DNA of 64,000 nt from Methyloversatilis discipulorum. Its GTDB lineage: Bacteria > Pseudomonadota > Gammaproteobacteria > Burkholderiales > Rhodocyclaceae. The notes under the pieces are model-generated. The model was not told where the DNA came from. It saw nothing but the letters and a program-made list of their open reading frames with translations, and ran no database searches. The stretch spans positions 1,612,001-1,676,000 of the forward strand of contig NZ_AZUP01000001.1 in NCBI RefSeq assembly GCF_000527135.1. Reading direction: 5' to 3'. This document shows, one piece after another, positions 1 to 64,000 of this stretch. Positions within the stretch are counted from its first letter, which is position 1; each line of letters opens with the position of its first letter. Both the position numbers and the translations under genes were made by a program.

Positions 1-444
1 AGCCTCGGTGTCGAGGGCGTCGAGGACTACATCAAGACCATCGGCCTGTTCCGCGCCAAGGCAAAGAACGTGGTGGCGCTGTCGCACCAGTTGCTGGAGA
101 AGCACGGCGGCGAAGTGCCGAACGACCGCGCCGCGCTCGAAGCGCTGCCCGGCGTCGGCCGCAAGACCGCCAACGTGGTGCTGAACATCGTGTTCGGCGC
201 GCCGACCATGGCGGTCGACACCCACATCTTCCGCATTTCGAACCGCATCGGCCTGGCGCCGGGCAAGGACGTGCTGGCGGTCGAACACGCGCTGCTCAAG
301 GTGGTGCCGGCCGAATTCATGCAGCACGCCCACCACTGGCTCATCCTGCACGGCCGCTACACCTGTACGGCGCGCAAGCCGCTGTGCGGCCAGTGCGGCA
401 TCGTCGACATCTGCCGCTTCAAGGACAAGACGGTCGCCACCTGA
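1..444 (+). CDS. nth: Endonuclease III, 3' part (start lies before the window)
   Basis: DNA glycosylase/AP lyase of base-excision repair that removes oxidised pyrimidines. The reading frame is open from base 1, so the N-terminal part is outside the window. Visible are the helix-hairpin-helix LPGVGRKTANVVLN with its catalytic Lys, the following VDTHIFRISNR segment carrying the catalytic Asp, and the C-terminal [4Fe-4S] ligands in the spacing C-x6-C-x2-C-x5-C (CTARKPLCGQC...C). The stop is the TGA at 442-444. The next gene is convergent. Identification is secure; only the start is missing. Confidence 0.95.
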   Translation, partial: SLGVEGVEDYIKTIGLFRAKAKNVVALSHQLLEKHGGEVPNDRAALEALPGVGRKTANVVLNIVFGAPTMAVDTHIFRISNRIGLAPGKDVLAVEHALLKVVPAEFMQHAHHWLILHGRYTCTARKPLCGQCGIVDICRFKDKTVAT

Positions 445-462
445 GGTGGCGACCGGGGCGGA

Positions 463-1011
463 TCAGATCTTTCCGTCCAGCCCCATCTGGTAATACTTGT
501 GGGTGATCTTGTCCTGGTTCTCGAGCAGCCAGTCGATGTCCGGCTGGTTGTTCATCGCCTTCTTGATCGCCTTGGCCATGGCCTGGCGATGGATGTCGAA
601 CAGGATCTTGTGGTCGAGGTCCTTGGCGGTCGACACCATCGGATTCAGCCACACCGACACGATGATGCCGAGGTCGTTCGCCTTTTCCTTCGGAATGTCG
701 CCGGCGCGCACGGCGTCGAGCACGCCATTGGCGATGGCGGCCTGCACAGTGCCCATCAAGATGTTGGTGTAGCGCTCGTCCTTGACCGTCACCTTACTCA
801 CCATCAGCGTCAACGGACGCACCTGGATGTCGGTGTTCAGGATGGCGAACACGCGAGTGTGGCCCTTGACCTGGTCACCGGTCAGCGTGGCCAGCGCGGT
901 GCCGACCGGGCCGTCCAGTTCGCCGATGATGACTTCGGGCTCGGCCGCGGTGCCCGGCGGGCCGCCGGCGACCAGTGCTTCACCGCTGCGGAAGACGATG
1001 CGTTCGGACAT
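463..1011 (-). CDS. Formaldehyde-activating enzyme (Fae) homologue
   Basis: 182 aa. Fae catalyses or speeds condensation of formaldehyde with tetrahydromethanopterin in methylotrophs. The family core is clear: GEALV near the N-terminus, VIIGELDGPVG around residues 27-37, PLTLMVSKVTVKD (66-78) and NGVLDAVRAGDIP (95-107). Where classical Fae has AHIDLIIG, with the His reported as catalytic acid, this protein reads AEPEVIIG, so that position seems to be Glu24. It is therefore probably a Fae2/Fae3-type paralogue and may not act on formaldehyde in the standard way. The ATG at 1011 is preceded by AGGAG. No other methanopterin-pathway gene lies nearby. Family assignment is good, function uncertain. 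Confidence 0.82.
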   Translation of the reverse strand: MSERIVFRSGEALVAGGPPGTAAEPEVIIGELDGPVGTALATLTGDQVKGHTRVFAILNTDIQVRPLTLMVSKVTVKDERYTNILMGTVQAAIANGVLDAVRAGDIPKEKANDLGIIVSVWLNPMVSTAKDLDHKILFDIHRQAMAKAIKKAMNNQPDIDWLLENQDKITHKYYQMGLDGKI

Positions 1012-1144
1012 GGGTGGTCTCCTGTTGTCGTATGTGAGGGCGTCACGCCTCGGGCGTGCGCCTGAGTTTCACATAATACAACTTTGATTCACAAAAAGAG
1101 ACTACCCGATCGCTCATGTACTGCCGCGGGCGTCGGCAGACGGC

Positions 1145-2068
1145 TCAATACAGCGGCGCCGGCACCGGCAGGGCCGGCAACACCTGCGGCAGTTCCGCAT
1201 GCCCGCAGACGAAGTCGGTGACTGCGGCGACCGTCGCCGGATCGTGCAGCGGGCGCCGATGACCCAGGCCCCAGGTGCGCAACAGCCGCGCCTGCGGCAT
1301 CGCAGCGGACAGGCGCAGCGCGTGCTCGAACGGCACCAGCGCGTCATCGACGTCGTGCACGAACAGCGCCGGCACGGTCACCGTGCCCAGCGCGTCGATG
1401 CGGTCGATGTCCTCGAAGCGCATGGCGTAGAAATGTTCGATGCGGCGACGCATCGCCTCACGCACGCGCGGCGAAATGCCGATGCGCGCGGAAAAGCGTT
1501 GCGCATGTTCGCGTATCGACGCCGGCGTCCCGATGAACACCGCACGGCCGAAGCCGGCGCGCTCACGTAGCGCGAGGCCGACGGCCGCGGCGCCAAGCGA
1601 ATGCCCGACCGCGGCATCGAACGGCCCGTGCGTCGCGTTCAGCGCGTGCAGCGCCTGCACGAAATCCGGCAGGCCGACGCGGACCCGGCGGCTGTCGCCA
1701 TGGCCCGGCTGGTCGAACCACACGACGCGGCGCCCGGCCGCCAGCAGCGCCGCGGCCAGCGTACCCATCTGCGCACCGCACCCGCCCCAGCCGTGCGCCA
1801 GCAGTACCGCCGGCGCACCGGCCGGGCCGGCCGACCACACGGCGATGTCGTGGCGACCGACGCTCACCGTTTCGCGTCGCGCCGGCAACGCGGTCGATAC
1901 CGCACTGTGCGGCCGCGGCGGCGTCGTGAACAGGCGCTCGGCCTGCCGACGCGCCAGTTCGGGTGCCACGCGACTGGCGAGGCGGAAATAGTGGCGCAGC
2001 ACCGGCGCCAGCGAAGCACCGGACGTGCGGCGCGCACGCAGCGGCGGATGGAGGGCGATCGAACTCAT
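1145..2068 (-). CDS. Alpha/beta hydrolase
   Basis: 307 aa, alpha/beta-hydrolase fold. Oxyanion segment HGWGG at 92-96, nucleophile elbow GHSLG with Ser157, an acidic residue in VHDVDDALVP, and a late His in GLGHRR that completes a plausible Ser-Asp-His triad. The first 65 residues, Arg-rich without a signal peptide, are an extension before the core fold. Its start overlaps the stop of the TetR gene by four bases (ATGA), so the two are probably one transcript and the hydrolase a target or partner of that regulator. Substrate unknown. Confidence 0.85.
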   Translation of the reverse strand: MSSIALHPPLRARRTSGASLAPVLRHYFRLASRVAPELARRQAERLFTTPPRPHSAVSTALPARRETVSVGRHDIAVWSAGPAGAPAVLLAHGWGGCGAQMGTLAAALLAAGRRVVWFDQPGHGDSRRVRVGLPDFVQALHALNATHGPFDAAVGHSLGAAAVGLALRERAGFGRAVFIGTPASIREHAQRFSARIGISPRVREAMRRRIEHFYAMRFEDIDRIDALGTVTVPALFVHDVDDALVPFEHALRLSAAMPQARLLRTWGLGHRRPLHDPATVAAVTDFVCGHAELPQVLPALPVPAPLY

Positions 2069-2670
2069 GGCAATGCTCCCGGAACGGCGAAATCGGCGAG
2101 CAGGCGGGCAAAGGCGGCGCGCGCGCGCTCGCCGGCGCGTGCGTCGTCCATCAGGCGGGCGGCGTGGTAATAGCCGAGCACGATGGCGAACATGTCGAAG
2201 ATGAACTGCTCAATGTCGAGGTCGGCGCGCAGATGGCCGGCGTCGATGGCGATGCGCACGGCCTTGTCCAGCGCCTGCTGCAGCAGGCGGTAGTGCCCGA
2301 CCAGCCGGTCGCGCATCGGCCCCGGCCGGTCGTCGTACTCGACCGAAGCGGCGTGGATCGGACAGCCGTGCGCCAGACCGCCGCGCTGCGTCCATTCCAG
2401 CCAGCCTTCGAACATCGCCCACAGCCGCGGCACGCCGCGCGGCGCGGCAAACGCCGGCTTCATGACCGTGTCTGCAAACAGCTGCGCCGCCATGTCGATG
2501 GCCGCGCACTGCAATTCCTCGCGCGAGCCGAAGTGCGCGAACAGGCCGCTCTTCGACAGCCCGGTGCGTTCGGCCAGCGAACCGATGGTCAGCGACTCGA
2601 AACCGCTTTCGCTGGCCTGCGCCAGCGCCGCTTCGAGTATGACCGTGCGTGTGTGCTCTCCCTTGCCCAT
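2065..2670 (-). CDS. TetR/AcrR-family transcriptional regulator
   Basis: 201 aa. The N-terminal helix-turn-helix is typical: TRTVILEAALAQ, then SLTIGSLAERTGLSKSGLFAHFGSREEL (residues about 25-52). The C-terminal ligand domain is of the kind found in repressors that release DNA on binding a small hydrophobic ligand. It is co-transcribed with the overlapping alpha/beta hydrolase. A short palindrome directly upstream suggests autoregulation. Ligand not predictable. Confidence 0.9.
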   Translation of the reverse strand: MGKGEHTRTVILEAALAQASESGFESLTIGSLAERTGLSKSGLFAHFGSREELQCAAIDMAAQLFADTVMKPAFAAPRGVPRLWAMFEGWLEWTQRGGLAHGCPIHAASVEYDDRPGPMRDRLVGHYRLLQQALDKAVRIAIDAGHLRADLDIEQFIFDMFAIVLGYYHAARLMDDARAGERARAAFARLLADFAVPGALP

Positions 2671-2681
2671 AGGACAATAAT

Positions 2682-2693
2682 ACGAACGGTCGT
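2682..2693. promoter_or_regulatory. Candidate TetR operator
   Basis: ACGAACGGTCGT, an imperfect palindrome with ACGA/TCGT arms, starts 12 bases upstream of the TetR start codon. This position suits autorepression. Inferred from position and symmetry only. Confidence 0.35.
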
Positions 2694-2752
2694 GCTTTTT
2701 TCAAGGAAAATTTCAAAGCCTTCGTGCGTGCCGCCCGCAAACCCGCAGCCGT

Positions 2753-3646
2753 TCAGGAAAAGCTGGTCTTGCCGAAGGTGTTGCGCAGGAACTCGGTGAA
2801 CACCTTCACCGTGCGCGACTGCTGACGGTGCTGCGGATACACCGCGTAGATGGTCAGCGGCGCCGGCGCGTATTCATCGAGCACGCTGACCAGACTGCCG
2901 GCGCGCAGCGCCTCGCCGACGATGAAGGTGGGCAGCAGCGTGACGCCCAGACCGGCGATGGCCGCATCGCGCGCCAGTTCGCCGTTGTTCGCACGCAGCC
3001 GGCCGCTGACCGGCAGCGCCTGCGGCCGGCCCTTGTCGAGAAAGGGCCATTCGACGTTGCGCGAATGGCCGTACAACAGGCATTGATGGTCTTTCAGCTC
3101 GGCCGGCGTCTGCGGCCGGCCGTGCGCTTCGAGATAGCCGGGACTGGCGCAGAAGACGAGTTGGGTCGGTGCGATGGCGCGGGCGATCAGCGACGAATCG
3201 CCGAGCTGGCCGATGCGCACCGCCATGTCGTAGCCCTCGCCCACGACATCGACGAAGCGGTCGCTCAGATCCAGTTCGACCGTCACTTCCGGCCAGGTCG
3301 CCATGAAGCGGGCGATCGCCGACCCCAGGTGCAGCGTGCCGAAGGACATCGGTGCCGACAGCCGCAGCGTGCCGCGCGGCGCCGCGTTCTGATTGGCGAC
3401 CAGCTGCTCCGCCTCATCCACGTCCTGCAGGATTTTCACCGCGCGCTCGTAGAAGCCGCGCCCGGTGTCGGTGATGCTGAGGCGGCGCGTGGTGCGCACG
3501 AGCAGGCGGGCGCCCAGTCGGTCTTCGAGCGCCATGATGCGGCGGCTGATCAGCTGCTTCGACAGCCCGAGCCGGTCCGCGGCGGCGGTAAAACTCTGCG
3601 CATCCACCGTGCTGACGAAAATCTGCATGTCCTCGAGCTGGCTCAT
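2753..3646 (-). CDS. LysR-family transcriptional regulator
   Basis: 297 aa. N-terminal winged HTH: MQIFVSTVDAQSFTAAADRL followed by GLSKQLISRRIMALEDRLG (residues about 8-48). The rest is a periplasmic-binding-protein-like effector domain of normal length, of the CrgA/DhcR type. It is divergent from the DoxX-pirin pair, the usual layout for a LysR regulator and its target. The 25-bp palindrome at 3663-3687 in the shared intergenic region is a good candidate operator. Effector unknown. Confidence 0.92.
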   Translation of the reverse strand: MSQLEDMQIFVSTVDAQSFTAAADRLGLSKQLISRRIMALEDRLGARLLVRTTRRLSITDTGRGFYERAVKILQDVDEAEQLVANQNAAPRGTLRLSAPMSFGTLHLGSAIARFMATWPEVTVELDLSDRFVDVVGEGYDMAVRIGQLGDSSLIARAIAPTQLVFCASPGYLEAHGRPQTPAELKDHQCLLYGHSRNVEWPFLDKGRPQALPVSGRLRANNGELARDAAIAGLGVTLLPTFIVGEALRAGSLVSVLDEYAPAPLTIYAVYPQHRQQSRTVKVFTEFLRNTFGKTSFS

Positions 3647-3662
3647 CCGGTGACCAAGGCCT

Positions 3663-3687
3663 CACTGTCAACTCAATTGCGACAGTG
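3663..3687. promoter_or_regulatory. LysR-type operator (7-bp inverted repeat, 11-bp spacer)
   Basis: CACTGTC at 3663-3669 and GACAGTG at 3681-3687 are perfect inverted arms separated by 11 bases, the geometry of a LysR box. A further GACAGTA half-site lies at 3723-3729. The site is 17-41 bases upstream of the LysR start and about 115 bases upstream of the DoxX start, fitting divergent control. Confidence 0.6.
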
Positions 3688-3801
3688 TTTCAATATGAAG
3701 CCGATTTATCAAGCCATATCGCGACAGTACAGTTCAGCCATCGGTTGCGGCATCAGGACGCGCACCGGCAGACAACTCCAGACACCCCGAAAGGACAGAC
3801 C

Positions 3802-4242
3802 ATGAACACCTCGACGATCCAGGCCTACTCCACTCAGCAGGCCGCCCGCAGCACCGACGCCAGCCAGATCGCCGCCGCAGCCGGCCGCGTTCTGCTCGCC
3901 GCCCTCTTCCTGCTCGCCGGCTTCAGCAAGCTGACGCAGCACGAAGGCACCATCGGCTACATCGCCTCGGTCGGCCTGCCCTTCCCGGAACTGGCCTACG
4001 CCGGGGCGCTGTTCGTCGAGATCGGTCTGGCCGCGGCCCTGGTCGTCGGCTACCGCACCCGATGGGTCGCCGCCGCGATCGCCGTCTTCAGCCTGGTGAC
4101 CGCCTTCGGCTTCCACTTCAATCTGGCCGACCAGAACCAGTTCATCCACTTCTTCAAGAACGTGGCTATCGCAGGCGGCCTGCTGCAGATCGTCGCCTTC
4201 GGTGGCGGTGCCCTGTCGCTCGACGCCCGCCGCACGGCCTGA
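3802..4242 (+). CDS. DoxX family membrane protein
   Basis: 146 aa. Four hydrophobic segments: AGRVLLAALFLLAGFSK (about 27-43), ELAYAGALFVEIGLAAALVV, WVAAAIAVFSLVTAFGFHF and VAIAGGLLQIVAFGGGAL. The G-F-S-K sequence after the first helix and the F-H-F-N segment are typical of DoxX/YqjF proteins, small membrane proteins often induced with redox or thiol stress genes. Start chosen at ATG 3802, after GAAAGGACAGACC; the open frame further upstream crosses the putative operator. It lies 63 bases before the pirin gene and probably shares its transcript. Confidence 0.85.
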   Translation: MNTSTIQAYSTQQAARSTDASQIAAAAGRVLLAALFLLAGFSKLTQHEGTIGYIASVGLPFPELAYAGALFVEIGLAAALVVGYRTRWVAAAIAVFSLVTAFGFHFNLADQNQFIHFFKNVAIAGGLLQIVAFGGGALSLDARRTA

Positions 4243-4305
4243 AACCGACCCGCCCATGACCGCAGGGGTGCCGCCATGCGGCACCCCGCAACGAAGGAGA
4301 TCGCC

Positions 4306-5052
4306 ATGACCACCCCCATCCTCAACGCCCGCCCGAGCATCGAAACCCGTCCCGCCGACCAGCGCGGCGTCGCCGAACACGGCTGGCTCAGTTCGCGCCA
4401 CAGCTTCTCGTTCGCCCACTACGACGACCCGAAGCAGCGCGGCTTCTCCGACCTGCTGGTGATCAACGACGACACCGTCGCCCCCGGCGCCGGCTTCGGC
4501 ATGCACCCGCACCGCGACATGGAAATCTTTTCCTACGTGCTCGACGGCGTGCTGGAGCACAAGGACACCATGGGCAACGGTTCGCAGATCCGCCCGGGCG
4601 ACGTGCAGATGATCAGCGCCGGCCGCGGCATCGCACACAGCGAATTCAATGGCTCGCAGACCGAGCAGGTGAAGTTCCTGCAGATATGGATCCTGCCGGA
4701 CGAACACGGCACGCCGCCGGGTTACCAGCAGATCCATTTCGCCGAGCAGGAAAAGCGCGGCCGTCTGCGCCCCATCGTCACACCGGACGGTGCCGAGGGC
4801 AGCATCCGCATCCGCCAGGACGCACGGGTCTATGCCGGCCTGTTCGATGGCGACGAGGCGGCCACGCTGCCGCTGCGCGGCGACCGCCACGCCTATGTGC
4901 ACGTGGCGCGCGGCGAGGTCACGGTGAACGGCGTGCGTCTGGGCGCAGGCGACGGCCTCAAGCTGCGCGGCGCCGACGCGGTGTCGCTGAGCGAAGGGCG
5001 TGACGCCGAAGTGCTGGTGTTCGACCTGCGGGCGGTCGAGACCGCGTACTGA
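4306..5052 (+). CDS. Pirin family protein (YhhW-like)
   Basis: 248 aa bicupin. Metal ligands of the N-terminal cupin are visible in FGMHPHRDMEIFSYVLDG and GRGIAHSEFN, with EHKDTMGN between. YhhW-like pirins can act as quercetin 2,3-dioxygenases in vitro; cellular roles are mostly unknown. ATG 4306 has AAGGAGA at 4292-4298. It is downstream of DoxX and, by layout, a target of the divergent LysR regulator. Confidence 0.92.
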   Translation: MTTPILNARPSIETRPADQRGVAEHGWLSSRHSFSFAHYDDPKQRGFSDLLVINDDTVAPGAGFGMHPHRDMEIFSYVLDGVLEHKDTMGNGSQIRPGDVQMISAGRGIAHSEFNGSQTEQVKFLQIWILPDEHGTPPGYQQIHFAEQEKRGRLRPIVTPDGAEGSIRIRQDARVYAGLFDGDEAATLPLRGDRHAYVHVARGEVTVNGVRLGAGDGLKLRGADAVSLSEGRDAEVLVFDLRAVETAY

Positions 5053-5096
5053 AGGCGCATCCACTGGCGCTCCGCAATGGACGCCAGCGCCGTTCA

Positions 5097-5738
5097 AAGG
5101 CAGCGTCGCGGCCAAGGCCGCTCCCACAAGGGTGACGCGCCCGACCCGCGAGCGGAGCTCGGGCCAGGGCTCTGTGGGAGGGGTCTTCTGACCCCGACTG
5201 CGGCCTGAATCGACGCCAGCGGACAGCAACGGCCCTGTCGCGGTCAGAAGACCGCTCCCACAGGGGAGGGGCACCCGATCCGCGACCTGAGCCCGAACCG
5301 GGATTCTGTGGGAGGGGTCTTCTGACCCCGACAGCGAGCCGAATCGACGCCAGCGGCCAGCAACGGCCCTGTCGCGGCCAAGGCCGCTCCCACAGGGGTG
5401 GGGCACCCGATCCGCGACCTGAGCCCGAACCGGGATTCTGTGGGAGGGGTCTTCTGACCCTGACTGCGGCCTGAATCGAAGCCAGCGGCCAGCAACGGCC
5501 CTGTCGCGGCCACGGCCGCTCCCACGGGGGTGGTGCGCCCGATCCGCGAGCGGAGCTCGGGCGGGGCTCTGTGGGAGGGGTCTTCTGACCCCGACGGCGA
5601 CCTGAATCGACGCCAGCGGACAGCAACGGCCCTGTCGCGGCCAAGGCCGCTCCCACAGGGGTGGGGCACCCGATCCGTGACCTGAGCCCGAACCGGGATT
5701 CTTTGAGAGGGGTCTTCTGACCCCGACAGCGGCGGTGG
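5097..5738. repeat. Tandem array of ~132-bp units built from two REP-like palindromes
   Basis: The segment beginning TCTGTGGGAG (once TCTTTGAGAG) recurs at 5171, 5305, 5437, 5568 and 5700, so units are 131-134 bp. Each unit holds two palindromes: TGTGGGAGGGGTCTTCTGACC and, in the other orientation, GTCGCGGCCAAGGCCGCTCC. The open frames here are artefacts of the repetition. The same two palindromes occur in the reverse orientation, also in ~131-bp units, at 27986-28276. No REP-associated transposase gene is in the window. Confidence 0.85.
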
Positions 5739-5834
5739 GCAGCGCGCGGCGTTAAGTCCGCGGGCCGAGCCGGCAGCAACGGCTGCCCTCCACTGGGCCC
5801 CCGCTCAGGCCTGGAGCGAACACTGTGGGAGATT

Positions 5835-6800
5835 CTATGTTCGTCCGCAAGCGTTTTCGTGCTGTTTCGGGACATAGTCTGCGGCGTTCTTCATCAGTGA
5901 GAAGGCAACGCGCGCGAGCTTTCGGGCCAGCGCAACGAGCGCCTGGGTGCGACTGAATCCGCGCTGGAGCATGCGCTGGTAGAAGGGCTGCCAGGTCGTG
6001 GATCGGCTGGCTGCCATGGCGGCGTTGTAGAGCAGGCGGCGCATCTCCGAGTCGCCCTTCTTGCTCAGCGCACGGCGCCCAGTCTTCTTGCCCGAATCGC
6101 GCACGCTGACATCCAGGCCGAGGAAGGCGATGAAGGCGTCCGCGCCGCTGAAGGGAGCGCGATGGAAGGCCGCGCACAGGCCGGCGGCGGTGAGCGCGCC
6201 GACGCCTTCGATCTTCAGGATGCGCCGATACGGTTCCGTCCATCCGCTTTCGTTGATCAGCGAGGCGATGCGCTGCTCGAACTGTTTGATCAAGGCGGTG
6301 AGCCGCGCGAGGGCCACACGCACGTCGCGACCAAAGCCGGGCAGATCTTCCATGCTCTGACGGATGCGACCCAGGCTGCGCACCACGGTTGCGCGCCGAC
6401 GCAGCAGGCTGCGCAGCGCGGTGACCGCGGGCGCCGGGAGCGAGAACGGGCGCAGATCCGTGCCCTCGTGCGCGAGGTAGCGGGCGATCAGGCGTGCGTC
6501 GTGCCGATCGGTCTTGGCGCGCAGGCCCACGGTGTCGCGGTATCGGGACAGCTTGAAGCCGTCGATCAGAAACACCTGATGTCCGGCGCCGATGAGCAGC
6601 TCGACGAGCGTGCGGTGATAGGTGCCGGTCGATTCGCAGGCGATGCGCTGGTGGCCTTTCGGCAGCGTGCGTAACCAGCCGCGGATGGCCGCAGCCGTGT
6701 TGTCGATGCGCGTCACCCGCGCGCTGGGGTGCTCGGCGATGTCCAGCCAGTGCTTGGAGATATCGATGCCAAAGCACACTGCCTCGTTCTGACTTGTCAC
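5835..6800 (-). CDS. IS110-family transposase
   Basis: 321 aa from GTG 6800. The N-terminal RuvC-like DEDD domain shows GIDISK (first Asp), CESTGTY (Glu) and KTDRHDARLIA (Asp). The C-terminal transposase_20 domain shows GVGALTAAG and LGLDVSVRDSGKKTG, which carries a candidate catalytic Ser. The open frame reaches TTG 6827, but GTG 6800 has GGGAGG about seven bases upstream and starts close to the DISK motif, as is usual. The gene looks intact. Confidence 0.93.
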   Translation of the reverse strand: MTSQNEAVCFGIDISKHWLDIAEHPSARVTRIDNTAAAIRGWLRTLPKGHQRIACESTGTYHRTLVELLIGAGHQVFLIDGFKLSRYRDTVGLRAKTDRHDARLIARYLAHEGTDLRPFSLPAPAVTALRSLLRRRATVVRSLGRIRQSMEDLPGFGRDVRVALARLTALIKQFEQRIASLINESGWTEPYRRILKIEGVGALTAAGLCAAFHRAPFSGADAFIAFLGLDVSVRDSGKKTGRRALSKKGDSEMRRLLYNAAMAASRSTTWQPFYQRMLQRGFSRTQALVALARKLARVAFSLMKNAADYVPKQHENACGRT

Positions 6801-7075
6801 GATGGGGCCCTCCCGACTAAGGTTCAAAAGGCTTGTCGGGATTCACCACAGCACTGGCTTGCAGGGTATGGACGGTACCGTAGTAACACGGTCCGATGGA
6901 TTCCTGATCGGTGCTTGGGGTGAGGGCGGGACATCTCTCCCACTGTCTGTACGTGCTTGCCGTCAGATCCGAGCTCGGTCCCTCCGCCCGACAAGCTATT
7001 CCTACGCCTGCCGGGGTGGAACATACAAGCGAGCTTGCTCGCGATTGCAGCCGTCACCGGTCATCGCAGGCATCC
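6801..7075 (-). ncRNA. Candidate bridge RNA region of the IS110 element
   Basis: About 275 bases upstream of the transposase have no credible gene. IS110-group elements are known to encode a bridge RNA in this position that pairs with target and donor DNA. The stretch has inverted repeats: CCCGAC 6812-6817 with GTCGGG 6835-6840, and GCGAGC 7029-7034 with GCTCGC 7037-7042. The RNA itself is inferred; loops were not assigned. Confidence 0.35.
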
Positions 7076-7087
7076 GTGCGACCGGCT

Positions 7088-7987
7088 TCACATCCTCCCG
7101 GACATCACGGTCTTCATCCACTCGATGAAGGCCTTCACCCGCAGCGGCAGGTGGCGGCGGTTTGCATAGACCAGGCTGATCGGCAAGGACGGCGCTCGAT
7201 AGTCGGGCAGGATTTCGACCAGCGTGTCGTCGTCCAGATAGCGACCGACACGTGGCGCCTGGATGATGCCCAGTCCGGCGCGACAGGCTTCGCGGTAGGC
7301 GTCCGAGTTGTTGACCGTGATGACACCCTGCATCGGCACGCTGAGCAGTTCGCCGGTTTCCGGCGATACGTATTCGAAGCCCGAAGGACGCGCGCCCAGC
7401 GTCTGCGCGTAATGGACCAGCCGGTGCATCGCCAGGTCGGCCAGCGTGCGCGGCGTGCCGTGCTGTTCAAGATAGGCCCGGCTGGCGCAGTTGAACTGTT
7501 CGAAGCGCCCGAGCGGCACCGCGATCAGGCTGTGGTCGCCGACCGCGCCCACGCGCAGCACGCAGTCGAAGCCCTCGCGCACCAGATCGACCCGCCGGTC
7601 AGTGCTGCTCACCTCGATCTCAAGCTGCGGGTGGCGCATCAGGAACTCGGGCAGGCGCGGAATGACCAGATCGCGCGCGAAGGCGAGCGGAAGATCGACG
7701 CGCAGCCGGCCGCGAAGATCGGCCTGTCCGCCCGCGGCGAACAGCGTGTTCAGTTCGTCGAAGTCGGCGATCAGATCGCGGCAGCGCTCGTAATAGGCCT
7801 GGCCGTCCTGCGTCAGCTGCACCTTGCGCGTGGTGCGATGAAACAGTCGCGTACCCAGCGTGCTTTCCAGCTGCTGCACCGCATTCGACACCGTCGATTT
7901 GAGCAGGCCAAGGTTCTCGGCGGTGGCGGTGAAGCTGCCCAGCTCAGCGACCCGGCTATAGATGCGCATCGCTTCAATCTGGTCCAT
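7088..7987 (-). CDS. LysR-family transcriptional regulator
   Basis: 299 aa. The HTH region is MDQIEAMRIYSRVAELG, then SFTATAENLGLLKSTVSNAV (residues about 17-37) with the FHRTTRKVQLTQDG segment typical of the CrgA/DhcR group; the effector-binding domain is complete. Start chosen at ATG 7987, which matches family length; the longer open frame runs antisense through the dehydrogenase. Divergent from that dehydrogenase (141 bases apart) and so probably its regulator. An IS110 element lies just downstream and has not damaged it. Confidence 0.92.
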   Translation of the reverse strand: MDQIEAMRIYSRVAELGSFTATAENLGLLKSTVSNAVQQLESTLGTRLFHRTTRKVQLTQDGQAYYERCRDLIADFDELNTLFAAGGQADLRGRLRVDLPLAFARDLVIPRLPEFLMRHPQLEIEVSSTDRRVDLVREGFDCVLRVGAVGDHSLIAVPLGRFEQFNCASRAYLEQHGTPRTLADLAMHRLVHYAQTLGARPSGFEYVSPETGELLSVPMQGVITVNNSDAYREACRAGLGIIQAPRVGRYLDDDTLVEILPDYRAPSLPISLVYANRRHLPLRVKAFIEWMKTVMSGRM

Positions 7988-8128
7988 GAGCGGCCTTATT
8001 GTCCAAATATTCCGAACAGAGTAACAAAACTGGCTGCGTTTATCTCCACAAACCCGATCAATAGACTGCATTCCGTGCTGGCGACATACCCGTCGCACAC
8101 CTTCAGACCTCACTACCAGGAGATATCC

Positions 8129-8899
8129 ATGAGCACGAACGCAGACCGCAAGATCGCCCTCATCACCGGCAGCAGCCGTGGCCTCGGCCGCAACATGGCG
8201 CTGCACCTCGCCCGCCAGGGCGTGGATGTCGTCATCACCTACCGCAGCTATCGCGACGAGGCGGAAGCCGCTGCCGCCGAAGTGATCGCCGAAGGCGCAC
8301 GCGCCGTCGTGCTGCAGCTCGACGTGGCCGACAGCACAGGCTTCGCCGGCTTTGCCGACGCGCTGAAGTCGGCACTCGGCCAGCAATGGCAGCGCGACCG
8401 CTTCGACTATCTGGTGAACAACGCCGGCATCGGCATCTACGCCCCCTTCGCCGACACCACCCAAGCGCAGTTCGACGAACTGTTTCGCATCCACCTGAAA
8501 GCGCCCTTCTTCCTCACCCAGGCGCTGCTGCCGCTGATCGCCGACGGCGGCCGCATCCTCAACGTGTCGTCCGGCCTCGCCCGCTTCAGCATGCCGGGCT
8601 TCGCCGCCTACGCCGCGATGAAGGGCGGCGTCGAAGTGCTGACGCGCTTCATGGCGCGCGAACTGGGCGAGCGCCGCATCACGGTCAACACGTTGGCGCC
8701 GGGCGCCATCGAAACCGATTTCGCCGGCGGCATGGTGCGCGACACCCCGCAAGTGAACGGCGCCATCGCCGACCAGACGGCCCTCGGCCGCGTCGGCCTG
8801 CCGGACGACATCGGCGCCGCCGTCGCCGCCCTGCTGTCGGACGGAGGACGCTGGATCAATGGTCAGCGGATCGAGGTGGCGGGCGGCATTTACCTCTGA
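8129..8899 (+). CDS. SDR-family NAD(P)-dependent oxidoreductase
   Basis: 256 aa, classical short-chain dehydrogenase. Cofactor motif TGSSRGLG at 13-20, NNAG motif in YLVNNAGIGI, catalytic SSG...Y-A-A-M-K, and the PGAIETDF loop. The overall arrangement resembles FabG-like 3-ketoacyl reductases, but substrate cannot be told. Start ATG 8129 after ACCAGGAGAT; the frame is open further upstream but shadows the LysR gene. Probably controlled by the divergent LysR protein. Confidence 0.9.
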   Translation: MSTNADRKIALITGSSRGLGRNMALHLARQGVDVVITYRSYRDEAEAAAAEVIAEGARAVVLQLDVADSTGFAGFADALKSALGQQWQRDRFDYLVNNAGIGIYAPFADTTQAQFDELFRIHLKAPFFLTQALLPLIADGGRILNVSSGLARFSMPGFAAYAAMKGGVEVLTRFMARELGERRITVNTLAPGAIETDFAGGMVRDTPQVNGAIADQTALGRVGLPDDIGAAVAALLSDGGRWINGQRIEVAGGIYL

Positions 8900-8916
8900 T
8901 CCGGCCGGAGTTGGGA

Positions 8917-8961
8917 ACCGACCGGGCCTCGCTAGTCACTCGCGCGACAAGCCCGGTCGGT
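8917..8961 (+). terminator. Hairpin after the SDR gene
   Basis: ACCGACCGGGC (8917-8927) pairs perfectly with GCCCGGTCGGT (8951-8961) around a 23-base loop. It follows the SDR stop by 17 bases. No T-run follows, so it may be a Rho-aided terminator or an mRNA 3' end. It also marks the left limit of the host sequence before the integron. Confidence 0.5.
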
Positions 8962-9069
8962 CCCCGCTACGTGAAGCCGGAGTCCGCGTAGATGGCAGAT
9001 GCATGTTCCGGTAAAGTGATCAAGAACCGGACGGCATCAAGGGGTGAGGTTTTTCACATCCGTTTAATA

Positions 9070-9085
9070 CTGTATGAATGAACAG
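9070..9085. promoter_or_regulatory. LexA (SOS) box at the integron head
   Basis: CTGTATGAATGAACAG fits the CTGT-N8-ACAG LexA consensus of beta- and gammaproteobacteria. In integrons a LexA box lies in the promoter of the leftward integrase gene, next to attI. This one is in that position relative to the attI-like site at 9193, but no integrase gene follows on the minus strand: only about 170 bases separate it from the SDR gene. Confidence 0.65.
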
Positions 9086-9119
9086 TCAAAACATCCATAA
9101 TGACGCTGCCACGCGCGTT

Positions 9120-9199
9120 TCAGAGCGGTCACGGCTGTCTGTTTACCCGGCGCCGTCCATAGTTATGGCGCAAATCTGCGCCAGAAAACAAAGTTAGCC
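9120..9199 (+). other. attI-like integron recombination site (left limit approximate)
   Basis: The sequence AAAACAAAGTTAGCC ends here with a core GTTAGCC at 9193-9199, very close to the core of attI1 of class 1 integrons (AAAACAAAGTTAGGC, from memory). The first cassette starts immediately after the G of GTT. An identical cassette start (GTTAGCCGCCATG) recurs at 11626, confirming that 9193/9194 is a crossover point. Confidence 0.65.
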
Positions 9200-9271
9200 G
9201 CCATGTACCGCACCGTCTTTCCCCGCTGTACCGTTCCTGGCTCGGTCGAGCCCGAGCCATACAGCCACCTC

Positions 9272-9760
9272 ATGAGCGGCGCCGTGCCGAGAAAGTGCAG
9301 GCAGTGCGACCACCTGTTTGAAGGCGGTTGCAGGCGTGCCATGGAGCAGGTCCAGGGGTACCTTTCGCTTGATCACGGGCCCTGTCCGGTTAAGGGGCCC
9401 ACCGATCCAGTGTTGGTCGAAACGCAGTACTACCTGAGCAAGGCATACATCCCCTCCAAGTGCCGCACCTGTAGGCATCTTCTTCTTGATCCCATTCGAG
9501 GCTTCGTGTGCAACTTCGAGCGGGAGAAGTGGGGTAGCTTTCCGCGCACTCTTGATTGGGGTTCTTGGAGTCCAGAGCATCCCAATCTTGGTCTGCAAAG
9601 CGGGAGGTCGGTCTCCGTCGAGGTGCTGCAGGCTGTACGCCAAAGAAGTGAAGTCGGAGCAATCAAGGCCTTCCGAGCGGTACATCGAGATGCAACCCTC
9701 AAAGAAGCAAGGGAGGCGTATGCCGAACTTCTGGCAAAGGTTCATGGTGCTGTTGGCTAA
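9272..9760 (+). CDS. Cassette 1: Cys-rich hypothetical protein
   Basis: 162 aa, no family recognised. Cys residues at 9, 12, 20 and 38 (CRQC...C...C) and at 64, 67 and 80 (CRTC...C) suggest two small metal-binding knuckles. The frame is open from ATG 9203 (185 aa), but the second copy of the cassette has an extra base before this point. The reading shared by both copies begins at Met 9272, so that start is preferred. A 7-bp hairpin (GGCTCGG 9239-9245 / CCGAGCC 9252-9258) sits just upstream. The stop overlaps the start of attC1. Confidence 0.7.
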   Translation: MSGAVPRKCRQCDHLFEGGCRRAMEQVQGYLSLDHGPCPVKGPTDPVLVETQYYLSKAYIPSKCRTCRHLLLDPIRGFVCNFEREKWGSFPRTLDWGSWSPEHPNLGLQSGRSVSVEVLQAVRQRSEVGAIKAFRAVHRDATLKEAREAYAELLAKVHGAVG

Positions 9761-9828
9761 CCCCTCCATCGAGCGGACAAACAACGGCGGGCTTCGCCCA
9801 CCGTTGTTTGCCGCTCATGTCGAACGTT
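9755..9828 (+). repeat. attC1
   Basis: Inverse core GGCTAAC at 9755-9761, strong central dyad (AACAACGGCGGGCTTCGCCC then ACCGTTGTT), and core GTT at 9826-9828, where the IS1182-type element is inserted. Sequence matches attC2 apart from the interrupted end. Confidence 0.8.
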
Positions 9829-11625
9829 GAGGCTGTAGAAAAACCCCTCCCCACCCTCATCCGTTCACATGCCGTTGTTATGATTCCGCATCGCCTCTCC
9901 GGAGCTTTGCGATGCCGCGATTCAAGACGCCCGACTACGGTCTGAAGCTCATCCCGGTCGATTTCGCACAGCAGGTGCTGCCCGGTACCTTCGAGTTCGC
10001 GCTCTGCCATCTGGTCGACAACGACCTTGATCTCTCGACTTTGCGTGCCCGCTACGCCAACGACGCCGGCGGTGCCCCGGCTTTCGATCCGGCGGTGCTG
10101 CTCAAGATCGTGCTGCTTGGCTATTCGCGCGGGCTGATCAGCTCCCGATCCATCGCCACCGCCTGCCGCAACAACGTGCTGTTCATGGCCGTCTCCGGCG
10201 ACAGTGCGCCGCACTTCACCACGGTCGCGCACTTCATCAGCCGTCTCGGCAATGAGGCCCAAGCGCTCTTCACCGAGGTGCTGCTGGTGTGCGACCGCGA
10301 AGGGCTGATCGGGCGCGAGCTCTTCGCCATCGATGGTGTGAAGCTGCCGTCCAACGCATCGAAGGCAAAGAGCGGCACGCGTGCCGATTTCGAGCGCGAG
10401 GCGGCGAAGATGGAAGCGGCCGTGCAGCGCATGATCGGTGAGCAGAAGGCGCGCGATGCGGCCGGCTGCGACGACGAGGCCGCCCGCGCACAGCGCACCC
10501 GCGAACGCTTGAGTCACGAGGCGGCAAAGATCCGCGACTGGCTCGCGCGCAATCCGGACGACCGACGCGGCGCCAAGGGCGCGGTTCGCCTCTCGAATCG
10601 TACCGACAACGACTCAGCCAAGATGGCCACCGCCAAGGGCGTGATCCAGGGCTATACCGGCGTGGCCGCCGTCGATGCCGCCCACCAGATCGTCGTCGAT
10701 GCGCAGGCGCACGGCACCGGGTCCGAACAGGAACTGCTGCTGCCGGTGATCGATGCAAGCAGCGCACAGCGCGGACCTGACACTGCGATCTGCGCCGACG
10801 CGGGCTATCACTCCGAGAAGAACCTCGCCGAACTGGACAAGCGCGGCATCCCCGCCTGGGTGTGCGACAACGGCTACCGCCAGCGTGACCCCAGATACGC
10901 CGATCAGGCGAAGCACAAGACAAAACCCGACGCGCTGTGGGACAAGAGCGAGAAGGCGAAGGAAGCACGCACCGCCAGCAAGACCCGCCGCTACGCCAAC
11001 ACCGACTTCACCGAAGCGCCGGACCGCAGCCACTGCCTGTGCCCGGCGGGCAAGCGCCTCTATCGCAACGGGGGCGAGTGCACGATCAATGGCTACGCCG
11101 CGACCAAGTACACCGGCGCCGCGCGCGACTGCGTGCCGTGCGAGCAGCGCACCCGCTGCCTGCGCACGCCCGGAACGACGAAGGTGCGACAGGTCGCCTT
11201 CTTCCGCGGCAAGCGAGGCCACATCGAATCACACACCGAGCGGATGAAGCGGCGCATCGATTCCACGGAGGGCAAGCGGATGATTGCCGCACGGTTTGCC
11301 ACCGTAGAACCCGTGTTCGGCAACCTGCGGCACAACAAACGGCTCACCCGTTTCACGCTGCGCGGGCGGGAGAAGGTGGATGGGCAGTGGAAGCTGTACT
11401 GCCTGGTGCACAACATCGAGAAGCTCGGGCACCACGGATGCGCGAATTAGGTAAGCTGGCGGGAGAGGCCGGCGCCATTTCGAGCGCGCCGGGCAGCGGC
11501 CGGGGCTGACGTCAGGGGACAACGATGAAGCGAAGATCGGAAGGCTGAGAAGATGATGAACGACTTCGAGCCGGCATGCGCCGGTCACAACCGCTTGGCC
11601 CGAGATGGGGTTTTTCTACAGCGTC
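9829..11625 (+). mobile_element. IS1182-family insertion sequence inside the array
   Basis: GCTGTAGAAAAACCCC at 9832-9847 and its exact reverse complement at 11607-11622 are the terminal inverted repeats. They extend outward to GA(G/C), giving ends at about 9829 and 11625. The element is then flanked by GTT on both sides (9826-9828 and 11626-11628), consistent with a 3-bp target duplication. Removing it restores an ordinary attC-cassette junction, GTTAGCC. About 1.8 kb, one transposase gene. Confidence 0.82.
9912..11450 (+). CDS. IS1182-family transposase
   Basis: 512 aa, apparently intact. N-terminal InsH-like domain (FDPAVLLKIVLLGYSRGLIS), then a DDE core: first Asp in LFAIDGVKLPSNAS, second in AICADAGYHSEKN, and Glu in FATVEPVFGNLRH before NKRLTRFTLRG. 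A basic insertion of about 80 residues (about 155-240) lies between the first two catalytic segments. Two Cys clusters (CLCPAGK and CVPCEQRTRC) form the zinc-binding part usual in this group. IS family is given from overall resemblance. Confidence 0.88.
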   Translation: MPRFKTPDYGLKLIPVDFAQQVLPGTFEFALCHLVDNDLDLSTLRARYANDAGGAPAFDPAVLLKIVLLGYSRGLISSRSIATACRNNVLFMAVSGDSAPHFTTVAHFISRLGNEAQALFTEVLLVCDREGLIGRELFAIDGVKLPSNASKAKSGTRADFEREAAKMEAAVQRMIGEQKARDAAGCDDEAARAQRTRERLSHEAAKIRDWLARNPDDRRGAKGAVRLSNRTDNDSAKMATAKGVIQGYTGVAAVDAAHQIVVDAQAHGTGSEQELLLPVIDASSAQRGPDTAICADAGYHSEKNLAELDKRGIPAWVCDNGYRQRDPRYADQAKHKTKPDALWDKSEKAKEARTASKTRRYANTDFTEAPDRSHCLCPAGKRLYRNGGECTINGYAATKYTGAARDCVPCEQRTRCLRTPGTTKVRQVAFFRGKRGHIESHTERMKRRIDSTEGKRMIAARFATVEPVFGNLRHNKRLTRFTLRGREKVDGQWKLYCLVHNIEKLGHHGCAN

Positions 11626-11705
11626 GTTAGCCGCCATGTACCGCACCGTCTTTCCCCGCTGTACCGTTCCGGGGCTCGGTCGAGCCCGAGCCATACAGCC
11701 ACCTC

Positions 11706-12194
11706 ATGAGCGGCGCCGTGCCGAGAAAGTGCAGGCAGTGCGACCACCTGTTTGAAGGCGGTTGCAGGCGTGCCATGGAGCAGGTCCAGGGGTACCTTTC
11801 GCTTGATCACGGGCCCTGTCCGGTTAAGGGGCCCACCGATCCAGTGTTGGTCGAAACGCAGTACTACCTGAGCAAGGCATACATCCCCTCCAAGTGCCGC
11901 ACCTGTAGGCATCTTCTTCTTGATCCCATTCGAGGCTTCGTGTGCAACTTCGAGCGGGAGAAGTGGGGTAGCTTTCCGCGCACTCTTGATTGGGGTTCTT
12001 GGAGTCCAGAGCATCCCAATCTTGGTCTGCAAAGCGGGAGGTCGGTCTCCGTCGAGGTGCTGCAGGCTGTACGCCAAAGAAGTGAAGTCGGAGCAATCAA
12101 GGCCTTCCGAGCGGTACATCGAGATGCAACCCTCAAAGAAGCAAGGGAGGCGTATGCCGAACTTCTGGCAAAGGTTCATGGTGCTGTCGGCTAA
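11706..12194 (+). CDS. Cassette 2: second copy of the Cys-rich protein
   Basis: 162 aa, the same protein as cassette 1. Within the coding part the only change I found is a silent one in the penultimate codon (GTT to GTC). Upstream of Met 11706 the copy has one additional base (CCGGGG against CCTGG), which puts the more distal ATG out of frame. The cassette starts at the core GTTAGCC 11626-11632. Near-identity implies a recent cassette duplication. Confidence 0.7.
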   Translation: MSGAVPRKCRQCDHLFEGGCRRAMEQVQGYLSLDHGPCPVKGPTDPVLVETQYYLSKAYIPSKCRTCRHLLLDPIRGFVCNFEREKWGSFPRTLDWGSWSPEHPNLGLQSGRSVSVEVLQAVRQRSEVGAIKAFRAVHRDATLKEAREAYAELLAKVHGAVG

Positions 12195-12266
12195 CCCCTC
12201 CATCGAGCGGACAAACAACGGCGGGCTTCGCCCACCGTTGTTTGCCGCTCATGTCGAACGTTAGCT
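12189..12266 (+). repeat. attC2
   Basis: Inverse core GGCTAAC 12189-12195, the same large dyad as attC1, and core GTTAGCT 12260-12266. Intact version of the site disrupted in attC1. Confidence 0.82.
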
Positions 12267-12271
12267 TTCGA

Positions 12272-12754
12272 ATGATCTCCGGCACCATATCAGCATCCGA
12301 TTACCTCAATGCCCAACGGCTCCATCGGGCTAAGTCAGTACGTTGGTACTACGCCGCCTCTGGATTTGCCGTTGCTGCTGGCGTTGCGACGTATTTCTTC
12401 TACCAGCAGAAACTAGGCTTCATTATTGGCTGTGCTGGAGTTGGTGGCTTAATCGGCGAGCTCGTCATGTCGCTGCTCTATCTTCCGTGGAAGGTCCGCC
12501 GCCTTCACCAACAACAAAAGGATCTCGCCTTCCCATTCACCTATACGTGGGATAGTGAGTTTCTTGAAGCCAAGGGTGTCAGCGGACAATCAAAGCGCCA
12601 GTGGAGCAACTATGCAAAGTGCAAGGAGAATGAAAATCTGTTTCTCCTTTATCACTCCGACGCTCTCTTTGAAATGTTCCCCAAAGCTTGGTTTCAAGAT
12701 CAAACCCAAATCGCCGAGTTTCGAAGCTTGGCGCACCTTGCGGGAAAAACCTAA
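12272..12754 (+). CDS. Cassette 3: YcxB-like membrane protein
   Basis: 160 aa. Two hydrophobic helices (WYYAASGFAVAAGVATYFFY, about 25-44, and GFIIGCAGVGGLIGELVMSL) are followed by a cytoplasmic domain with FPFTYTWDSEFLEAKG, SNYAKCKENENLFLLYHSD and MFPKAWF, the pattern of YcxB-type proteins common in integron cassettes. The chosen ATG lies six bases after the attC2 core; earlier in-frame ATGs fall inside attC2. The stop overlaps attC3. Function unknown. Confidence 0.72.
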   Translation: MISGTISASDYLNAQRLHRAKSVRWYYAASGFAVAAGVATYFFYQQKLGFIIGCAGVGGLIGELVMSLLYLPWKVRRLHQQQKDLAFPFTYTWDSEFLEAKGVSGQSKRQWSNYAKCKENENLFLLYHSDALFEMFPKAWFQDQTQIAEFRSLAHLAGKT

Positions 12755-12835
12755 CATGGCGCTCAACCTCGCTCCCTTCGGTCGCTGGACGCTGCGCGAT
12801 AAAGCCGCGCAGCGCCGGTTAGCTCTACGTTAGAT
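12749..12835 (+). repeat. attC3
   Basis: Inverse core ACCTAAC 12749-12755 and core GTTAGAT 12829-12835. Central hairpin CGCTGCGCG / CGCGCAGCG. About 50 bases, from CGCTCCCTTCGGTCGCTGG onward, are the same as in attC4, so the two sites are one subfamily. Confidence 0.85.
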
Positions 12836-12839
12836 TGCT

Positions 12840-13111
12840 ATGAACGCTAGGCGCTTCAAGGTTGAAGAGACTTCCAAATCACTGGGCGAGGCACAGTGGT
12901 CGCGATCGGCGAGACGACTGACCTTCCCGTTGGCAGAGCGCTTAGTGTCACCGTCTTTCGTCCAGATGGTTCCCAGCTCTCCGTGCGGGCATTTAAAGAG
13001 TGGCTCCTTCGGCGTGATCCGCGGCCACTTGAGAAAGAAGCGTTTCTCTTGCGCGGCGTCGAGAAAGCTCAAGTTCCCGAGGGAAGTTCCATTGAGCTCG
13101 AAGCAATCTAA
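12840..13111 (+). pseudogene. Cassette 4: small protein gene broken by a frameshift
   Basis: ATG 12840 follows the attC3 core by four bases and reads MNARRFKVEE. The frame then degenerates and later runs into attC4. A shift to the next frame near 12870 gives FQITGRGTVVAIGETTDL and a coherent protein to a TAA overlapping attC4 at 13111. Joined, they make a protein of about 90 residues with a TGRGTVVAIG turn, as in small elongation-factor-domain-2-like proteins. One base seems lost around 12868-12872. Alternatively, a 71-aa product could start at GTG 12896, which has GAGG four bases before it. Confidence 0.55.
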
Positions 13112-13192
13112 CCCGGCGGTCGACCCCGCTCCCTTCGGTCGCTGGACGCTGCGCGATAAAGCCGCGCAGCGCCGGTCACCTCCACGTTAGAG
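13106..13192 (+). repeat. attC4
   Basis: Inverse core ATCTAAC 13106-13112 and core GTTAGAG 13186-13192. Same central hairpin and flanks as attC3. Confidence 0.85.
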
Positions 13193-13195
13193 CGC

Positions 13196-13570
13196 ATGAA
13201 TCCAATACGGTGGCTGCTGGAGCTGAGTGCGAGCCTAGCCGAGCGACGCGCAGGTAAAGTCGATCCGCGTGCTTATGGCTACGAACGCGTCGACTCCCGA
13301 GAGTACGAGGCATGGATTGAAATTGGCGAGGCCGTGCTCCTGGAGACCAATCTGAAGTGGCCTGAGCGATGGGTCCAGATTTCTGAAAATTCGAGACGAA
13401 TGTCCAGAGTGGTTCAAGCGCAGGACGGGCTCTTTCGGCTGAGCACCTACGAGAGCCGTGATGGCAAATGGTGCGGCTGGGAGGGACCGGCGATCTATGA
13501 GTCACTCGAATCTGCCATTGGTGCGGGGCTAGAACAGCTTGAACGTCAGGCTAGGTTGGCGCGTGCATAA
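13196..13570 (+). CDS. Cassette 5: hypothetical protein
   Basis: 124 aa, no family recognised. Mixed charged, Trp-rich soluble protein (WPERWVQIS, KWCGWEGPAIYESLESA) with no signal or membrane segment. ATG 13196 is ten bases after the attC4 core, the normal cassette position; the stop lies seven bases before attC5. Confidence 0.7.
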   Translation: MNPIRWLLELSASLAERRAGKVDPRAYGYERVDSREYEAWIEIGEAVLLETNLKWPERWVQISENSRRMSRVVQAQDGLFRLSTYESRDGKWCGWEGPAIYESLESAIGAGLEQLERQARLARA

Positions 13571-13576
13571 GATGCG

Positions 13577-13645
13577 CTCTAACCAGTCGCTCGAGCCGAC
13601 TCGCGTCGGCAAGCCGCCGCTCGCGGCTCAGCTTCAACGTTGAAC
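13577..13645 (+). repeat. attC5
   Basis: Inverse core CTCTAAC 13577-13583 and a fully consensus core GTTGAAC 13639-13645. Internal dyads GAGCCGACTCGCGTCGGC and GCCGCTCGCGGC. Different family from attC3/4. Confidence 0.78.
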
Positions 13646-13913
13646 GTCACCGGTTCTTGGTGTTTCTGGCGGGCGGTCCGAACCTGCGTGCAGCGCCCGA
13701 GCTAGCGGCTGCGGCAGTCAGCGAGTGTGGTCTCTTCGTACTCCGCGCTCGCGTGAGTTCGCCCCTTGTTGCGCCATGCCCTTGTGCTAGTGTTTCGGGG
13801 CATCGAGGGCGGCGGGCCATCGCGAGCGCCGCTGGCCTGGTTCAGTTCAGATCAACTTTGAGGGGCAACGGCTTCGTCATGCACAACCTGCCTTCGCTGA
13901 CGGTCTCGGTGTC
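13646..13913 (+). other. Cassette 6: no credible gene
   Basis: About 270 bases between attC5 and attC6 form one cassette. An open frame from TTG 13657 exists, but it runs right through attC6 and its composition is unconvincing; no ribosome site or family resemblance was seen on either strand. Either a noncoding cassette, one carrying an RNA or promoter, or a decayed gene. Confidence 0.5.
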
Positions 13914-14009
13914 GTCCAACACTGCGTTCGAGCGGACCGCCCAAAGCTGCGCTTTGGGTTCCCTGCGCGGCTGCGCCTCTCCGGCGTCCGCACAACTACA
14001 ACGTTAGGC
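13914..14009 (+). repeat. attC6
   Basis: Inverse core GTCCAAC 13914-13920 and core GTTAGGC 14003-14009, both fully consensus. Central dyad CCCAAAGCTGCGCTTTGGG. 96 bp, the longest site of the array. Confidence 0.82.
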
Positions 14010-14014
14010 CTCAC

Positions 14015-14254
14015 ATGCCAGCATCTGATCCCAGGATCCCAATTGATCGAACCAAATGGTCGGTTGGCAGCCAACGAACCACCGGGCACTATGACGAGCA
14101 AGCAACTGAGTACGAAGGGATTCGGTGCCAATGCCGAGCGTGTACGCGTTCGTTTGTCTTCACCGCCACGGAACAGCAAGCCGCCTACGAAGTCGAGAAG
14201 CGCTATGTTTGGTACCTACCGAAGCTCTGTCATGAGTGCGCATCAAAGTCATAG
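14015..14254 (+). CDS. Cassette 7: zinc-ribbon protein
   Basis: 79 aa. A single zinc ribbon: CRAC at 40-43 and CHEC at 72-75, separated by the helix RSFVFTATEQQAAYEVEKRY. The pattern resembles short probable zinc-ribbon proteins of unknown role found in many bacteria and cassettes. ATG 14015 is five bases after the attC6 core. Confidence 0.75.
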   Translation: MPASDPRIPIDRTKWSVGSQRTTGHYDEQATEYEGIRCQCRACTRSFVFTATEQQAAYEVEKRYVWYLPKLCHECASKS

Positions 14255-14296
14255 CAAGGCTTCTTTCTCTGCAGCACTGTCCAGCCACATACACCG

Positions 14297-14381
14297 GCCT
14301 AACTGGGCGTTGCAGGGGACGCCTCCACGGCTGCGCGCTTCGGCCATGCCAAGCGTGCGCCCCTGAACTTGGGCGTTAGAG
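14297..14381 (+). repeat. attC7
   Basis: Inverse core GCCTAAC 14297-14303 and core GTTAGAG 14375-14381. The ends pair as TAACTGGGCGTT... with ...CTTGGGCGTTAG. This type resembles attC sites of Xanthomonas-like chromosomal integrons (from memory). Confidence 0.8.
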
Positions 14382-14388
14382 ATCATCG

Positions 14389-14838
14389 ATGACAACGCTC
14401 ACGGAATTTCTAAAAACATGGTGGCTACCAGTTGCAACATACCTATTAGCCACGACGCCGTCAGCCATTGTCCTATTCTTCCAAAACACCCTATCGCCCC
14501 ACATAAAAGAACTGCAGCCAGTTGTGCTGCTGAATACAGTGGCGCTATTGCTATGGCTACTTCTGCTGCTATTGGCATACATACTCCTTCAGCGCCCGTG
14601 GCTCCGTTGGGATGAACCAACGGGAACCTGGGTTAGCCGCATTACGTCGCTTCGCTATTGCGGCTCGTGTCGCGCCAAAAGAATCATTGTTCCCCTCAAG
14701 AACGAGATCACAGGCTGGCGCTGCGTAGCTTGCAATACCTTCCGCACTGATCCAGCGAGAAAGAGGGGTGATGAAACGACCGCAAGGCAATCGAATGGAA
14801 ATCGGTTGGGCAAGCCTGAGTGGCGCGATGGTCTCTAA
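14389..14838 (+). CDS. Cassette 8: membrane protein with a C-terminal zinc ribbon
   Basis: 149 aa. Two transmembrane helices: WWLPVATYLLATTPSAIVLF (11-30) and LLNTVALLLWLLLLLLAYIL (about 47-66). After a short amphipathic stretch comes a cytoplasmic-looking zinc ribbon with Cys 91, 94, 112 and 115 (CGSC...CVAC). No family recognised; the layout resembles small membrane effectors or sensors. ATG 14389 lies eight bases after the attC7 core; the stop overlaps attC8. Confidence 0.7.
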   Translation: MTTLTEFLKTWWLPVATYLLATTPSAIVLFFQNTLSPHIKELQPVVLLNTVALLLWLLLLLLAYILLQRPWLRWDEPTGTWVSRITSLRYCGSCRAKRIIVPLKNEITGWRCVACNTFRTDPARKRGDETTARQSNGNRLGKPEWRDGL

Positions 14839-14913
14839 CATCGCGCTCAGAACCGCTCCCTTCGGTCGCTTGGACGCGACGCAAGCGGCGCGCCATTTAG
14901 CTCAACGTTAGGG
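14833..14913 (+). repeat. attC8
   Basis: Inverse core CTCTAAC 14833-14839 and core GTTAGGG 14907-14913. Shares CGCTCCCTTCGGTCGCT with attC3/4 but differs in the central arm. Confidence 0.8.
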
Positions 14914-14917
14914 CGCA

Positions 14918-15352
14918 ATGACAGTCGCGCTTTCAGCTCTCGCTGGGATTGCCGTAGTGGCCTTTGTCGTTTGGTCGGTTCGGCGCGAATCCAAAGCGAA
15001 GGAGAAAAAAGTCCAAGAGACATTCGCCGGCCGTGAGTCGCTTACTCCGGATGAGTTCTATGATCGTTACTTTCTCGGCCAAGGCGTCGCACCAGAGGTT
15101 GTTTCAGGAATTCGCAAAATCCTTGAGGAACAGCTTGCCGCTGATATGTCCCGCCTTCGCGCAGAGGACGATTTTTCAAAGAACCTCAGTTTCTTCTGGG
15201 ACTTTGACTCAATGGCCAATGTCGAAATCGTGCTCGCAATTGAGGAGCACTTTCAAATCAAGATCGCAGATCCGGAGGCAGAGAATACGCACACGGTATC
15301 TGAGTTGGTACAGTTGGTTTCCAGCAAAATCGGGAGGCCAAGTGCGCCCTAA
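14918..15352 (+). CDS. Cassette 9: membrane-anchored acyl-carrier-protein-like protein
   Basis: 144 aa. N-terminal helix VALSALAGIAVVAFVVWS (3-20) followed by a basic stretch VRRESKAKEKK, so the protein is probably anchored with the rest in the cytoplasm. The C-terminal part FFWDFDSMANVEIVLAIEEH reads like an acyl carrier protein: helix II begins at D97-S98-M99, where Ser98 would take phosphopantetheine, and EEHFQIKI matches ACP helix II/III. An anchored carrier protein is unusual for a cassette gene. Post-translational loading is inferred only. The stop overlaps attC9. Confidence 0.68.
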   Translation: MTVALSALAGIAVVAFVVWSVRRESKAKEKKVQETFAGRESLTPDEFYDRYFLGQGVAPEVVSGIRKILEEQLAADMSRLRAEDDFSKNLSFFWDFDSMANVEIVLAIEEHFQIKIADPEAENTHTVSELVQLVSSKIGRPSAP

Positions 15353-15406
15353 CCCGGCAGTCAAGCGGGACGCGCCTTCGGCGCGCCCCTTACTTTTACG
15401 TTCGGC
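15347..15406 (+). repeat. attC9
   Basis: Inverse core CCCTAAC 15347-15353 and core GTTCGGC 15400-15406, with the arm GACGCGCCTTCGGCGCGCCC. 60 bp, shortest of the array and the last one seen. Confidence 0.75.
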
Positions 15407-15409
15407 ATC

Positions 15410-15883
15410 ATGAAATTTCAGCGCGTTCAGTACGCCAAGCTCAATGCGCGGCAACAGGAGGCGTACAACTTCCAGAAGGTGTCCGGAGTTCTGGCTGACT
15501 ACGGCTTCACAACCATTCGGCTATCGGATGACTGGCAGAGCGCAGACTTTATTGCACAGCACATTGACGGCCAGCAGTTCTTGAAGGTCCAGCTCAAAGG
15601 CCGATGCACCTTAGCGAAGAAGTACATGGGTAAGGACCTGCACATCTGCTTTCACGACCAAGGAGCTTGGTATTTGGCTCCGCATGACGAGTTGCTGGAG
15701 TGGGCGCAACAAAACACGAATATCACAAACACGGAGTCGTGGAATACCGCCGGCCTGTATTCGTTTCCTTACTTATCGGCTGCATTGAAGCAGCGCCTTG
15801 AATCGTATCGGCTCGGTGGCGCCGAACCATCGGTTCCTCCCGAAGACCGGGCGGTCGAAAACGGCAGCCAGAGCGGCACGTAA
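15410..15883 (+). CDS. Cassette 10: possible PD-(D/E)XK-fold protein
   Basis: 157 aa. ATG 15410 lies four bases after the attC9 core, so it is a cassette gene, but no attC follows its stop; the cassette is either truncated or terminal. The segment with Asp46 (WQSADFIAQ) and, 15 residues later, V-Q-L-K-G-R (Q61, K63) recalls the D...(E/Q)-x-K core of restriction-like nucleases. This is a weak motif-level suggestion. No membrane or signal segment. Confidence 0.62.
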   Translation: MKFQRVQYAKLNARQQEAYNFQKVSGVLADYGFTTIRLSDDWQSADFIAQHIDGQQFLKVQLKGRCTLAKKYMGKDLHICFHDQGAWYLAPHDELLEWAQQNTNITNTESWNTAGLYSFPYLSAALKQRLESYRLGGAEPSVPPEDRAVENGSQSGT

Positions 15884-16059
15884 GCCGGAGAGATCCGCCG
15901 TCTGTCATTATTCAGTCGCGCGGTCCTGGTCAAGACACCGCGATTGGAATTCCACGCCCCTCGGACACATCGCCAGCGAAGTGCGTGCGCGATATCCGGG
16001 CGACACGCCGTAGCCAGGAACGCCGCTTCTCGTCCGGTCACCATCTTCCGCCCGCGGAC

Positions 16060-16100
16060 TAAAAAAAGCCGGAAGAGCTCACGCCCCTCCGGCTTCTTCA
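16060..16100 (-). terminator. Rho-independent terminator of the PEP-CTERM gene
   Basis: On the minus strand the stem AAGCCGGA / TCCGGCTT is followed by a run of seven T. It ends the transcript of the gene at 16120-16833. Confidence 0.85.
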
Positions 16101-16119
16101 CTGCGACTCCGCCCCGGAA

Positions 16120-16833
16120 TCAGTCGCGTGTACGACGACGGGCGGCAGCACCGATCAGGCCGAGGCCAGCGATCAGCATCGCGTAGGTTTCAGGTTCGGG
16201 CACGGCGGCGATCGCGAAGTTGTCGAGCTGCAGCTGGCTGCTGGCTGTGTAGTCGAGCACATCGACCACGCCGACGCCCAGCGTGACCGAACCGCTGCCG
16301 GTGAACACGTATTCGAAGGTCGACCAGCCGGTATGGGCGGCGTACGGCGTGTTGCCGGACGGGGCGGCCGAGGCGGCGGTGCCCAGATCGATGCGCTGGC
16401 CGCCGATCACGACGAAGGCGTAGTCCAGACCGAAGCCGGTTTCCGCGATATCCATGGTCGACAGCATCCAGTCGAAGCTCAGGCGATCGCCGGCCGACAC
16501 GTTGAAGGTACGCAGCAGTGCCGAACCTTCAGTGGCCTGCGACAGTGCGTCGCCGTCGAGCGCGCCCAGCGGCAGGCTCAGGCCCTGCTCGAGCCCGTCG
16601 GGCATGCCGGCTGCCAGCGGATCGTGGCCCGACAGGTTCAGCGCGAGACCGATGTCGTCCTCGAAGGTCGCGCTGGCGGTGGTCAGTGCGACCGTGCCAT
16701 TGACGAGGGCGACGTCGCCCAGCGCCGTCCAGCCTGACAGGCCGTTGTCGAAGGTGTCGCTGAAGGTGGCGGCGGAGGCAAACGGCGCTGCAAATGACAG
16801 TGCGAGCGCGGGGATCAGTGCTTTCAGTTTCAT
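16120..16833 (-). CDS. PEP-CTERM sorting domain protein
   Basis: 237 aa exported protein. Signal peptide MKLKALIPALALSFAAPFAS at the N-terminus; C-terminal sorting tail VPEPETYAMLIAGLGLIG followed by Arg-rich RRRTRD. The body is a beta-rich domain (FDNGLSGWTALGDVALVNG, QLQLDNFAI) typical of carbohydrate-binding or adhesin-like surface proteins. PEP-CTERM proteins are processed by an exosortase, not present in this window. Strong terminator directly downstream. Confidence 0.92.
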   Translation of the reverse strand: MKLKALIPALALSFAAPFASAATFSDTFDNGLSGWTALGDVALVNGTVALTTASATFEDDIGLALNLSGHDPLAAGMPDGLEQGLSLPLGALDGDALSQATEGSALLRTFNVSAGDRLSFDWMLSTMDIAETGFGLDYAFVVIGGQRIDLGTAASAAPSGNTPYAAHTGWSTFEYVFTGSGSVTLGVGVVDVLDYTASSQLQLDNFAIAAVPEPETYAMLIAGLGLIGAAARRRTRD

Positions 16834-16935
16834 GATTCAGTCCTTGGTCAGTCGGTTTGTCGGGCGGGCCCGCGGTGGCAACCGGGTGGCCCGCCCTCTT
16901 TCAGCTCAGTGCAGTGCGTTACGTGCGCGGATCAC

Positions 16936-19452
16936 TCAGTAGGCGAAGTTGGCGGCGGCGGCGGCCTGGGCAGCGCTCAAGCCGCGCAATACGACCAGGT
17001 TGCGGAAGGCGCCCGCGCCGGCGTCGACCTGCACGACTGCGCCGGCGGCGCTGTCGATCACGCGCACCCGGCCGTCGGCCAGCGCGTCGGCACCGCGGTA
17101 GCCGACCGACGTCAGCACGCCACGCAGATTCAGCTTGTCCTCGCCCGGCACGAAGTCGGTGATGGTGTCCACGCCGTCGCGCAGCGAGCGATAGACGAAG
17201 GTGTCCGCGCCGCCCTTGCCGGTGATCGTGTCGGCCGCCGCATTACCGACGATGAGGTCGTCGCCGTCGGTGCCGCTGATGGCCTGACGGCCGCCGCTGC
17301 CGCTGACGCGCGTCTTGCGCGCGGTGAGCCACTGTTCCGGCGTCAGCGCGCCTTCGGTGATGCGCACTTCGTTGATGCAGCCGAGGAAGCCGTTGGCGCT
17401 GCCGCCGGCCGTGGCGTGACCGCCGATCAGCCAGGGCGTGCCGGCGAAACCGGCGACGCCGTCGGCCGCCTGCACGTTGCGCAGCACCGGCGCGCCGGCG
17501 ACGTACATCGTCGTGTCGCGGCTGACCGGGTCATTGACGATGGCGACGTGCTGCCAGGTGTCCAGCATGATTTCGCCGGACCAGTTGGTTTTCGAGTTGT
17601 AGGTGTTCTCGGTCAGGTAGGCGCACGACTTGCCGGTACCCGGGATCGGGTCGCCGAACACCGCGTTGCTGCACTGGATGCTGCCGGTCGCGGTGCGGGT
17701 GTTGAAGCGGCCGTTGGCGCCGTAGCGCACCTGGGCGGTACCGGGGAAGGAGCAGGTCTGGTTCTCGCCAGCGCAGCTCACCCAGGCGGCACCACCGGTG
17801 AAGATGGTCGGCTCCCACTGGAATTCGCGCAGGTTGGACACCGCGAACTGCAGCGTGGACGAGCCCTTCCAGCCGCCGAGGAAGCCCTGCAGGTCGCCAC
17901 GCGTGCCGAAGCGGGACATCACCGTCATCCACTGGTTGCTGGCGGCGGTCCAGTCCTTCGAGAACTTGACGATGGCTTCGACGGTGTAGCCCTTGCGCAG
18001 CATGTCGTCGTTCAGCGGCGCACCCTGCAGCGTCTGGAAGAAGCTCTGGCGCACGCCCTGGTTGGTGTTGGCGTCGAAACACACGCTGCCCTTCGCGGCC
18101 GACAGAGCGTGGTGGTCGTCCGACCACTTCGCGTCCTCCAGCAACGCGCCGCGTTCCAGCGGCACGCGCACCAGCGGATTGCGGCCCGTCATGTCTTCGA
18201 CCCGGCCACCGTCGGCGACCGGCGAGCCCGGCGTACCGGTGAAGCGCCAGTGCGCCAGCGTGTTGGGGGCGCGCGCAAAGTCGTCGGCATCGAAGGGCTC
18301 GACCGGAATGGTCGGCTCGATGTCGTCGTACTCGGCGAGGATAAGTTCGCGCACGGTCTCGACCAGCGGTTGCTCGCGGTTGTCCTGGCCGGCGGCGAAC
18401 TGCGGGTTGAAGCGGCGGAAGCGCTCGGCGAAATTCATCGGAATCGAGAACTCGTTGTTCTCGTCGGTCAGCACCGCAACGTCGAACTGGTTCAGCGTGT
18501 TCTGCGGCTTCTGCGGTACCCAGGGCGAGAAGGACAGCGCCTTGATCTGGTTGGCGCCGAGGTCGAACTCGTACACGCGCATGTAGCCGTTGCCGCCCTG
18601 ATAGGCCATCTGGTAATCGACGACGAACTGCTCGACCTTGTTGCCGAAGTCATTCACCCGCGTGGTGCGCGCAGCGCCGTGGTTGTGGCCGTTGATCACC
18701 ATGAAGATCTGGTCGTTGTCGCGGATCAGGCGTTCCCACAGCAGTTCGCTGTAGGGCGTCTGCTTCGCGGTCTTGCCGTCGCTCTCGATCGCCAGCGCAT
18801 CGTGCGTGGTGACGATGACAGGCAGCGTCGGGTTGGCGCGGATCACCTCGCGTGCCCAGGCGAAACCGGCGTCGGACACGCGCCACGACAGTGCCAGCAC
18901 CATGAAGCGCTGACCCTGCGCTTCGAACACGTGGTACTCGTGGAAGCCGCTCGCATCGCGACCGCCGAAGGTGGCGTTCTGCTGCGCGCGGGTAGTCGGG
19001 AACCAGCGCAGATAGGGCTCGTTCGCCAGGTTGCGCTGCGCGTCCGTGCAGTCGCTCTGGCTGCCGTTGTAGCCGCAGCCATTGGTCACGTCGTGGTTGC
19101 CGGCGAGGATGGAATACGGCAGGCCGGCCTGCTCCAGCACCTTCATCGCGGTGTCGGCCACGCCCCACTGCGCCGGCTTGTCCTGCTGGTCGACCACGTC
19201 GCCGAGGTGCACGATGAACGGAATGCCCAGCGCGCGCGCATGCTGGGCTAGCCACTGGGTCTGCGCCATATACGGTTCGCTGCCGTAGCGGTTCGAGAAC
19301 TGGCTACCTTCGGCAGGCGTCGCGTAGCGCGAGTAGAACTGGGTATCGGGGAGGACGGCGAGGCCGAAGCTGGACAGCGCATGGGCGGGCCCGCCCAGCG
19401 TCAGCAGGCCGGCCGAGACCAGCGCCGACACGGTGAGTTTCAACGTTGACAT
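16936..19452 (-). CDS. Secreted metallophosphoesterase with laminin-G-like and RTX-like C-terminal domains
   Basis: 838 aa. Signal peptide about residues 1-26. Residues about 30-300 are a calcineurin-like phosphoesterase with all metal-binding blocks: LPDTQ (Asp36), HLGDVVDQ, AGNHD, TTHDA and NGHNHG. Residues about 390-730 look like a LamG/concanavalin domain (LAHWRFTGT, GYTVEAIVKFS, WQHVAIVNDP) with paired Cys. The last ~95 residues have GTDGDDLIVGNAAADTITG and GGADTFVYRSLRDGVDTITD, as at the C-terminus of serralysin-type RTX proteins. The combination of a Sec signal with an RTX-like tail is odd. Substrate unknown. Confidence 0.88.
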   Translation of the reverse strand: MSTLKLTVSALVSAGLLTLGGPAHALSSFGLAVLPDTQFYSRYATPAEGSQFSNRYGSEPYMAQTQWLAQHARALGIPFIVHLGDVVDQQDKPAQWGVADTAMKVLEQAGLPYSILAGNHDVTNGCGYNGSQSDCTDAQRNLANEPYLRWFPTTRAQQNATFGGRDASGFHEYHVFEAQGQRFMVLALSWRVSDAGFAWAREVIRANPTLPVIVTTHDALAIESDGKTAKQTPYSELLWERLIRDNDQIFMVINGHNHGAARTTRVNDFGNKVEQFVVDYQMAYQGGNGYMRVYEFDLGANQIKALSFSPWVPQKPQNTLNQFDVAVLTDENNEFSIPMNFAERFRRFNPQFAAGQDNREQPLVETVRELILAEYDDIEPTIPVEPFDADDFARAPNTLAHWRFTGTPGSPVADGGRVEDMTGRNPLVRVPLERGALLEDAKWSDDHHALSAAKGSVCFDANTNQGVRQSFFQTLQGAPLNDDMLRKGYTVEAIVKFSKDWTAASNQWMTVMSRFGTRGDLQGFLGGWKGSSTLQFAVSNLREFQWEPTIFTGGAAWVSCAGENQTCSFPGTAQVRYGANGRFNTRTATGSIQCSNAVFGDPIPGTGKSCAYLTENTYNSKTNWSGEIMLDTWQHVAIVNDPVSRDTTMYVAGAPVLRNVQAADGVAGFAGTPWLIGGHATAGGSANGFLGCINEVRITEGALTPEQWLTARKTRVSGSGGRQAISGTDGDDLIVGNAAADTITGKGGADTFVYRSLRDGVDTITDFVPGEDKLNLRGVLTSVGYRGADALADGRVRVIDSAAGAVVQVDAGAGAFRNLVVLRGLSAAQAAAAANFAY

Positions 19453-19864
19453 GAGTGCTCCAGGAATCTGTTTTTGGGGAATGCGGTTGGCGTCGGCTAT
19501 GCCGCTAAACGATTCTCAAAAGCACGGATGACTATGCAATGACTCCATTGCGCGCGATGGCTAGGCCGATCGGCTTATCGGTATGCCGGCGGGCTGGGCG
19601 GGGTATAGGTGAAATCCGCGCGGGACGGCGGAACTGCGCTGCGGCGCTTCACGTCGTGCGGGACGAACGCGGCGCGCAGCGCGGCGACAACTGTGTGCAT
19701 CGGGAGATCGGCACAGTCCTTCGATTCGCCGTGCCGGCATCCGGATTGCGGTTCATGGGCGGGGCCGCGCATGCAGGCGGCGGAAACGCCAGAGGACGCA
19801 GCAAGGAGGCGCCCCGAAGGAAGGGCCGCATTGCGCGGCCCTTCCTTCGCTGAGCAAGCGTGCG
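19453..19864. other. 412-bp intergenic region with one long hairpin
   Basis: No credible gene. GAAGGAAGGGCCGC (19816-19829) pairs perfectly with GCGGCCCTTCCTTC (19835-19848) around a 5-base loop, just after the stop of the next PEP-CTERM gene. It has no T-run but is the probable 3' end of that transcript. Confidence 0.6.
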
Positions 19865-20485
19865 TCAGATCTTCAGTGCCTGCCGGCGGCGACGCGCCAT
19901 CACCGCGATGGCGCCGAGGCCGGCGATCATCATCGCGTAGGTCTCGGGCTCGGGCACGGCGGCGACCGGGCTGGTCAGCGCGAAGCCGAGCTGGGCGCCG
20001 GCGAGGTTGGGAATGCCGAGGAAGCTGTTCAACGCCGCACCGGCGGTGTCGGACAGGAAGAGGTTGAGGCCGCTCAGCGTGAACAGCGGAACGTCGTTCA
20101 GCACCGTGCTGCCCACGGTCACCTGACCGAAGATGGTGTCCTGCGCCAGCGTGGTGTCGATCAGGAAGTTTTCGAGATCGACGTCGACGCCGCCGCGCGA
20201 CAGACGCAGCCCGCTGCCGACGTGCTCGATCTGCGCATTGGACAGATCCGGGTCGAGGAAACCGCCGGTGATCGGGAACAGACCGACCGCATTGCCCGAG
20301 GCGTCGAAACTGAGCGAGCCGGTGCCCAGTGCGGCGACCCCGACGCCAGCGCCGACCAGCGTGGGGGTCGCGGTCAGCACGGTGACGGTGGGGCCGATCG
20401 GCGAAACCGGGGTGTTGGCGGATGCGGACAGCGGTGCTGCGGCGAGTGCCGCGAGCGCGGCGGAGACTGCAAGCTTCTTCATCAT
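19865..20485 (-). CDS. PEP-CTERM sorting domain protein
   Basis: 206 aa. Signal peptide KLAVSAALAALAAAPLSASA; C-terminal tail AVPEPETYAMMIAGLGAIAV followed by MARRRRQ. The middle part (FDASGNAVGLFPITGGFLD, LRLSRGGVDVDLENFLIDT) is a beta-rich surface protein of unknown function. The sorting tail is very close to that of the protein at 16120-16833. Start could be either of two adjacent Met codons. Confidence 0.9.
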   Translation of the reverse strand: MMKKLAVSAALAALAAAPLSASANTPVSPIGPTVTVLTATPTLVGAGVGVAALGTGSLSFDASGNAVGLFPITGGFLDPDLSNAQIEHVGSGLRLSRGGVDVDLENFLIDTTLAQDTIFGQVTVGSTVLNDVPLFTLSGLNLFLSDTAGAALNSFLGIPNLAGAQLGFALTSPVAAVPEPETYAMMIAGLGAIAVMARRRRQALKI

Positions 20486-20793
20486 GGGACTGACGCTCCT
20501 GTGGATAGATGGATTGGAATCCGGCGGTGCCGGTGTTGTTGTCTATCCTCCCTGCACGTCCGACCGTCAGCGTCGAAGACCGGACACGACTTCGTGAGCG
20601 CACGAAGCGTTCCATAGAGCGGACCACCCCGAAGCAGGTTCCCGGGCCGTGCATGCTGTCGGAAACCGCCTACAGCCACGCCGCCGCGGGCGCCGGGCAC
20701 CCGCTATCGCGGCATCGGCATGACTGCGCGACAATGCAGGCCCCGCACGGCCGCCCCCGGGCCGGCTCACCGCACACGGATCACCGAACCACC
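20486..20793. other. 308-bp intergenic region, nothing recognised
   Basis: Lies between two divergent genes and presumably holds both promoters. No gene, repeat or clear promoter motif was seen; open frames crossing it are shadows. Confidence 0.5.
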
Positions 20794-21186
20794 ATGACCA
20801 CCGCCGAACTTTGCATCCTGATCGCCTGCCTGCTGCCCATCGTCTGCGCCTGGATCGCCAAGCAGAAGGGCTTCGGCAAGCCGCGGCGCGAGGGCGGATT
20901 CGACAACCACTACCCGCGGCAGTGGCTGGCCAATCTGCAGGGCCTGCCGGCGCGGGCGCACGCGGCGCAGATGAACAGTTTCGAAGCGCTGCCCCTGTTC
21001 ATCGCCGGCGTGCTGGTCGCCGAGCGCATGCAGGCCGCGCAGGGCACGATCGATGCGCTGGCGGTGGCCTTCATCGCCGCGCGTCTCGCCTACATCGGCG
21101 CCTATCTGGCCGATCGCGCGAACCTACGTTCTCTGCTGTGGGTGCTCGGGATGGGCTGCTGCATCGCGATGTTCTTCATCGGCTAA
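20794..21186 (+). CDS. MAPEG family membrane protein
   Basis: 130 aa with four hydrophobic helices: ELCILIACLLPIVCAWIAK, ALPLFIAGVLVAERM, ALAVAFIAARLAYIGAYLAD and LLWVLGMGCCIAMFFIG. The N-S-F-E-A-L-P-L-F motif and the RLAYIGAYL helix are typical of bacterial MAPEG proteins, relatives of eicosanoid/glutathione enzymes; bacterial roles are largely unknown. ATG 20794 matches family length. Confidence 0.85.
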   Translation: MTTAELCILIACLLPIVCAWIAKQKGFGKPRREGGFDNHYPRQWLANLQGLPARAHAAQMNSFEALPLFIAGVLVAERMQAAQGTIDALAVAFIAARLAYIGAYLADRANLRSLLWVLGMGCCIAMFFIG

Positions 21187-21220
21187 GCCCGTTCCCGGCC
21201 GGCGATCGGCGGGCGCCGTC

Positions 21221-21905
21221 TCACTCGATCTCGATCACGATCCTGCCGCGCGCCTCGCCCGAGCGCAGCCGCGCATGCGCGGCTTCGACGTCGTCGAGCG
21301 TGAAACGGCGGTCGTCACGCCGTACGCGCAGCGCACCGGCCTCGGCCATGCGCGCCGCTTCGGCGAGGATGGCGCCGTGGTTGGCGCGCCCCTTGCCGGT
21401 CAGCAGCGGCAGCAGCGTGAACACACCCGAATAGCTGGCGGCGCGGAAGGACAGCGGCGCCAGCGCGTGCGTGCCCCAGCCCAGACAGCTGACGACATGC
21501 CCGCCATAGGTGCGCACCGCCGCGAACGAGGCATCCAGCGTCGCGCCGCCCACCGTGTCGTACACGATGTCGAAGCCCTCGCCTGCGGTGTGCTCGGCGA
21601 CGTAGTCGGCGACCGCACTGTGGCGATAGTCGATCGGCGTCGCACCCAGTCGCGCCGTCGATGCCATGTCGCCGGCCGATACCGTCGCATGGACGCGCGC
21701 GCCGCGGGCGACGGCGATCTGCACCGCGACATGGCCGACGCCGCCCGCGCCGCCATGGATCAGCACCGTGTCGCCCGCCTTCACGCTGGCCCGGTCGACC
21801 AGTCCCTCCCATGCCGTGATGAAGACCAGCGGCAGCGCCGCCGCGTCCGCCATCGACAAGGCCGCCGGCTTGTGCGCCAGCAGATCGGCATCGACGGCTG
21901 CGTGA
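21221..21905 (-). pseudogene. Zinc-type/quinone oxidoreductase (MDR), 5' part deleted
   Basis: The reading frame from about AAVDADLLAHKPAALSMADA onward is a clean MDR nucleotide-binding domain: LIHGGAGGVGHVAVQIA Rossmann motif, DTVGGATLD, and the C-terminal RGRIVIEIE. The N-terminal GroES-like half (roughly 110 residues) is missing. The first 35 codons of the open frame are not MDR sequence but the complement of a LysR gene fragment. The break is near 21905-21912. Confidence 0.85.
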
Positions 21906-21906
21906 G

Positions 21907-22170
21907 CGGCTGCCCCGCGCCCGCGTCGGTTTCGCCAGCAACAGCCGGGAAGCACAGGCCACGCAGTGCGCTGCCGGTGCCGGTGTGGCGGTGCTGCCCT
22001 GTCTGCTCGGCGACCGGATGTCACCGCTGCGCCGCATCGACCTCGGTGAGGCGCCGCCGGGCCGTGAGGTCTTCATCGGCTATCACCGGGATCTGCGCCC
22101 TCTGGCACGGCTGCGCGCCTTCGTCGATCACGTAACCGCACAGCTGGGCGCGCAGGACAGCCCCGCCTAG
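21907..22170 (+). pseudogene. LysR-family regulator, only the C-terminal part left
   Basis: The plus strand reads ARVGFASNSREAQ, GAGVAVLPCLLGDR, VFIGYHRDLRPLARLRAFVD and stops at TAG 22170. This is the end of a LysR effector domain. The HTH and first two thirds are absent, and it begins abruptly where the MDR homology on the other strand ends. MDR and LysR were probably divergent neighbours whose shared 5' ends were removed by one deletion. Confidence 0.75.
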
Positions 22171-22664
22171 GCGGGCGACGCGCTTCGGCGCCGCCGCCCG
22201 CGACCGGGCACCGGTGCCGGCTTGTCCGGCAGGCCCAGCGCGGCGCGCGACAGCCGGTCGGCGTCGCGGTTGCGGTGGCGCGGCACCCATCTGAATTCGA
22301 CCGCGTCGAAGCGCGCCAGCACGGCGTCGATGTCCTGCAGCCGGATGCGCAGCGCGTCAACCGAGGTCTGCTGCTCGCCCGTCAGGTGACGCACGACGAA
22401 ATCGCTGTCGCCGGTGACCAGCACTTGACGGGCGCCTTCGGCGTAGGCGAGGTCGAGCGCCAGGCGCAGCGCCTCCAGTTCGGCTTCGTTGCTACAGCCG
22501 TGGCGGCTGCCCGGCTGCGACAGCTCGATACGCCGGCCGTCGGGCGCGACGATGAGCGCACCCAGACCGAGACGGCCCGGATTGGGCAGCGCGCAGCCGT
22601 CGAACCACAGTTGCCAGCGGTCTGCATCGGCTTGCCCGGCGTGCGGGTCGGAGGGTGAGGACAC
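22167..22664 (-). CDS. Ribonuclease HI family protein
   Basis: 165 aa from GTG 22664. The RNase H fold residues are in place: Asp in [11 protein letters not shown], Glu in [12 protein letters not shown], Asp in [11 protein letters not shown] and Asp in [11 protein letters not shown]. Degrades RNA in RNA-DNA hybrids; such short forms can act in repair or primer removal. Start is uncertain, since no ATG is in frame before the fold. The stop overlaps that of the LysR remnant by two bases on the other strand. Confidence 0.85.
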
Positions 22665-22748
22665 GGTGTGGCGGGGCTGTGCAAAGCTCGATGGTGCCAC
22701 GCGCGGCGCAGGACCATGCGGCTGCGTGGCGACCGGGCCGGCTTCCCC

Positions 22749-22754
22749 TATAAT
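22749..22754 (+). promoter_or_regulatory. Possible -10 box for fabI
   Basis: TATAAT, a perfect -10 hexamer, lies 45 bases before the fabI start in otherwise GC-rich DNA. No good -35 hexamer was seen at the right distance. Confidence 0.4.
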
Positions 22755-22799
22755 CCGCCCTCCCCCAACCGGCCGGATGCCGGAATTCTGGAGACGCAC

Positions 22800-23585
22800 A
22801 TGGGCTTTCTCGCCGGCAAGAAAATTCTGATCACCGGACTGCTGTCCAACCGTTCGATCGCCTACGGCATCGCCCAGGCCTGTCACCGCGAAGGCGCGGA
22901 ACTGGCCTTCACCTATGTGAGCGACCGCTTCGTCGACCGCGTGGCCAAGATGGCCGCTGAATTCGGCTCCGACATCGTGCTGCCCTGTGACGTCAGCGAC
23001 GACGCACAGATCACCGGCCTGTTCGACGAACTGGCGAAGAAGTGGGACGGGCTGGATGGTCTGGTGCACTCCATCGCTTTCGCGCCCGGCGAAGCGCTGG
23101 ACGGCGACTTCCTCGACGGCCTGTCGCGCGAAGCCTTCCGCATCGCACACGAGGTGAGCGCCTACAGCTTCCCGGCGCTGGCCAAGGCCGCGCGCCCGAT
23201 GATGCAGGGCCGCAATGGCGCGGTGCTGACGCTGTCCTACCTCGGTGCCGTGCGCGCACTGCCCAACTACAACGTGATGGGTCTGGCCAAGGCCAGCCTG
23301 GAGGCGTCGGTGCGCTACCTCGCCGCCAGCCTCGGCCCGCAGGGCATCCGTGCCAACGCGGTGTCGGCCGGCCCGATCAAGACGCTGGCCGCCTCCGGCA
23401 TCGGCAATTTCGGCAAGCTGCTGGCGTACAACGAAAAGAACGCGCCGCTGCGCCGCAACGTGACCATCCAGGAAGTGGGCAACGTCGCCGCCTTCCTGCT
23501 GTCCGACCTTGCCAGCGGCGTGACCGGCGAAGTCACCTATGTAGACGCCGGCTTCAGCCAGACTGCGCTGACCGCGGTGGATTGA
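22800..23585 (+). CDS. fabI: Enoyl-[acyl-carrier-protein] reductase (NADH)
   Basis: 261 aa, last reductive step of fatty-acid elongation in the cytoplasm. FabI hallmarks: cofactor loop [13 protein letters not shown] (13-25), LVHSIAFAP, and the catalytic pair Tyr147 (SYLGA), Tyr157 with Lys164 (YNVMGLAK), one position off E. coli numbering. The C-terminus [13 protein letters not shown] is typical. Normal length. The following LemA gene is 114 bases away. Confidence 0.95.
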
Positions 23586-23699
23586 TCCGTTCGCTGCGGC
23601 CGGACGGCCGCAGCGTCACATCCCGCCTGTATCCTTCTTGCATCCGGGGGCGACCGCCCCCATGTTCGACCGGGTCTAACCGGTCACTGGAGGCAGGAA

Positions 23700-24314
23700 A
23701 TGCGCAAGTTGTGGATGTCGTTGTTCGCTCTTCTCACCGTCACGCTGCTGTCCGGCTGCGGCTACAACACGCTGCAGTCGGGTGACGAACAGGTCAAGGC
23801 CGCCTGGGCCGAGGTGCTGAACCAGTACCAGCGCCGCGCCGACCTGATTCCCAATCTGGTCAATACGGTCAAGGGTTTCGCCGAGCAGGAGAAGGAAGTG
23901 CTCACCCGCGTGACCGAAGCGCGCTCGCGCGTCGGCGCCATCCAGGCGACGCCGGAACTGCTGAACGATCCGCAGGCCTTCGAACGATTCCAGGCCGCCC
24001 AGGGCGAGCTGTCGGGCGCACTGTCGCGCCTGCTGGTGGTGACCGAGAACTACCCGGACCTGAAGTCGGACGCCAATTTCCGCGATCTGCAGGCGCAGCT
24101 CGAAGGCACCGAGAACCGCATCGCCGTCGCCCGCAACCGCTACATCAAGGCAGTGCAGGAATACAACGTGACGGTGCGCTCCTTCCCGAGCAACCTGACC
24201 GCGATGATGTTCGGCCATCAGGTGAAGCCGGGCTTCACGGTCGACAACGAGGCCGAGATCTCGCGCGCGCCCAAGGTCGATTTCGGCGGCGCCGCACCCA
24301 AGCCGGCACAGTAA
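23700..24314 (+). CDS. LemA family lipoprotein
   Basis: 204 aa. Signal peptide with lipobox LSGC at 17-20, so the mature protein starts at Cys20 and is membrane-anchored. The LemA body is a helical bundle: VKAAWAEVLNQYQRRADLIP, NLVNTVKGFAEQEK, NRYIKAVQEYNVTVRSFPSN and the FG near the end. Four bases separate it from the first TPM gene. LemA and TPM-domain proteins are often encoded together and may work as one envelope-associated complex. Confidence 0.93.
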   Translation: MRKLWMSLFALLTVTLLSGCGYNTLQSGDEQVKAAWAEVLNQYQRRADLIPNLVNTVKGFAEQEKEVLTRVTEARSRVGAIQATPELLNDPQAFERFQAAQGELSGALSRLLVVTENYPDLKSDANFRDLQAQLEGTENRIAVARNRYIKAVQEYNVTVRSFPSNLTAMMFGHQVKPGFTVDNEAEISRAPKVDFGGAAPKPAQ

Positions 24315-24318
24315 ATAA

Positions 24319-25155
24319 ATGAACTGGATGCGTGCCCTGCGCGCCGGCCTCGGCGCGCTGTTCCTCGTCGCGACCAGCGTCTTCGCGCAGCTCGCGGTGC
24401 CGCCGGTCGCCCGCGTCAGCGACCAGACGGCGACGCTGAGCGGTGCCGACATCGCCGCGCTGGAGCGCACGCTGCAGGACTTCGAACAGCGCAAGGGCAG
24501 CCAGATTGCGGTGCTGGTGGTGCCCACCACGGCGCCGGAGACGGTCGAGCAATACGCGCTGCGCGTGGCCGAAACCTGGAAGCTGGGGCGCAAGGGCGTC
24601 GACGACGGCGCCCTGCTGCTGGTGGCCAAGGACGACCGCGCACTGCGCATCGAGGTCGGCTACGGGCTGGAAGGAGCGCTGACAGACATCACGGCCAAAC
24701 GCATCGTGTCCGACGTGATCGTGCCCTACTTCCGCCAGGGCGATTTCGCCGGCGGCATCCGCGCCGGCGTGGATCGCATGATCGGCGTCATCGACGGCGA
24801 ACCGCTGCCCGAACCGTCGCGCGCCGCGGCAGGCGGTGAAGGCGGCATCGAACAGTACGCGCCCATGCTTTTCATCGTCGCACTCGGCCTCGGCGGCGTG
24901 CTGCGCGCCATGCTGGGCCGGCTGCCGGGCGCGCTGGCGACCGGCGGCGTGGTCGGCTTCATCGCCTGGATCGTGGTCGGGCTGCTGCCGATCGCCGTCG
25001 TCGCCGGCATCGTCGCGCTGGTTATCACGCTGTTCGGCGGCGGTCGCGGCATCGGCGGATTCGGTGGCGGCGGGGGCTTCGGCCACGGTGGCGGCGGCGG
25101 CTTTGGCGGCGGTGGTGGTGGATTCGGTGGCGGCGGCGCCTCGGGACGGTGGTGA
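24319..25155 (+). CDS. TPM domain protein (YgcG-like)
   Basis: 278 aa. Signal sequence (about 1-24), then a TPM domain with LSGADIAALERTLQDFEQRK, QIAVLVVPTT, GRKGVDDGALLLVAKDDR and IEVGYGLEGALTD. Two transmembrane helices (about 178-235) and a C-terminal Gly-rich tail composed of GGGG-F repeats, as in YgcG proteins. Middle gene of the lemA-TPM-TPM operon; next gene starts two bases after its stop. Confidence 0.9.
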   Translation: MNWMRALRAGLGALFLVATSVFAQLAVPPVARVSDQTATLSGADIAALERTLQDFEQRKGSQIAVLVVPTTAPETVEQYALRVAETWKLGRKGVDDGALLLVAKDDRALRIEVGYGLEGALTDITAKRIVSDVIVPYFRQGDFAGGIRAGVDRMIGVIDGEPLPEPSRAAAGGEGGIEQYAPMLFIVALGLGGVLRAMLGRLPGALATGGVVGFIAWIVVGLLPIAVVAGIVALVITLFGGGRGIGGFGGGGGFGHGGGGGFGGGGGGFGGGGASGRW

Positions 25156-25156
25156 C

Positions 25157-25651
25157 ATGATCGGACGTTTCTTCAGACATCTGTTCGCCCTGCCCTGGGC
25201 GCTGCGCCGCGCCTTGCCGGCGCGCACGCTGGAGGCGATCGAGCTGGCGATCGAGGCAAGCGAAGTACGCCACGCCGGCGAACTGCGCTTCGTCGTCGAG
25301 AACGCCCTGCACCCGCTGGCCGTGCTGCGCGGCCAGAGCGGGCGCGAACGTGCGATCGAGGTGTTCTCGGCGCTGCGCGTGTGGGACACCGAACACAACA
25401 GCGGCGTGCTCATCTATCTGCTGATGGCCGACCACGACATCGAAATCGTGGTCGATCGCGGCGTCCGCGCCCGCGTGCCGGACGCGCACTGGGCGGCTTT
25501 GTGCACCGAACTGGAAGCTCGCTTCCGTCGCGGCGAGTTCTACGACGGCGCGCTGCACTGCGTGCAGGCGATCACCGCGACGCTGGCGCCGCACTTTCCG
25601 GGCGCTGGCACAAAGAAGAACGAACTGCCGGACCGCGTACTTGTCCTGTAA
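25157..25651 (+). CDS. Second TPM domain protein
   Basis: 164 aa, no signal peptide. A shorter TPM domain: ELAIEASEVRHAGELRFVVE, FSALRVWDTEHNSGVLIYLL, DHDIEIVVDRGVRARV. Such a cytosolic or membrane-facing TPM protein commonly closes LemA/YgcG operons. ATG 25157 directly follows the preceding TGA. Confidence 0.88.
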   Translation: MIGRFFRHLFALPWALRRALPARTLEAIELAIEASEVRHAGELRFVVENALHPLAVLRGQSGRERAIEVFSALRVWDTEHNSGVLIYLLMADHDIEIVVDRGVRARVPDAHWAALCTELEARFRRGEFYDGALHCVQAITATLAPHFPGAGTKKNELPDRVLVL

Positions 25652-25693
25652 GGTCCGGGGCCGCAGCCCGAGGGCCCCTGCGCGGAGAGCGTC

Positions 25694-27580
<1,887 letters not shown>

Positions 27581-27581
27581 C

Positions 27582-27833
27582 TCAGGCGGCGCGGCGGTCG
27601 GGGAAGGCGATCACCTCGGCGCGCCGGCGCCGTTCGATGCGCGGCGGCACCGCCTGCAGCGTCGCACCGTCGTTGTCGGCATTGCCGCCAGCCGCCTGCC
27701 AGGCCATGGTCGCGGCGAGCTGGGTTTCACATGAGATGAGATGGTACTGGCCGCACTCGATCAGTTCGAGCGGCGGAATGAATTCGGATTCGAGCGCGTT
27801 CGGCAGAAACGGCAGATCGGCAATATGTGACAT
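27582..27833 (-). CDS. Small hypothetical protein
   Basis: 83 aa from ATG 27833, which has AAGGGGA about eight bases upstream; a longer frame to 27884 is less likely. Soluble, with a basic end (PRIERRRRAEVIAFPDRRAA). No family recognised. It is convergent with the ABC exporter, with one base between the stops. Confidence 0.6.
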   Translation of the reverse strand: MSHIADLPFLPNALESEFIPPLELIECGQYHLISCETQLAATMAWQAAGGNADNDGATLQAVPPRIERRRRAEVIAFPDRRAA

Positions 27834-27985
27834 GGACCATCCCCTTCGTTGTGGATGTCTGAACTCCGAGAATGCAGGCAGCATGACACGGCTGCTTGAC
27901 GGAAAGATTTCAGTCTAGGAAGTCGACGCAAGGATTTCCTGTCGCAGTGCAACGAAAACGTCGATCACGGGAACCGGTCCCGGGT

Positions 27986-28276
27986 CTGTGGGAGCGGCCT
28001 TGGCCGCGACGCGGCTGTTGCAGTCCGCAGGCTTCGCTTCAGGCCGCTGTCGGGGTCAGAAGACCCCTCCCACAGAACCCCGGCTTCGGCCGCCGGCCGC
28101 AGATCCGGCGCACTCCCTGTGGGAGCGGCCTTGGCCGCGACACGGCCGCTGCAGTCCGCAGGCTTCGCTTCAGGCCGCTGTCGGGGTCAGAAGACCCCTC
28201 CCACAGAACCCCGGCTTCGGCCGCCGGCCGCAGATCCGGCGCACTCCCTGTGGGAGCGGCCTTGGCCGCGACGTAG
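27986..28276. repeat. Second ~131-bp REP-like tandem array
   Basis: CTGTGGGAGCGGCCTTGGCC starts at 27986, 28117 and 28248, an exact 131-bp period. Between copies lies GTCGGGGTCAGAAGACCCC. Both palindromes are the reverse complements of those in the array at 5097-5738, in the same relative order. Two full units plus a partial one. The 27834-28427 gap holds only this array and the efp terminator. Confidence 0.85.
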
Positions 28277-28354
28277 CCGCCACTCGGCGCCGGCTTCGAT
28301 ACAGATGGCTTTCGCGATCGTAGAACCGCCCATATCGAACGGCGACGCCGGACG

Positions 28355-28386
28355 AAAAAAAGCCCTGCACGAAGGCAGGGCTCTTC
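28355..28386 (-). terminator. Rho-independent terminator of efp
   Basis: On the minus strand the stem AGCCCTGC / GCAGGGCT is followed by seven T. It lies about 40 bases after the efp stop. Confidence 0.88.
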
Positions 28387-28427
28387 TCGTCCGCTGACCG
28401 CCGAACGGCGCGGTCAGACCGTGCTGC

Positions 28428-28985
28428 TTACTTCACGCGGTTCTTGTACTCGCCGGTGCGGGTGTCGATTTCGATCTTGTCGCCGATATCGCAGAACAGC
28501 GGCACGGCCACTTCGTAGCCGGTGTTGATCTTGGCCGGCTTGAGCACCTTGCCTGAGGTATCGCCCTTGACGCCCGGCTCGGTGTAGATGATTTCACGCA
28601 CCACCGAATTCGGCAGTTCGACCGAAATGGCGCGACCTTCGTAGAACACGACTTCGCAGGCCATGCCGTCTTCGATGTAGTTCAGTGCGTCGCCCATGTT
28701 CTCGGCTTCGACTTCGTACTGGTTGTAGTCGGCATCCATGAAGGTGTACAGCGGATCGGCGAAGTACGAGTAGGTGACTTCGCGGCGCTCAAGGATGACC
28801 ACGTCGAACTTGTCGTCAGCCTTGTAGACCGTCTCCTGACCGGAGCCGGTCAGCAGGTTCTTCATCTTCATCTTGACGACGGCGGCGTTGCGGCCCGACT
28901 TGTTGTATTCGGCCTTGAGCACGACCATGGCGTCATTGCCGATTTTCACGACGTTGCCGGCGCGCAGTTCCTGAGCGGTTTTCAT
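28428..28985 (-). CDS. efp: Elongation factor P
   Basis: 185 aa, relieves ribosome stalling at polyproline. The tip of domain I reads NKSGRNAAV with Arg32, the residue that EarP rhamnosylates in this EF-P subtype, rather than the Lys used by EpmA-type systems. The remaining domains are standard ([31 protein letters not shown]). The earP gene is directly upstream on the same strand, 80 bases away. A terminator follows. Confidence 0.96.
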
Positions 28986-29065
28986 GCAGTGTTCCTGTGG
29001 GGGTTGAGGCCGCCATGCGAACCTTTGCAACCCCTGTTGCAACGCCCGTCGCGGCAAACCCGGCA

Positions 29066-30196
29066 TTATATAGGTGTCTGATTAAACAAAACAAGCTGGC
29101 TTGCGAGGTCGCTTGTAGCCGCGAGCCGGGTCGCCCAATCCCGCGCGTGCGCGGTCAGCAGCGGCAGGTCGGCAAGCGCGGCGCGCCAGTCGGCCGGCGC
29201 GATCGCCGCCCCCCCGCTCCAGTCGTGATGCAGCGCGCGCAGGCGTGCTGCCGACGCCGGGTCGAGGCCGGCCGAGTAGCGGTCGAGAAAGGCATCGAGC
29301 TTGGGCAGATGCGCCCTCTCTTCCTGCGGATAGATGTGCCACAGCAACGGACGCGCCGCCCACTGCGCGCGGACGAAGGAATCCTCGCCGCGCACGATGT
29401 TCAGATCGCAGTGCCAGAGCAGCGCGTCGTAGTCGTCCTGGTCCATGAAAGGCAGCGCGCAGATCCGCAGCGCACCATTCCGGATTTCGTCGCCGGCGGC
29501 CAGCGGCTGCGCCAGCACACCGGTCAGCGCGGTCAGCGCCCTGCCCTCGGGCACCCATAACTGGGTCGGCAGGGCGCCTGCAGCCAGTGCGTCAACCAGG
29601 GTCGAGATCGACGGGCTTTCATAGCTGAACAGCGATACCTGGAGCGCCCCGGGCTGCGGCCGCATGCCGACGCGCGCCCAGGTTGCCTGTTGCAGCGCCG
29701 CATCCGCGCGCCAGGCGTCGCGTCGGGCGAACAGGTCGCGCTCGCGCAGCAGGCCGCCGGTGCGTGCGCTGAAGCCGGGAAAGAAGAAGTGCTTGGTCAG
29801 ACCGGTGGCCGGGTCCTGCGAGGCGAGGCCGTGACAGCCGTCCGCCCAGTCTTCGGCCGTCAGGTACTCGAGATTGATCCAGCGCGGCGGCACCGGCAGC
29901 GCCGCCATCCGCGCGACGAAGGCCGGTGGCAGATGGCAGGCGAACGCCTCGATGACACAGTGCGCAGGTGCGCAGTCGGGGAGATCGTCGGTCCAGTGCC
30001 TCACATCGACGCCCGGCTCGTCAGTGCCCTGCGGCTTGATCCGCGCCAGCGCCTGCGGCGCGTCCAGCCACAGTCTGACCGTCCAGCCGTGCTCGCGCGC
30101 CAGCGCGCGGGCGAGGCGCCAGCAGACGCCGGCGTCGCCGAAATTGTCGACGACACGGCAGAACAGGTCGCAATCCGGGCGTGGCGGGTGCTGCAT
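29066..30196 (-). CDS. earP: EF-P arginine rhamnosyltransferase EarP
   Basis: 376 aa. Transfers rhamnose from dTDP-rhamnose to Arg32 of EF-P. Family marks: [20 protein letters not shown] at the N-terminus, [26 protein letters not shown] and the sugar-nucleotide site [12 protein letters not shown]. Start chosen at ATG 30196, which places the [12 protein letters not shown] motif near the N-terminus as in other EarP; upstream in-frame ATGs exist at 30226 and 30250. Co-transcribed with efp, matching the Arg32 type of that factor. Confidence 0.94.
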
Positions 30197-30311
30197 CGGT
30201 GAGGAATCTTCACAAAGAGGGTGCGACATGCCTTCAAGTCCGCGAGTCAAACGTCGTAATCAGCAAAGCAGCAGCGATCAACCACCGTCAAACAGTATCA
30301 GGAGTCCCGAC

Positions 30312-30521
30312 ATGTCCATGCCGCGCCCGACGTCCGAAACACTGGGTTTTCGCCATCATCGCCGTCCGCTGAAGTCGGACGAGCGCATTCCCGCCATGCC
30401 GAGCCTGCTTGACCAGATCGCGCAGATCAACGCGATGACGATGGTGGCCGAGGCCGATGGCGACGCCGACAACGACAGCTGGCCGGACGCTGACGGCGAC
30501 GAGGACGACGACGGAAGCTGA
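30312..30521 (+). CDS. Small protein with an acidic tail
   Basis: 69 aa from ATG 30312, which has AGGAG eight bases upstream. The last third is nearly all Asp/Glu/Gly (EADGDADNDSWPDADGDEDD). No family recognised; the DxDxD-like spacing could bind Ca2+, but no complete EF-hand is visible. Divergent from earP. Confidence 0.55.
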   Translation: MSMPRPTSETLGFRHHRRPLKSDERIPAMPSLLDQIAQINAMTMVAEADGDADNDSWPDADGDEDDDGS

Positions 30522-30637
30522 GACCCGCCGGTGAGCGCCCTGCGCAGCTTGCAGACAGACACAGGCTTCATGGCGCCACCTCTTCAGTAGGCGGCATGCG
30601 GAGCCGTTAACGGGTCATCGTCCACAGGACCTGACAC

Positions 30638-31507
30638 ATGCGCGACGCGTCGAACGCCACCCTGGAGGGCTGGGTCGCTTTCATGAGCGACAAGCCGCTG
30701 CCGGTACTTGCCCGCACCACCCGCGAGCTGGCCCAGTTGCGGGAGGCCGAAAACACGGTCAGCGCCCGCACCATCGCCCAGGTCATCCTGCACGATCCGC
30801 TGATGACGCTGCGTGTGCTTGCCTTCATCGAAGCCAAGCGCGGCCGCAGCCAGCATACCGATATCACGACCATCGAGCGGGCGCTGATGATGATAGGCAT
30901 CACGCCCTTCTTCAATCACTTCGAGTCGATGCCGACGCTGGAGGAGCACCTGCACGCACACCCGCAGGCGCTGCTCGGCGTCATGCGCGTGATCGCGCGG
31001 GCGCGCAAGGCGTCCGGCTGGGCACGCGAATGGGCGCTGATGCGCCACGACATCGATGTCGACGAAATCACCGTCGCCACGCTGCTTCATGACGTGGCGG
31101 AAATCCTCTGCTGGGTGTTCGCGCCGAAGCTGTCGCTGAAACTGCGCGACCTGCTGCGCGCCAATCCGACCATGCGCACGGCGGCCGCGCAGAAGGTGGT
31201 GTTCAACGTCACCTCGCACGACCTGCAGCTGGCGCTGGCCAAGACCTGGCGACTGCCCGGGCTGCTGGTCGAACTGATGGGCGGCTCCGCCCACCCGTCG
31301 CCGCGCGTGCGCAACGTGCAGTACGCGGTCAATCTGGCCCGTCACAGCGCCAAGGGCTGGGACGACCCGGCACTGCCGGACGACTTCAAGGACATCGAGG
31401 AGCTGCTGCGCGTCAGCCACGAAACGCTGCTCGGCCGCCTGGGTCTGCCGATGGACGGCTCGCCGCCACCGACGCCGCCCGATCACGCCGCCCCTGACGC
31501 GGACTGA
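30638..31507 (+). CDS. HDOD domain protein
   Basis: 289 aa. HDOD core: VSARTIAQVILHDPLMTLRVL (about 42-62), ITTIERALMMIGITPFFNHF and VATLLHDVAEILCWVF. HDOD proteins are HD-domain relatives without catalytic function, linked to signalling, chemotaxis or cell-cycle control. No further domain. Ends at a strong bidirectional terminator. Confidence 0.88.
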   Translation: MRDASNATLEGWVAFMSDKPLPVLARTTRELAQLREAENTVSARTIAQVILHDPLMTLRVLAFIEAKRGRSQHTDITTIERALMMIGITPFFNHFESMPTLEEHLHAHPQALLGVMRVIARARKASGWAREWALMRHDIDVDEITVATLLHDVAEILCWVFAPKLSLKLRDLLRANPTMRTAAAQKVVFNVTSHDLQLALAKTWRLPGLLVELMGGSAHPSPRVRNVQYAVNLARHSAKGWDDPALPDDFKDIEELLRVSHETLLGRLGLPMDGSPPPTPPDHAAPDAD

Positions 31508-31518
31508 CGCCGTCACAA

Positions 31519-31550
31519 TGAAAAAGGCCACCCGCGGGTGGCCTTTTTCA
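31519..31550. terminator. Bidirectional Rho-independent terminator
   Basis: AAAAAGGCCACC and GGTGGCCTTTTT form a 12-bp stem around CGCG. T-runs on both strands serve the HDOD gene and the convergent PEP-CTERM gene. Confidence 0.9.
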
Positions 31551-31580
31551 TTCAGCAGCAAGCTGCTTCGGGCGCAGCAA

Positions 31581-32714
31581 TCAGCCCCGACGGCGACGCA
31601 GCACGCCGACACCGGCCAGCGCGGCGGCAATCAGCGCCAGCGAACCGGGCTCCGGCACATTGATGTCCGGCCGCGCCTGGGTGCCGAGGAACAGCTTCTC
31701 GTCACCGCCGTTCAGCGCGTAATTGTCGAAACAGTTGCCGACGTCCTCATTCTGCCGCGGCGCTTCACGCACGGTGCCGAAGCCGTCCTCGCTGCCACAG
31801 CCGAGGCGATAGTCGACATGGATCGCGTAGTCGCTCAAGTCGCCGCCGATCAGGCTGGCGATCAGCGCGTCGAGCTCGGTCATCACGATGGCGTAGGCAG
31901 CGCGGTCACCGCCCAGGTTGTGCTCGACCTTGCGGTCATAGGGGCCGGCGCAATCGACGATGATCTCGCCGCCCGGCACCGTTGCCAGACAGACCGGGCC
32001 ACCGGAGCGCACGAAATCGGCGAGCACCGGTTCGACACGACCGGCTTCGGTCAGCGCTCCGGGCGCGGTGTAGAGGTCAGAGCCGCCGAGAATGATGCCG
32101 GAGCCACCCGAGCCGTCGAAGGTGGGCAGACCGCCGTAAACCGACACGCCGTCCTGGTCGAAGTCATTGCTCAGGTCGAAGCGGCCGAGGATGGTGCCAG
32201 TGCTGATCTGCGACACCTCGACGCGCATCCACGCCGCCAGACTGGCGCGGTCTTCGCCGGAGCCGATCTCGTTATTGGCGAAGAAGAACACCAGCGAGTT
32301 CTCGTCGAAGTTCAGTTCGGCATTGAGCGCCGACAGGCTGGCATCCCACCAGCCGGAGCGATCCCAGCTGCCGTCGAGCACACCGGCCAGACTGTTGGGT
32401 TCGTTTGCGGTCGTCGTGCGGAAGCCCTCGGTGGTGTTCGCCTGCGGCGTATCGAAGGCGTCGTCCACGCCCGGCGTGTCATTGCTGGTCTGGCCGTCCG
32501 CGCCCAGACCAAGCTTGGTGAAGATATCGATCTGGCCCGGCCCCGACATCACTTCGAGACCGGAAATGGGCAGCGAGTAGGAACGGGCATCGCCGTAGGT
32601 GACCCAGCCGACGTTCTCGAGATCGACGGTGGGGGCGGCTTGGGCGCCGGTGACACTAGCGAGGGCCGCAGTCAGTGCGGCGAGACGAACCTTCTTGCGG
32701 AAGGGGGTGGCCAT
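31581..32714 (-). CDS. PEP-CTERM sorting domain protein
   Basis: 377 aa. Signal peptide about 1-27 (KKVRLAALTAALASVTGAQA); C-terminal tail VPEPGSLALIAAALAGVGVL followed by RRRRG. The body is acidic and Asp-rich (LDGSWDRSGWWDASLSALNA, NNEIGSGEDRASLAAWM), and four Cys in the second half may form disulfides. Start ATG 32714 after AGGAGA. Third PEP-CTERM gene in the window; the sorting tail is a different subtype from the other two. Confidence 0.9.
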   Translation of the reverse strand: MATPFRKKVRLAALTAALASVTGAQAAPTVDLENVGWVTYGDARSYSLPISGLEVMSGPGQIDIFTKLGLGADGQTSNDTPGVDDAFDTPQANTTEGFRTTTANEPNSLAGVLDGSWDRSGWWDASLSALNAELNFDENSLVFFFANNEIGSGEDRASLAAWMRVEVSQISTGTILGRFDLSNDFDQDGVSVYGGLPTFDGSGGSGIILGGSDLYTAPGALTEAGRVEPVLADFVRSGGPVCLATVPGGEIIVDCAGPYDRKVEHNLGGDRAAYAIVMTELDALIASLIGGDLSDYAIHVDYRLGCGSEDGFGTVREAPRQNEDVGNCFDNYALNGGDEKLFLGTQARPDINVPEPGSLALIAAALAGVGVLRRRRG

Positions 32715-32903
32715 GATCTGTCTCCTGGGTTCTTGTCGGGACGGCACGGGAAATTTTCCCGAGTCGTCATCGACCGTGTAGCAAGTCACGTTCCAGAAAA
32801 ACAGGGGGTTACACAAAACTGAAATATATGAAGTTTTTTACCTATCTCGGATAGCACCGTTCACCGGCCCGAGATCTGTAAATAAATCCGACAGAATTCG
32901 GTC

Positions 32904-34793
32904 TCAGCGACGCGATTCCAGTTCTTCCCAGCGCAGCATGGCGGCGTCGATTTCGGCCGCCAGCGCGCCCAGACGGGTGGACACGCCGGCCGCTTCGGGA
33001 CCGGCCAGTGCGCCGCTCGACAGGCGTGCGGTCAGCGTCGCCTGTTCGTCCTCCAGCACGGCGATACGGTCGGGCAGGCCGTCCAGTTCCTTCTGCTCCT
33101 TGAAGCTGAGCTTGCTCTTCGGTGCCGCGACCGGCTTGTCCGCCTTGACCGGTGCTGGCGGAGCTGATTTTGCCGGCGTGGCGGCGGGCGACGCCGGCGC
33201 GGCCGGGCGCTGGGCGACCCAGTCGCTGTAACCGCCGACGTACTCGCGCCAGCGACCGTCGCCCTCATAGGCGATGGTCTGCGTCACGACGGCGTCGAGG
33301 AAGGCGCGGTCGTGCGATACCAGCAGCACGGTGCCGTCGTAGTCCTGCAGCAGCTGTTCGAGCAGGTCCAGCGTTTCCATGTCGAGATCGTTGGTCGGCT
33401 CGTCCAGCACCAGCACATTGGCCGGGCGCGCGAACAGCCGGGCCAGCAGCAGCCGATTGCGCTCGCCGCCCGACAGCGACTCGACCTTGGCGCGCGCGCG
33501 TTGCGGCGGGAACAGGAAGTCGCCCAGATAGCCGATCACGTGCGTGCGCTTGCCGCCGATCTCGACGAAATCCGATCCCGGACTGATCACCTCGGCCAGC
33601 GTGGCCGATTCGTCGAGCTGGGTGCGGAACTGGTCGAAGTAGGCCACCTGTATGCGGCTGCCGGTACGCACGCGGCCTTCGTCCGGCTCGAGCTGGCCGA
33701 GGATGAGCTTGAGCAGCGTAGTCTTGCCGGCGCCGTTGGGGCCGATCAGGCCCACCTTGTCGCCGCGCACGATGCGCGTCGAGAAGTCGCGCACGATGGG
33801 GCGGTCGCCGAAGCGCTTGCTGACGCCTTCGAGTTCCGCCACCAGTTCGCCGGACGCTTCGCCGCGATCCAGTCCGATGCGGGCGCGGCCCATCTGTTCG
33901 CGCCGCGCCTCACGCCGGGCGCGCAACTCGTCGAGCCGCTTCACGCGGAACTGCGCCCGCGTGCGCCGCGCCTCGACGCCCTTGCGTATCCACACCTCCT
34001 CCTGCGCCAGCAGCTTGTCGGCGCGCGCCGATTCCAGCGCCTCGGCCGCCAGTTCGTCGGCCTTGCGCGCCACGTATTGCGCGTAGCGGCCTGGGTAGCT
34101 GCGCAGCAGGCCGCGGTCCAGTTCGATGATGCGGGTGGCGAAGCTGTCGAGGAAGCGGCGGTCGTGGGTGATGACCAGGCTGGCGCCGCGGAAGTCGTTC
34201 AGCAGCGCTTCCAGCCAGGCGATGCCGTCGAGGTCGAGGTGGTTGGTCGGCTCGTCCAGCAGCAGCATGTCCGGCTCGGCCACCAGCGCGCGTGCCAGTG
34301 CCACGCGTTTGAGCATGCCGCCGGACAGCGATTCCACAGTGGCGTCGCCCGGCAGGTTGAGCCGGACCAGCGCCTGTTCGATGCGCTGCTCGAAGCGCCA
34401 GGCCTGATGGTGTTCCAGCGCGTCCTGCAGTTCGGCCATGCGGTCGAGCTTGCTCTCGTCGCCATGCGCCACCGCCTCGGCCACGTCGTGGTAATCGATC
34501 AGCAGCTGCGACAGTTCGCCCAAGCCCTGTGCGATGGCGTCGAACACGCGGGCACCAGCGGCGAACTGCGGCTCCTGCGCGACGTAGGCGATCTTCGTGC
34601 CGGGCTGGCGCCACACCGTGCCGTCGTCCAGCGCGGCGTCACCCGCGAGGATCTTGAGCAGGCTGGATTTGCCGGTGCCATTGCGGCCGATCAGCGCCAG
34701 CCGCTCGCCCGGTTCGACCACGAGCGCGGTGTGGTCCAGCAGCGGCAGGTCGCCGAAGGCGAGGCAGGCATTGTCTAGGGTGATCAGCGGCAT
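32904..34793 (-). CDS. uup: ABC-F family ATPase (Uup-like)
   Basis: 629 aa soluble twin ATPase. First cassette: Walker A IGRNGTGKSS, signature LSGGMLKRVALARAL, Walker B MLLLDEPTNHLD. Second: IGPNGAGKTT, LSGGERNRLLLARLF, VLVLDEPTNDLD. Between them is the ABC-F linker rich in Arg. The C-terminus has a Pro/Ala-rich spacer, then KLSFKEQKELDGLPDRIAVL, the Uup-type coiled coil. Uup is linked to ribosome quality and suppression of precise transposon excision. Start ATG 34793. Confidence 0.92.
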   Translation of the reverse strand: MPLITLDNACLAFGDLPLLDHTALVVEPGERLALIGRNGTGKSSLLKILAGDAALDDGTVWRQPGTKIAYVAQEPQFAAGARVFDAIAQGLGELSQLLIDYHDVAEAVAHGDESKLDRMAELQDALEHHQAWRFEQRIEQALVRLNLPGDATVESLSGGMLKRVALARALVAEPDMLLLDEPTNHLDLDGIAWLEALLNDFRGASLVITHDRRFLDSFATRIIELDRGLLRSYPGRYAQYVARKADELAAEALESARADKLLAQEEVWIRKGVEARRTRAQFRVKRLDELRARREARREQMGRARIGLDRGEASGELVAELEGVSKRFGDRPIVRDFSTRIVRGDKVGLIGPNGAGKTTLLKLILGQLEPDEGRVRTGSRIQVAYFDQFRTQLDESATLAEVISPGSDFVEIGGKRTHVIGYLGDFLFPPQRARAKVESLSGGERNRLLLARLFARPANVLVLDEPTNDLDMETLDLLEQLLQDYDGTVLLVSHDRAFLDAVVTQTIAYEGDGRWREYVGGYSDWVAQRPAAPASPAATPAKSAPPAPVKADKPVAAPKSKLSFKEQKELDGLPDRIAVLEDEQATLTARLSSGALAGPEAAGVSTRLGALAAEIDAAMLRWEELESRR

Positions 34794-34857
34794 GGCGGGC
34801 GGCGGGTGAGGCGGTTCGGAGGCGGGCGCGCAGTATACGCCCTGCCCCGGCGACGAC

Positions 34858-35790
34858 TCAGCCGGCGCGCGCCACTGCTTGCGGCCGGCAGGCGAACAGC
34901 GCGCCACCGAACGCGGCCTGCAGCAGACCGAACACGCCGTAGATCAGCGCCACCGCGACCGCCTGGGCGGCCGGCACGCCGAAGGCGGCGAGCACCGCCG
35001 CCGCCGCCGCTTCACGCGTACCCCAGCCGCCGACGCTGACCGGCAGCGCCGCCATCAGGAAGATGGGTGCCGCCGCCGTCGCCCACACGGCCGGTGACAG
35101 GTCGAGCCCGAGCGCGCGGCCGCCGCAGGCGAGCGCAGCAATCGACAGTGCCTGCACGACCAGCGAAGCGACCATCTGCAGCACGTACTGCTGCAGCACC
35201 CGCGGACGCCGCAGTCGCGATTGCACGCGCGCCAGCGTAGCGAACGCGCGACCGCCGCTGATCGGCCGCGCAATCAGCAGCAGTGGCGCGGTCAGCAGCA
35301 GCACGTTGGCCATCGCGCACGACAGATCGATCCAGACCGGCGACAGCGGCAGTGCAAACGCCATCGACGACGCGGCGAACGGCAACGCGCCGGCGCCGAG
35401 TGCGAGCAGCACCCACAGACCGCTGACGCGGTCCAGCAGCACCGACAGCCCGGCGTCCAGCGTCGGCAGTCCGGCCTGACGCAGCGCCAGCGCGCGGTAC
35501 AGATCGCCGCCGACGACCGCCCCCGGCAGCAGCGCATTCAGTGCCATCGCACGGAAGTAGGCGAGCAGTGCAAACGCGGGGCCGACGACCGCGCCGAGCC
35601 AGATGGTGAGCGCCCGCCAGCGCAGCGCGGACGCGACGTTGGAAAGCAGCGCGGCGAACAGGCCGACCAGCAGCCAGCCGCGGTCGGCTCGCCGCAGGGT
35701 GTCGACCAGCGCCGCCGGCTCCGCCACATGGATCACCGCCGCCAGCAACACGCCGGCTGCGGCGAGACGCAGCACGGCGCCACGCGTCAT
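34858..35790 (-). CDS. Lysylphosphatidylglycerol-synthase-TM-like (UPF0104) membrane protein
   Basis: 310 aa with about eight hydrophobic helices. Family marks: YFRAMALNALLPGAVVGGDL (about 74-93), LDRVSGLWVLLALG and PVSVGGWGTREAAAA. These proteins are thought to act as lipid or lipid-linked sugar flippases. Its start overlaps the stop of the glycosyltransferase gene by four bases, suggesting the pair handles one lipid-linked sugar. Confidence 0.87.
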   Translation of the reverse strand: MTRGAVLRLAAAGVLLAAVIHVAEPAALVDTLRRADRGWLLVGLFAALLSNVASALRWRALTIWLGAVVGPAFALLAYFRAMALNALLPGAVVGGDLYRALALRQAGLPTLDAGLSVLLDRVSGLWVLLALGAGALPFAASSMAFALPLSPVWIDLSCAMANVLLLTAPLLLIARPISGGRAFATLARVQSRLRRPRVLQQYVLQMVASLVVQALSIAALACGGRALGLDLSPAVWATAAAPIFLMAALPVSVGGWGTREAAAAAVLAAFGVPAAQAVAVALIYGVFGLLQAAFGGALFACRPQAVARAG

Positions 35791-36809
35791 CGCGCGTCCG
35801 GCTCCTGCGCGTGGTACTGCGGCCGGCCGCGGCCTTCGTGATAAATGCGGATGAGCAGTTCGCCGATCAGGCCGGCGACGATGAGCTGCACGCCCATCAG
35901 CAGCAGCATAACGCCGGCCATCAGCAGCGGCCGCCCGGCGATGTCGTGGCCGAACAGCTTGAGCAGCCCCATCCAGCCGAGGATGGCGGCACCCGGCGTG
36001 GCGAGCCACAGGCCGAGTGCGCCGAAGGCGTGCAGCGGACGCTGGCGGTAGCGCATGAAGAAGACGATGAGCACCAGATCGAGGATGACGCGGAAGGTGC
36101 GGTCAATGCCGTATTTCGACACGCCGCGCGTGCGCGCATGGTGGCGCACCGGCACCTCGGCGATGCGCGCACCGGCGTCGCGCGCCAGCGACGGGATGAA
36201 GCGGTGCAGTTCGCCGTACAGCCGGATGCGGTCGATGATGTCGCGCCGGTAGGCCTTCAACGCGCAGCCGTAGTCGTGCAGATGCACGCCGGTCGAGGCG
36301 GAAATGAGCTTGTTGGCGATGAGCGACGGCAGACGGCGTGACAGCGCCTTGTCCTGCCGCTGCTGGCGCCAGCCGGAAATCATGTCGACGTCGGGATCGG
36401 CGTCGAGGCGGTCGAGCATCGCCGGAATGTCGAGCGGGTCGTTCTGCAGGTCGCCGTCCAGCGTCACCACGTAGCGACCGCGCACGCGGTCGAAGCCGGC
36501 CTGCAGTGCGCTCGACTGACCGTAGTTGCGCACCAGCAGCACCGGCCGCAGCCATGGGCGTTCGGCCACCAGCCGCGTCAGCAGCGCGCCGCTGCCATCG
36601 CGCGAACCGTCGTCGACGACGATCAGTTCGAAGCGGCGGCCGGTCGGCGCCAGTGCGGCGTGGATGCGATCGACCAGATCGCCGAGGTTGTCGAATTCGT
36701 TGAACACCGGCACGACGACAGATACCTCCGGCGCCTCGGCGGTGGCGCGCACCGGCAACTCCGGCTGGGCGAATTCGAGAACCTGGGGCATGGGCGGACG
36801 ATCCGGCAT
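35787..36809 (-). CDS. Glycosyltransferase family 2 (DPM1/ArnC-like)
   Basis: 340 aa. GT2 motifs: VSVVVPVFNEFDNL, IVVDDGSRDGSGAL, VTLDGDLQNDPLDI (the metal-binding region) and ISGWRQQRQDK. Two C-terminal membrane helices about 245-320. The YGQSSALQAGFD and LHDYGCALKAYRR segments match polyprenyl-phosphate glycosyltransferases that charge undecaprenyl-phosphate with a sugar. The divergent gene is an ArnT-like transferase that could use the product. Confidence 0.9.
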   Translation of the reverse strand: MPDRPPMPQVLEFAQPELPVRATAEAPEVSVVVPVFNEFDNLGDLVDRIHAALAPTGRRFELIVVDDGSRDGSGALLTRLVAERPWLRPVLLVRNYGQSSALQAGFDRVRGRYVVTLDGDLQNDPLDIPAMLDRLDADPDVDMISGWRQQRQDKALSRRLPSLIANKLISASTGVHLHDYGCALKAYRRDIIDRIRLYGELHRFIPSLARDAGARIAEVPVRHHARTRGVSKYGIDRTFRVILDLVLIVFFMRYRQRPLHAFGALGLWLATPGAAILGWMGLLKLFGHDIAGRPLLMAGVMLLLMGVQLIVAGLIGELLIRIYHEGRGRPQYHAQEPDAR

Positions 36810-36877
36810 GAAGAGCCGTCATCGTGCAGCGCCGCGGTTAACGCCAAATTAAAGATGCGCGGCGACACTGCGACGCC

Positions 36878-38308
36878 ATGAACGCTGCCCCTTCCACCCC
36901 GTCGCACCGCGCCCCGTGGCTGCTGCTCCTGCTCTACTTTGGCGCCCACGTCGTGGCCCGCACGCTGGTGTCCGACGCCCTCGAACTGGACGAGGCCGAG
37001 CAGGCGTTGTGGACCCAGCAGCTTGCCGCCGGCTACGGCACGCAGCCGCCGCTCTACACATGGCTGCAGTGGGCGGTGTTCCAAGTGACCGGCGTATCGG
37101 TGCTGTCGCTGTCGCTGCTGAAAAACACGCTGCTCGCCTCGACCTATGCCTTCGTCTGGCTGGCCGCCCGCCGGCTGATGGCACCGCCACTGGCGCTGCT
37201 GGCCGCGGCGTCCATGCTGCTGATTCCGCAGATCGGCTGGGAATCGCAGCGCGACCTGACGCATTCGGTGCTGGCCACCGCGGTCGCCGCCGCCACGCTC
37301 TACGTCGTCGTGCGGCTGATCGAGAAGCCGCGCCCGGTGCTCTACCTCGCGCTCGGCCTGTGCGCGGCGCTCGGCCTGCTGTCCAAATACAGTTTCGCGG
37401 TCTATCTGGCCGCACTCGGGCTGGCGGTGCTGCTGTCGCGCGACACGCGGCCCATGCTGCGCAGCCCCTGGCTGATCGCGGCGGCGCTGCTGGCGCTCGT
37501 GGTACTTGCTCCGCACGCGCTGTGGCTGCTCGACAACTGGCAGTTGGCCAGCGCCCGCACGCTGGAAAAGCTGGACGCTGCCCCCGGCCTGGCGGGCGGC
37601 ATCGCGCGCGGACTGAGCAGCCTGCTCGGCGCCACGCTGGCCACTCTGGCCGCACTCGGGCTCGCCTTCGCCGCGATCTTCGGCCGCGCCGCCTGGGCGC
37701 CCGCCACCGCATCGCCACAATGCCGCCTGTGGGGCCGCTATCTCGGACTGCTGGCGCTGCTGATGATCGCGCTGGTGGTGGTCGGCGGCGCCACCCATTT
37801 CAAGGGACGCTGGCTGCAGCCGCTGCTGTTCATGGCGCCGCTGGCCTTCTTCTGCTGCCGACCGCATCTGGCCACGCACCCGCACTTGAGCTGGCTGCGC
37901 GGCACGCTCATCGTGTTCGCGCTGCTCTACCTCTTCATGGCCAGCATGCGGCCAGTGTTCGACGGCTGGCGCAACCGGCCGGACGAACTGAACGAACCGG
38001 CGGCCGAACTGGCGCTCGCACTGCGCAGCGCGGGCTATGACGGCCGCGCGCCCATAGTCACCCACGACCCGGTGCTCGGCGGCGTGCTGCGCGTACGCTT
38101 TCCGCAGGCGCAGGTCGTCGTCTGGAAGGACGAAGCGCCAATGCCACCGCCGCCGTCCGGCGCGCATCTGCTGATCGGCCGCGGCGAAGCCGGCCGTGCG
38201 ATGCTCGACCGCGCCGGCTCGGGCGACTACGCCCTGCTCCGCCTGCGCTACCGCCACGCCCACCCCGGCCACCCGCCGATCGAATACCGCTACACCCTCG
38301 TCCGCTGA
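36878..38308 (+). CDS. ArnT-like glycosyltransferase (family 39, PMT_2)
   Basis: 476 aa, about eleven membrane helices. After the first helix comes the loop ELDEAEQALWTQQLAAGYGT with the acidic residue needed for catalysis, then QPPLYTWLQW, typical of PMT_2 proteins that transfer sugars from polyprenyl-phosphate to lipids or proteins outside the membrane. The end is a soluble stretch. Divergent from the GT2/flippase pair, so the three may form one envelope-glycosylation route. Acceptor unknown. Confidence 0.87.
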   Translation: MNAAPSTPSHRAPWLLLLLYFGAHVVARTLVSDALELDEAEQALWTQQLAAGYGTQPPLYTWLQWAVFQVTGVSVLSLSLLKNTLLASTYAFVWLAARRLMAPPLALLAAASMLLIPQIGWESQRDLTHSVLATAVAAATLYVVVRLIEKPRPVLYLALGLCAALGLLSKYSFAVYLAALGLAVLLSRDTRPMLRSPWLIAAALLALVVLAPHALWLLDNWQLASARTLEKLDAAPGLAGGIARGLSSLLGATLATLAALGLAFAAIFGRAAWAPATASPQCRLWGRYLGLLALLMIALVVVGGATHFKGRWLQPLLFMAPLAFFCCRPHLATHPHLSWLRGTLIVFALLYLFMASMRPVFDGWRNRPDELNEPAAELALALRSAGYDGRAPIVTHDPVLGGVLRVRFPQAQVVVWKDEAPMPPPPSGAHLLIGRGEAGRAMLDRAGSGDYALLRLRYRHAHPGHPPIEYRYTLVR

Positions 38309-38338
38309 CGCGGCGCGCGGTTACAATCGCGCCCCTGC

Positions 38339-38413
38339 GGCTCCATAGTTGAATGGATACAACAACCCCCTCCTAAGGGGTAGGTACAGGTTCGATTCCT
38401 GTTGGGGCCGCCA
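38339..38413 (+). tRNA. tRNA-Arg (anticodon CCT)
   Basis: Acceptor GGCTCCA pairs with TGGGGCC, anticodon stem ACCCC/GGGGT encloses CTCCTAA, T-arm ACAGG-TTCGATT-CCTGT, and CCA is encoded. 75 nt, intact. Confidence 0.95.
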
Positions 38414-38495
38414 GCACTCCCGCCAGTCCGGACGCAGCCTGTGCAAGCGCCACATGCCCGGACGCGGGTGCATCACCCTCGCTGGAATTCAAGCC

Positions 38496-39476
38496 ATGAT
38501 CGTTCCCGACCATTGGGCCGAAGCTCGCAGACAGCACCGCGCTGCAACCGGTCAGATCACGGTACGCCGCTTTGGCTGGTCCGCGGACAGCGCCGAGGAG
38601 GCCCGTGCGATGGCGGAACGTCGTGCCGAGGAGGCCTTGGCCCGGCTGATCGCCGGAGAAAACCTGCCGCGACACGAACCCAAGGTGCCGTACAACGGTG
38701 CCGAGGGCGTCCCGATCCGCGAGGAGGTGCTCGCCCGTCACGGCGAAGAAGTCATTACCCGCAACGCGTATGGCGCGCGTTGTCTGAATTCGCCCAACGC
38801 ACTCTTTGCTGACGTCGACTTCGAATCGCGCCCGGGGATGCAGCCCGTGCTGGCGGCGTTCGGAGTGCTGGCGCTGGCTGCGGCGTTGATCGGCCTGCGT
38901 CAGGGCAGCGTACTGCTCGGCCTGCTGCTGTTGGCCGTCTCGGCAGTCCTCAGCGCACCGGTCGCGACCTTGATGCGCCGAATCGGCACGCGGGCGCGAG
39001 GTGGTGCCGACATGCGTGCCCGCCGACGGCTCGCGACCTTTCTGGCATCCCGTCCGGAATGGAACGTCCGCATCTACCGGACGCCGGCCGGCTTGCGGCT
39101 GCTCGCGACGCATCGTCCCTTCAGCCCGAGTGAGGCCGACGTCACGGAATTCTTCCGCGCTGTGGAGACCGACCCGGTCTACGTGCGCATGTGTCTCAAC
39201 CAGCACTGCTTTCGCGCCCGCCTGAGCGCGAAGCCGTGGCGTATCGGCCTGCCATCGCATCTGCGCCCGCGTCCGGGGGTGTGGCCGGTCGCCTCGGAGC
39301 ACATGACCCGCCGTAACGCCTGGATTGCGGAGTACGAGGCACGCGCCGCGAAGTTCGCAGCGTGCCGCTACGTCGAGTCGCTGGGCTCGGGCACCGTCGA
39401 CCGACGGCTAAAGGCAGTGATCGATCTTCATGATCGGGAGTCCCGCGCCAATGACGCAGGTTCTCCCATCGCCTGA
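38496..39476 (+). CDS. Hypothetical membrane protein
   Basis: 326 aa from ATG 38496; the frame extends back into the tRNA, which rules out earlier starts. Two hydrophobic helices about 113-155 (AAFGVLALAAALIGL, LLGLLLLAVSAVLSAPVATL) separate an N-terminal domain from a C-terminal one with FLASRPEWNVRIYRTPAGLR and VYVRMCLNQHCFRARLSAKP. The C-terminal part recurs as a conserved unknown in betaproteobacteria, to my recollection. Convergent with relA. Confidence 0.75.
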   Translation: MIVPDHWAEARRQHRAATGQITVRRFGWSADSAEEARAMAERRAEEALARLIAGENLPRHEPKVPYNGAEGVPIREEVLARHGEEVITRNAYGARCLNSPNALFADVDFESRPGMQPVLAAFGVLALAAALIGLRQGSVLLGLLLLAVSAVLSAPVATLMRRIGTRARGGADMRARRRLATFLASRPEWNVRIYRTPAGLRLLATHRPFSPSEADVTEFFRAVETDPVYVRMCLNQHCFRARLSAKPWRIGLPSHLRPRPGVWPVASEHMTRRNAWIAEYEARAAKFAACRYVESLGSGTVDRRLKAVIDLHDRESRANDAGSPIA

Positions 39477-39499
39477 GGTATCCGCGGTCTTCGCGGCGT

Positions 39500-41701
39500 T
39501 CAGCCGCGCCGCGTCTCGACCACGCCGTCGACGTCGCGGATCAGCCCGAGCACCTTCTGGATCTGGCCGACGCCGGCGATCTCGACGGTGAAGCTCATGC
39601 GCGCCATGCCGGCCTTGGACTGGGTGCTGACCGCAGTCACGTTGATCTTCTCGCGCGACAGCACTTCGGAAATGTCGCGCAGCAGGCCCTGGCGGTCGTG
39701 CGCCTCGACGTGGATGTCGGCGGCGAAGCGGGCGTCCGGGTCACGGCCGGCCACTTCGCCCCATTGCGCGTCGATCACCCGTTCCGGGTTGCGCGCCACC
39801 ATATTGATGTAGTTCGGGCAGTCGCTGCGGTGGATGGCCACGCCGCGGCCGCGGGTGACGAAGCCGGAGATCGGGTCCGGTGGCGCCGGCTTGCAGCAAC
39901 GGCCGAGCTGGGTCAGCAGCTTGCCCACGCCCTCGACCAGCACGCCGCGCTCGCCGGTGGCGCGCGGGGCGCGTGGCTTGATTTCCGGTTCTTCCGGCGG
40001 CGGCTCCTCGCCCTTCAGCGCGACGTGAATGGCGCGCGGCCCGACCTCGCCGTGCGCGCAGGCGATGTGCATCGCGTCGACGCTGTTGTAGCCCAGTTTC
40101 TGCGACAGCTCTTCCAGACTGGTCTGGCTGGCGCCTTCGCGCGCCAGTTCGCGCGCCAGCCAGGTTCGGCCCTGGGCGAGCGTTTCGCCTTCCTCGATCT
40201 GGGCGAACCAGCGGCGCACCTTCACCCGCGCGTTGTGCGTGGTGATGTAGCCCTGCTGCGGCACCAGCCAGTCGCGCGACGGCCCGCCCTGCTTGGCGGC
40301 GATGATCTCCACCCGCTGGCCGTTGTCGAGCGGCGTGTTCAGCGGCACCAGCTGGCCGTTCACGCGGGCACCGCGGCAGCGGTGGCCGAGATCGGTGTGC
40401 AGGCGGTAGGCGAAATCGACCGGGGTCGCGCCCTGCGGCAGGTCGATCACCTTGCCCTGCGGCGTCAGCACGTAGATGGTGTCGTCGAGCGCGGCGCGCT
40501 TGAACTGCTCCACCCATTCCGAGTGGTCGGCGATTTCGTCGCGCCAGGACAGCAGCTGACGCAGCCAGGCGATCTTGTCGTCGTAGTCCTTGTCCTGACC
40601 CGACCCTTCCTTGTAGCGCCAGTGCGCGGCGACGCCCATCTCGGCGTGGCGGTGCATGTCGCGCGTGCGGATCTGCACTTCGAGCGAGCGGCCGTCGGGT
40701 GCAATCACCGCGGTGTGCAGCGACTGGTAGTTGTTGCCCTTGGGTTGCGCGATGTAGTCGTCGAACTCGCGCGGCAGCGGATGCCACAGCTGGTGCACGA
40801 TGCCGAGCGCGCCGTAGCAGTCGCGCACCGAGTCGACCAGCACGCGCAGCGCGCGCACGTCGTACACCTCGGAGAACTCGAGCTTCTTTGCCCGCATCTT
40901 GTTCCAGATGCTGTAGATGTGCTTCGGCCGCCCCTGGATTTCGGCCTTGATGCCCGCCGCCTCCAGTTCGGCCTTCAGCTTCACCATGGCGTCGGCGATG
41001 AAGGCCTCGCGCTCGACCCGCTTTTCGTCGAGCTGCTTGGCGATGCGCTTGTAGGTGTCGGGTTCGAGGAAGCGGAAGGACAGGTCTTCCAGTTCCCACT
41101 TGAGCTGCCAGACGCCCAGCCGGTTGGCCAGCGGCGCGTAGATGTCCAGCGATTCGCGCGCCATGTCGAGGCGGTCGTCGTTCGGATGGGCGGTGAGCCA
41201 GCGCAGGCTCTGCACGCGCGAAGCGAGGCGCAGCATGACGACGCGCACGTCGGCCACCATGGCCAGCACCATCTTGCGCAGCACCTCGGCCTGATCGCCG
41301 CCGGCGTCGCTGCCGGTCACACTCTGCGAGGCGTGCGCGCGGGTGATCAGGCGCAGGTTGTCGAGCCGCTGCAGGCCGGCGACCAGTTCGGCGACCGCCG
41401 GGCCGTACTGGGCGGCGATGTGTTCGCCGGCATCGTCGCGCACCTCGTGCAGCGGAAACAGCAGGGCCGCGAGCCGGGTTTCGAGGTCGAGCCGCAGCGA
41501 GGCGCAGATCAGCGCCTGGCCGACCACGTGCTCGTGCATCGGCTCGCCGGTGCCGAGCCAGCGCTCGGCGTACAGCGGCGTCACCATGTCGTGGGCGCGG
41601 CGCAGCGTGTCCGCGTCGGCGTCGCCCAGACCGTCGGTCAGCAATTCGAGTGTGGTGCGCGCCGCGTCGGCGCTGGAGAGGGAATGAACGACAGATACCA
41701 T
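39500..41701 (-). CDS. relA: (p)ppGpp synthetase RelA
   Basis: 733 aa. Makes the stringent-response alarmone on starved ribosomes. The HD hydrolase region is degenerate: where SpoT has an HD motif this reads AALLFPLHEVRDDAG, so it is a synthetase-only RelA. Synthetase domain: GRPKHIYSIWNKM, EVYDVRALRVLV and AQPKGNNYQSLHTAV. TGS domain about 400-460 (VLTPQGKVIDLPQGATPVDF), zinc-finger region with CCKPAPPDPISGFVT, and a final ACT domain. Start ATG 41701. Confidence 0.95.
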   Translation of the reverse strand: MVSVVHSLSSADAARTTLELLTDGLGDADADTLRRAHDMVTPLYAERWLGTGEPMHEHVVGQALICASLRLDLETRLAALLFPLHEVRDDAGEHIAAQYGPAVAELVAGLQRLDNLRLITRAHASQSVTGSDAGGDQAEVLRKMVLAMVADVRVVMLRLASRVQSLRWLTAHPNDDRLDMARESLDIYAPLANRLGVWQLKWELEDLSFRFLEPDTYKRIAKQLDEKRVEREAFIADAMVKLKAELEAAGIKAEIQGRPKHIYSIWNKMRAKKLEFSEVYDVRALRVLVDSVRDCYGALGIVHQLWHPLPREFDDYIAQPKGNNYQSLHTAVIAPDGRSLEVQIRTRDMHRHAEMGVAAHWRYKEGSGQDKDYDDKIAWLRQLLSWRDEIADHSEWVEQFKRAALDDTIYVLTPQGKVIDLPQGATPVDFAYRLHTDLGHRCRGARVNGQLVPLNTPLDNGQRVEIIAAKQGGPSRDWLVPQQGYITTHNARVKVRRWFAQIEEGETLAQGRTWLARELAREGASQTSLEELSQKLGYNSVDAMHIACAHGEVGPRAIHVALKGEEPPPEEPEIKPRAPRATGERGVLVEGVGKLLTQLGRCCKPAPPDPISGFVTRGRGVAIHRSDCPNYINMVARNPERVIDAQWGEVAGRDPDARFAADIHVEAHDRQGLLRDISEVLSREKINVTAVSTQSKAGMARMSFTVEIAGVGQIQKVLGLIRDVDGVVETRRG

Positions 41702-41839
41702 GCCGCGATTATCCCGGATTAGCTGACAGGCCGCTTGCGGCGGAGCAGCATCGCCGGTTCCGCGCGCGCTGCCGCGGGCTTCAACTCGGGCCGCGAATCT
41801 TGTACCGTTGCACTCAACACGCCCAGCCCGGAGTTCCGC

Positions 41840-42031
41840 ATGCGACTGCTGCTCGCAATCTTCCTGCCCTTCATGGTGTTCTTCACCATCGGCCGCCCGG
41901 TGGCCGGCATCATCTGTCTCATCCTGCAGCTCACGCTGCTGGGCTGGATTCCGGCCGCGCTGTGGGCGGTCTATGCGCTGAGCCAGTACAAGACCGAAAA
42001 GAAGATCGAGGAAGCGCTCAGCCGGCGCTGA
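41840..42031 (+). CDS. YqaE/Pmp3 family membrane protein
   Basis: 63 aa with two helices (LLLAIFLPFMVFFTIGRP and AGIICLILQLTLLGWIPAAL) and the final YALSQYKTEK, as in Pmp3/YqaE stress-linked membrane proteins. Start ATG 41840 excludes a spurious upstream frame. Convergent with the SoxYZ-like gene, nine bases between stops. Confidence 0.82.
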   Translation: MRLLLAIFLPFMVFFTIGRPVAGIICLILQLTLLGWIPAALWAVYALSQYKTEKKIEEALSRR

Positions 42032-42040
42032 GCGTTCGAC

Positions 42041-42865
42041 TCACTTCGAACTGGCGAGCGCGCCGCCCTTCACCGCGACAGTCTGGGTGAAGGTGAGCTC
42101 CTTCGAGTCGATCACCTTCGCCTGCAGTTCGCCACCTTCCTGCGGCTTGAACTGGAAGCGTAGCTGCGGGTTTTCGCTCAGCGCGAAGTCGACGTCGGCC
42201 GTCAGCAGCGTGCGGCCGGCGTAGCTCACCTCGATGCGGCGCACGAAGTGGGCCGGCGTGAAGTGGCGGGTGACCTGATCCATCTGCATGCCGTTCATAT
42301 TCGGGTGACTGACCATCAGTGTCGCGGCCGCGGCGCTTCCGGCGTCGTTCTCGACCTTGAGCTTCATCTTGCCCAGCCGCGCCATCGCCTCTTCGAAGTC
42401 CTTGCCGGCCGGCGCCGAACAGCCGCCGGAGGCGCGCACGAACTTGCTTGAGGCGTACAGCTTGCCGTCGCTGGTTTCGGCCACCGCGCGCATCCAGGTG
42501 TATTGCTCTACGCGGACGCGGGTTTCGATGTCGGCGCGCCCCGCCTCCGGGCTCAGCGTGATCGCGGCGGCCACCGGCGTCGGGTTGCCGTCGATGATGA
42601 GCCACAGCTTGCGGATGTGTCGCTCGGGTGTCTGGTCGATCCGAGCACGCAGCGCCACCGGCACAACCGCGGCGTCTTCGGCGCGGAAGGGCGCTTCGAT
42701 CTCGATCACCGCGTTCGACTCAACGATGTCGCGTCCGGCGAACACCGTGGCCCGCACGCCCTGCCAGACCTCGGTGTCGGACGAGGGCTCGTCGGCAGCC
42801 GCAGCCGGCAGCAGCCATAGCGCAGCGCAGGCGCACAGCAGCGCACGCAAGGAATTCAGGGGCAT
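42041..42865 (-). CDS. Quinoprotein-dehydrogenase-associated SoxYZ-like carrier
   Basis: 274 aa. Signal peptide about 1-24. An N-terminal SoxY-like domain ends with FVRASGGCSAPAGKD, whose Cys stands where SoxY carries its sulfur substrate. It is followed by a SoxZ-like domain (MVSHPNMNGMQMDQVTRHF, FVRRIEVSYAGRTLLTADV). This SoxY-SoxZ fusion is known from clusters of PQQ-dependent alcohol dehydrogenases in methylotrophs; none of those genes is in this window. Divergent Crp/Fnr gene is the likely regulator. Confidence 0.87.
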   Translation of the reverse strand: MPLNSLRALLCACAALWLLPAAAADEPSSDTEVWQGVRATVFAGRDIVESNAVIEIEAPFRAEDAAVVPVALRARIDQTPERHIRKLWLIIDGNPTPVAAAITLSPEAGRADIETRVRVEQYTWMRAVAETSDGKLYASSKFVRASGGCSAPAGKDFEEAMARLGKMKLKVENDAGSAAAATLMVSHPNMNGMQMDQVTRHFTPAHFVRRIEVSYAGRTLLTADVDFALSENPQLRFQFKPQEGGELQAKVIDSKELTFTQTVAVKGGALASSK

Positions 42866-42921
42866 GGCGGTCTCCTCCGTTGTGGTTTGCTGCGATTGAA
42901 CGCGCCGCCGGGCCGGCGATC

Positions 42922-42936
42922 TGCGACTTAGTCACA
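42922..42936. promoter_or_regulatory. Candidate operator between the SoxYZ-like and Crp/Fnr genes
   Basis: TGCGACTTAGTCACA is an almost perfect inverted repeat (TGYGAC / GTCACA, 3-bp centre). It sits 57 bases from the SoxYZ start and 63 from the Crp/Fnr start. It resembles a Crp site with a spacer one base short. Confidence 0.45.
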
Positions 42937-42998
42937 TTCGCTGCGCACCGACGGGATAGCATCCCTCGACAACAACAAAGATGGATGGAGGAGGAGCC

Positions 42999-43688
42999 AT
43001 GAGCCGATACGTCGGCGCGCCCGGCCAGTGGCGCGACTGGATCACGCACTTCCCGCGGCTTGCCGATCTCGAACCGGCGGCGCGCGAGGAATTGCTCGCC
43101 AACAGCTTCGAGGTGCGGCTGTCGGCGGGCGAGACCGGCTACCGCGAAGGCGACGCCTGCAACAACTTCATCCTGCGCATCGAGGGCTGGTCGCGCATCC
43201 AGCGGCTGTCGGCGAACGGCCGCGAAGTGCTGCTGTACCGGGTAGGTCCGGGCGATTCCTGCGTGCTCACCACCTCCTGCCTGCTCGGCGTGGCGCGCTA
43301 CCCGGCCGCCAGCACGGCGGAAACCGACCTGCGCGAGGTGGCGATCGCGGGCGCCACCTTCCGCAAGCTGCTGAACACCTCGGACGTATTCCGCCAGTTC
43401 GTGTTCGAACACTATGGCCGGCTGCTGTCGGACATGATCGCCCTGCTCGACGAACTGAAATTCCGCCGCCTCGACGCCCGGCTGGCCGACCTGCTGCTCG
43501 CGCGCACCGCCGACGGCGAAGCGCTGGAGGACACGCAGAGCCGCATCGCCACCGACCTCGGCAGCACGCGCGAGCCGGTCGGCCGCATCCTGAAGCAGTG
43601 GGAACGACGGAACTGGATCGCGATGACGCGCGGCCGCATCGAGGTGCGCGAGCGCGCGGCGCTGACGGCGCTGGCCGCCGAGGGCTGA
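42999..43688 (+). CDS. Crp/Fnr-family transcriptional regulator
   Basis: 229 aa from ATG 42999, preceded by GGAGGAG. Cyclic-nucleotide-binding-like jelly roll (ETGYREGDACNNFILRIEGW, VLLYRVGPGDSCVLTTSCLL), then a winged HTH with QSRIATDLGSTREPVGRIL. There is no N-terminal Cys cluster, so it is not an O2-sensing Fnr; two Cys in the loop (DSC, TSC) could be redox-active. Ligand unknown. Probably regulates the divergent SoxYZ-like carrier. Confidence 0.9.
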   Translation: MSRYVGAPGQWRDWITHFPRLADLEPAAREELLANSFEVRLSAGETGYREGDACNNFILRIEGWSRIQRLSANGREVLLYRVGPGDSCVLTTSCLLGVARYPAASTAETDLREVAIAGATFRKLLNTSDVFRQFVFEHYGRLLSDMIALLDELKFRRLDARLADLLLARTADGEALEDTQSRIATDLGSTREPVGRILKQWERRNWIAMTRGRIEVRERAALTALAAEG

Positions 43689-43785
43689 GCACAGAGGACG
43701 ATCACGCGACGGCGGCAGAAATTGCCGCCTGAAACCGGGTCTATTCCCGGTCTGGCCAAGGCGGCCTGCGCGTTAACCTGCGGCC

Positions 43786-44199
43786 ATGAAGATACGCATG
43801 GCCTTCCTGTTGCTCGCATCGAGCGGCGCACTGCACGCCGCCGACGCGACGGCACCCACGACACCGACGAGCGGCGCCGGCGCGGTGATCCAGATGCTGG
43901 GCGCGCTCGGCGTCGTGCTGGCGGCGCTGTTCGCGGTGTTGTGGCTGCTGCGCCGCATTTCCGGCGGCAAGCTGGCAGGGCCGGCACCGATACGCACGGT
44001 CGGCGGCATCGCCGTCGGCTCGCGCGAGCGCGTGCTGCTGCTGGAAATCGGCGAGCACTGGCTGGTGGTCGGTGTCGCGCCCGGTTCGGTGACCGGCATC
44101 GCCACGCTGCCGCGCGGTGAGCTGCAGCAGGACGGCGCACAGCCGGCCGCCGCCGATTTCGGCGCACTGCTCGCCCGGCTGAAGGCGCCCCGCTCATGA
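43786..44199 (+). CDS. fliO: Flagellar biosynthesis protein FliO
   Basis: 137 aa. Signal-like N-terminus, Thr/Pro-rich linker, one membrane helix (VIQMLGALGVVLAALFAVLWL) and a cytoplasmic FliO domain with APIRTVGGIAVGSRERVLLL and WLVVGVAPGSVT. Chaperone for assembly of the FliP ring. First of four export-gate genes; overlaps fliP by four bases. Confidence 0.92.
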   Translation: MKIRMAFLLLASSGALHAADATAPTTPTSGAGAVIQMLGALGVVLAALFAVLWLLRRISGGKLAGPAPIRTVGGIAVGSRERVLLLEIGEHWLVVGVAPGSVTGIATLPRGELQQDGAQPAAADFGALLARLKAPRS

Positions 44200-44948
44200 G
44201 GCGCCGCCTGCTTCCGCTGTTCGGCGCCGGCGTAGTCGCCGCCGCACTTGCCCCGGAGGTGCTGGCGCAGTCGATGCCGGCGCTCACCAGCACGCCGGCT
44301 CCCGGCGGCGGCACCAACTGGTCGCTGTCGATACAGACCCTGCTGCTGCTGACCAGTCTGTCCTTCCTGCCGGCGGTGCTGCTGATGATGACCAGCTTCA
44401 CCCGCATCATCATCGTGCTGTCGCTGATGCGCCAGGCCATCGGCACGCAGAGCAGCCCGCCTAACCAGGTGCTGATCGGGCTGGCGATGTTCCTCACCTT
44501 CTTCATCATGGCGCCGGTCGGCGAGCAGATCTATGCCAACGCCTACCAGCCGCTGTCGGAGAACCGCATCACCTTCGAGCAGGCGCTGGACATCGGCTCC
44601 AAGCCGCTGAAGACCTTCATGCTGAAGCAGGTGCGCGAGCCTGACGTCGAGCTGTTCATGCGGCTGTCGAACACGCCCAAGGTGGCCAGCCAGGAAGAAC
44701 TGCCGATGCGCGTCGTCGTGCCCGCCTACGTCACGTCGGAACTGAAGACGGCGTTCCAGATCGGCTTCATCGTATTCATCCCCTTCATCATCATCGACAT
44801 GGTCGTGGCCTCGGTGCTGATGTCGATGGGCATGATGATGATGTCGCCGGTCATCGTGTCGCTGCCGTTCAAGCTGATGCTGTTCGTGCTGGTCGATGGC
44901 TGGAACCTGATACTCGGCACCCTGGTGTCCAGCTTCGGCCAGATCTGA
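44196..44948 (+). CDS. fliP: Flagellar export gate protein FliP
   Basis: 250 aa. Signal peptide, then the conserved gate sequence SIQTLLLLTSLSFLPAVLLM, TSFTRIIIVLSLMRQAIGTQ and the C-terminal FIPFIIIDMVVASVLMSMGM. FliP forms the export channel with FliQ and FliR. Normal length. Confidence 0.97.
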   Translation: MRRRLLPLFGAGVVAAALAPEVLAQSMPALTSTPAPGGGTNWSLSIQTLLLLTSLSFLPAVLLMMTSFTRIIIVLSLMRQAIGTQSSPPNQVLIGLAMFLTFFIMAPVGEQIYANAYQPLSENRITFEQALDIGSKPLKTFMLKQVREPDVELFMRLSNTPKVASQEELPMRVVVPAYVTSELKTAFQIGFIVFIPFIIIDMVVASVLMSMGMMMMSPVIVSLPFKLMLFVLVDGWNLILGTLVSSFGQI

Positions 44949-44961
44949 AGGAGCCGTACTC

Positions 44962-45231
44962 ATGACCCCCACCACCGTCGTCGACATCGGCCGCCACGCG
45001 GTCGAAATCCTGCTCATCATTTCGGCGCCGATGCTGGGTGCTGCGCTGGTCACCGGTCTGCTCGTCAGCATCTTCCAGGCGGCGACCCAGGTGAACGAAA
45101 TGACGCTTTCCTTCATCCCGAAGCTGATCGCGGTGTTCCTGGTCATCGTGCTGGCCGGGCCGTGGATGATCACGCTGATGACCGACTACATCCGCCGGCT
45201 CTATACGTCCATTCCGTCGCTGATCGGCTGA
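44962..45231 (+). CDS. fliQ: Flagellar export gate protein FliQ
   Basis: 89 aa, two helices (AVEILLIISAPMLGAALVTG and LIAVFLVIVLAGPWMITLMT) joined by FQAATQVNEMTLSFIPK. The stop is followed after one base by the fliR start. Confidence 0.96.
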   Translation: MTPTTVVDIGRHAVEILLIISAPMLGAALVTGLLVSIFQAATQVNEMTLSFIPKLIAVFLVIVLAGPWMITLMTDYIRRLYTSIPSLIG

Positions 45232-45232
45232 C

Positions 45233-46006
45233 GTGATCAATCTGTCCGCCGCCCAGCTCGACCTGTGGATGGCGGGCTTCCTGTTTCCGCTGGCCCGCAT
45301 CCTGGGCCTGATCGCGACCGCACCCATCCTGAGCAATCGCGCGATTCCGGCGCGCATCCGCATGGGCTTCGGCGCAGCAATGACGCTGGCGCTGATCCCC
45401 GCACTGCCGCCCTCGGGGCTGATCGTCGGCTCATGGCCCGGCCTGCTCGCACTGCTGCAGCAGATGCTGATCGGCATCGCGCTCGGCTTCTCGATGCGCG
45501 TCGTGTTCACCGCGATCGATCTGGCCGGCGAACTGATCGGTCTGCAGATGGGTCTGGGCTTTGCGATGTTCTACGACCCGGACAACGCCGCGCAGTCGCC
45601 GGTGATTTCCGAATTTCTCGGCCTGCTCGCGATGCTCATCTTTCTGTCGATCAACGGCCACCTGATGCTGCTGGCGGTGATCGGCAACAGCTTCGAATGG
45701 TGGCCGGTCGGCGCCGACCTGTTCCCGGCCAACGGCTGGATGGCGATCGCACGTTGGGGCAGCACCATCTTTTCGGCCGGCGTGATGCTCGCGCTGCCGG
45801 TGATCGCGGCGCTGCTGGTGGTGAACATCGCACTGGCCGTACTGACCCGCGCCGCACCGACGCTGAACCTGTTCGCGATCGGCTTCCCGGTCACGCTGAT
45901 CGCCGGCTTCGTCATGCTGCTGCTGTCGATGCCCTTCTTCGCGCCGGCACTGCAGCAACTGTTCGACTACGGCCTGCGCACCGTAGCGCAATTGGCGATG
46001 GGGTGA
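45233..46006 (+). CDS. fliR: Flagellar export gate protein FliR
   Basis: 257 aa from GTG 45233. Six helices with the signature RILGLIATAPILSNRAIPAR at about 21-40 and LGFAMFYDPDNAAQSPVISE. Last gene of the fliOPQR unit. Other flagellar genes such as fliMN or flhBA are not adjacent; the genes on both sides are regulatory. Confidence 0.96.
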   Translation: MINLSAAQLDLWMAGFLFPLARILGLIATAPILSNRAIPARIRMGFGAAMTLALIPALPPSGLIVGSWPGLLALLQQMLIGIALGFSMRVVFTAIDLAGELIGLQMGLGFAMFYDPDNAAQSPVISEFLGLLAMLIFLSINGHLMLLAVIGNSFEWWPVGADLFPANGWMAIARWGSTIFSAGVMLALPVIAALLVVNIALAVLTRAAPTLNLFAIGFPVTLIAGFVMLLLSMPFFAPALQQLFDYGLRTVAQLAMG

Positions 46007-46008
46007 GT

Positions 46009-46210
46009 CAGGGGTTTCGCGGCGCACTGCGCCGCGCCTGACGAACGGGCTGGCCATGCAGGGCCAGCCCTGGGGTCGTCGATCAGCGCGGGCATACGCA
46101 GAAGGCATACCCGTGATCGCGCCTGCCGAACGGGCCGGCTGTGCAAAGCCAGCCCTGGGGGTGAGGCAGGGGTTTCGCGAAGCATTGCTTCGCGCCTGCT
46201 GAACGGGCCA
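46009..46210. repeat. Cluster of related hairpins between fliR and rpoS
   Basis: Three GC-rich palindromes in 200 bp: TTTCGCGGCGCACTGCGCCG at about 46015, GGGCTGGCCATGCAGGGCCAGCCC at about 46048 (imperfect copy GGGCCGGCTGTGCAAAGCCAGCCC at about 46132), and TTTCGCGAAGCATTGCTTCG at about 46172. The common parts CGCGCCTG and GAACGGGC recur after each. They probably serve as repeats and shared 3' end for the convergent fliR and rpoS transcripts. Confidence 0.65.
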
Positions 46211-46229
46211 AGCTCACGCCCCTCGGACG

Positions 46230-47183
46230 CTACAACAGCACGTCCCTCGACACCCCCGCCCGCCGCAATATCTTGCGCAGCTGTGCCAGCGCCTCGAGCT
46301 GGATCTGACGCACGCGCTCGCGCGTCAGGCCCAGTCGCTCTGCCAGCTCTTCCAGCGTGGCGATCTCGCAGCCATTGATGCCGTAGCGGTATTCGATCAC
46401 CGTGCGCTGCTTGTCACCGAGCTGGGAAATCCAGGTGTGTACGAGCGAGCCGATTTCGGCGTTCTGGATCTGCACGTCCGGCCCGTCCTGCTCGTCGTCG
46501 GCCAGCGATTCGCCGATGGACAGAGAGGGGTCGATGTCCAGCGGCGCGTCGAGCGAGGCAGTGTGCTCGTTCAGCGACAGGATGTGCCGTACGTCCTCGA
46601 CCGGCTTGGCGAGCAACTGCGCGATGTCCTCGGCGCAGCAGTCGCCGCCGCTGCGCGACTCCAGGCTGCGCATCGCGCGCAGCACCTGGTTAAGCTCCTT
46701 CACCACGTGCACCGGCAGCCGTATCGTGCGCGACTGGTTCATGATCGCGCGCTCGATGTTCTGCCGTATCCACCAGGTGGCGTAGGTCGAGAAGCGGAAG
46801 CCGCGCTCGGGATCAAACTTCTCCAGCGCGTGGATCAGGCCAAGATTGCCCTCCTCGACCAGATCGAGCAGCGGCATGCCGCGGTTCAGGTAGTGCTTGG
46901 CGATATTGACGACCAGGCGCAGGTTGCGCTCGATCATGATCTGCCGCGCCTCGAAGTCGCCGAGGCGCACGCGGCGCGACAGCGACAGCTCCTCTTCCGG
47001 CGTCAGCAGCGGATTGGCACCGATCTCGTTCAGGTAGAGCTGGGTCGCATCGCCGAAGAATTCCGCCTCGGCGGGCTCGACCGCCTCGACCACCGCTTCC
47101 GGCGTGTCGATGTCGCTGATCGCCGCGTCGTCCTCGATGGGCTCGACGGGTTCGGCATCATCAGGCAGCGACAGATCGGACAT
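46230..47183 (-). CDS. rpoS: RNA polymerase sigma factor RpoS
   Basis: 317 aa stationary-phase/general-stress sigma factor. Region 1.2 TQLYLNEIGANPLLTPEEE, region 2 DLVEEGNLGLIHALEKFDPE and RGFRFSTYATWWIRQNIERA, region 4 ATLEELAERLGLTRERVRQI. Downstream of nlpD, its usual position. Confidence 0.96.
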   Translation of the reverse strand: MSDLSLPDDAEPVEPIEDDAAISDIDTPEAVVEAVEPAEAEFFGDATQLYLNEIGANPLLTPEEELSLSRRVRLGDFEARQIMIERNLRLVVNIAKHYLNRGMPLLDLVEEGNLGLIHALEKFDPERGFRFSTYATWWIRQNIERAIMNQSRTIRLPVHVVKELNQVLRAMRSLESRSGGDCCAEDIAQLLAKPVEDVRHILSLNEHTASLDAPLDIDPSLSIGESLADDEQDGPDVQIQNAEIGSLVHTWISQLGDKQRTVIEYRYGINGCEIATLEELAERLGLTRERVRQIQLEALAQLRKILRRAGVSRDVLL

Positions 47184-47188
47184 GGCGG

Positions 47189-48151
47189 CTATCTCGGCGG
47201 CAGATACTTCAGCGGATCGACGGGCTTGCCCTGGCGCCGTATTTCGAAGTGCAGCCGGGGCTTGCCGGCTTCGGTGTCGGTGTCACCGAGCTCGGCTATC
47301 CTTTGTCCGCGTTTAACCGTGTCGCGTTCCTGAACCAGGATTTTGCTGTTGTGCGCGTACGCGGACAGATAGGTGTTGTCATGCTTGATGATGACCAGTT
47401 TGCCATAACCACGCATCGCCTCGCCCGCATACACGACACGCCCGCCGGCCGCGGCGAGCACCGGATCGCCGAGCTTGCCGCTGACGTCCAGTCCCTTGCT
47501 CGATCCGTCGCCGAAGCGGCCGATGATGCGGCCCTGTGCCGGCCAGCTCCATTCGATGCCGTCTTCCGAGCGTGACGACTCGGGCGCAACGACGGGTGTT
47601 GCCGGGGTCGCCGCCGCCGCTGCAGCAGCCGGTGTCGGCGCCGCGGCGGCGGCCAGCGGTGTCCCCTTCATGCGCGCCAGCGCCTCTTCCGAATAGGCTT
47701 CGACTCCACCGCGCGGCTCACGCTTCAGCACAGGGCTGTTAGCCGGTTCCGTGGCCGGTGCAGCGGCCGCCGCCGCTTGCTGCGGTGCCGGCTCGAGCGG
47801 TCGGGACTCGACCGCACCCGGCGTCACGATTGGACGAATCTCGACCGCACCGTCCGGCGGCGCGACGCGCAGTTCCTGCCCGACGCGGATCAGATTGGGG
47901 TTCTCGATGCGGTTCCAGATGACCAGATCGCGCCAGTCCTGACCGTGCTCCAGCGCGATGCTGTAAAGCGTTTCGCCCTTGGACACGATGTGGAAGCCGG
48001 CACGTGCAGCGGGCGCAGCAGTCGCTGCCGGCGCCGTCGTCGGTGCGGCAGCAGGCGCCGAAGTGCGATCCTCCACCGGAGCCGGACGCGTGCCGGCGCA
48101 GGCGGCCAGCAGCAGGCTCACGACGGACAGCGCACACAGCCTTCTATTCAT
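47189..48151 (-). CDS. nlpD: NlpD-type lipoprotein (LysM and degenerate M23 domain)
   Basis: 320 aa. Lipobox LLAAC near residue 18. LysM about 53-98 ([20 protein letters not shown]), Pro/Ala-rich linker, then M23/LytM fold about 215-320. The first metal site reads SKGLDVSG in place of an HxxxD motif, so the domain is probably inactive and acts as an amidase activator, as E. coli NlpD does. YLSAYAHN and LHFEIR remain. It overlaps pcm by four bases. Confidence 0.93.
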
Positions 48152-48804
48152 TCAACCCCCGGCAGGAGCGGCACGAAGCGCACCGCATCCAGTTTCGATT
48201 CGACAAAGCGGTGCTGCGGCTGATGCTCGATCATGCGCAGCGTCTGGTCACCGGCGCCCACCGGTAGGATGAGGCGGCCGCCTTCGGCCAGCTGTTCGAG
48301 CAGCGGCATCGGAACGGTGGTGGCCGCCGCGGCGACGATGATTGTATCGAAGGGCGCTTCGGCAGCCAGACCGACGGTGCCATCCGCATGTTTCAAGCGC
48401 ACATTGGGCAGACGCAGCGGACGCAGATTGCGCTTGGCCAGTTCAAGCAACGGTGCGATGCGCTCGACGGCATAGACGTCCTTGGCCAGCTTCGACAGCA
48501 CGGCCGCCTGGTAACCACAGCCCGCGCCGACTTCGAGCGTCTTGCCGAGAGGACGCCCGCCGACGCGCAGGAGTTCAATCATGCGCGCAACGATGAAGGG
48601 CTGCGAAATGGTCTGCTGGTAGCCGAGCGGCAGCGCGGTGTCTTCGTAGGCGCGGCTGCGCAGCGCCTCTTCGACGAACTGGTGGCGTGGAATGGCCTGC
48701 ATCGCCGCCAGCACGCCCTCGTCGCGGATGCCTGACGCACGCAGTCGATCAACCATGCGCGCCCGTGCGCGCGTCAGCGCGAGGCTCTCGTCCTTCGACG
48801 TCAT
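48148..48804 (-). CDS. pcm: Protein-L-isoaspartate O-methyltransferase
   Basis: 218 aa. Repairs isoaspartyl residues using S-adenosylmethionine. SAM motif [16 protein letters not shown], the PCMT hallmark [18 protein letters not shown], post-motif I VYAVERI, and [18 protein letters not shown]. Start ATG 48804 overlaps the surE stop by four bases. Confidence 0.95.
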
Positions 48805-49544
48805 GCGCCCAGCCAGTCCCGGACCTGCCCCATCTGGGCCACGTGCGTGAGGTCGATCTGCAGCGGCGTGATCGACGCGAAGCCATTGGCCGTTGCGTGG
48901 AAGTCGGTGCCGTCGCCAGCGTCCTGCGCGGCACCGGCGGCGCCGACCCAGTAGACAGTCTCGTTGCGCGGGTTGATCGTGCGCACCACCGGCTCCGCCT
49001 TGTGGCGCCGGCCGAGACGGGTGATCTGTATGCCCTTCAGTTCCTCGGTCGATAGGTCGGGCACGTTCACATTGAGCAGCACCGGCGCCGCAAAGGGTCG
49101 CTCGGTCAGACGGCGCACCAGATCGCAGGCGATGCGCGCCGCGGTGTCGTAGTGCGCGCTGCCCTTGCGCGTCATCGACATCGCGATGGCCGGCACGCCG
49201 AGCAGGTAGCCCTCGGTGGCGGCGGCGACCGTGCCCGAGTAGATCGTGTCGTCGCCCATGTTCGCGCCGTCGTTGATGCCGGACACGACGATGTCGGGCA
49301 GGTGATCGAGCATGCCGGTCACCGCCAGATGCACGCAATCCGACGGCGTGCCATTGACATAGTAGAAACCATTGCGCGCGCGGCGCAGGATGAGGGGGCG
49401 GTCCAGCGTAAGCGAATTGCTGGCGCCGCTGCGGTCGGCCTCGGGGGCCACGACAGTCACGTCACCGACCTCGCCGAGCGCACGGGCGAGTGCCTCGAGG
49501 CCGGGGGCAAAGTAGCCGTCGTCGTTGGACAACAGGATGCGCAT
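48801..49544 (-). CDS. surE: 5'/3'-nucleotidase SurE
   Basis: 247 aa survival protein/nucleotidase. Metal site [13 protein letters not shown] at the N-terminus, [31 protein letters not shown] and [11 protein letters not shown]. Start ATG 49544 makes the protein begin [10 protein letters not shown], as in the family; a longer frame upstream is not SurE-like. First gene of surE-pcm-nlpD-rpoS. Confidence 0.95.
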
Positions 49545-49764
49545 GAAAGGCTGCGGAACGAAGGTTGCGACCGGACGCCTGGGTGCCGGTCGAGTGCGCC
49601 GGAGCTGCGGCCGGATTGCGGTCCGGATGTCGGCGACGCACATGGGAAAACGGCGCGAGGCCTTGTCGTCGGGCTTGCCGGCACACCGCCGCACGCCCTG
49701 CCGAAGCCCCGCGAAATCAGCCGCGGACTATAGCACGGCGCCGCGCGCAGCCGTCCGGACGCAT

Positions 49765-51105
49765 TCAGAGCACGCCGACGAGCGCGGAGATCACCAGGAT
49801 GCAGACCAGGTTGAGCAACAGCCCGCAGCGCATCATGTCGCGCGCCGCCACGGCGCCGGTGCCGAACACCAGCGCGTTCGGCGGCGTTGCGACCGGCAGC
49901 ATGAAGGCACAGGACGCCGAAATCGCCGTGGCCACCGCCAGACCCCGCGGATCGAGGCCGACGTCGGGTGCGAGCGCAACGAGCATGGGCACCAGCAGCG
50001 CCGCGGTCGCGGTATTGCTCACCAGTTCCGTCAACATGACCACGAAGGCCACCACGCCGAGCACGATCAGCCAGCCCGGCGCTTCGGCCATCACACCCAG
50101 CAGACGGTCGGACAGATAGCCGCTTGCACCGCTGCTCCCAAGCACGGCACCGAGCGCAAGCCCGCCGCCGAACAGCAGCAGCACGCCCCACTCGGTCTGC
50201 CGCTCGACATCCTTCCACTCCACCGCCCGGCCCGACACGAGTGCGATCAGCACGATCAGCGCAATCAGCGCATCGATGTCGCCGGCCACACCGAGCAGGC
50301 GACCGAGCGGTGCACCGAACACCCAGGCCAGCACCGCGCAGGCAAACACGACCAGCGTCAGAAGCGCGCCCGGTGTCCATGCGTAATGCTCGTCCGCCAC
50401 CGCGGGTGCATCGCCGTCGACAGGTGGCCGCAACAGCAACCACAGCACACCGACCATCAGCGGCATAAGAAGCAGCACCGCGGGAATGCCGAAGCGCATC
50501 CACTCAGCGAAGCCGATTCCCGCCTGCGCCGCCGCGATGGCGTTCGGCGGGCTGCCGACCAGGGTGCCGATGCCGCCAATGCTGGCGCTGTAGGGCACCC
50601 CGAGCAGCACGAAGGTGCGCTCGCGCGCATCCGCCGCGGCGGGCAGCAGTCCGAGCGCAAGCGGCAGCGCCATGACGGCCGCCGCCGTGTTGCTGATCCA
50701 CATCGACAGCGCGGCAACGAGCACGAACAGCAGCAGATGCGCGCGCAGGCGGTGTCCGCCGGCGAGGGCCATCACACGACGTGCGAGCAGACGATCGAGG
50801 CCATGCCGCGACAATGCGGCGGCGAGCGCGAAGCCACCGAGGAACAGGAAAATGATGGGATGGGCAAAAGGTGCGAGCGCCTGCTGCACGCTCATCAGAC
50901 CCGACAGTACCGCGCACACCGGCACCAGCAGTGCGGTAAGGGTCAGCGGCAGCGCCTGGGTCAGCCACAGTGCGCCGATGAACACAAAGATGGCCAGACC
51001 GGCGCGCAGGGCGTCATCGGCCGGACCAAGGACATAGACCGCCAGCGCGATCAACGTCCCCGCCACGCCGCCAGTCATCTGCGCGGACAGAGCGGACATG
51101 CGCAT
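49765..51105 (-). CDS. SLC13/DASS-family transporter
   Basis: 446 aa, about eleven helices. The two sodium/substrate hairpin motifs are clear: MWISNTAAAVMALPLALGLL and ELVSNTATAALLVPMLVAL (SNTxxxxxxxxP type), plus ASIGGIGTLVGSPPNAIAAA and LPVATPPNALVFG. Likely substrates are dicarboxylates, sulfate or similar anions. Two start codons near the 5' end; ATG 51105 used here. Confidence 0.9.
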   Translation of the reverse strand: MRMSALSAQMTGGVAGTLIALAVYVLGPADDALRAGLAIFVFIGALWLTQALPLTLTALLVPVCAVLSGLMSVQQALAPFAHPIIFLFLGGFALAAALSRHGLDRLLARRVMALAGGHRLRAHLLLFVLVAALSMWISNTAAAVMALPLALGLLPAAADARERTFVLLGVPYSASIGGIGTLVGSPPNAIAAAQAGIGFAEWMRFGIPAVLLLMPLMVGVLWLLLRPPVDGDAPAVADEHYAWTPGALLTLVVFACAVLAWVFGAPLGRLLGVAGDIDALIALIVLIALVSGRAVEWKDVERQTEWGVLLLFGGGLALGAVLGSSGASGYLSDRLLGVMAEAPGWLIVLGVVAFVVMLTELVSNTATAALLVPMLVALAPDVGLDPRGLAVATAISASCAFMLPVATPPNALVFGTGAVAARDMMRCGLLLNLVCILVISALVGVL

Positions 51106-51175
51106 GGACTTCCTCCGCGCGGAGCAGCACTACGGCGCGCTCAACAACGCTCCGCCGCAGTGACCGCCAGAAAGC

Positions 51176-51202
51176 AAAAAGCCGTTCCGGAACGGAACGG
51201 CT
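51176..51202 (-). terminator. Terminator of the tRNA-Pro transcript
   Basis: A 10-bp stem (AGCCGTTCCG / CGGAACGGCT, loop of 3) followed on the minus strand by a T-run. It lies 45 bases after the tRNA 3' end, so it belongs to host sequence on the left of the prophage. Confidence 0.85.
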
Positions 51203-51246
51203 TGAGCAGATCGGCCAGTGCATCAGCACTGCCGGAAACAAACAAA

Positions 51247-51294
51247 TGGTCGGGGCGGCGGGATTCGAACTCGCGACCCCTTGCACCCCATGCA
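51247..51294 (-). other. Prophage attachment site: 3' part of a tRNA-Pro(GGG) gene
   Basis: On the minus strand this 48-base stretch reads as the 3' half of tRNA-Pro(GGG): anticodon loop ATGGGGT with 3' stem GCAAG, T-loop TTCGAAT and terminal ...CCCCGACCA. The match ends inside the anticodon stem, and the next bases to the right are not the 5' half. This is the boundary left when a phage integrates into a tRNA. The complete tRNA should be at the far end, outside the window. Confidence 0.8.
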
Positions 51295-51430
51295 GGCTGA
51301 CCGCATGGAAGTGCTTTCGAATCAACAACATGTGCCGGCGCTCGCCACGCGACCATGTGCAACAGAGTGCAGTTTCGTGCAGCGCTGTCGCGCAAAAGTC
51401 GCGCGCTCCCTTGCATACGATCGCCCAGCG

Positions 51431-51871
51431 TCACGCGCTCCCAGGTTGATACGACAACCCGCCACCGTGCGCATCCTCCTCACGTGCCTCGGCGATAAGA
51501 TCCTCTTGCACCGCGTCAGGCTCACCGCCGCCCGCAATGTGGGCACGGTACCAACTGGTGAGCAGGCCGGACAGTGCGTCTTCGGGGCGGATCATGAAAT
51601 AGTCGGACGGCAAACCGTTGGCCTCGCAGATGCGCTCGATCACCGCAACGTCAAACGACACGTCACCCGTTGCCGGGTCCCGGGCGAGTTTGAGGTCAGA
51701 GAATTTCAGGCCTTCGGGGATGCCGATGGCGATGTGTCTCGGGTCCATGCTGTGCGCCTCCACGTGCTGGACGATCCAGTCAGTGAGCCGCATCCCAGCG
51801 GCCCGGCTCTCGCGTACCCAGCGCGCCTTCAGAGCGGCTGGGACGCGCAAGTGAATGAGGGCGTCAGACAC
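51431..51871 (-). CDS. Phage protein with a ribbon-helix-helix-like N-terminus
   Basis: 146 aa. IHLRVPAALKARWVRESRAA followed by GMRLTDWIVQHVE (about 6-38) looks like a ribbon-helix-helix DNA-binding unit. The rest (FDVAVIERICEANGLPSDYF, GLLTSWYRAHIAGGGE) is unrecognised. Last gene before the attachment site; overlaps the preceding gene by eight bases and so is probably translationally coupled. Confidence 0.65.
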   Translation of the reverse strand: MSDALIHLRVPAALKARWVRESRAAGMRLTDWIVQHVEAHSMDPRHIAIGIPEGLKFSDLKLARDPATGDVSFDVAVIERICEANGLPSDYFMIRPEDALSGLLTSWYRAHIAGGGEPDAVQEDLIAEAREEDAHGGGLSYQPGSA

Positions 51872-52178
51872 GGGCAGCCAGGAAGCCGACGTACTCGCAG
51901 CCAGCGATAACGGCGTTTATGGTCTCTCGATCTTGCCCGTCGATCACGATCGGGACGGCCTCAGACCCGTTTACGTCGGCACGATAGACGTCGTATCCGG
52001 TGTCGGTGGTACGCGGGTTGCGCGACAAAAGTTCGTACTCGCGCTCGTGCTCGCCGATGGATGCATCCAGTACAGCAGCGACTTCAGCCGGCGTGCCGGC
52101 GACGATGCGACCGCCAATATCGGCGCTGTCGCCGAAGATGTAACCGGTGAAACTGTCGATGAAGATGTAGCGGGCCAT
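51864..52178 (-). CDS. Phage hypothetical protein
   Basis: 104 aa from ATG 52178, with AGGAG upstream. YIFIDSFTGYIFGDSADIGG and TPAEVAAVLDASIGEHEREY; no family recognised. A leader hairpin (52200-52214) stands just before the ribosome site. Second gene of the short left operon. Confidence 0.65.
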   Translation of the reverse strand: MARYIFIDSFTGYIFGDSADIGGRIVAGTPAEVAAVLDASIGEHEREYELLSRNPRTTDTGYDVYRADVNGSEAVPIVIDGQDRETINAVIAGCEYVGFLAARV

Positions 52179-52199
52179 GATGTTGCTCCTCTCAGGACT

Positions 52200-52214
52200 C
52201 CCGGAACCGCCGGG
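52200..52214 (-). other. Leader hairpin a
   Basis: On the mRNA strand CCCGG-CGGTT-CCGGG, ending 21 bases before ATG 52178 and just before AGGAG. Same architecture as hairpins b-d. Confidence 0.6.
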
Positions 52215-52258
52215 GCGGATGTTGTAATGAAAAGGGCCGGGTATCCCCGGCCCACACG

Positions 52259-52414
52259 TTACGCAAGCAGCTTGGATACAGCCGCGACGGCGGCGACCAC
52301 GGCGGAAACCATCGCCACCGGGTACCAACGCGCTTCCGCGTTGATCTTCACGGTCTCTGCCATCAGCTTCGCAATTTCAGCTTCCGTCTTGATGGTGTCC
52401 AAGGCCTTCTCCAT
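52259..52414 (-). CDS. Small phage membrane protein
   Basis: 51 aa, ATG 52414 preceded by AGGAGAAC. An amphipathic N-terminal helix (EKALDTIKTEAEIAKLMAET) precedes one membrane helix (WYPVAMVSAVVAAVAAVSKL). No family recognised. First gene after promoter P1, with a leader hairpin. Confidence 0.65.
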   Translation of the reverse strand: MEKALDTIKTEAEIAKLMAETVKINAEARWYPVAMVSAVVAAVAAVSKLLA

Positions 52415-52437
52415 TTGATCGTTCTCCTGTCAGGATG

Positions 52438-52452
52438 CCCGGTTCCGCCGGG
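52438..52452 (-). other. Leader hairpin b
   Basis: CCCGG-CGGAA-CCGGG on the mRNA strand, between promoter P1 and the ribosome site of the 51-aa gene. Confidence 0.6.
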
Positions 52453-52483
52453 GCGGTGGTCAGCAATGCGCTGTCCATGGACT

Positions 52484-52513
52484 GAATAATACACGATTAT
52501 TCGTTTAGTGCAA
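52484..52513 (-). promoter_or_regulatory. Promoter/operator P1
   Basis: On the minus strand -35 TTGCAC and -10 TATTAT are 16 bases apart. Spacer and -10 are covered by an inverted repeat GAATAAT-CGTGT-ATTATTC (arms 52484-52490 and 52496-52502). The sequence is nearly the same as P2 at 54125-54155. It overlaps the 3' end of the TrfB-like gene. Confidence 0.72.
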
Positions 52514-52727
52514 CCTCTTTTTGCGTGACTTTTTCCACAAGCGCCAGTGTCCGCCGGCAGCGGGCTAGGACGTTGCTCACGGCCTGCGGCGGCACGCCCA
52601 CGCGCGCAGCAGCCTCTTTCAGGGTGACACCCTCGACCAGTACCAGGCGCGCGCCTTCGCGGGGCGCTGCGGACCGCGCATGCAGGCGCGTGAGCGCTGC
52701 CAGTGCTTCGAACTGTTCGTCGGTCAT
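52497..52727 (-). CDS. TrfB/KorA-like DNA-binding protein
   Basis: 76 aa from ATG 52727. TDEQFEALAALTRLHARSAA, then REGARLVLVEGVTLKEAAAR and VGVPPQAVSNVLARC form the HTH of the TrfB/KorA family, plasmid repressors that also occur in phages. Its own end overlaps promoter P1, and it lies at the end of the transcript from P2. It is the best candidate for the protein that binds both operators. Confidence 0.78.
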   Translation of the reverse strand: MTDEQFEALAALTRLHARSAAPREGARLVLVEGVTLKEAAARVGVPPQAVSNVLARCRRTLALVEKVTQKEVALNE

Positions 52728-52975
52728 GCGGGGTTCCTTTCGTGCCACTTCACGGCCTCGCGGCACAGGCGCTGCAGCCGCGCGACCAGGTCGTGCAGGG
52801 GCACGCCGCGGGCGAGTTCAGATTCCTGAAAGACGGACAGCGTCTCGGCGGACACCTGGGCATCGGTGTATCCATCGCCGCGCGTGATGATGAACTCGGC
52901 GCCCGACTGGTGCCGCAACCGACCGGGCGAGATCCTTGACCATGCTCGGTGCCAGTTGTGATGCTTACCGGTCAC
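52724..52975 (-). CDS. Phage hypothetical protein
   Basis: 83 aa from GTG 52975, overlapping the stop of the upstream gene (GTGA) and its own stop overlapping the TrfB-like start (ATGA), so all three are coupled. GAEFIITRGDGYTDAQVSAE and LHDLVARLQRLCREAVKW; no family recognised. Confidence 0.62.
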   Translation of the reverse strand: MTGKHHNWHRAWSRISPGRLRHQSGAEFIITRGDGYTDAQVSAETLSVFQESELARGVPLHDLVARLQRLCREAVKWHERNPA

Positions 52976-53163
52976 TGGGGCAGGACCAGGAGCGGGGCGC
53001 GACGCTTCGGATGGTGAAGCTCGAACACGCCCGAGCCGATCCAGTGCTTCAGCCCGAGGTCGCGGGCGAGGCCAGCCAACACGAGATTGCGAGGGCCGAA
53101 ACCCATGCCTGACGTGTTCCGGTGTGCGTTGCTGTAGACGGCAACCTCTTGCGCGATTTTCAT
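52972..53163 (-). CDS. Phage hypothetical protein
   Basis: 63 aa, ATG 53163 preceded by GAGGAGAGG. Basic: NAHRNTSGMGFGPRNLVLAG, KHWIGSGVFELHHPKRRAPL. No family recognised. Leader hairpin c lies before its ribosome site. Confidence 0.62.
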   Translation of the reverse strand: MKIAQEVAVYSNAHRNTSGMGFGPRNLVLAGLARDLGLKHWIGSGVFELHHPKRRAPLLVLPQ

Positions 53164-53181
53164 GGTTCCTCTCCTCAGAGA

Positions 53182-53201
53182 GCCGGGGGAAGCCCCCCGG
53201 C
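53182..53201 (-). other. Leader hairpin c
   Basis: GCCGGGGG-GCTT-CCCCCGGC on the mRNA strand (8-bp stem), followed by CTCTCTGAGGAGAGG, the ribosome site of the 63-aa gene. Confidence 0.62.
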
Positions 53202-53211
53202 GTGATCGTCT

Positions 53212-54057
53212 TCAGCCTTCCAACTGCCGAAGCGCGCGATGAACAAGATTCTGCCAACTGTAATCCATGGGCGCCATCTGCGAATCTGCCAGCGGGCTAC
53301 GCCTGTAGGCATCGCCGCTGCTGAACTGCTCGACCGTCGGCCGATCCTTGTCGCCATACTGCTCTGCGACGACAGCGATGGCCTTTTCTACCAGCGCATC
53401 GCTGTGGGCGCGCTCCTCGAAAATGTACTGGACGCTGCCGAACAGATCGTGCCACACGTCGCGACGATACTCGTAGCAGTCCGTCATGCCGTCGAACCGG
53501 CCGGCCTCGAAACGTGCAATCGCTTCCGTCACGGCCTGCGCGATCGGTCCATCGGTCCACCGAACCCGAATGGCTGAACCATCGCAACGCACAGAGAACT
53601 TGACCTTCGGGAAGGTGCCTTTCAGTACCTTGCGAATGTTGACCGCGGCGACCTTGGAACCCTGGCCCCGCTCGAAATCGGGGTACTGCGCGTCCAGCTG
53701 CTCCCGCTCCGTATCGCGCGCCTTCGCCTCTTCGCGTTCCTTGGCCCTCGTCTGCGCATCGCGCAGTGCGGCGGCCGTGTGCAACTTTGCAATGCTGTCA
53801 TCGCTCAGCGTTTCGCCCGTGACGATGATGCGTACAGCGCAGCCGCGGCGGTTCTCGGGGCGCCCCATGAGCGCTGTCGGGAATTGCGAGATACGACGGC
53901 CGTCCGACAGGATCATGGACGCGTACTTGCCGTCTGACGACACCTCGACGATGCCGCCTTCGCCCGGCAGGTTTGCCATGTCGCCGGTGTAGTCGACAGC
54001 GGCACCGACCAGGAAGAGCGCTTGTGCGGGGGAAATGGATTCAGGGCGAAAAATCAT
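53212..54057 (-). CDS. Phage protein with an LPD29-like domain
   Basis: 281 aa from ATG 54057. The N-terminal ~90 residues form a beta-rich part (AAVDYTGDMANLPGEGGIVE); a charged helix follows (RAKEREEAKARDTEREQLDA). The C-terminal region has LKGTFPKVKFSVRCDGSAIR, VRWTDGPIAQAVTEAI and FDGMTDCYEYRRDVWHD, which match my recollection of large polyvalent protein associated domain 29. Function unknown. First gene after promoter P2. Confidence 0.7.
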   Translation of the reverse strand: MIFRPESISPAQALFLVGAAVDYTGDMANLPGEGGIVEVSSDGKYASMILSDGRRISQFPTALMGRPENRRGCAVRIIVTGETLSDDSIAKLHTAAALRDAQTRAKEREEAKARDTEREQLDAQYPDFERGQGSKVAAVNIRKVLKGTFPKVKFSVRCDGSAIRVRWTDGPIAQAVTEAIARFEAGRFDGMTDCYEYRRDVWHDLFGSVQYIFEERAHSDALVEKAIAVVAEQYGDKDRPTVEQFSSGDAYRRSPLADSQMAPMDYSWQNLVHRALRQLEG

Positions 54058-54075
54058 GATGTATCTCCGTAGAGA

Positions 54076-54092
54076 GCCGGCTTCCGGCCGGC
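54076..54092 (-). other. Leader hairpin d
   Basis: GCCGGC-CGGAA-GCCGGC on the mRNA strand, followed by TCTCTACGGAGA, the ribosome site of the LPD29-like gene. Same CGGAA loop as hairpin b. Confidence 0.62.
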
Positions 54093-54124
54093 GTCGGATG
54101 AACAGCAGCGCGCTGTCCATGAAT

Positions 54125-54155
54125 CGAATAATACACGATTATTCGTTTATCGCAA
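54125..54155 (-). promoter_or_regulatory. Promoter/operator P2
   Basis: Perfect inverted repeat CGAATAAT-CGTGT-ATTATTCG (54125-54145). On the minus strand -35 TTGCGA (54150-54155) and -10 TATTAT (54128-54133) are 16 bases apart. Shares about 45 bases with P1, including GCGCTGTCCATG downstream. Drives the LPD29-like, 63-aa, 83-aa and TrfB-like genes. Confidence 0.75.
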
Positions 54156-54189
54156 CATGAATTTGTAACAGGCGCGCTTGCCCTAACAA

Positions 54190-54205
54190 CTGTATATCCA
54201 TACAG
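54190..54205. promoter_or_regulatory. LexA (SOS) box
   Basis: CTGTATATCCATACAG, a near-ideal LexA box (CTGT-N8-ACAG, AT-rich centre). It ends seven bases before ATG 54213 of the rightward gene, so that gene is probably SOS-induced, or repressed by host LexA. Confidence 0.75.
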
Positions 54206-54212
54206 TTTCCGG

Positions 54213-54536
54213 ATGCGTTGCAAAGTCCATCCCAAACTAAACCGCGGCATGCACATGCCGAGGTCGTGGTACGTCCGCCAGCGGATGATGCCCGGCATGC
54301 TGATCATCAAGGACGTGCGCGACCAGGTGCGGAAGCGCCACGTGCGCGTGGCGCGAGTGGTGGGCGACGACGGGGCCGATGTCCTGCTGCCGCTCTACGG
54401 CGCCGAGGTGATTGCGGTCAACGCCGACTGGATGGTCATCACGGGCATCGAGCGTCATGAGGACGCCGCCCGGGTGGTGACGGAATACGCTCAGTCGTGG
54501 TGGGTGTTGGTGTCCAATGCTGGCCCGTCCGACTGA
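54213..54536 (+). CDS. SOS-controlled phage hypothetical protein
   Basis: 107 aa, the only plus-strand gene of the prophage part. Clear beta-rich body: MLIIKDVRDQVRKRHVRVAR, DDGADVLLPLYGAEVIAVNA and DWMVITGIERHED. No family recognised. Because the LexA box is so close, translation may start at a later ATG, such as 54249 or 54255, with the true promoter further upstream. Its end overlaps the convergent 79-aa gene. Confidence 0.62.
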   Translation: MRCKVHPKLNRGMHMPRSWYVRQRMMPGMLIIKDVRDQVRKRHVRVARVVGDDGADVLLPLYGAEVIAVNADWMVITGIERHEDAARVVTEYAQSWWVLVSNAGPSD

Positions 54537-54730
54537 CAGGACGCACAGTTACACCGCTTGCGATCGACGGACTGTCGGCGCCAGGCGCTGCGGTCGTCCC
54601 TGACGCGGGCGATCGTGGCCAGCAGCCGGTAGTGCTCGCGCGCCAGCGCGAACAGCGCGGCGGCCTCATCCGACCGGTAGCCCGACCGGAACAGCCGGGC
54701 CGCGAACGTCAGTGCGTCACGGACGCGCAT
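54491..54730 (-). CDS. Phage hypothetical protein
   Basis: 79 aa. Ala/Arg-rich helical N-terminus (ALTFAARLFRSGYRSDEAAA), then CNCASC near the end. No family recognised. Overlaps the spanin gene by 14 bases, as expected for a lysis-cassette tail gene. Confidence 0.5.
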   Translation of the reverse strand: MRVRDALTFAARLFRSGYRSDEAAALFALAREHYRLLATIARVRDDRSAWRRQSVDRKRCNCASCQSDGPALDTNTHHD

Positions 54731-55232
54731 CCGGGGGCTTCAGCGCGTCGTAGGCGCGCTCGCAGGCTCTGCCGGCGATGTGTGCTTCGTCAGCATGTCG
54801 AGCAATTCCTTCCGCAGCCTCATCAAGCCGGCGCTGCAGGTCGGCGAGCAGATCGGCGGTGCTGTCGGCTGGCGGGCTGCTACCGGCAGAGGCGGAATCG
54901 CTGGCGGTGGCACGACAACCGGCGGTGATGGCTGCGATACGCCGGCGCAGGCTGACACCAGCATCGGCAGCGCCAGCAGCGTCAGCGCGCGCGCGATCGC
55001 GGTCGGCTTGTGTTTCATTCACGATCTCCCAGAGTGCGGAAAAGCGGCGCGTTTCTTCGGCGCGGCGCGCGGTGATAGCCTCGCTGGCGGTGCGCTCCAG
55101 CACGACCAGCTGCTGCGCGTGGTCGCGTTGCGTGCGGGCGTGTGCGCCCTGCTCGACGGCGAGGCGGTAGGTCTGCACGCCGGCCAGGGCGAGCGCGGCC
55201 ACCAGAAGCCAAGGGAGTGCGCGGGCGAGCAT
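54717..55232 (-). CDS. Rz-like inner-membrane spanin
   Basis: 171 aa from ATG 55232. N-terminal membrane anchor (LARALPWLLVAALALAGVQT) and a long charged, probably coiled-coil periplasmic part (RTQRDHAQQLVVLERTASEA, DRDRARADAAGAADAGVSL), as in DUF2514/Rz proteins that bridge the membranes at lysis. Start and endolysin stop overlap by one base. It contains an Rz1-type gene in another frame. Confidence 0.78.
   Translation of the reverse strand: MLARALPWLLVAALALAGVQTYRLAVEQGAHARTQRDHAQQLVVLERTASEAITARRAEETRRFSALWEIVNETQADRDRARADAAGAADAGVSLRRRIAAITAGCRATASDSASAGSSPPADSTADLLADLQRRLDEAAEGIARHADEAHIAGRACERAYDALKPPDARP
54740..55018 (-). CDS. Rz1-like outer-membrane spanin lipoprotein, nested in Rz
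   Basis: 92 aa, wholly inside the Rz gene in a different frame. Basic start MKHKPTAIARALTLLALPML with a lipobox LVSAC, so the mature protein begins at Cys24. A Pro-rich stretch (PSPPVVVPPPAIPPLP) follows, typical of Rz1. Nested Rz/Rz1 pairs are well known in phages such as lambda. Confidence 0.8.
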   Translation of the reverse strand: MKHKPTAIARALTLLALPMLVSACAGVSQPSPPVVVPPPAIPPLPVAARQPTAPPICSPTCSAGLMRLRKELLDMLTKHTSPAEPASAPTTR

Positions 55233-55744
55233 TACGCCCCCTGCTCTGCCAGGCATTTCGCGTGGCGTTCCTGCTGCCGCGTCCAGACGCCCGGACATCG
55301 GCGGTTGCCGGGTGTCGAACAGTCGAAGCCGGCGGCGAAGCGGTACCGGAGCAGCGCGTCGCACGCGGCGCGATAGTCGCCGGTCATCAGAGCCCGGCGC
55401 ATGCTGCTGCTCGACCAGGTGGCCGCCCCGTACTGATAGACAAAGTCCATGTAAAGGTCGTACTCGCCCTGCGTGAGCGCAACATCGGGCAGCGACGCAC
55501 GAAACGCGCGCTCTTCGCGGCTCAGGTGCGCATGCAACGTCATCAGCGCGCGCACCGGGTCCGTTCGGTCGCCCATCTTCACCGGTGTGCCGTCGGTCTT
55601 GAATGTGCTGCCGAAGCCGACCGTCGGCCGGTCGTCCTTCGTCGGAATCATGGCCTCGCCGACGTAGCCTTCGCCCACCGCCAGCGCGACGATGAGCGCA
55701 GCCGAGGCCGACAGCCCCGAGACTGCCATGCGGAACTTACTCAT
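55232..55744 (-). CDS. Endolysin (lysozyme-like, probable SAR type)
   Basis: 170 aa. N-terminal weakly hydrophobic helix (GLSASAALIVALAVGEGYVG) rich in Ala and Gly, typical of a signal-arrest-release domain. Catalytic region: Glu25 in GEGY, Asp37/38 and Thr41 in DDRPTVGFGS, as in GH24 muramidases. Cys near the end (FDCSTPGNRRC) could form a disulfide. Overlaps the holin gene by eight bases. Confidence 0.87.
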   Translation of the reverse strand: MSKFRMAVSGLSASAALIVALAVGEGYVGEAMIPTKDDRPTVGFGSTFKTDGTPVKMGDRTDPVRALMTLHAHLSREERAFRASLPDVALTQGEYDLYMDFVYQYGAATWSSSSMRRALMTGDYRAACDALLRYRFAAGFDCSTPGNRRCPGVWTRQQERHAKCLAEQGA

Positions 55745-55973
55745 CTGCGTCCTCCCGATCCGTGGCGCGCCGCTTTCGCTTCTGCACCCACCCGCGTTCC
55801 TCGGCCCAGTTACGGCCGAACCGGCGCCACCACAGATCGAGGATCATCAGCAGCGTGTAGAGCGCGGCCAAGGCGGCCGCGATGTCGGTCCACGATGTGA
55901 TCGCGATCGCGCCCCAGGCGCTGGCGACCTTCGCGGCTCCAACCGTGATGTCGTGCTGTTCGGCAGTGGCCAT
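55737..55973 (-). CDS. Holin-like protein
   Basis: 78 aa. Two weak helices (AAKVASAWGAIAITSW and DIAAALAALYTLLMILDLWW) and a basic, charged C-terminus (VQKRKRRATDREDADE), as in small phage holins. Position before the endolysin supports the role. Confidence 0.75.
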   Translation of the reverse strand: MATAEQHDITVGAAKVASAWGAIAITSWTDIAAALAALYTLLMILDLWWRRFGRNWAEERGWVQKRKRRATDREDADE

Positions 55974-55982
55974 GGCTTCCTT

Positions 55983-57392
55983 TCAGATGAAACAGACAGG
56001 GACCGACGACCAACTGCTGAGGGCGCCGGTCCGCGGGTCGCGGGCGATGTAGACCGGCACGTCGCCGATGCCCGCTACGGTTACGGGGTCCGGCGCAGTC
56101 GGCGTCGTGCCAGCAGGATGTCGAGCGGGCTCGATGGTGTAGATATCGCCGACGGCATGAAACGGCGCGAACATCTTTTTCGAGAACGCCAGAAGGCCGA
56201 AGGTCTGCGCCGTTTGCTGATTGATCTGCGGCAGGTACAACTGGTCGCGGATTGCCGTCATCGTCGATAGGCCGACGCCGTTCCAGTTTGGCGCCATGCC
56301 GAACGGGAATCCGGGATTGCCGGACACGCCGTCGGATGTGCCGGACCACGATTCCGTGAGCAGACCCGCACCGCCGTAGGTGTAGGTCGCCGAGGCTGTG
56401 TATTCGAGCAGCGATGTCTGGCTGATCGTGCGATCCATGCCGGCCACCGTGTGCACATAGTCGCGTGTGCCGGTCTCGTCACGCTGTAGCGACAGCGTCA
56501 GGAACTGCACCGCGCCGCCGTCTCCGTACCAGCACGACAGCAGGCGATCGGCGAGAGTGAATGACGTGCTGACCGACTCAACCCCATTCTTTGCGATAGC
56601 CACGAAGTTGTCGCTTCCCGGGACGCCAGGCCCCTCGGGCGCGATCTGATAGGGCCCCAGCACGTCCCCCTCGAACTCGCGCCAACTGACAAGGATCGGA
56701 GCGACACCGCTCTCGGAAAGTGATGAGCTGATTGCTCCGAGACACTGCTCACTGCTGCGCACCAAGGTGACGGTCGGCACTGGCCAGCCGTCACCGCCTT
56801 GCGATAGCGAGCATTCCACGACGATGGACAGGCCGAGCATGCGCCGATGAAGACCGGGTACCGGGTCGAACGGCGACGAGGTGCGCCGCGCGATCAGCGC
56901 CTTCGAGCCGTCGCCCGATACATCCCATATCTGCCACGGACCCGCACCGCCGGATACGGTGAAGCCTGCGAACGACGATGTACGCGCCGTTTCGGGCGCC
57001 GCCCCTATCTCACCGTAGGGCACAACTCGGATGAACACCGACGTCAGCGGCGCTTGATTGATCAGCTCGATGAGGAACGTGCGCTTGCTGCTGTTGCGCC
57101 AGAACCAATAGCGCAGCGTGTCGCCAGGCAGCAGCACCTCGGGTATCCAGACCAGCCCATCGGCGAGGTCGGCCGCGGCCTGCTCGGGTGTGCGAACGAT
57201 GTCGGGTACGCCGGCCAGGCGCACGGCCAAGCAGTCGGACATCAGATCGAAGGGGGGAACGATCGACACCGTCGCGCCATTCGGCCGCGTCAGGACATTG
57301 CCGACGCACAGCCCGTGCAGCGAGTTGCCGAATATCACCTGATCCGCGAACGGGCCGGCCGGCTGGTGCAGGCTGTCGAACACCATCGTCAC
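55983..57392 (-). CDS. Phage structural protein, unknown
   Basis: 469 aa, beta-rich. VIFGNSLHGLCVGNVLTRPN, WIPEVLLPGDTLRYWFWRNS, DFVP-like turns, and TYGGAGLLTESWSGTSD late. No family recognised. Placed between tail genes and the lysis cassette, where tail fibre or adhesion proteins usually lie. Either ATG 57392 or 57386 may be the start. Confidence 0.6.
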   Translation of the reverse strand: MTMVFDSLHQPAGPFADQVIFGNSLHGLCVGNVLTRPNGATVSIVPPFDLMSDCLAVRLAGVPDIVRTPEQAAADLADGLVWIPEVLLPGDTLRYWFWRNSSKRTFLIELINQAPLTSVFIRVVPYGEIGAAPETARTSSFAGFTVSGGAGPWQIWDVSGDGSKALIARRTSSPFDPVPGLHRRMLGLSIVVECSLSQGGDGWPVPTVTLVRSSEQCLGAISSSLSESGVAPILVSWREFEGDVLGPYQIAPEGPGVPGSDNFVAIAKNGVESVSTSFTLADRLLSCWYGDGGAVQFLTLSLQRDETGTRDYVHTVAGMDRTISQTSLLEYTASATYTYGGAGLLTESWSGTSDGVSGNPGFPFGMAPNWNGVGLSTMTAIRDQLYLPQINQQTAQTFGLLAFSKKMFAPFHAVGDIYTIEPARHPAGTTPTAPDPVTVAGIGDVPVYIARDPRTGALSSWSSVPVCFI

Positions 57393-57709
57393 GGCGGCGG
57401 CTCCTTGAACTCCAAGCGCTGGCCATTGGTGAGCACGATCGCCTTGATCGGCCGCACGCGCATGCTGATGGTTCCGTCGCTGCTGAAGATCGAGCGCTCT
57501 TCGTAATACTCGCGCGTGGCATACGACAGTTCGACGAGGTTGTTACCGCCTGAGCTTTTCCCGCCGCCGGACTTGCTCTTGCCCACCGCTGGCGGCTTCG
57601 CGCCCTGCGCGGGCTTTGGCTCAAAGGGCGGGCGCGTGCCCTGCGTCATGCCGGCGCCGGTGAGGTCACGTGCGCCGATGCGTTCGAGCGCCTTCGAGAT
57701 GTCGCCCAC
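57389..57709 (-). CDS. Small phage structural protein
   Basis: 106 aa. Helical start (DISKALERIGARDLTGAGMT), Gly/Ser/Lys linker (KSKSGGGKSSGGNN), then a beta C-terminal part (ELSYATREYYEERSIF, SMRVRPIKAIVLTNGQRL). Four-base overlap with the 469-aa gene. No family recognised. Confidence 0.6.
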   Translation of the reverse strand: MGDISKALERIGARDLTGAGMTQGTRPPFEPKPAQGAKPPAVGKSKSGGGKSSGGNNLVELSYATREYYEERSIFSSDGTISMRVRPIKAIVLTNGQRLEFKEPPP

Positions 57710-57711
57710 GG

Positions 57712-58116
57712 CTACACCGCCGACTCGATGACGTTGTTCACCGCCAGGCCGAGGTCGGTGTAGTCGGTGCCCACCGTGCCGCCCGAAGTGTCGAAGCGGA
57801 TGTGGATCGGCTTGGCGTTGCCGGCGCCGCCGAGCACGGTGTGGCCGAGGCTGAGCGCTGCGCCGCCGGTGGCCGACGTAAGGCCGCCCGAGGTCGCAGC
57901 GAGCTTGATCGACCCCGCGGCGAGGCCGGAGCCGCTGGCGCTGTCGGTGATGCTGACCTGCACGTTGGCTGATCCGGGTGCCGTGCTGTCCTGCAACTGC
58001 TGGCCGCTCGATGGGCTGCCGAAGTAGATCAGCCTGTCCCCCTGGGTCGAGAAGTGGCGCAGAGAGCCAGCGAAGGGGATGGTCAGTCCGGCGTCTGCGA
58101 AGAATCCGAAGCTCAT
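57712..58116 (-). CDS. Phage tail-region protein
   Basis: 134 aa. Beta-rich: FFADAGLTIPFAGSLRHFST, NVQVSITDSASGSGLA, IHIRFDTSGGTVGTDYTDLG. Resembles small tail or decoration proteins but no family is recognised. Four-base overlap with the upstream 642-aa gene. Confidence 0.6.
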   Translation of the reverse strand: MSFGFFADAGLTIPFAGSLRHFSTQGDRLIYFGSPSSGQQLQDSTAPGSANVQVSITDSASGSGLAAGSIKLAATSGGLTSATGGAALSLGHTVLGGAGNAKPIHIRFDTSGGTVGTDYTDLGLAVNNVIESAV

Positions 58117-60041
58117 GGGATGGTTACCTCGAACAGGTCTTGAGGGATTGCGACTGCGTAGCCGGCGGGCTTCGCCAGCGTGATCGGGTCGCGCACGGCG
58201 GCCTCGATCCCCGGCGCTTCAATACTCAGTGCATAGGGATAGGCCGGGGCATTGGCGTCGAACTCCGCGCCCGCTTTTGCATTGGTCGAGTAGCCGATCA
58301 TGTTTGCCTCGTCGAACTCCGGCGCGCCCGACACTTGCCCGATGTACATGTCGCATCGGCAGCCGTAAGCCGAAGCGCCAGGCACGGGCGTCGGATCGAC
58401 CGGAGCGGCCGGCGCATCGACGGGGTCGTCGTCCTGCAGCCCGACAGCCGAAAAGCCCGAAATGGCGATCGCGAACTCGGTATCGTGCTCGCCGGTTTCG
58501 ATGTCCATGCGGTGCGTGACGACGACCACCTTCCCGAGCGCATGCACTTCGGCCGTGTCGATCTCGATGCGCCGGCGCGGGTCGATGCCGGCATGCAGTG
58601 GCGTCATCGCTGACACGCGCGTGTCGCGGTGCGCGGCGAGGATCTGTCGTCGCGCCTGCGCCACCAGCGTGCGCACGGCGTTCTGTGCAGCATCGCGATC
58701 AGTGCGACCGGCGCCGCCGTAGTCGAGAGACACGTCGCCAGTGGTCGGCAGAGTCAGGACCGGTTCGGCATCCGGCTCACTTAGCCATACGCCATCATCG
58801 AATTCCGCATCGAGTACGGCGCCGTTCGATGATTCGCGCGACAGTCCGAGCGCATCGATCGATGCCTGAGCTGACACCGTCAGCCGGTATTCCTCCGTCA
58901 CCCACTGGACCCAGCGACTCGCAAAGCGCGCGGCGAACCCCAAGGAAAGCTGCGGGGCGTCCGTCGCGCTGATGACTGTGTAGACGGTGCCGCCGCTGCC
59001 CGATGATTCGTAGGTGCCGGGGTCGACCGGCACGATGTTGATCTCGCCGAGAAGCTGCCACCCCTGCGGGCTCGACAGAGCCTGTTCGATCATGTCGCGG
59101 TTCAGCAGGTCCAGACCCTGCGACGTGTACTGATTGATCGTGCGCTCAAAATTGGCTGACGCAACGCGGGCGCGCAACCGCGGGAATCGGTACTGCAGCA
59201 CCGTCTCGACCTCGTTGCGGATGTTCGCCCGGCCGGCCAACTCCACGCGCAGCGAACCGAAGATGATGTCGGCCTCGGTGAGCACGAGCACCGGGTCGTC
59301 CTCGATGTTCCACGGCGTTACGCGCGCCGCCTGGTACGGGTCGAGGTCGAGCGAAGCGGGCACGCTGGCGAGCCGGGCATCTGCGTACTGCAGCATGTCG
59401 GACGACTCGCCGCTGACAGCTTCGGAGTAGTAGCCGCCGACGTTCGTGTCGACCCATTCCTTCGGCAGGCTGCGCACGACCTGCTGCAGCTGGTCGGTGC
59501 ACTCGAACGACACCAGCCGCTCGGTCACGTCCAGATCCGGCACGTCGACAACGCCGGTGAAGAGGCGGCGCGCGTCGATCGCGTTGCCGGCGGCGTCCTG
59601 CTGCGCGATGTCTATGGTCACCGCCGCGCCCGTCCAGTCCGGAAGCGTGAGCGGGCCGGGCGCCGGATTTATGCTGAAGGACGCGATGCGGGCCTCTCCC
59701 TCGTCGGACTCGATGCGGATCTCACCCGTCAGGCGCGCGCTGACATCCACGCCGCCGAGTGTAACGACGGGCCGCCAGCGCGACGGGCTGGTGATCGTCG
59801 ACGACTGCACGGTGATGATCAGCGGCAGCGCGATGTCGATCTCTTCAACGACACTGATGCGCAGCGGCAGCGCGACAGATCGCGCCTGCACGCGCGTGAT
59901 GCGCAGCGGCAGCGCGATCGACTCGGCTTCGACGACAGTGATGCGCAGGGGCAGTGTCAGCGCCCCACCACTGGGGGGCGGACTGTCGTCGAGCGGACCC
60001 GAGCCGTACGTCGCCGACCCGTATGTGTGCAGACCGTACAT
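58113..60041 (-). CDS. Large phage tail protein with N-terminal tandem repeats
   Basis: 642 aa. Residues about 28-82 hold four ~14-residue repeats with the core ALPLRIxxVxxxS (TLPLRITVVEAES, ALPLRITRVQARS, ALPLRISVVEEID, ALPLIITVQ). The following body has RLTGEIRIESDEGEARIASF, DWTGAAVTIDIAQQDAAGNA and RLFTGVVDVPDLD, the pattern of tail hub/baseplate proteins. The beginning MYGLHTYGSATYGSG is a Gly/Tyr turn motif. Exact role unknown. Confidence 0.65.
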   Translation of the reverse strand: MYGLHTYGSATYGSGPLDDSPPPSGGALTLPLRITVVEAESIALPLRITRVQARSVALPLRISVVEEIDIALPLIITVQSSTITSPSRWRPVVTLGGVDVSARLTGEIRIESDEGEARIASFSINPAPGPLTLPDWTGAAVTIDIAQQDAAGNAIDARRLFTGVVDVPDLDVTERLVSFECTDQLQQVVRSLPKEWVDTNVGGYYSEAVSGESSDMLQYADARLASVPASLDLDPYQAARVTPWNIEDDPVLVLTEADIIFGSLRVELAGRANIRNEVETVLQYRFPRLRARVASANFERTINQYTSQGLDLLNRDMIEQALSSPQGWQLLGEINIVPVDPGTYESSGSGGTVYTVISATDAPQLSLGFAARFASRWVQWVTEEYRLTVSAQASIDALGLSRESSNGAVLDAEFDDGVWLSEPDAEPVLTLPTTGDVSLDYGGAGRTDRDAAQNAVRTLVAQARRQILAAHRDTRVSAMTPLHAGIDPRRRIEIDTAEVHALGKVVVVTHRMDIETGEHDTEFAIAISGFSAVGLQDDDPVDAPAAPVDPTPVPGASAYGCRCDMYIGQVSGAPEFDEANMIGYSTNAKAGAEFDANAPAYPYALSIEAPGIEAAVRDPITLAKPAGYAVAIPQDLFEVTIP

Positions 60042-60991
60042 CAGCCGTGCATCGCCGAGCGAATGACCACCGCCCAGTGCCAGGTTTCACCGGCTGCTCC
60101 GGTGACGAGCACATCCACCACGCCAGCGAGTTCCTGGTCGCGGCCGGACTCGATCGGATCGCTATTGACGCCGATGTCGATACTGCACGTCACGCCCGCA
60201 CTTGCGGCGATCACCTCCGGCGTGGTGGCATCGACGATCACTGGCGCAGCGGTCTCCCCAAGCCGCATCACGCCCGCTTTCATCGTCGCGGCGTACATGG
60301 CGTTCGTGGGAGAGGTGCGAAACGCGACCACCTGGATATCGAGCAGCATTGCGCTGATGGCCGGCGGGGCAAAGCCTATGCCCCTCGCGCTGCGGGCTGG
60401 CGACGGTTCGTCATTGGTCGTCGTCGCGGCGCCGGCCCATTGCACCCCGTGTGATGCCGAGAAGCCCGAGCACACCGACTCCATCACGCCGCCCTGAGAG
60501 CGTGCGCCGACCGCGGTTGCGCCAATGGCCCAGACACTGGTGATGGCGCCGAGGGCAGTCCCGTCTTCCTGGAAGACCAGCGCGCCCGAGCCGAGCGCTG
60601 TTCCGCCCTCGATGTCCTCACGGACTTGTGCGCCCAGTGCCGGGGACCACGCTTCGACGTGTGGCGTAACGGCTGCCGCCGAGAGCGCACTGGCGACGAT
60701 GTACATGATTGCCGGGTCGGGGTCGCCGGCGATGTTGATCCGCGATCCCGACGCCGAAGAGGCGGTGACGGTCGTGCGCTCCAGGTACCCGCCGGACGTG
60801 ATCCGACCGACGCCAAGTTCCCACGCTGCACCATCTTCGATGCGATACGAGATGCCGATGGGGAGCGACAGGCCGAGCGTGTCGATCACCGCACTCACAG
60901 CCCGATATCCCGGTGCCGCGCCGCTCATCGACTGCACCTCGTCGGTGCCAGTGCTGTCGATGATCATTGCCACTTGATCGAGAGCGAGCAT
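60041..60991 (-). CDS. Phage tail-region protein
   Basis: 316 aa. Segments SGGYLERTTVTASSASGSRI and ATAVGARSQGGVMESVCSGF suggest a beta-structured tail or fibre protein. Overlaps neighbours by one base on both sides. No family recognised. Confidence 0.6.
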   Translation of the reverse strand: MLALDQVAMIIDSTGTDEVQSMSGAAPGYRAVSAVIDTLGLSLPIGISYRIEDGAAWELGVGRITSGGYLERTTVTASSASGSRINIAGDPDPAIMYIVASALSAAAVTPHVEAWSPALGAQVREDIEGGTALGSGALVFQEDGTALGAITSVWAIGATAVGARSQGGVMESVCSGFSASHGVQWAGAATTTNDEPSPARSARGIGFAPPAISAMLLDIQVVAFRTSPTNAMYAATMKAGVMRLGETAAPVIVDATTPEVIAASAGVTCSIDIGVNSDPIESGRDQELAGVVDVLVTGAAGETWHWAVVIRSAMHG

Positions 60992-61515
60992 TACTGTTCC
61001 TCAGCAGAGATTGACCACGAGCATTCGGCGCCGCCCTGGTCGAAGGATTCATCGGGCGGGCTGGCGATCACGGTGAGTTGCGGGAAGTACCAGACCGCAT
61101 AGCTGACGGCGCCAGCCACGGCGGTGACGGCGGCAACGTGTGCTGCGATCGACACAGCGGTTTCGACCTCTCGGCCGTCGGCGAGGTGGGCGTGCGCGAA
61201 GGGCTCGTAGCCGGCGTCGGTGCGTCGCGCCACCGGCAGGGCGATGGACGTGCTCTGCGAGCGGATCGCGCGCGGCAAGCCACACTTGAGCGTGAGCGGG
61301 CCGGTGTAATCGAGCGCATCGAGGCCGAGCGGGCACCAGCCGTTGCCGCTCAGCGTGACCGCCAGCTTCTGCCACTGGGTCTGCTTGAGGGCAGCGCCGT
61401 TCATCATGCGGCGCGTGGAAGCGCCGCCGGTGACTGTGATCTGCTGCTGCAGGTCAAGGGCGGCGGTCATCGGCACGACGACGCCCCCGAGTTCAAAGGC
61501 ACGTCCTGCGTTCAT
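60991..61515 (-). CDS. Phage tail-region protein
   Basis: 174 aa. FELGGVVVPMTAALDLQQQI and GLDALDYTGPLTLKCGLPRA near the N-terminus, a helical middle, and WYFPQLTVIASPPDESFDQG at the end, typical of small tail-completion proteins. Four-base overlap with the tape measure gene. Confidence 0.6.
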   Translation of the reverse strand: MNAGRAFELGGVVVPMTAALDLQQQITVTGGASTRRMMNGAALKQTQWQKLAVTLSGNGWCPLGLDALDYTGPLTLKCGLPRAIRSQSTSIALPVARRTDAGYEPFAHAHLADGREVETAVSIAAHVAAVTAVAGAVSYAVWYFPQLTVIASPPDESFDQGGAECSWSISAEEQ

Positions 61516-64000
61516 CTGCCCACCTTCAGCGCTTCGCGCCGCAGTTTCTGTTCGAGGGTGCGCGAGGTCGCGCGATCGATCTGCACCGGCACCTGGCCGA
61601 CGCCGGGGATGTTGAAGAAGGCCGGCTGCAGCGCGCGGTTCTGCACGGCGCTGGACAGGCCGGCGGTCGCGCGCGAGGCGCTTTCACCGATGGCGCCGCC
61701 CATGGCGTAGCGCGGCAGCTGCATGTTGTTGATGGCGTTCATGAAGCTGTCGCCGTAGTACTGGGCAGCGCGCTGGCGCACCATGAACTCGCCATTGCTG
61801 CCCCACATCAGGATGCTGTCCGACGTGCCGGTACCGGGACCTCGCAGCTTTCCGCCGGTAGCCTTCTTCGGCAGTTCGCCAAGGATCTCGCCGACGCGCT
61901 TTTCGTCGGCGCCACTGCCGCCAGCCGGCACCGTCACCACGGGCAGCACCACGGGGTTGTTCTTCAGCTTCTCCTGCAGTGCGGCGACGAGCGTATCCAG
62001 GCTCGCAGCGGCGCCAGCCTGGTCGAAACCCACGCTGATGGTCTTGAGCCATTCGGCATCGGTGCGCAGCTTGTTGATGGTCTCCTGCACAGCGGAAACC
62101 TTTGCTTCTTGAGCCTGCTCCGCACCCGCGAATGCCTGATCCTGTAGCGCCTTCACCTGCTTGGCGAGGTAGCTCAGCACGTCAGCGCTGGACCCGCCGG
62201 CTTTGTCGATCTCGTTGATCAGCGACTTGGCCCTTTCGCCAGCCCGAATCGCGTCATCGAAACTTCCGGCAGCCAGCGACTGGCGCGACTTCGCGATCTG
62301 CGCCTGCACATCGCCGGTATTCGCCTCCCTGTCCTTCGTGCGAGGTTGCTGCAGCGATGCAATGAAGTCATCGTTCGCCTTCAGCGCCTGCTCGCGGTTT
62401 CTGCGGACCTTCTCCAGTGACTTGTTCGCGTCGTCGTAGGCCTGAAGCTGGGCGCCGAGCTTCTGCTTCAGTGTCGCCAGCACCTGGTCTTTCGCCTGCG
62501 CTTGGCGGGCGTTGAAGTCCTGAATCAACTGCACGCGGCGGTTATTGATGTTCGCCAGTTCGCGCAGGCTGTCTTCGTAAGTGCGCGCGTCGCGCGCGGC
62601 GTCGATGGCCGACTGTGGCGTGACGTTGCTGTTCGCGGCGGCGCGGTTCTCCAGATTCGAGCGGGCGCGGTAGTACTCGGCAGCCGACTTCAGCCGCTCT
62701 TCGTAGGCCGCGCGCTCGCTGGCGCTGAGTTGCGCGATCTGCTCCGAGTTCAGGCGGACAGCGTCCTTCGCGAAGGCCGTGGCTTCCATCACGGCCTTGT
62801 TCTCGGACAGGAATTTCTGGTCGTCGCGGGCCAGCTTCTCGGTCACGTCGCTGTACTCGCGCATGGCGGCGACCAGTTCGAGGATCTTCTGCGTCGACAT
62901 GCCGATGACGACAAGGGCAGAGCCCTTTCCGATGACCGACAGGAAGCGCTCTGCCGCGGCTGTCGCGAGCGCGGTACCGGCGCCCGCCGAGGCCGCTGCA
63001 GACGCCATGGTGAGCAGCGAGCCATTCAGCAGCCCCAGCGCGCCGGCAGCCTTGACCACCGCCAGACCGGCGATGACCGGCGCCAGGGCCTCCAGCGCAC
63101 CCGCGAGGGCGATGGCAGCATCGGTGACCGCCGCGATGATGTTGATGGCGTCCGACATCACGTCGGACAGCTTCTGCGCGAAGGCGTCGAGGTCGCCGTT
63201 CTCGGCCGCCTCTTCGATGCGCGCCAACAGGTTTTCGATCTGCAGCGCGACCGTGTCCATCACTCCGGACGCCGCGATGCGCTGCTGGAACTCGGTCAGC
63301 CGGTTCGTGATGCGGTTGAGCTGCGCGCCCAGCGAATCCGACGCAGTTTCGAGGCTGCCGCCGACGCTGCGCTCGAGTTCGGCGGCGAACTTCGGAAGGA
63401 AGTCGGCGGCGACCACCTCACCCTTCTTCAGCATGCCGTCGAGTTCCTGCGTCGTGACGCCGATGGCGCGGGCCGCGATCTGGAAAGCACCCGGGATGCG
63501 CTCGCCCAACTGGCCGCGCAGTTCCTCGGCCTGCACATTCCCCTTGCTGATCATCTGCTGGATGGCCAGCAGCGCGCCCTCGGTCTGCTCGGTGCTCAGC
63601 CGCATCACCGTGGCGGCGGAGGCCACGGCGCGGAAGATGTCGCGCGTGGCCTCACCTTCCAGCGCGGTGCCGCGCGAGGCAGCCGCCAGCTTGGCGTAAC
63701 TGCGCGCCGTGGTTTCGAGTTCGAGGCCCAGTTCTTCGACCAGGGCACGCACCCACGACAGTTCCTCGCCGGCACGCGACACGTCGCCGCTGAAGGCGAA
63801 GTCGAACTGCACCTGCAGCGATTCGGCGGCCAGGCCCTTTTCGATCACTGACTGCACAGCCGACAAGGCTGCGCGCGCCGCTACCGCCGCCGACACGACA
63901 CCCGCCAGCTGCGCGGCGACACTACTGCCCGCATTCACCCCCGCCGCCGCCACTCCGTTTAGTTCTGCCCGCAGTTCGTTCACGCGCTGCTGCGCGATGG
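61512..64000 (-). CDS. Tape measure protein, C-terminal part (start beyond the window)
   Basis: At least 829 aa; the frame stays open to base 64000, so the start shown by any GTG near 63983 is not trusted. The tape-measure N-terminal domain is clear: ETTARSYAKLAAASRGTALE, GALLAIQQMISKGNVQAEEL, RGQLGERIPGAFQIAARAIG and LDGMLKKGEVVAADFLPKFA. Then membrane-like helices, long coiled coil (about 390-660) and a C-terminal linker with RQRAAQYYGDSFMNAINNMQ. It sets tail length in siphoviruses. Confidence 0.9.
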   Translation of the reverse strand, partial: IAQQRVNELRAELNGVAAAGVNAGSSVAAQLAGVVSAAVAARAALSAVQSVIEKGLAAESLQVQFDFAFSGDVSRAGEELSWVRALVEELGLELETTARSYAKLAAASRGTALEGEATRDIFRAVASAATVMRLSTEQTEGALLAIQQMISKGNVQAEELRGQLGERIPGAFQIAARAIGVTTQELDGMLKKGEVVAADFLPKFAAELERSVGGSLETASDSLGAQLNRITNRLTEFQQRIAASGVMDTVALQIENLLARIEEAAENGDLDAFAQKLSDVMSDAINIIAAVTDAAIALAGALEALAPVIAGLAVVKAAGALGLLNGSLLTMASAAASAGAGTALATAAAERFLSVIGKGSALVVIGMSTQKILELVAAMREYSDVTEKLARDDQKFLSENKAVMEATAFAKDAVRLNSEQIAQLSASERAAYEERLKSAAEYYRARSNLENRAAANSNVTPQSAIDAARDARTYEDSLRELANINNRRVQLIQDFNARQAQAKDQVLATLKQKLGAQLQAYDDANKSLEKVRRNREQALKANDDFIASLQQPRTKDREANTGDVQAQIAKSRQSLAAGSFDDAIRAGERAKSLINEIDKAGGSSADVLSYLAKQVKALQDQAFAGAEQAQEAKVSAVQETINKLRTDAEWLKTISVGFDQAGAAASLDTLVAALQEKLKNNPVVLPVVTVPAGGSGADEKRVGEILGELPKKATGGKLRGPGTGTSDSILMWGSNGEFMVRQRAAQYYGDSFMNAINNMQLPRYAMGGAIGESASRATAGLSSAVQNRALQPAFFNIPGVGQVPVQIDRATSRTLEQKLRREALKVGR

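Follow-up and report, generated by a model that had tools for sequence, protein, structure and literature searches.

Integrase-less attI platforms with differing cassettes at fixed loci in Methyloversatilis: a candidate case of integron activity in trans

Clusters of attC sites lacking integron integrases (CALINs), which comprise at least two attC sites without a nearby intI gene, have been proposed to be degraded integrons, and in one survey they were about as common as complete integrons (2961 versus 2760); the same work states that attI detection by IntegronFinder is limited to class 1 (PMC9024848), and attI anchors of the sort described below would thus be missed. In Xanthomonas, CALINs are placed at a few conserved loci away from intI, and the sections of that report cited here mention mobilization in trans (PMC12444791). 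In the Delta-attI cassettes of mobile integrons attI has been displaced and is reported to be still recombined by IntI1 (PMC12901181). Here we describe an attC array in Methyloversatilis discipulorum that has no integrase gene beside it and begins at a conserved attI. To our knowledge, the origin of CALINs and their continued activity are an open question in the field.

The window analyzed, a stretch of 64,000 nucleotides, spans positions 1,612,001-1,676,000 of a single-contig genome of 4.31 Mb (G000), which belongs to a comparison set of 13 Methyloversatilis genomes (G000-G012). At gathering scores, Rfam has a tRNA as its sole entry in the window. The features of the array and its flanks are collected in Table 1; the right flank common to G000 and G003 begins at about 16080. 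Comparison of the same locus in related strains, as advised in a first-pass annotation made from the sequence alone, finds an orphan platform in G003 and G010 as well and an empty site in G001, where no more than about 20 bases separate the left flank gene from a terminator-like repeat and the right flank gene, with neither platform nor array between them. We consider it likely that this region is a satellite integron devoid of intI, whose cassettes were exchanged by IntI from another locus acting in trans.

Table 1. Features of the orphan platform, its cassette array and the chromosomal flanks (window coordinates).
Feature	Position	Strand	Content and evidence
Left chromosomal flank gene	8129..8899	+	Labelled an SDR gene in the first-pass annotation; start picked by eye; matches in G003, G010 and G001
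intI remnant	9038..9058	-	Six codons, (M)KNLTP, then stop; aligned to start of main-integron intI
Orphan integron platform (intI 5' end, promoter region, LexA box, attI)	9040..9195	+	Module HMM, E 1.7e-37, the window module itself being among those used to build the HMM
LexA box CTGTATGAATGAACAG	9070..9085		Aligned with boxes of modules beside intI
attI core	9163..9195	+	Aligned to attI beside intI genes
Cassette 1	9194..9826	+	ORF 9203-9760, 185 aa, no confident Pfam family; attC 9755-9832
IS1182-family element (presumed family) in attC core	9829..11625	+	Transposase 9912-11450; transposase domains, junctions
Cassette 1, second copy	11627..12260	+	attC 12189-12266
YcxB-like protein cassette	12261..12829	+	ORF up to 12754; PF14317, E 3.7e-11; attC 12749-12835
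Cassette	12830..13186	+	ORF 12896-13111, 71 aa; attC 13106-13192
Cassette, also in main array	13187..13639	+	ORF 13196-13570, 124 aa; attC 13577-13645
Repeated ORF-poor cassette	13640..14003	+	attC 13914-14009
Treble-clef zinc protein cassette	14004..14375	+	ORF 14015-14254; PF13451, E 5.6e-6; attC 14297-14381
Cassette	14376..14907	+	ORF 14389-14838, 149 aa; attC 14833-14913
Acyl-carrier-like protein cassette	14908..15400	+	ORF 14918-15352; PF00550, E 4.8e-6; attC 15347-15406
Terminal stretch	15401..16079	+	ORF 15410-15883, 157 aa; no attC match behind it
Right chromosomal flank gene	16120..16833	-	Presumed PEP-CTERM protein, named from its C-terminal motif

The platform, of about 156 bp, aligns with the modules that stand beside intI. 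On the minus strand its intI stub reads GTG AAA AAC CTC ACC CCT and then TGA, the same residues, MKNLTP, with which the intact IntI of G004 starts; homology to intI stops to the left of the stub, with a breakpoint at about 9040. The pattern CTGTN8ACAG occurs twice in the window against 0.64 expected and is not significant by itself; a LexA box as the sole evidence of an integron was accordingly set aside, its count being near chance, and alignment to boxes linked to intI was used instead. Within the attI core, the 18-mer at 9178-9195 is exact, with 0.04 matches expected at up to three mismatches, and on this sequence evidence we take the core to be an attI site. The crossover would fall between G9193 and T9194, a position that we assume from general integron biology. 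In a complete integron intI lies next to attI; here a search with TIGR02249 detects none anywhere in the window, and tblastn of IntI across the 3 kb upstream of the platform returned matches at chance level only. The first-pass annotation had read this region as a LexA box, an attI core and an attC array in integron order from which intI has been lost; the order is borne out by alignment, and a loss fits the profile search and the six codons that remain. A consensus scan for Pc over 8850-16150 gave no sigma-70-like site, where 1.6 are expected by chance. Insertion at an attG-type site, which as we understand the part of the source used here is a chromosomal site unlike attI at which the first cassette joins (PMC12444791), was ruled out, as a conserved attI precedes the first cassette.

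Behind the platform, covariance model R1 finds nine attC sites, all on the plus strand between 9755 and 15406 (E 6.7e-11 to 4.6e-6), and no other match in the window at E<=1; the model includes arms from eight of these nine, and of 21 attC listed only w1 and m2 were kept out of it. Model R2, built solely from 10 of the 11 main-array arms in R1 (m9 being omitted as a near-copy), recovers all nine at E<=0.0011, with the next match at E 0.91, and is not fully independent of the window in that one arm comes from a near-copy of the cassette at 13640-14003. The covariation score of the attC stems was reached by none of 500 shuffles. Folding of the bottom strand gave z-scores, in attC order, of -6.3, -8.2, -2.7, -4.8, -1.4, -0.5, -0.6, -1.0 and -1.3, which are strong for three sites, fair for one and unremarkable for five; folding energy is thus the weaker evidence, and the attC assignment is built on the covariance models and the covariation. 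The nine attC sites of the first-pass annotation therefore stand under the covariance search that it had advised, and the bottom-strand folding that it also advised agrees for some of them only. An attC fold, a covarying stem and a GTT core, the marks of a gene cassette, are all found here, and nine attC sites with no intI nearby make the array a CALIN by the usual definition. A pattern-based attC finder used initially caught five of the nine and was replaced by the covariance models.

The first-pass annotation had put the array at about ten cassettes, a layout to be corrected in that an insertion splits apart two copies of cassette 1 and that no attC match follows the last ORF. The inserted element, which we take to belong to the IS1182 family, is bordered by GTT at 9826-9828 and at 11626-11628, and the copies that it separates are 99.5% identical over 637 bp. 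The ORF-poor cassette at 13640..14003 recurs, with 12 copies across the arrays cut from G000, G003 and G010. Among ten ORFs, Pfam gave domains for four (transposase, YcxB, treble-clef and carrier-protein) and no confident family for six. A defense system was sought in the same ten ORFs with PADLOC, which gave one weak match (E 0.019), and none is claimed.

An integrase profile run over the whole genome, again following the first-pass annotation, finds a single, split intI at 3.017 Mb (3,016,920-3,017,860; 1.39 Mb from the window platform) and no intact one in the window. Its TIGR02249 match breaks into one piece at profile positions 1-194 and another, in a different frame, at 192-315; both share about 91% identity with the intact IntI of G004, and the frameshift may be real or else a sequencing error. 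The main integron of G000 has its own attI, 14 attC matches and a LexA box that deviates from CTGTN8ACAG; its intI adjoins a gene that we take to be GatB-like, as does intI in the nine other genomes where that gene was sought and found. Across the genus, TIGR02249 at E<=1e-30 matches 11 of the 13 genomes at one gene place each, with no match in G007 and G010 and no genome with more than one intI place. The match is nearly full-length in one stretch in 8 of the 13; apart from the split gene of G000, intI is matched only over positions 191-304 in G009 and lies in pieces in G005 (tblastn).

A blastn search of the 13 genomes with window positions 9020-9215 gave 31 rows in 11 genomes; dropping two second pieces and one copy of the start of cassette 1 leaves 28 modules, of which 9 adjoin intI and 19 are orphans. 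The latter lie in eight genomes (four each in G000 and G010, three each in G004 and G011, two in G003, one each in G012, G009 and G002) and at loci that genomes have in common, namely A (4 genomes), B (7), C (3) and W (3), the last being that of the window; two more were seen once, in G011. Two further, divergent orphans, in G008 (contig 29, E 0.005) and G005 (contig 43), are not counted. The first-pass annotation, made without genome data, could not show that the window platform is one of four orphans in G000 and of 19 collected in the genus. All modules were cut at 152-159 bp except G000_main (175 bp), and the attI core is damaged at locus W of G010 and at locus C of G000. An attC match lies behind attI at 5/7 modules of locus B, 4/4 of A, 3/3 of W and 2/3 of C, the weakest being those of G010 at C (E 0.077) and W (E 0.0057); it is absent downstream of the B modules of G012 and G004. 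The flank gene of locus B is present in all 13 genomes and the module in 7, and that of locus A, at E<=1e-140, in 10 of the 13 and the module in 4; in 12 module-free flank loci (six A, six B; 1.5 kb of flank each) no eroded module was found at E<=1, which speaks against a mere bias of the module search towards conserved cores, and at locus A of G002 the match ended early, with the junction outside the view. At locus C a decayed stretch of intI, 90-94 nt long, can still be recognized by blastn (E 2e-7 in G004, 1e-5 in G000), and this locus at least was therefore once a fuller integron. Arrays of attC without an attI module match also occur, at 2.56 Mb in G000 and at 0.51 and 1.91 Mb in G010, so that orphan attI cannot account for all CALINs.

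The position of these platforms is conserved and the DNA behind them is not: of 33 pairs of genomes with the same locus, 32 match over the 300 bp to the left of the module, the exception being at locus C, and not one matches over the 500 bp that follow the attI core. The modules of locus B form one clade (98/97), as do those of locus W (97/100), in a tree that is based on short sequences and has low support on over half of its inner branches. None of the seven B modules has the LexA box, whose loss, given the single clade, most likely predates their divergence. The G000 module at locus A is closer to the C modules than to the A modules of its relatives (94/85), and the bases immediately to its left differ; this likeness suggests exchange between loci, and locus A may have been refilled or converted. 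Measured against a consensus of eight modules beside intI, the 33-bp core has a mean identity of 0.94-0.96 at A, B and W, 0.89 at C and 0.88 in G011; the corresponding orphan means for the LexA box (0.37-0.86) and the middle (0.30-0.60) are lower. The core is better conserved than the middle in all 19 orphans, an argument for core retention that is weakened by a module detection favoring conserved cores; in the eight modules beside intI the core (0.91-1.00) also exceeds the middle (0.72-0.94), by a narrower margin. An intact CTGTN8ACAG box is found in eight of nine modules beside intI and in three of 19 orphans. The first 21 bp, the start of intI, are also retained at locus B (identity 0.75), and a promoter scan found nothing. 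An argument from polarity at locus W, where a stretch of 1.4 kb next to the right flank is common to G003 and G010, was left unused, as that stretch has no attC match.

Our comparative data suggest a model for the filling of these loci. A platform composed of the intI stub, the promoter region with its LexA box and attI, together with the cassette array behind it, would form part of an older set in the genus, and IntI made at another locus, probably the main integron, would act in trans on the orphan attI. The integrase would bind folded attC, excise cassettes as single-stranded attC hairpins and join them at G^TT of any attI of this type that it meets. Because loci B and W most likely lost intI before their genomes diverged and their cassettes differ at the crossovers, we infer that IntI has acted in trans and that it came from the main integron. 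The between-genome comparison favors the first-pass suggestion that the array could be fed by an integrase elsewhere in the cell, but the only intI of G000 is split by a frameshift, and unless this is a sequencing error exchange in that genome has probably stopped. With G010 carrying four orphan platforms and no intI match, present use is doubtful in both. Homologous recombination could be an alternative route of cassette swapping. As to how the platforms themselves arose, loci W, A and B all come to an end close to AAGGGG, as would copies of a mobile unit whose left end is fixed around codon 6 of intI; given the longer intI relics at locus C, that end may also be what decay has left in place.

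An ordinary relic, in which a complete integron stood here, its intI was deleted and a fossil array stayed behind, with the differences between genomes predating the loss of intI nearby, is in our judgment unlikely. The six codons left in the window and the longer decayed stretch at locus C fit such a history, as does a fragment of intI in G009 (residues 205-317, tblastn) that lies 14.5 kb from the locus-B module on the same contig; this fragment comes from a different-looking intI that does not adjoin the GatB-like gene, and a nearby intI may once have served locus B in that genome. Inactivation of intI is also widespread in Xanthomonas, according to the sections cited (PMC12444791). What such a history leaves unexplained is that W and B are orphan in three and seven genomes with the same left boundary, which puts the loss of intI most likely before divergence, and that the DNA after the crossover nevertheless differs in every pair at both loci.

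Were attI and part of the main array instead copied here as a segment, whether by inter-array recombination or through an IS, IntI would be idle at this locus. Window units 5-6 do cluster with units 2-3 of the main array, in the same order and at 95% over 826 bp, and the IS1182-family element is present in both arrays; yet no other window unit groups with the main array, the two platforms are only 73% identical, and the locus-W platforms of G003 and G010 run into unrelated DNA at the crossover, all of which makes a copied segment highly improbable. The duplicated cassette and the IS repeats could also have misled the assembly, but the genome is a single contig and two other genomes carry the platform at locus W, and we give an artefact almost no weight. 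Loading in trans by a remote IntI remains our preferred reading of the locus.

A search of the family, in 150 genomes drawn from a larger group and with up to five candidates scored in each, gave matches in 11 genomes outside Methyloversatilis. Nine of them, from eight genera, carry a second attI-like unit (12 copies, one partial), which is conserved over about 250 bp and then falls to random identity (11 copies aligned), and which may resemble attI1 of class 1 integrons. Upstream of these copies, over up to 6 kb as far as the contigs reach (351 bp for one copy), the sole trace of intI was a remnant of 47 residues in G128; the same query set detects intI at all 11 control loci. In seven of the nine genomes an attC match follows within about 4 kb downstream. 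G128 has three copies within 4.7 kb of one another; a full scan of its contig with R1 gives no attC at E<=0.05, and a match of 16.7 bits appeared in a smaller search. A bolder reading, which we hold tentatively and at somewhat less than even odds, is that of a distributed integron, in which one chromosomal integrase serves several scattered attI sites and the attI unit itself disperses, in two types within the family. If so, integron searches that ignore attI would miss such systems.

Our search of open-licence papers found no report of orphan attI platforms or of an attC-targeting IS1182, and none that deals by title with Methyloversatilis integrons. With CALINs the window cluster has in common at least two attC sites and the want of a nearby intI, and it differs in that a conserved attI and the promoter-side end of intI are still in place. 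With sedentary chromosomal integrons, of which the main locus of G000 is one, it shares attI, the intI promoter region with its LexA box and the attC array, but not intI itself. The CALINs of Xanthomonas likewise occupy conserved loci apart from that of intI, whereas attI, mentioned five times in the main text of that report, is in no case placed there (PMC12444791). In Delta-attI cassettes attI lies inside cassettes, and in Methyloversatilis it lies at the start of chromosomal arrays (PMC12901181). The attI site could explain the fixed position of the arrays in this genus and, if our reading is correct, some CALINs would be outlying sites served by a distant integrase, which would account for their fixed positions. 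Orphan attI platforms with changing cassettes are, in this comparison, a variant on the CALIN, a kind of element that was previously known.

The attC core is the target of the transposable element that lies in the window and that we take to be of the IS1182 family. The left end of this element has at least 35 matches across the genus; 30 loci were fetched for these matches, and in 25 of them the motif resolved the left end. The trinucleotide GTT directly precedes the left end in all 25 resolved loci, and in 23 of the 25 a same-strand attC match ends at that point. A separate transposase ORF, presumably IS110-like, is found upstream of the integron region of the window.

Features in the window and further loci
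Feature	Window position	Further loci
Transposase ORF	5835-6827	
Retained intI end	9040-9060	
IS1182-family element	9829-11625	copies in L174-L203
ORF-poor repeated cassette, ~364 bp	13640-14003	
Repeated cassettes		L004, L083, L158, L079, L161
LexA-box-like palindrome	54190-54205	

Alignment of the orphan modules, in which the 5' end of intI, the LexA-box region and attI stand without intI alongside, shows that those at the window locus and at the shared loci A and B mostly retain the end of intI, GTGAGGTTTTT. At locus B this end is largely retained even though the LexA box is gone, and an end resembling it is present in the Methyloversatilis genome G008. A further LexA-box-like palindrome, CTGTATATCCATACAG, occurs elsewhere in the window.

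A fragment of intI in another genome of the genus, G009 (L101, L094), lies on the same contig as the locus-B platform, 14.5 kb away; its DNA is ~80% identical to the intI of G001, and it does not adjoin the gene that we presume to be GatB-like, the usual neighbour of intI in these genomes. Outside the genus, G160 (L229) carries a Methyloversatilis-like attI adjoined by an intI without its middle part (residues ~126-274 unmatched).

Among 144 cut cassettes, the ORF-poor cassette of ~364 bp is present in 12 copies spread over the genome of the window, G003 and G010, while a different repeated cassette of ~358 bp has five copies, in G011 and G012. The repeated ORF-poor cassette may contain a promoter. 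The window also holds a cassette encoding 124 aa, whose counterpart in the array of the main integron (L004, 10596-10960) has an early stop codon.

Another type of orphan attI unit was found in nine genomes from eight other genera of the family (L223-L228, L231-L233).
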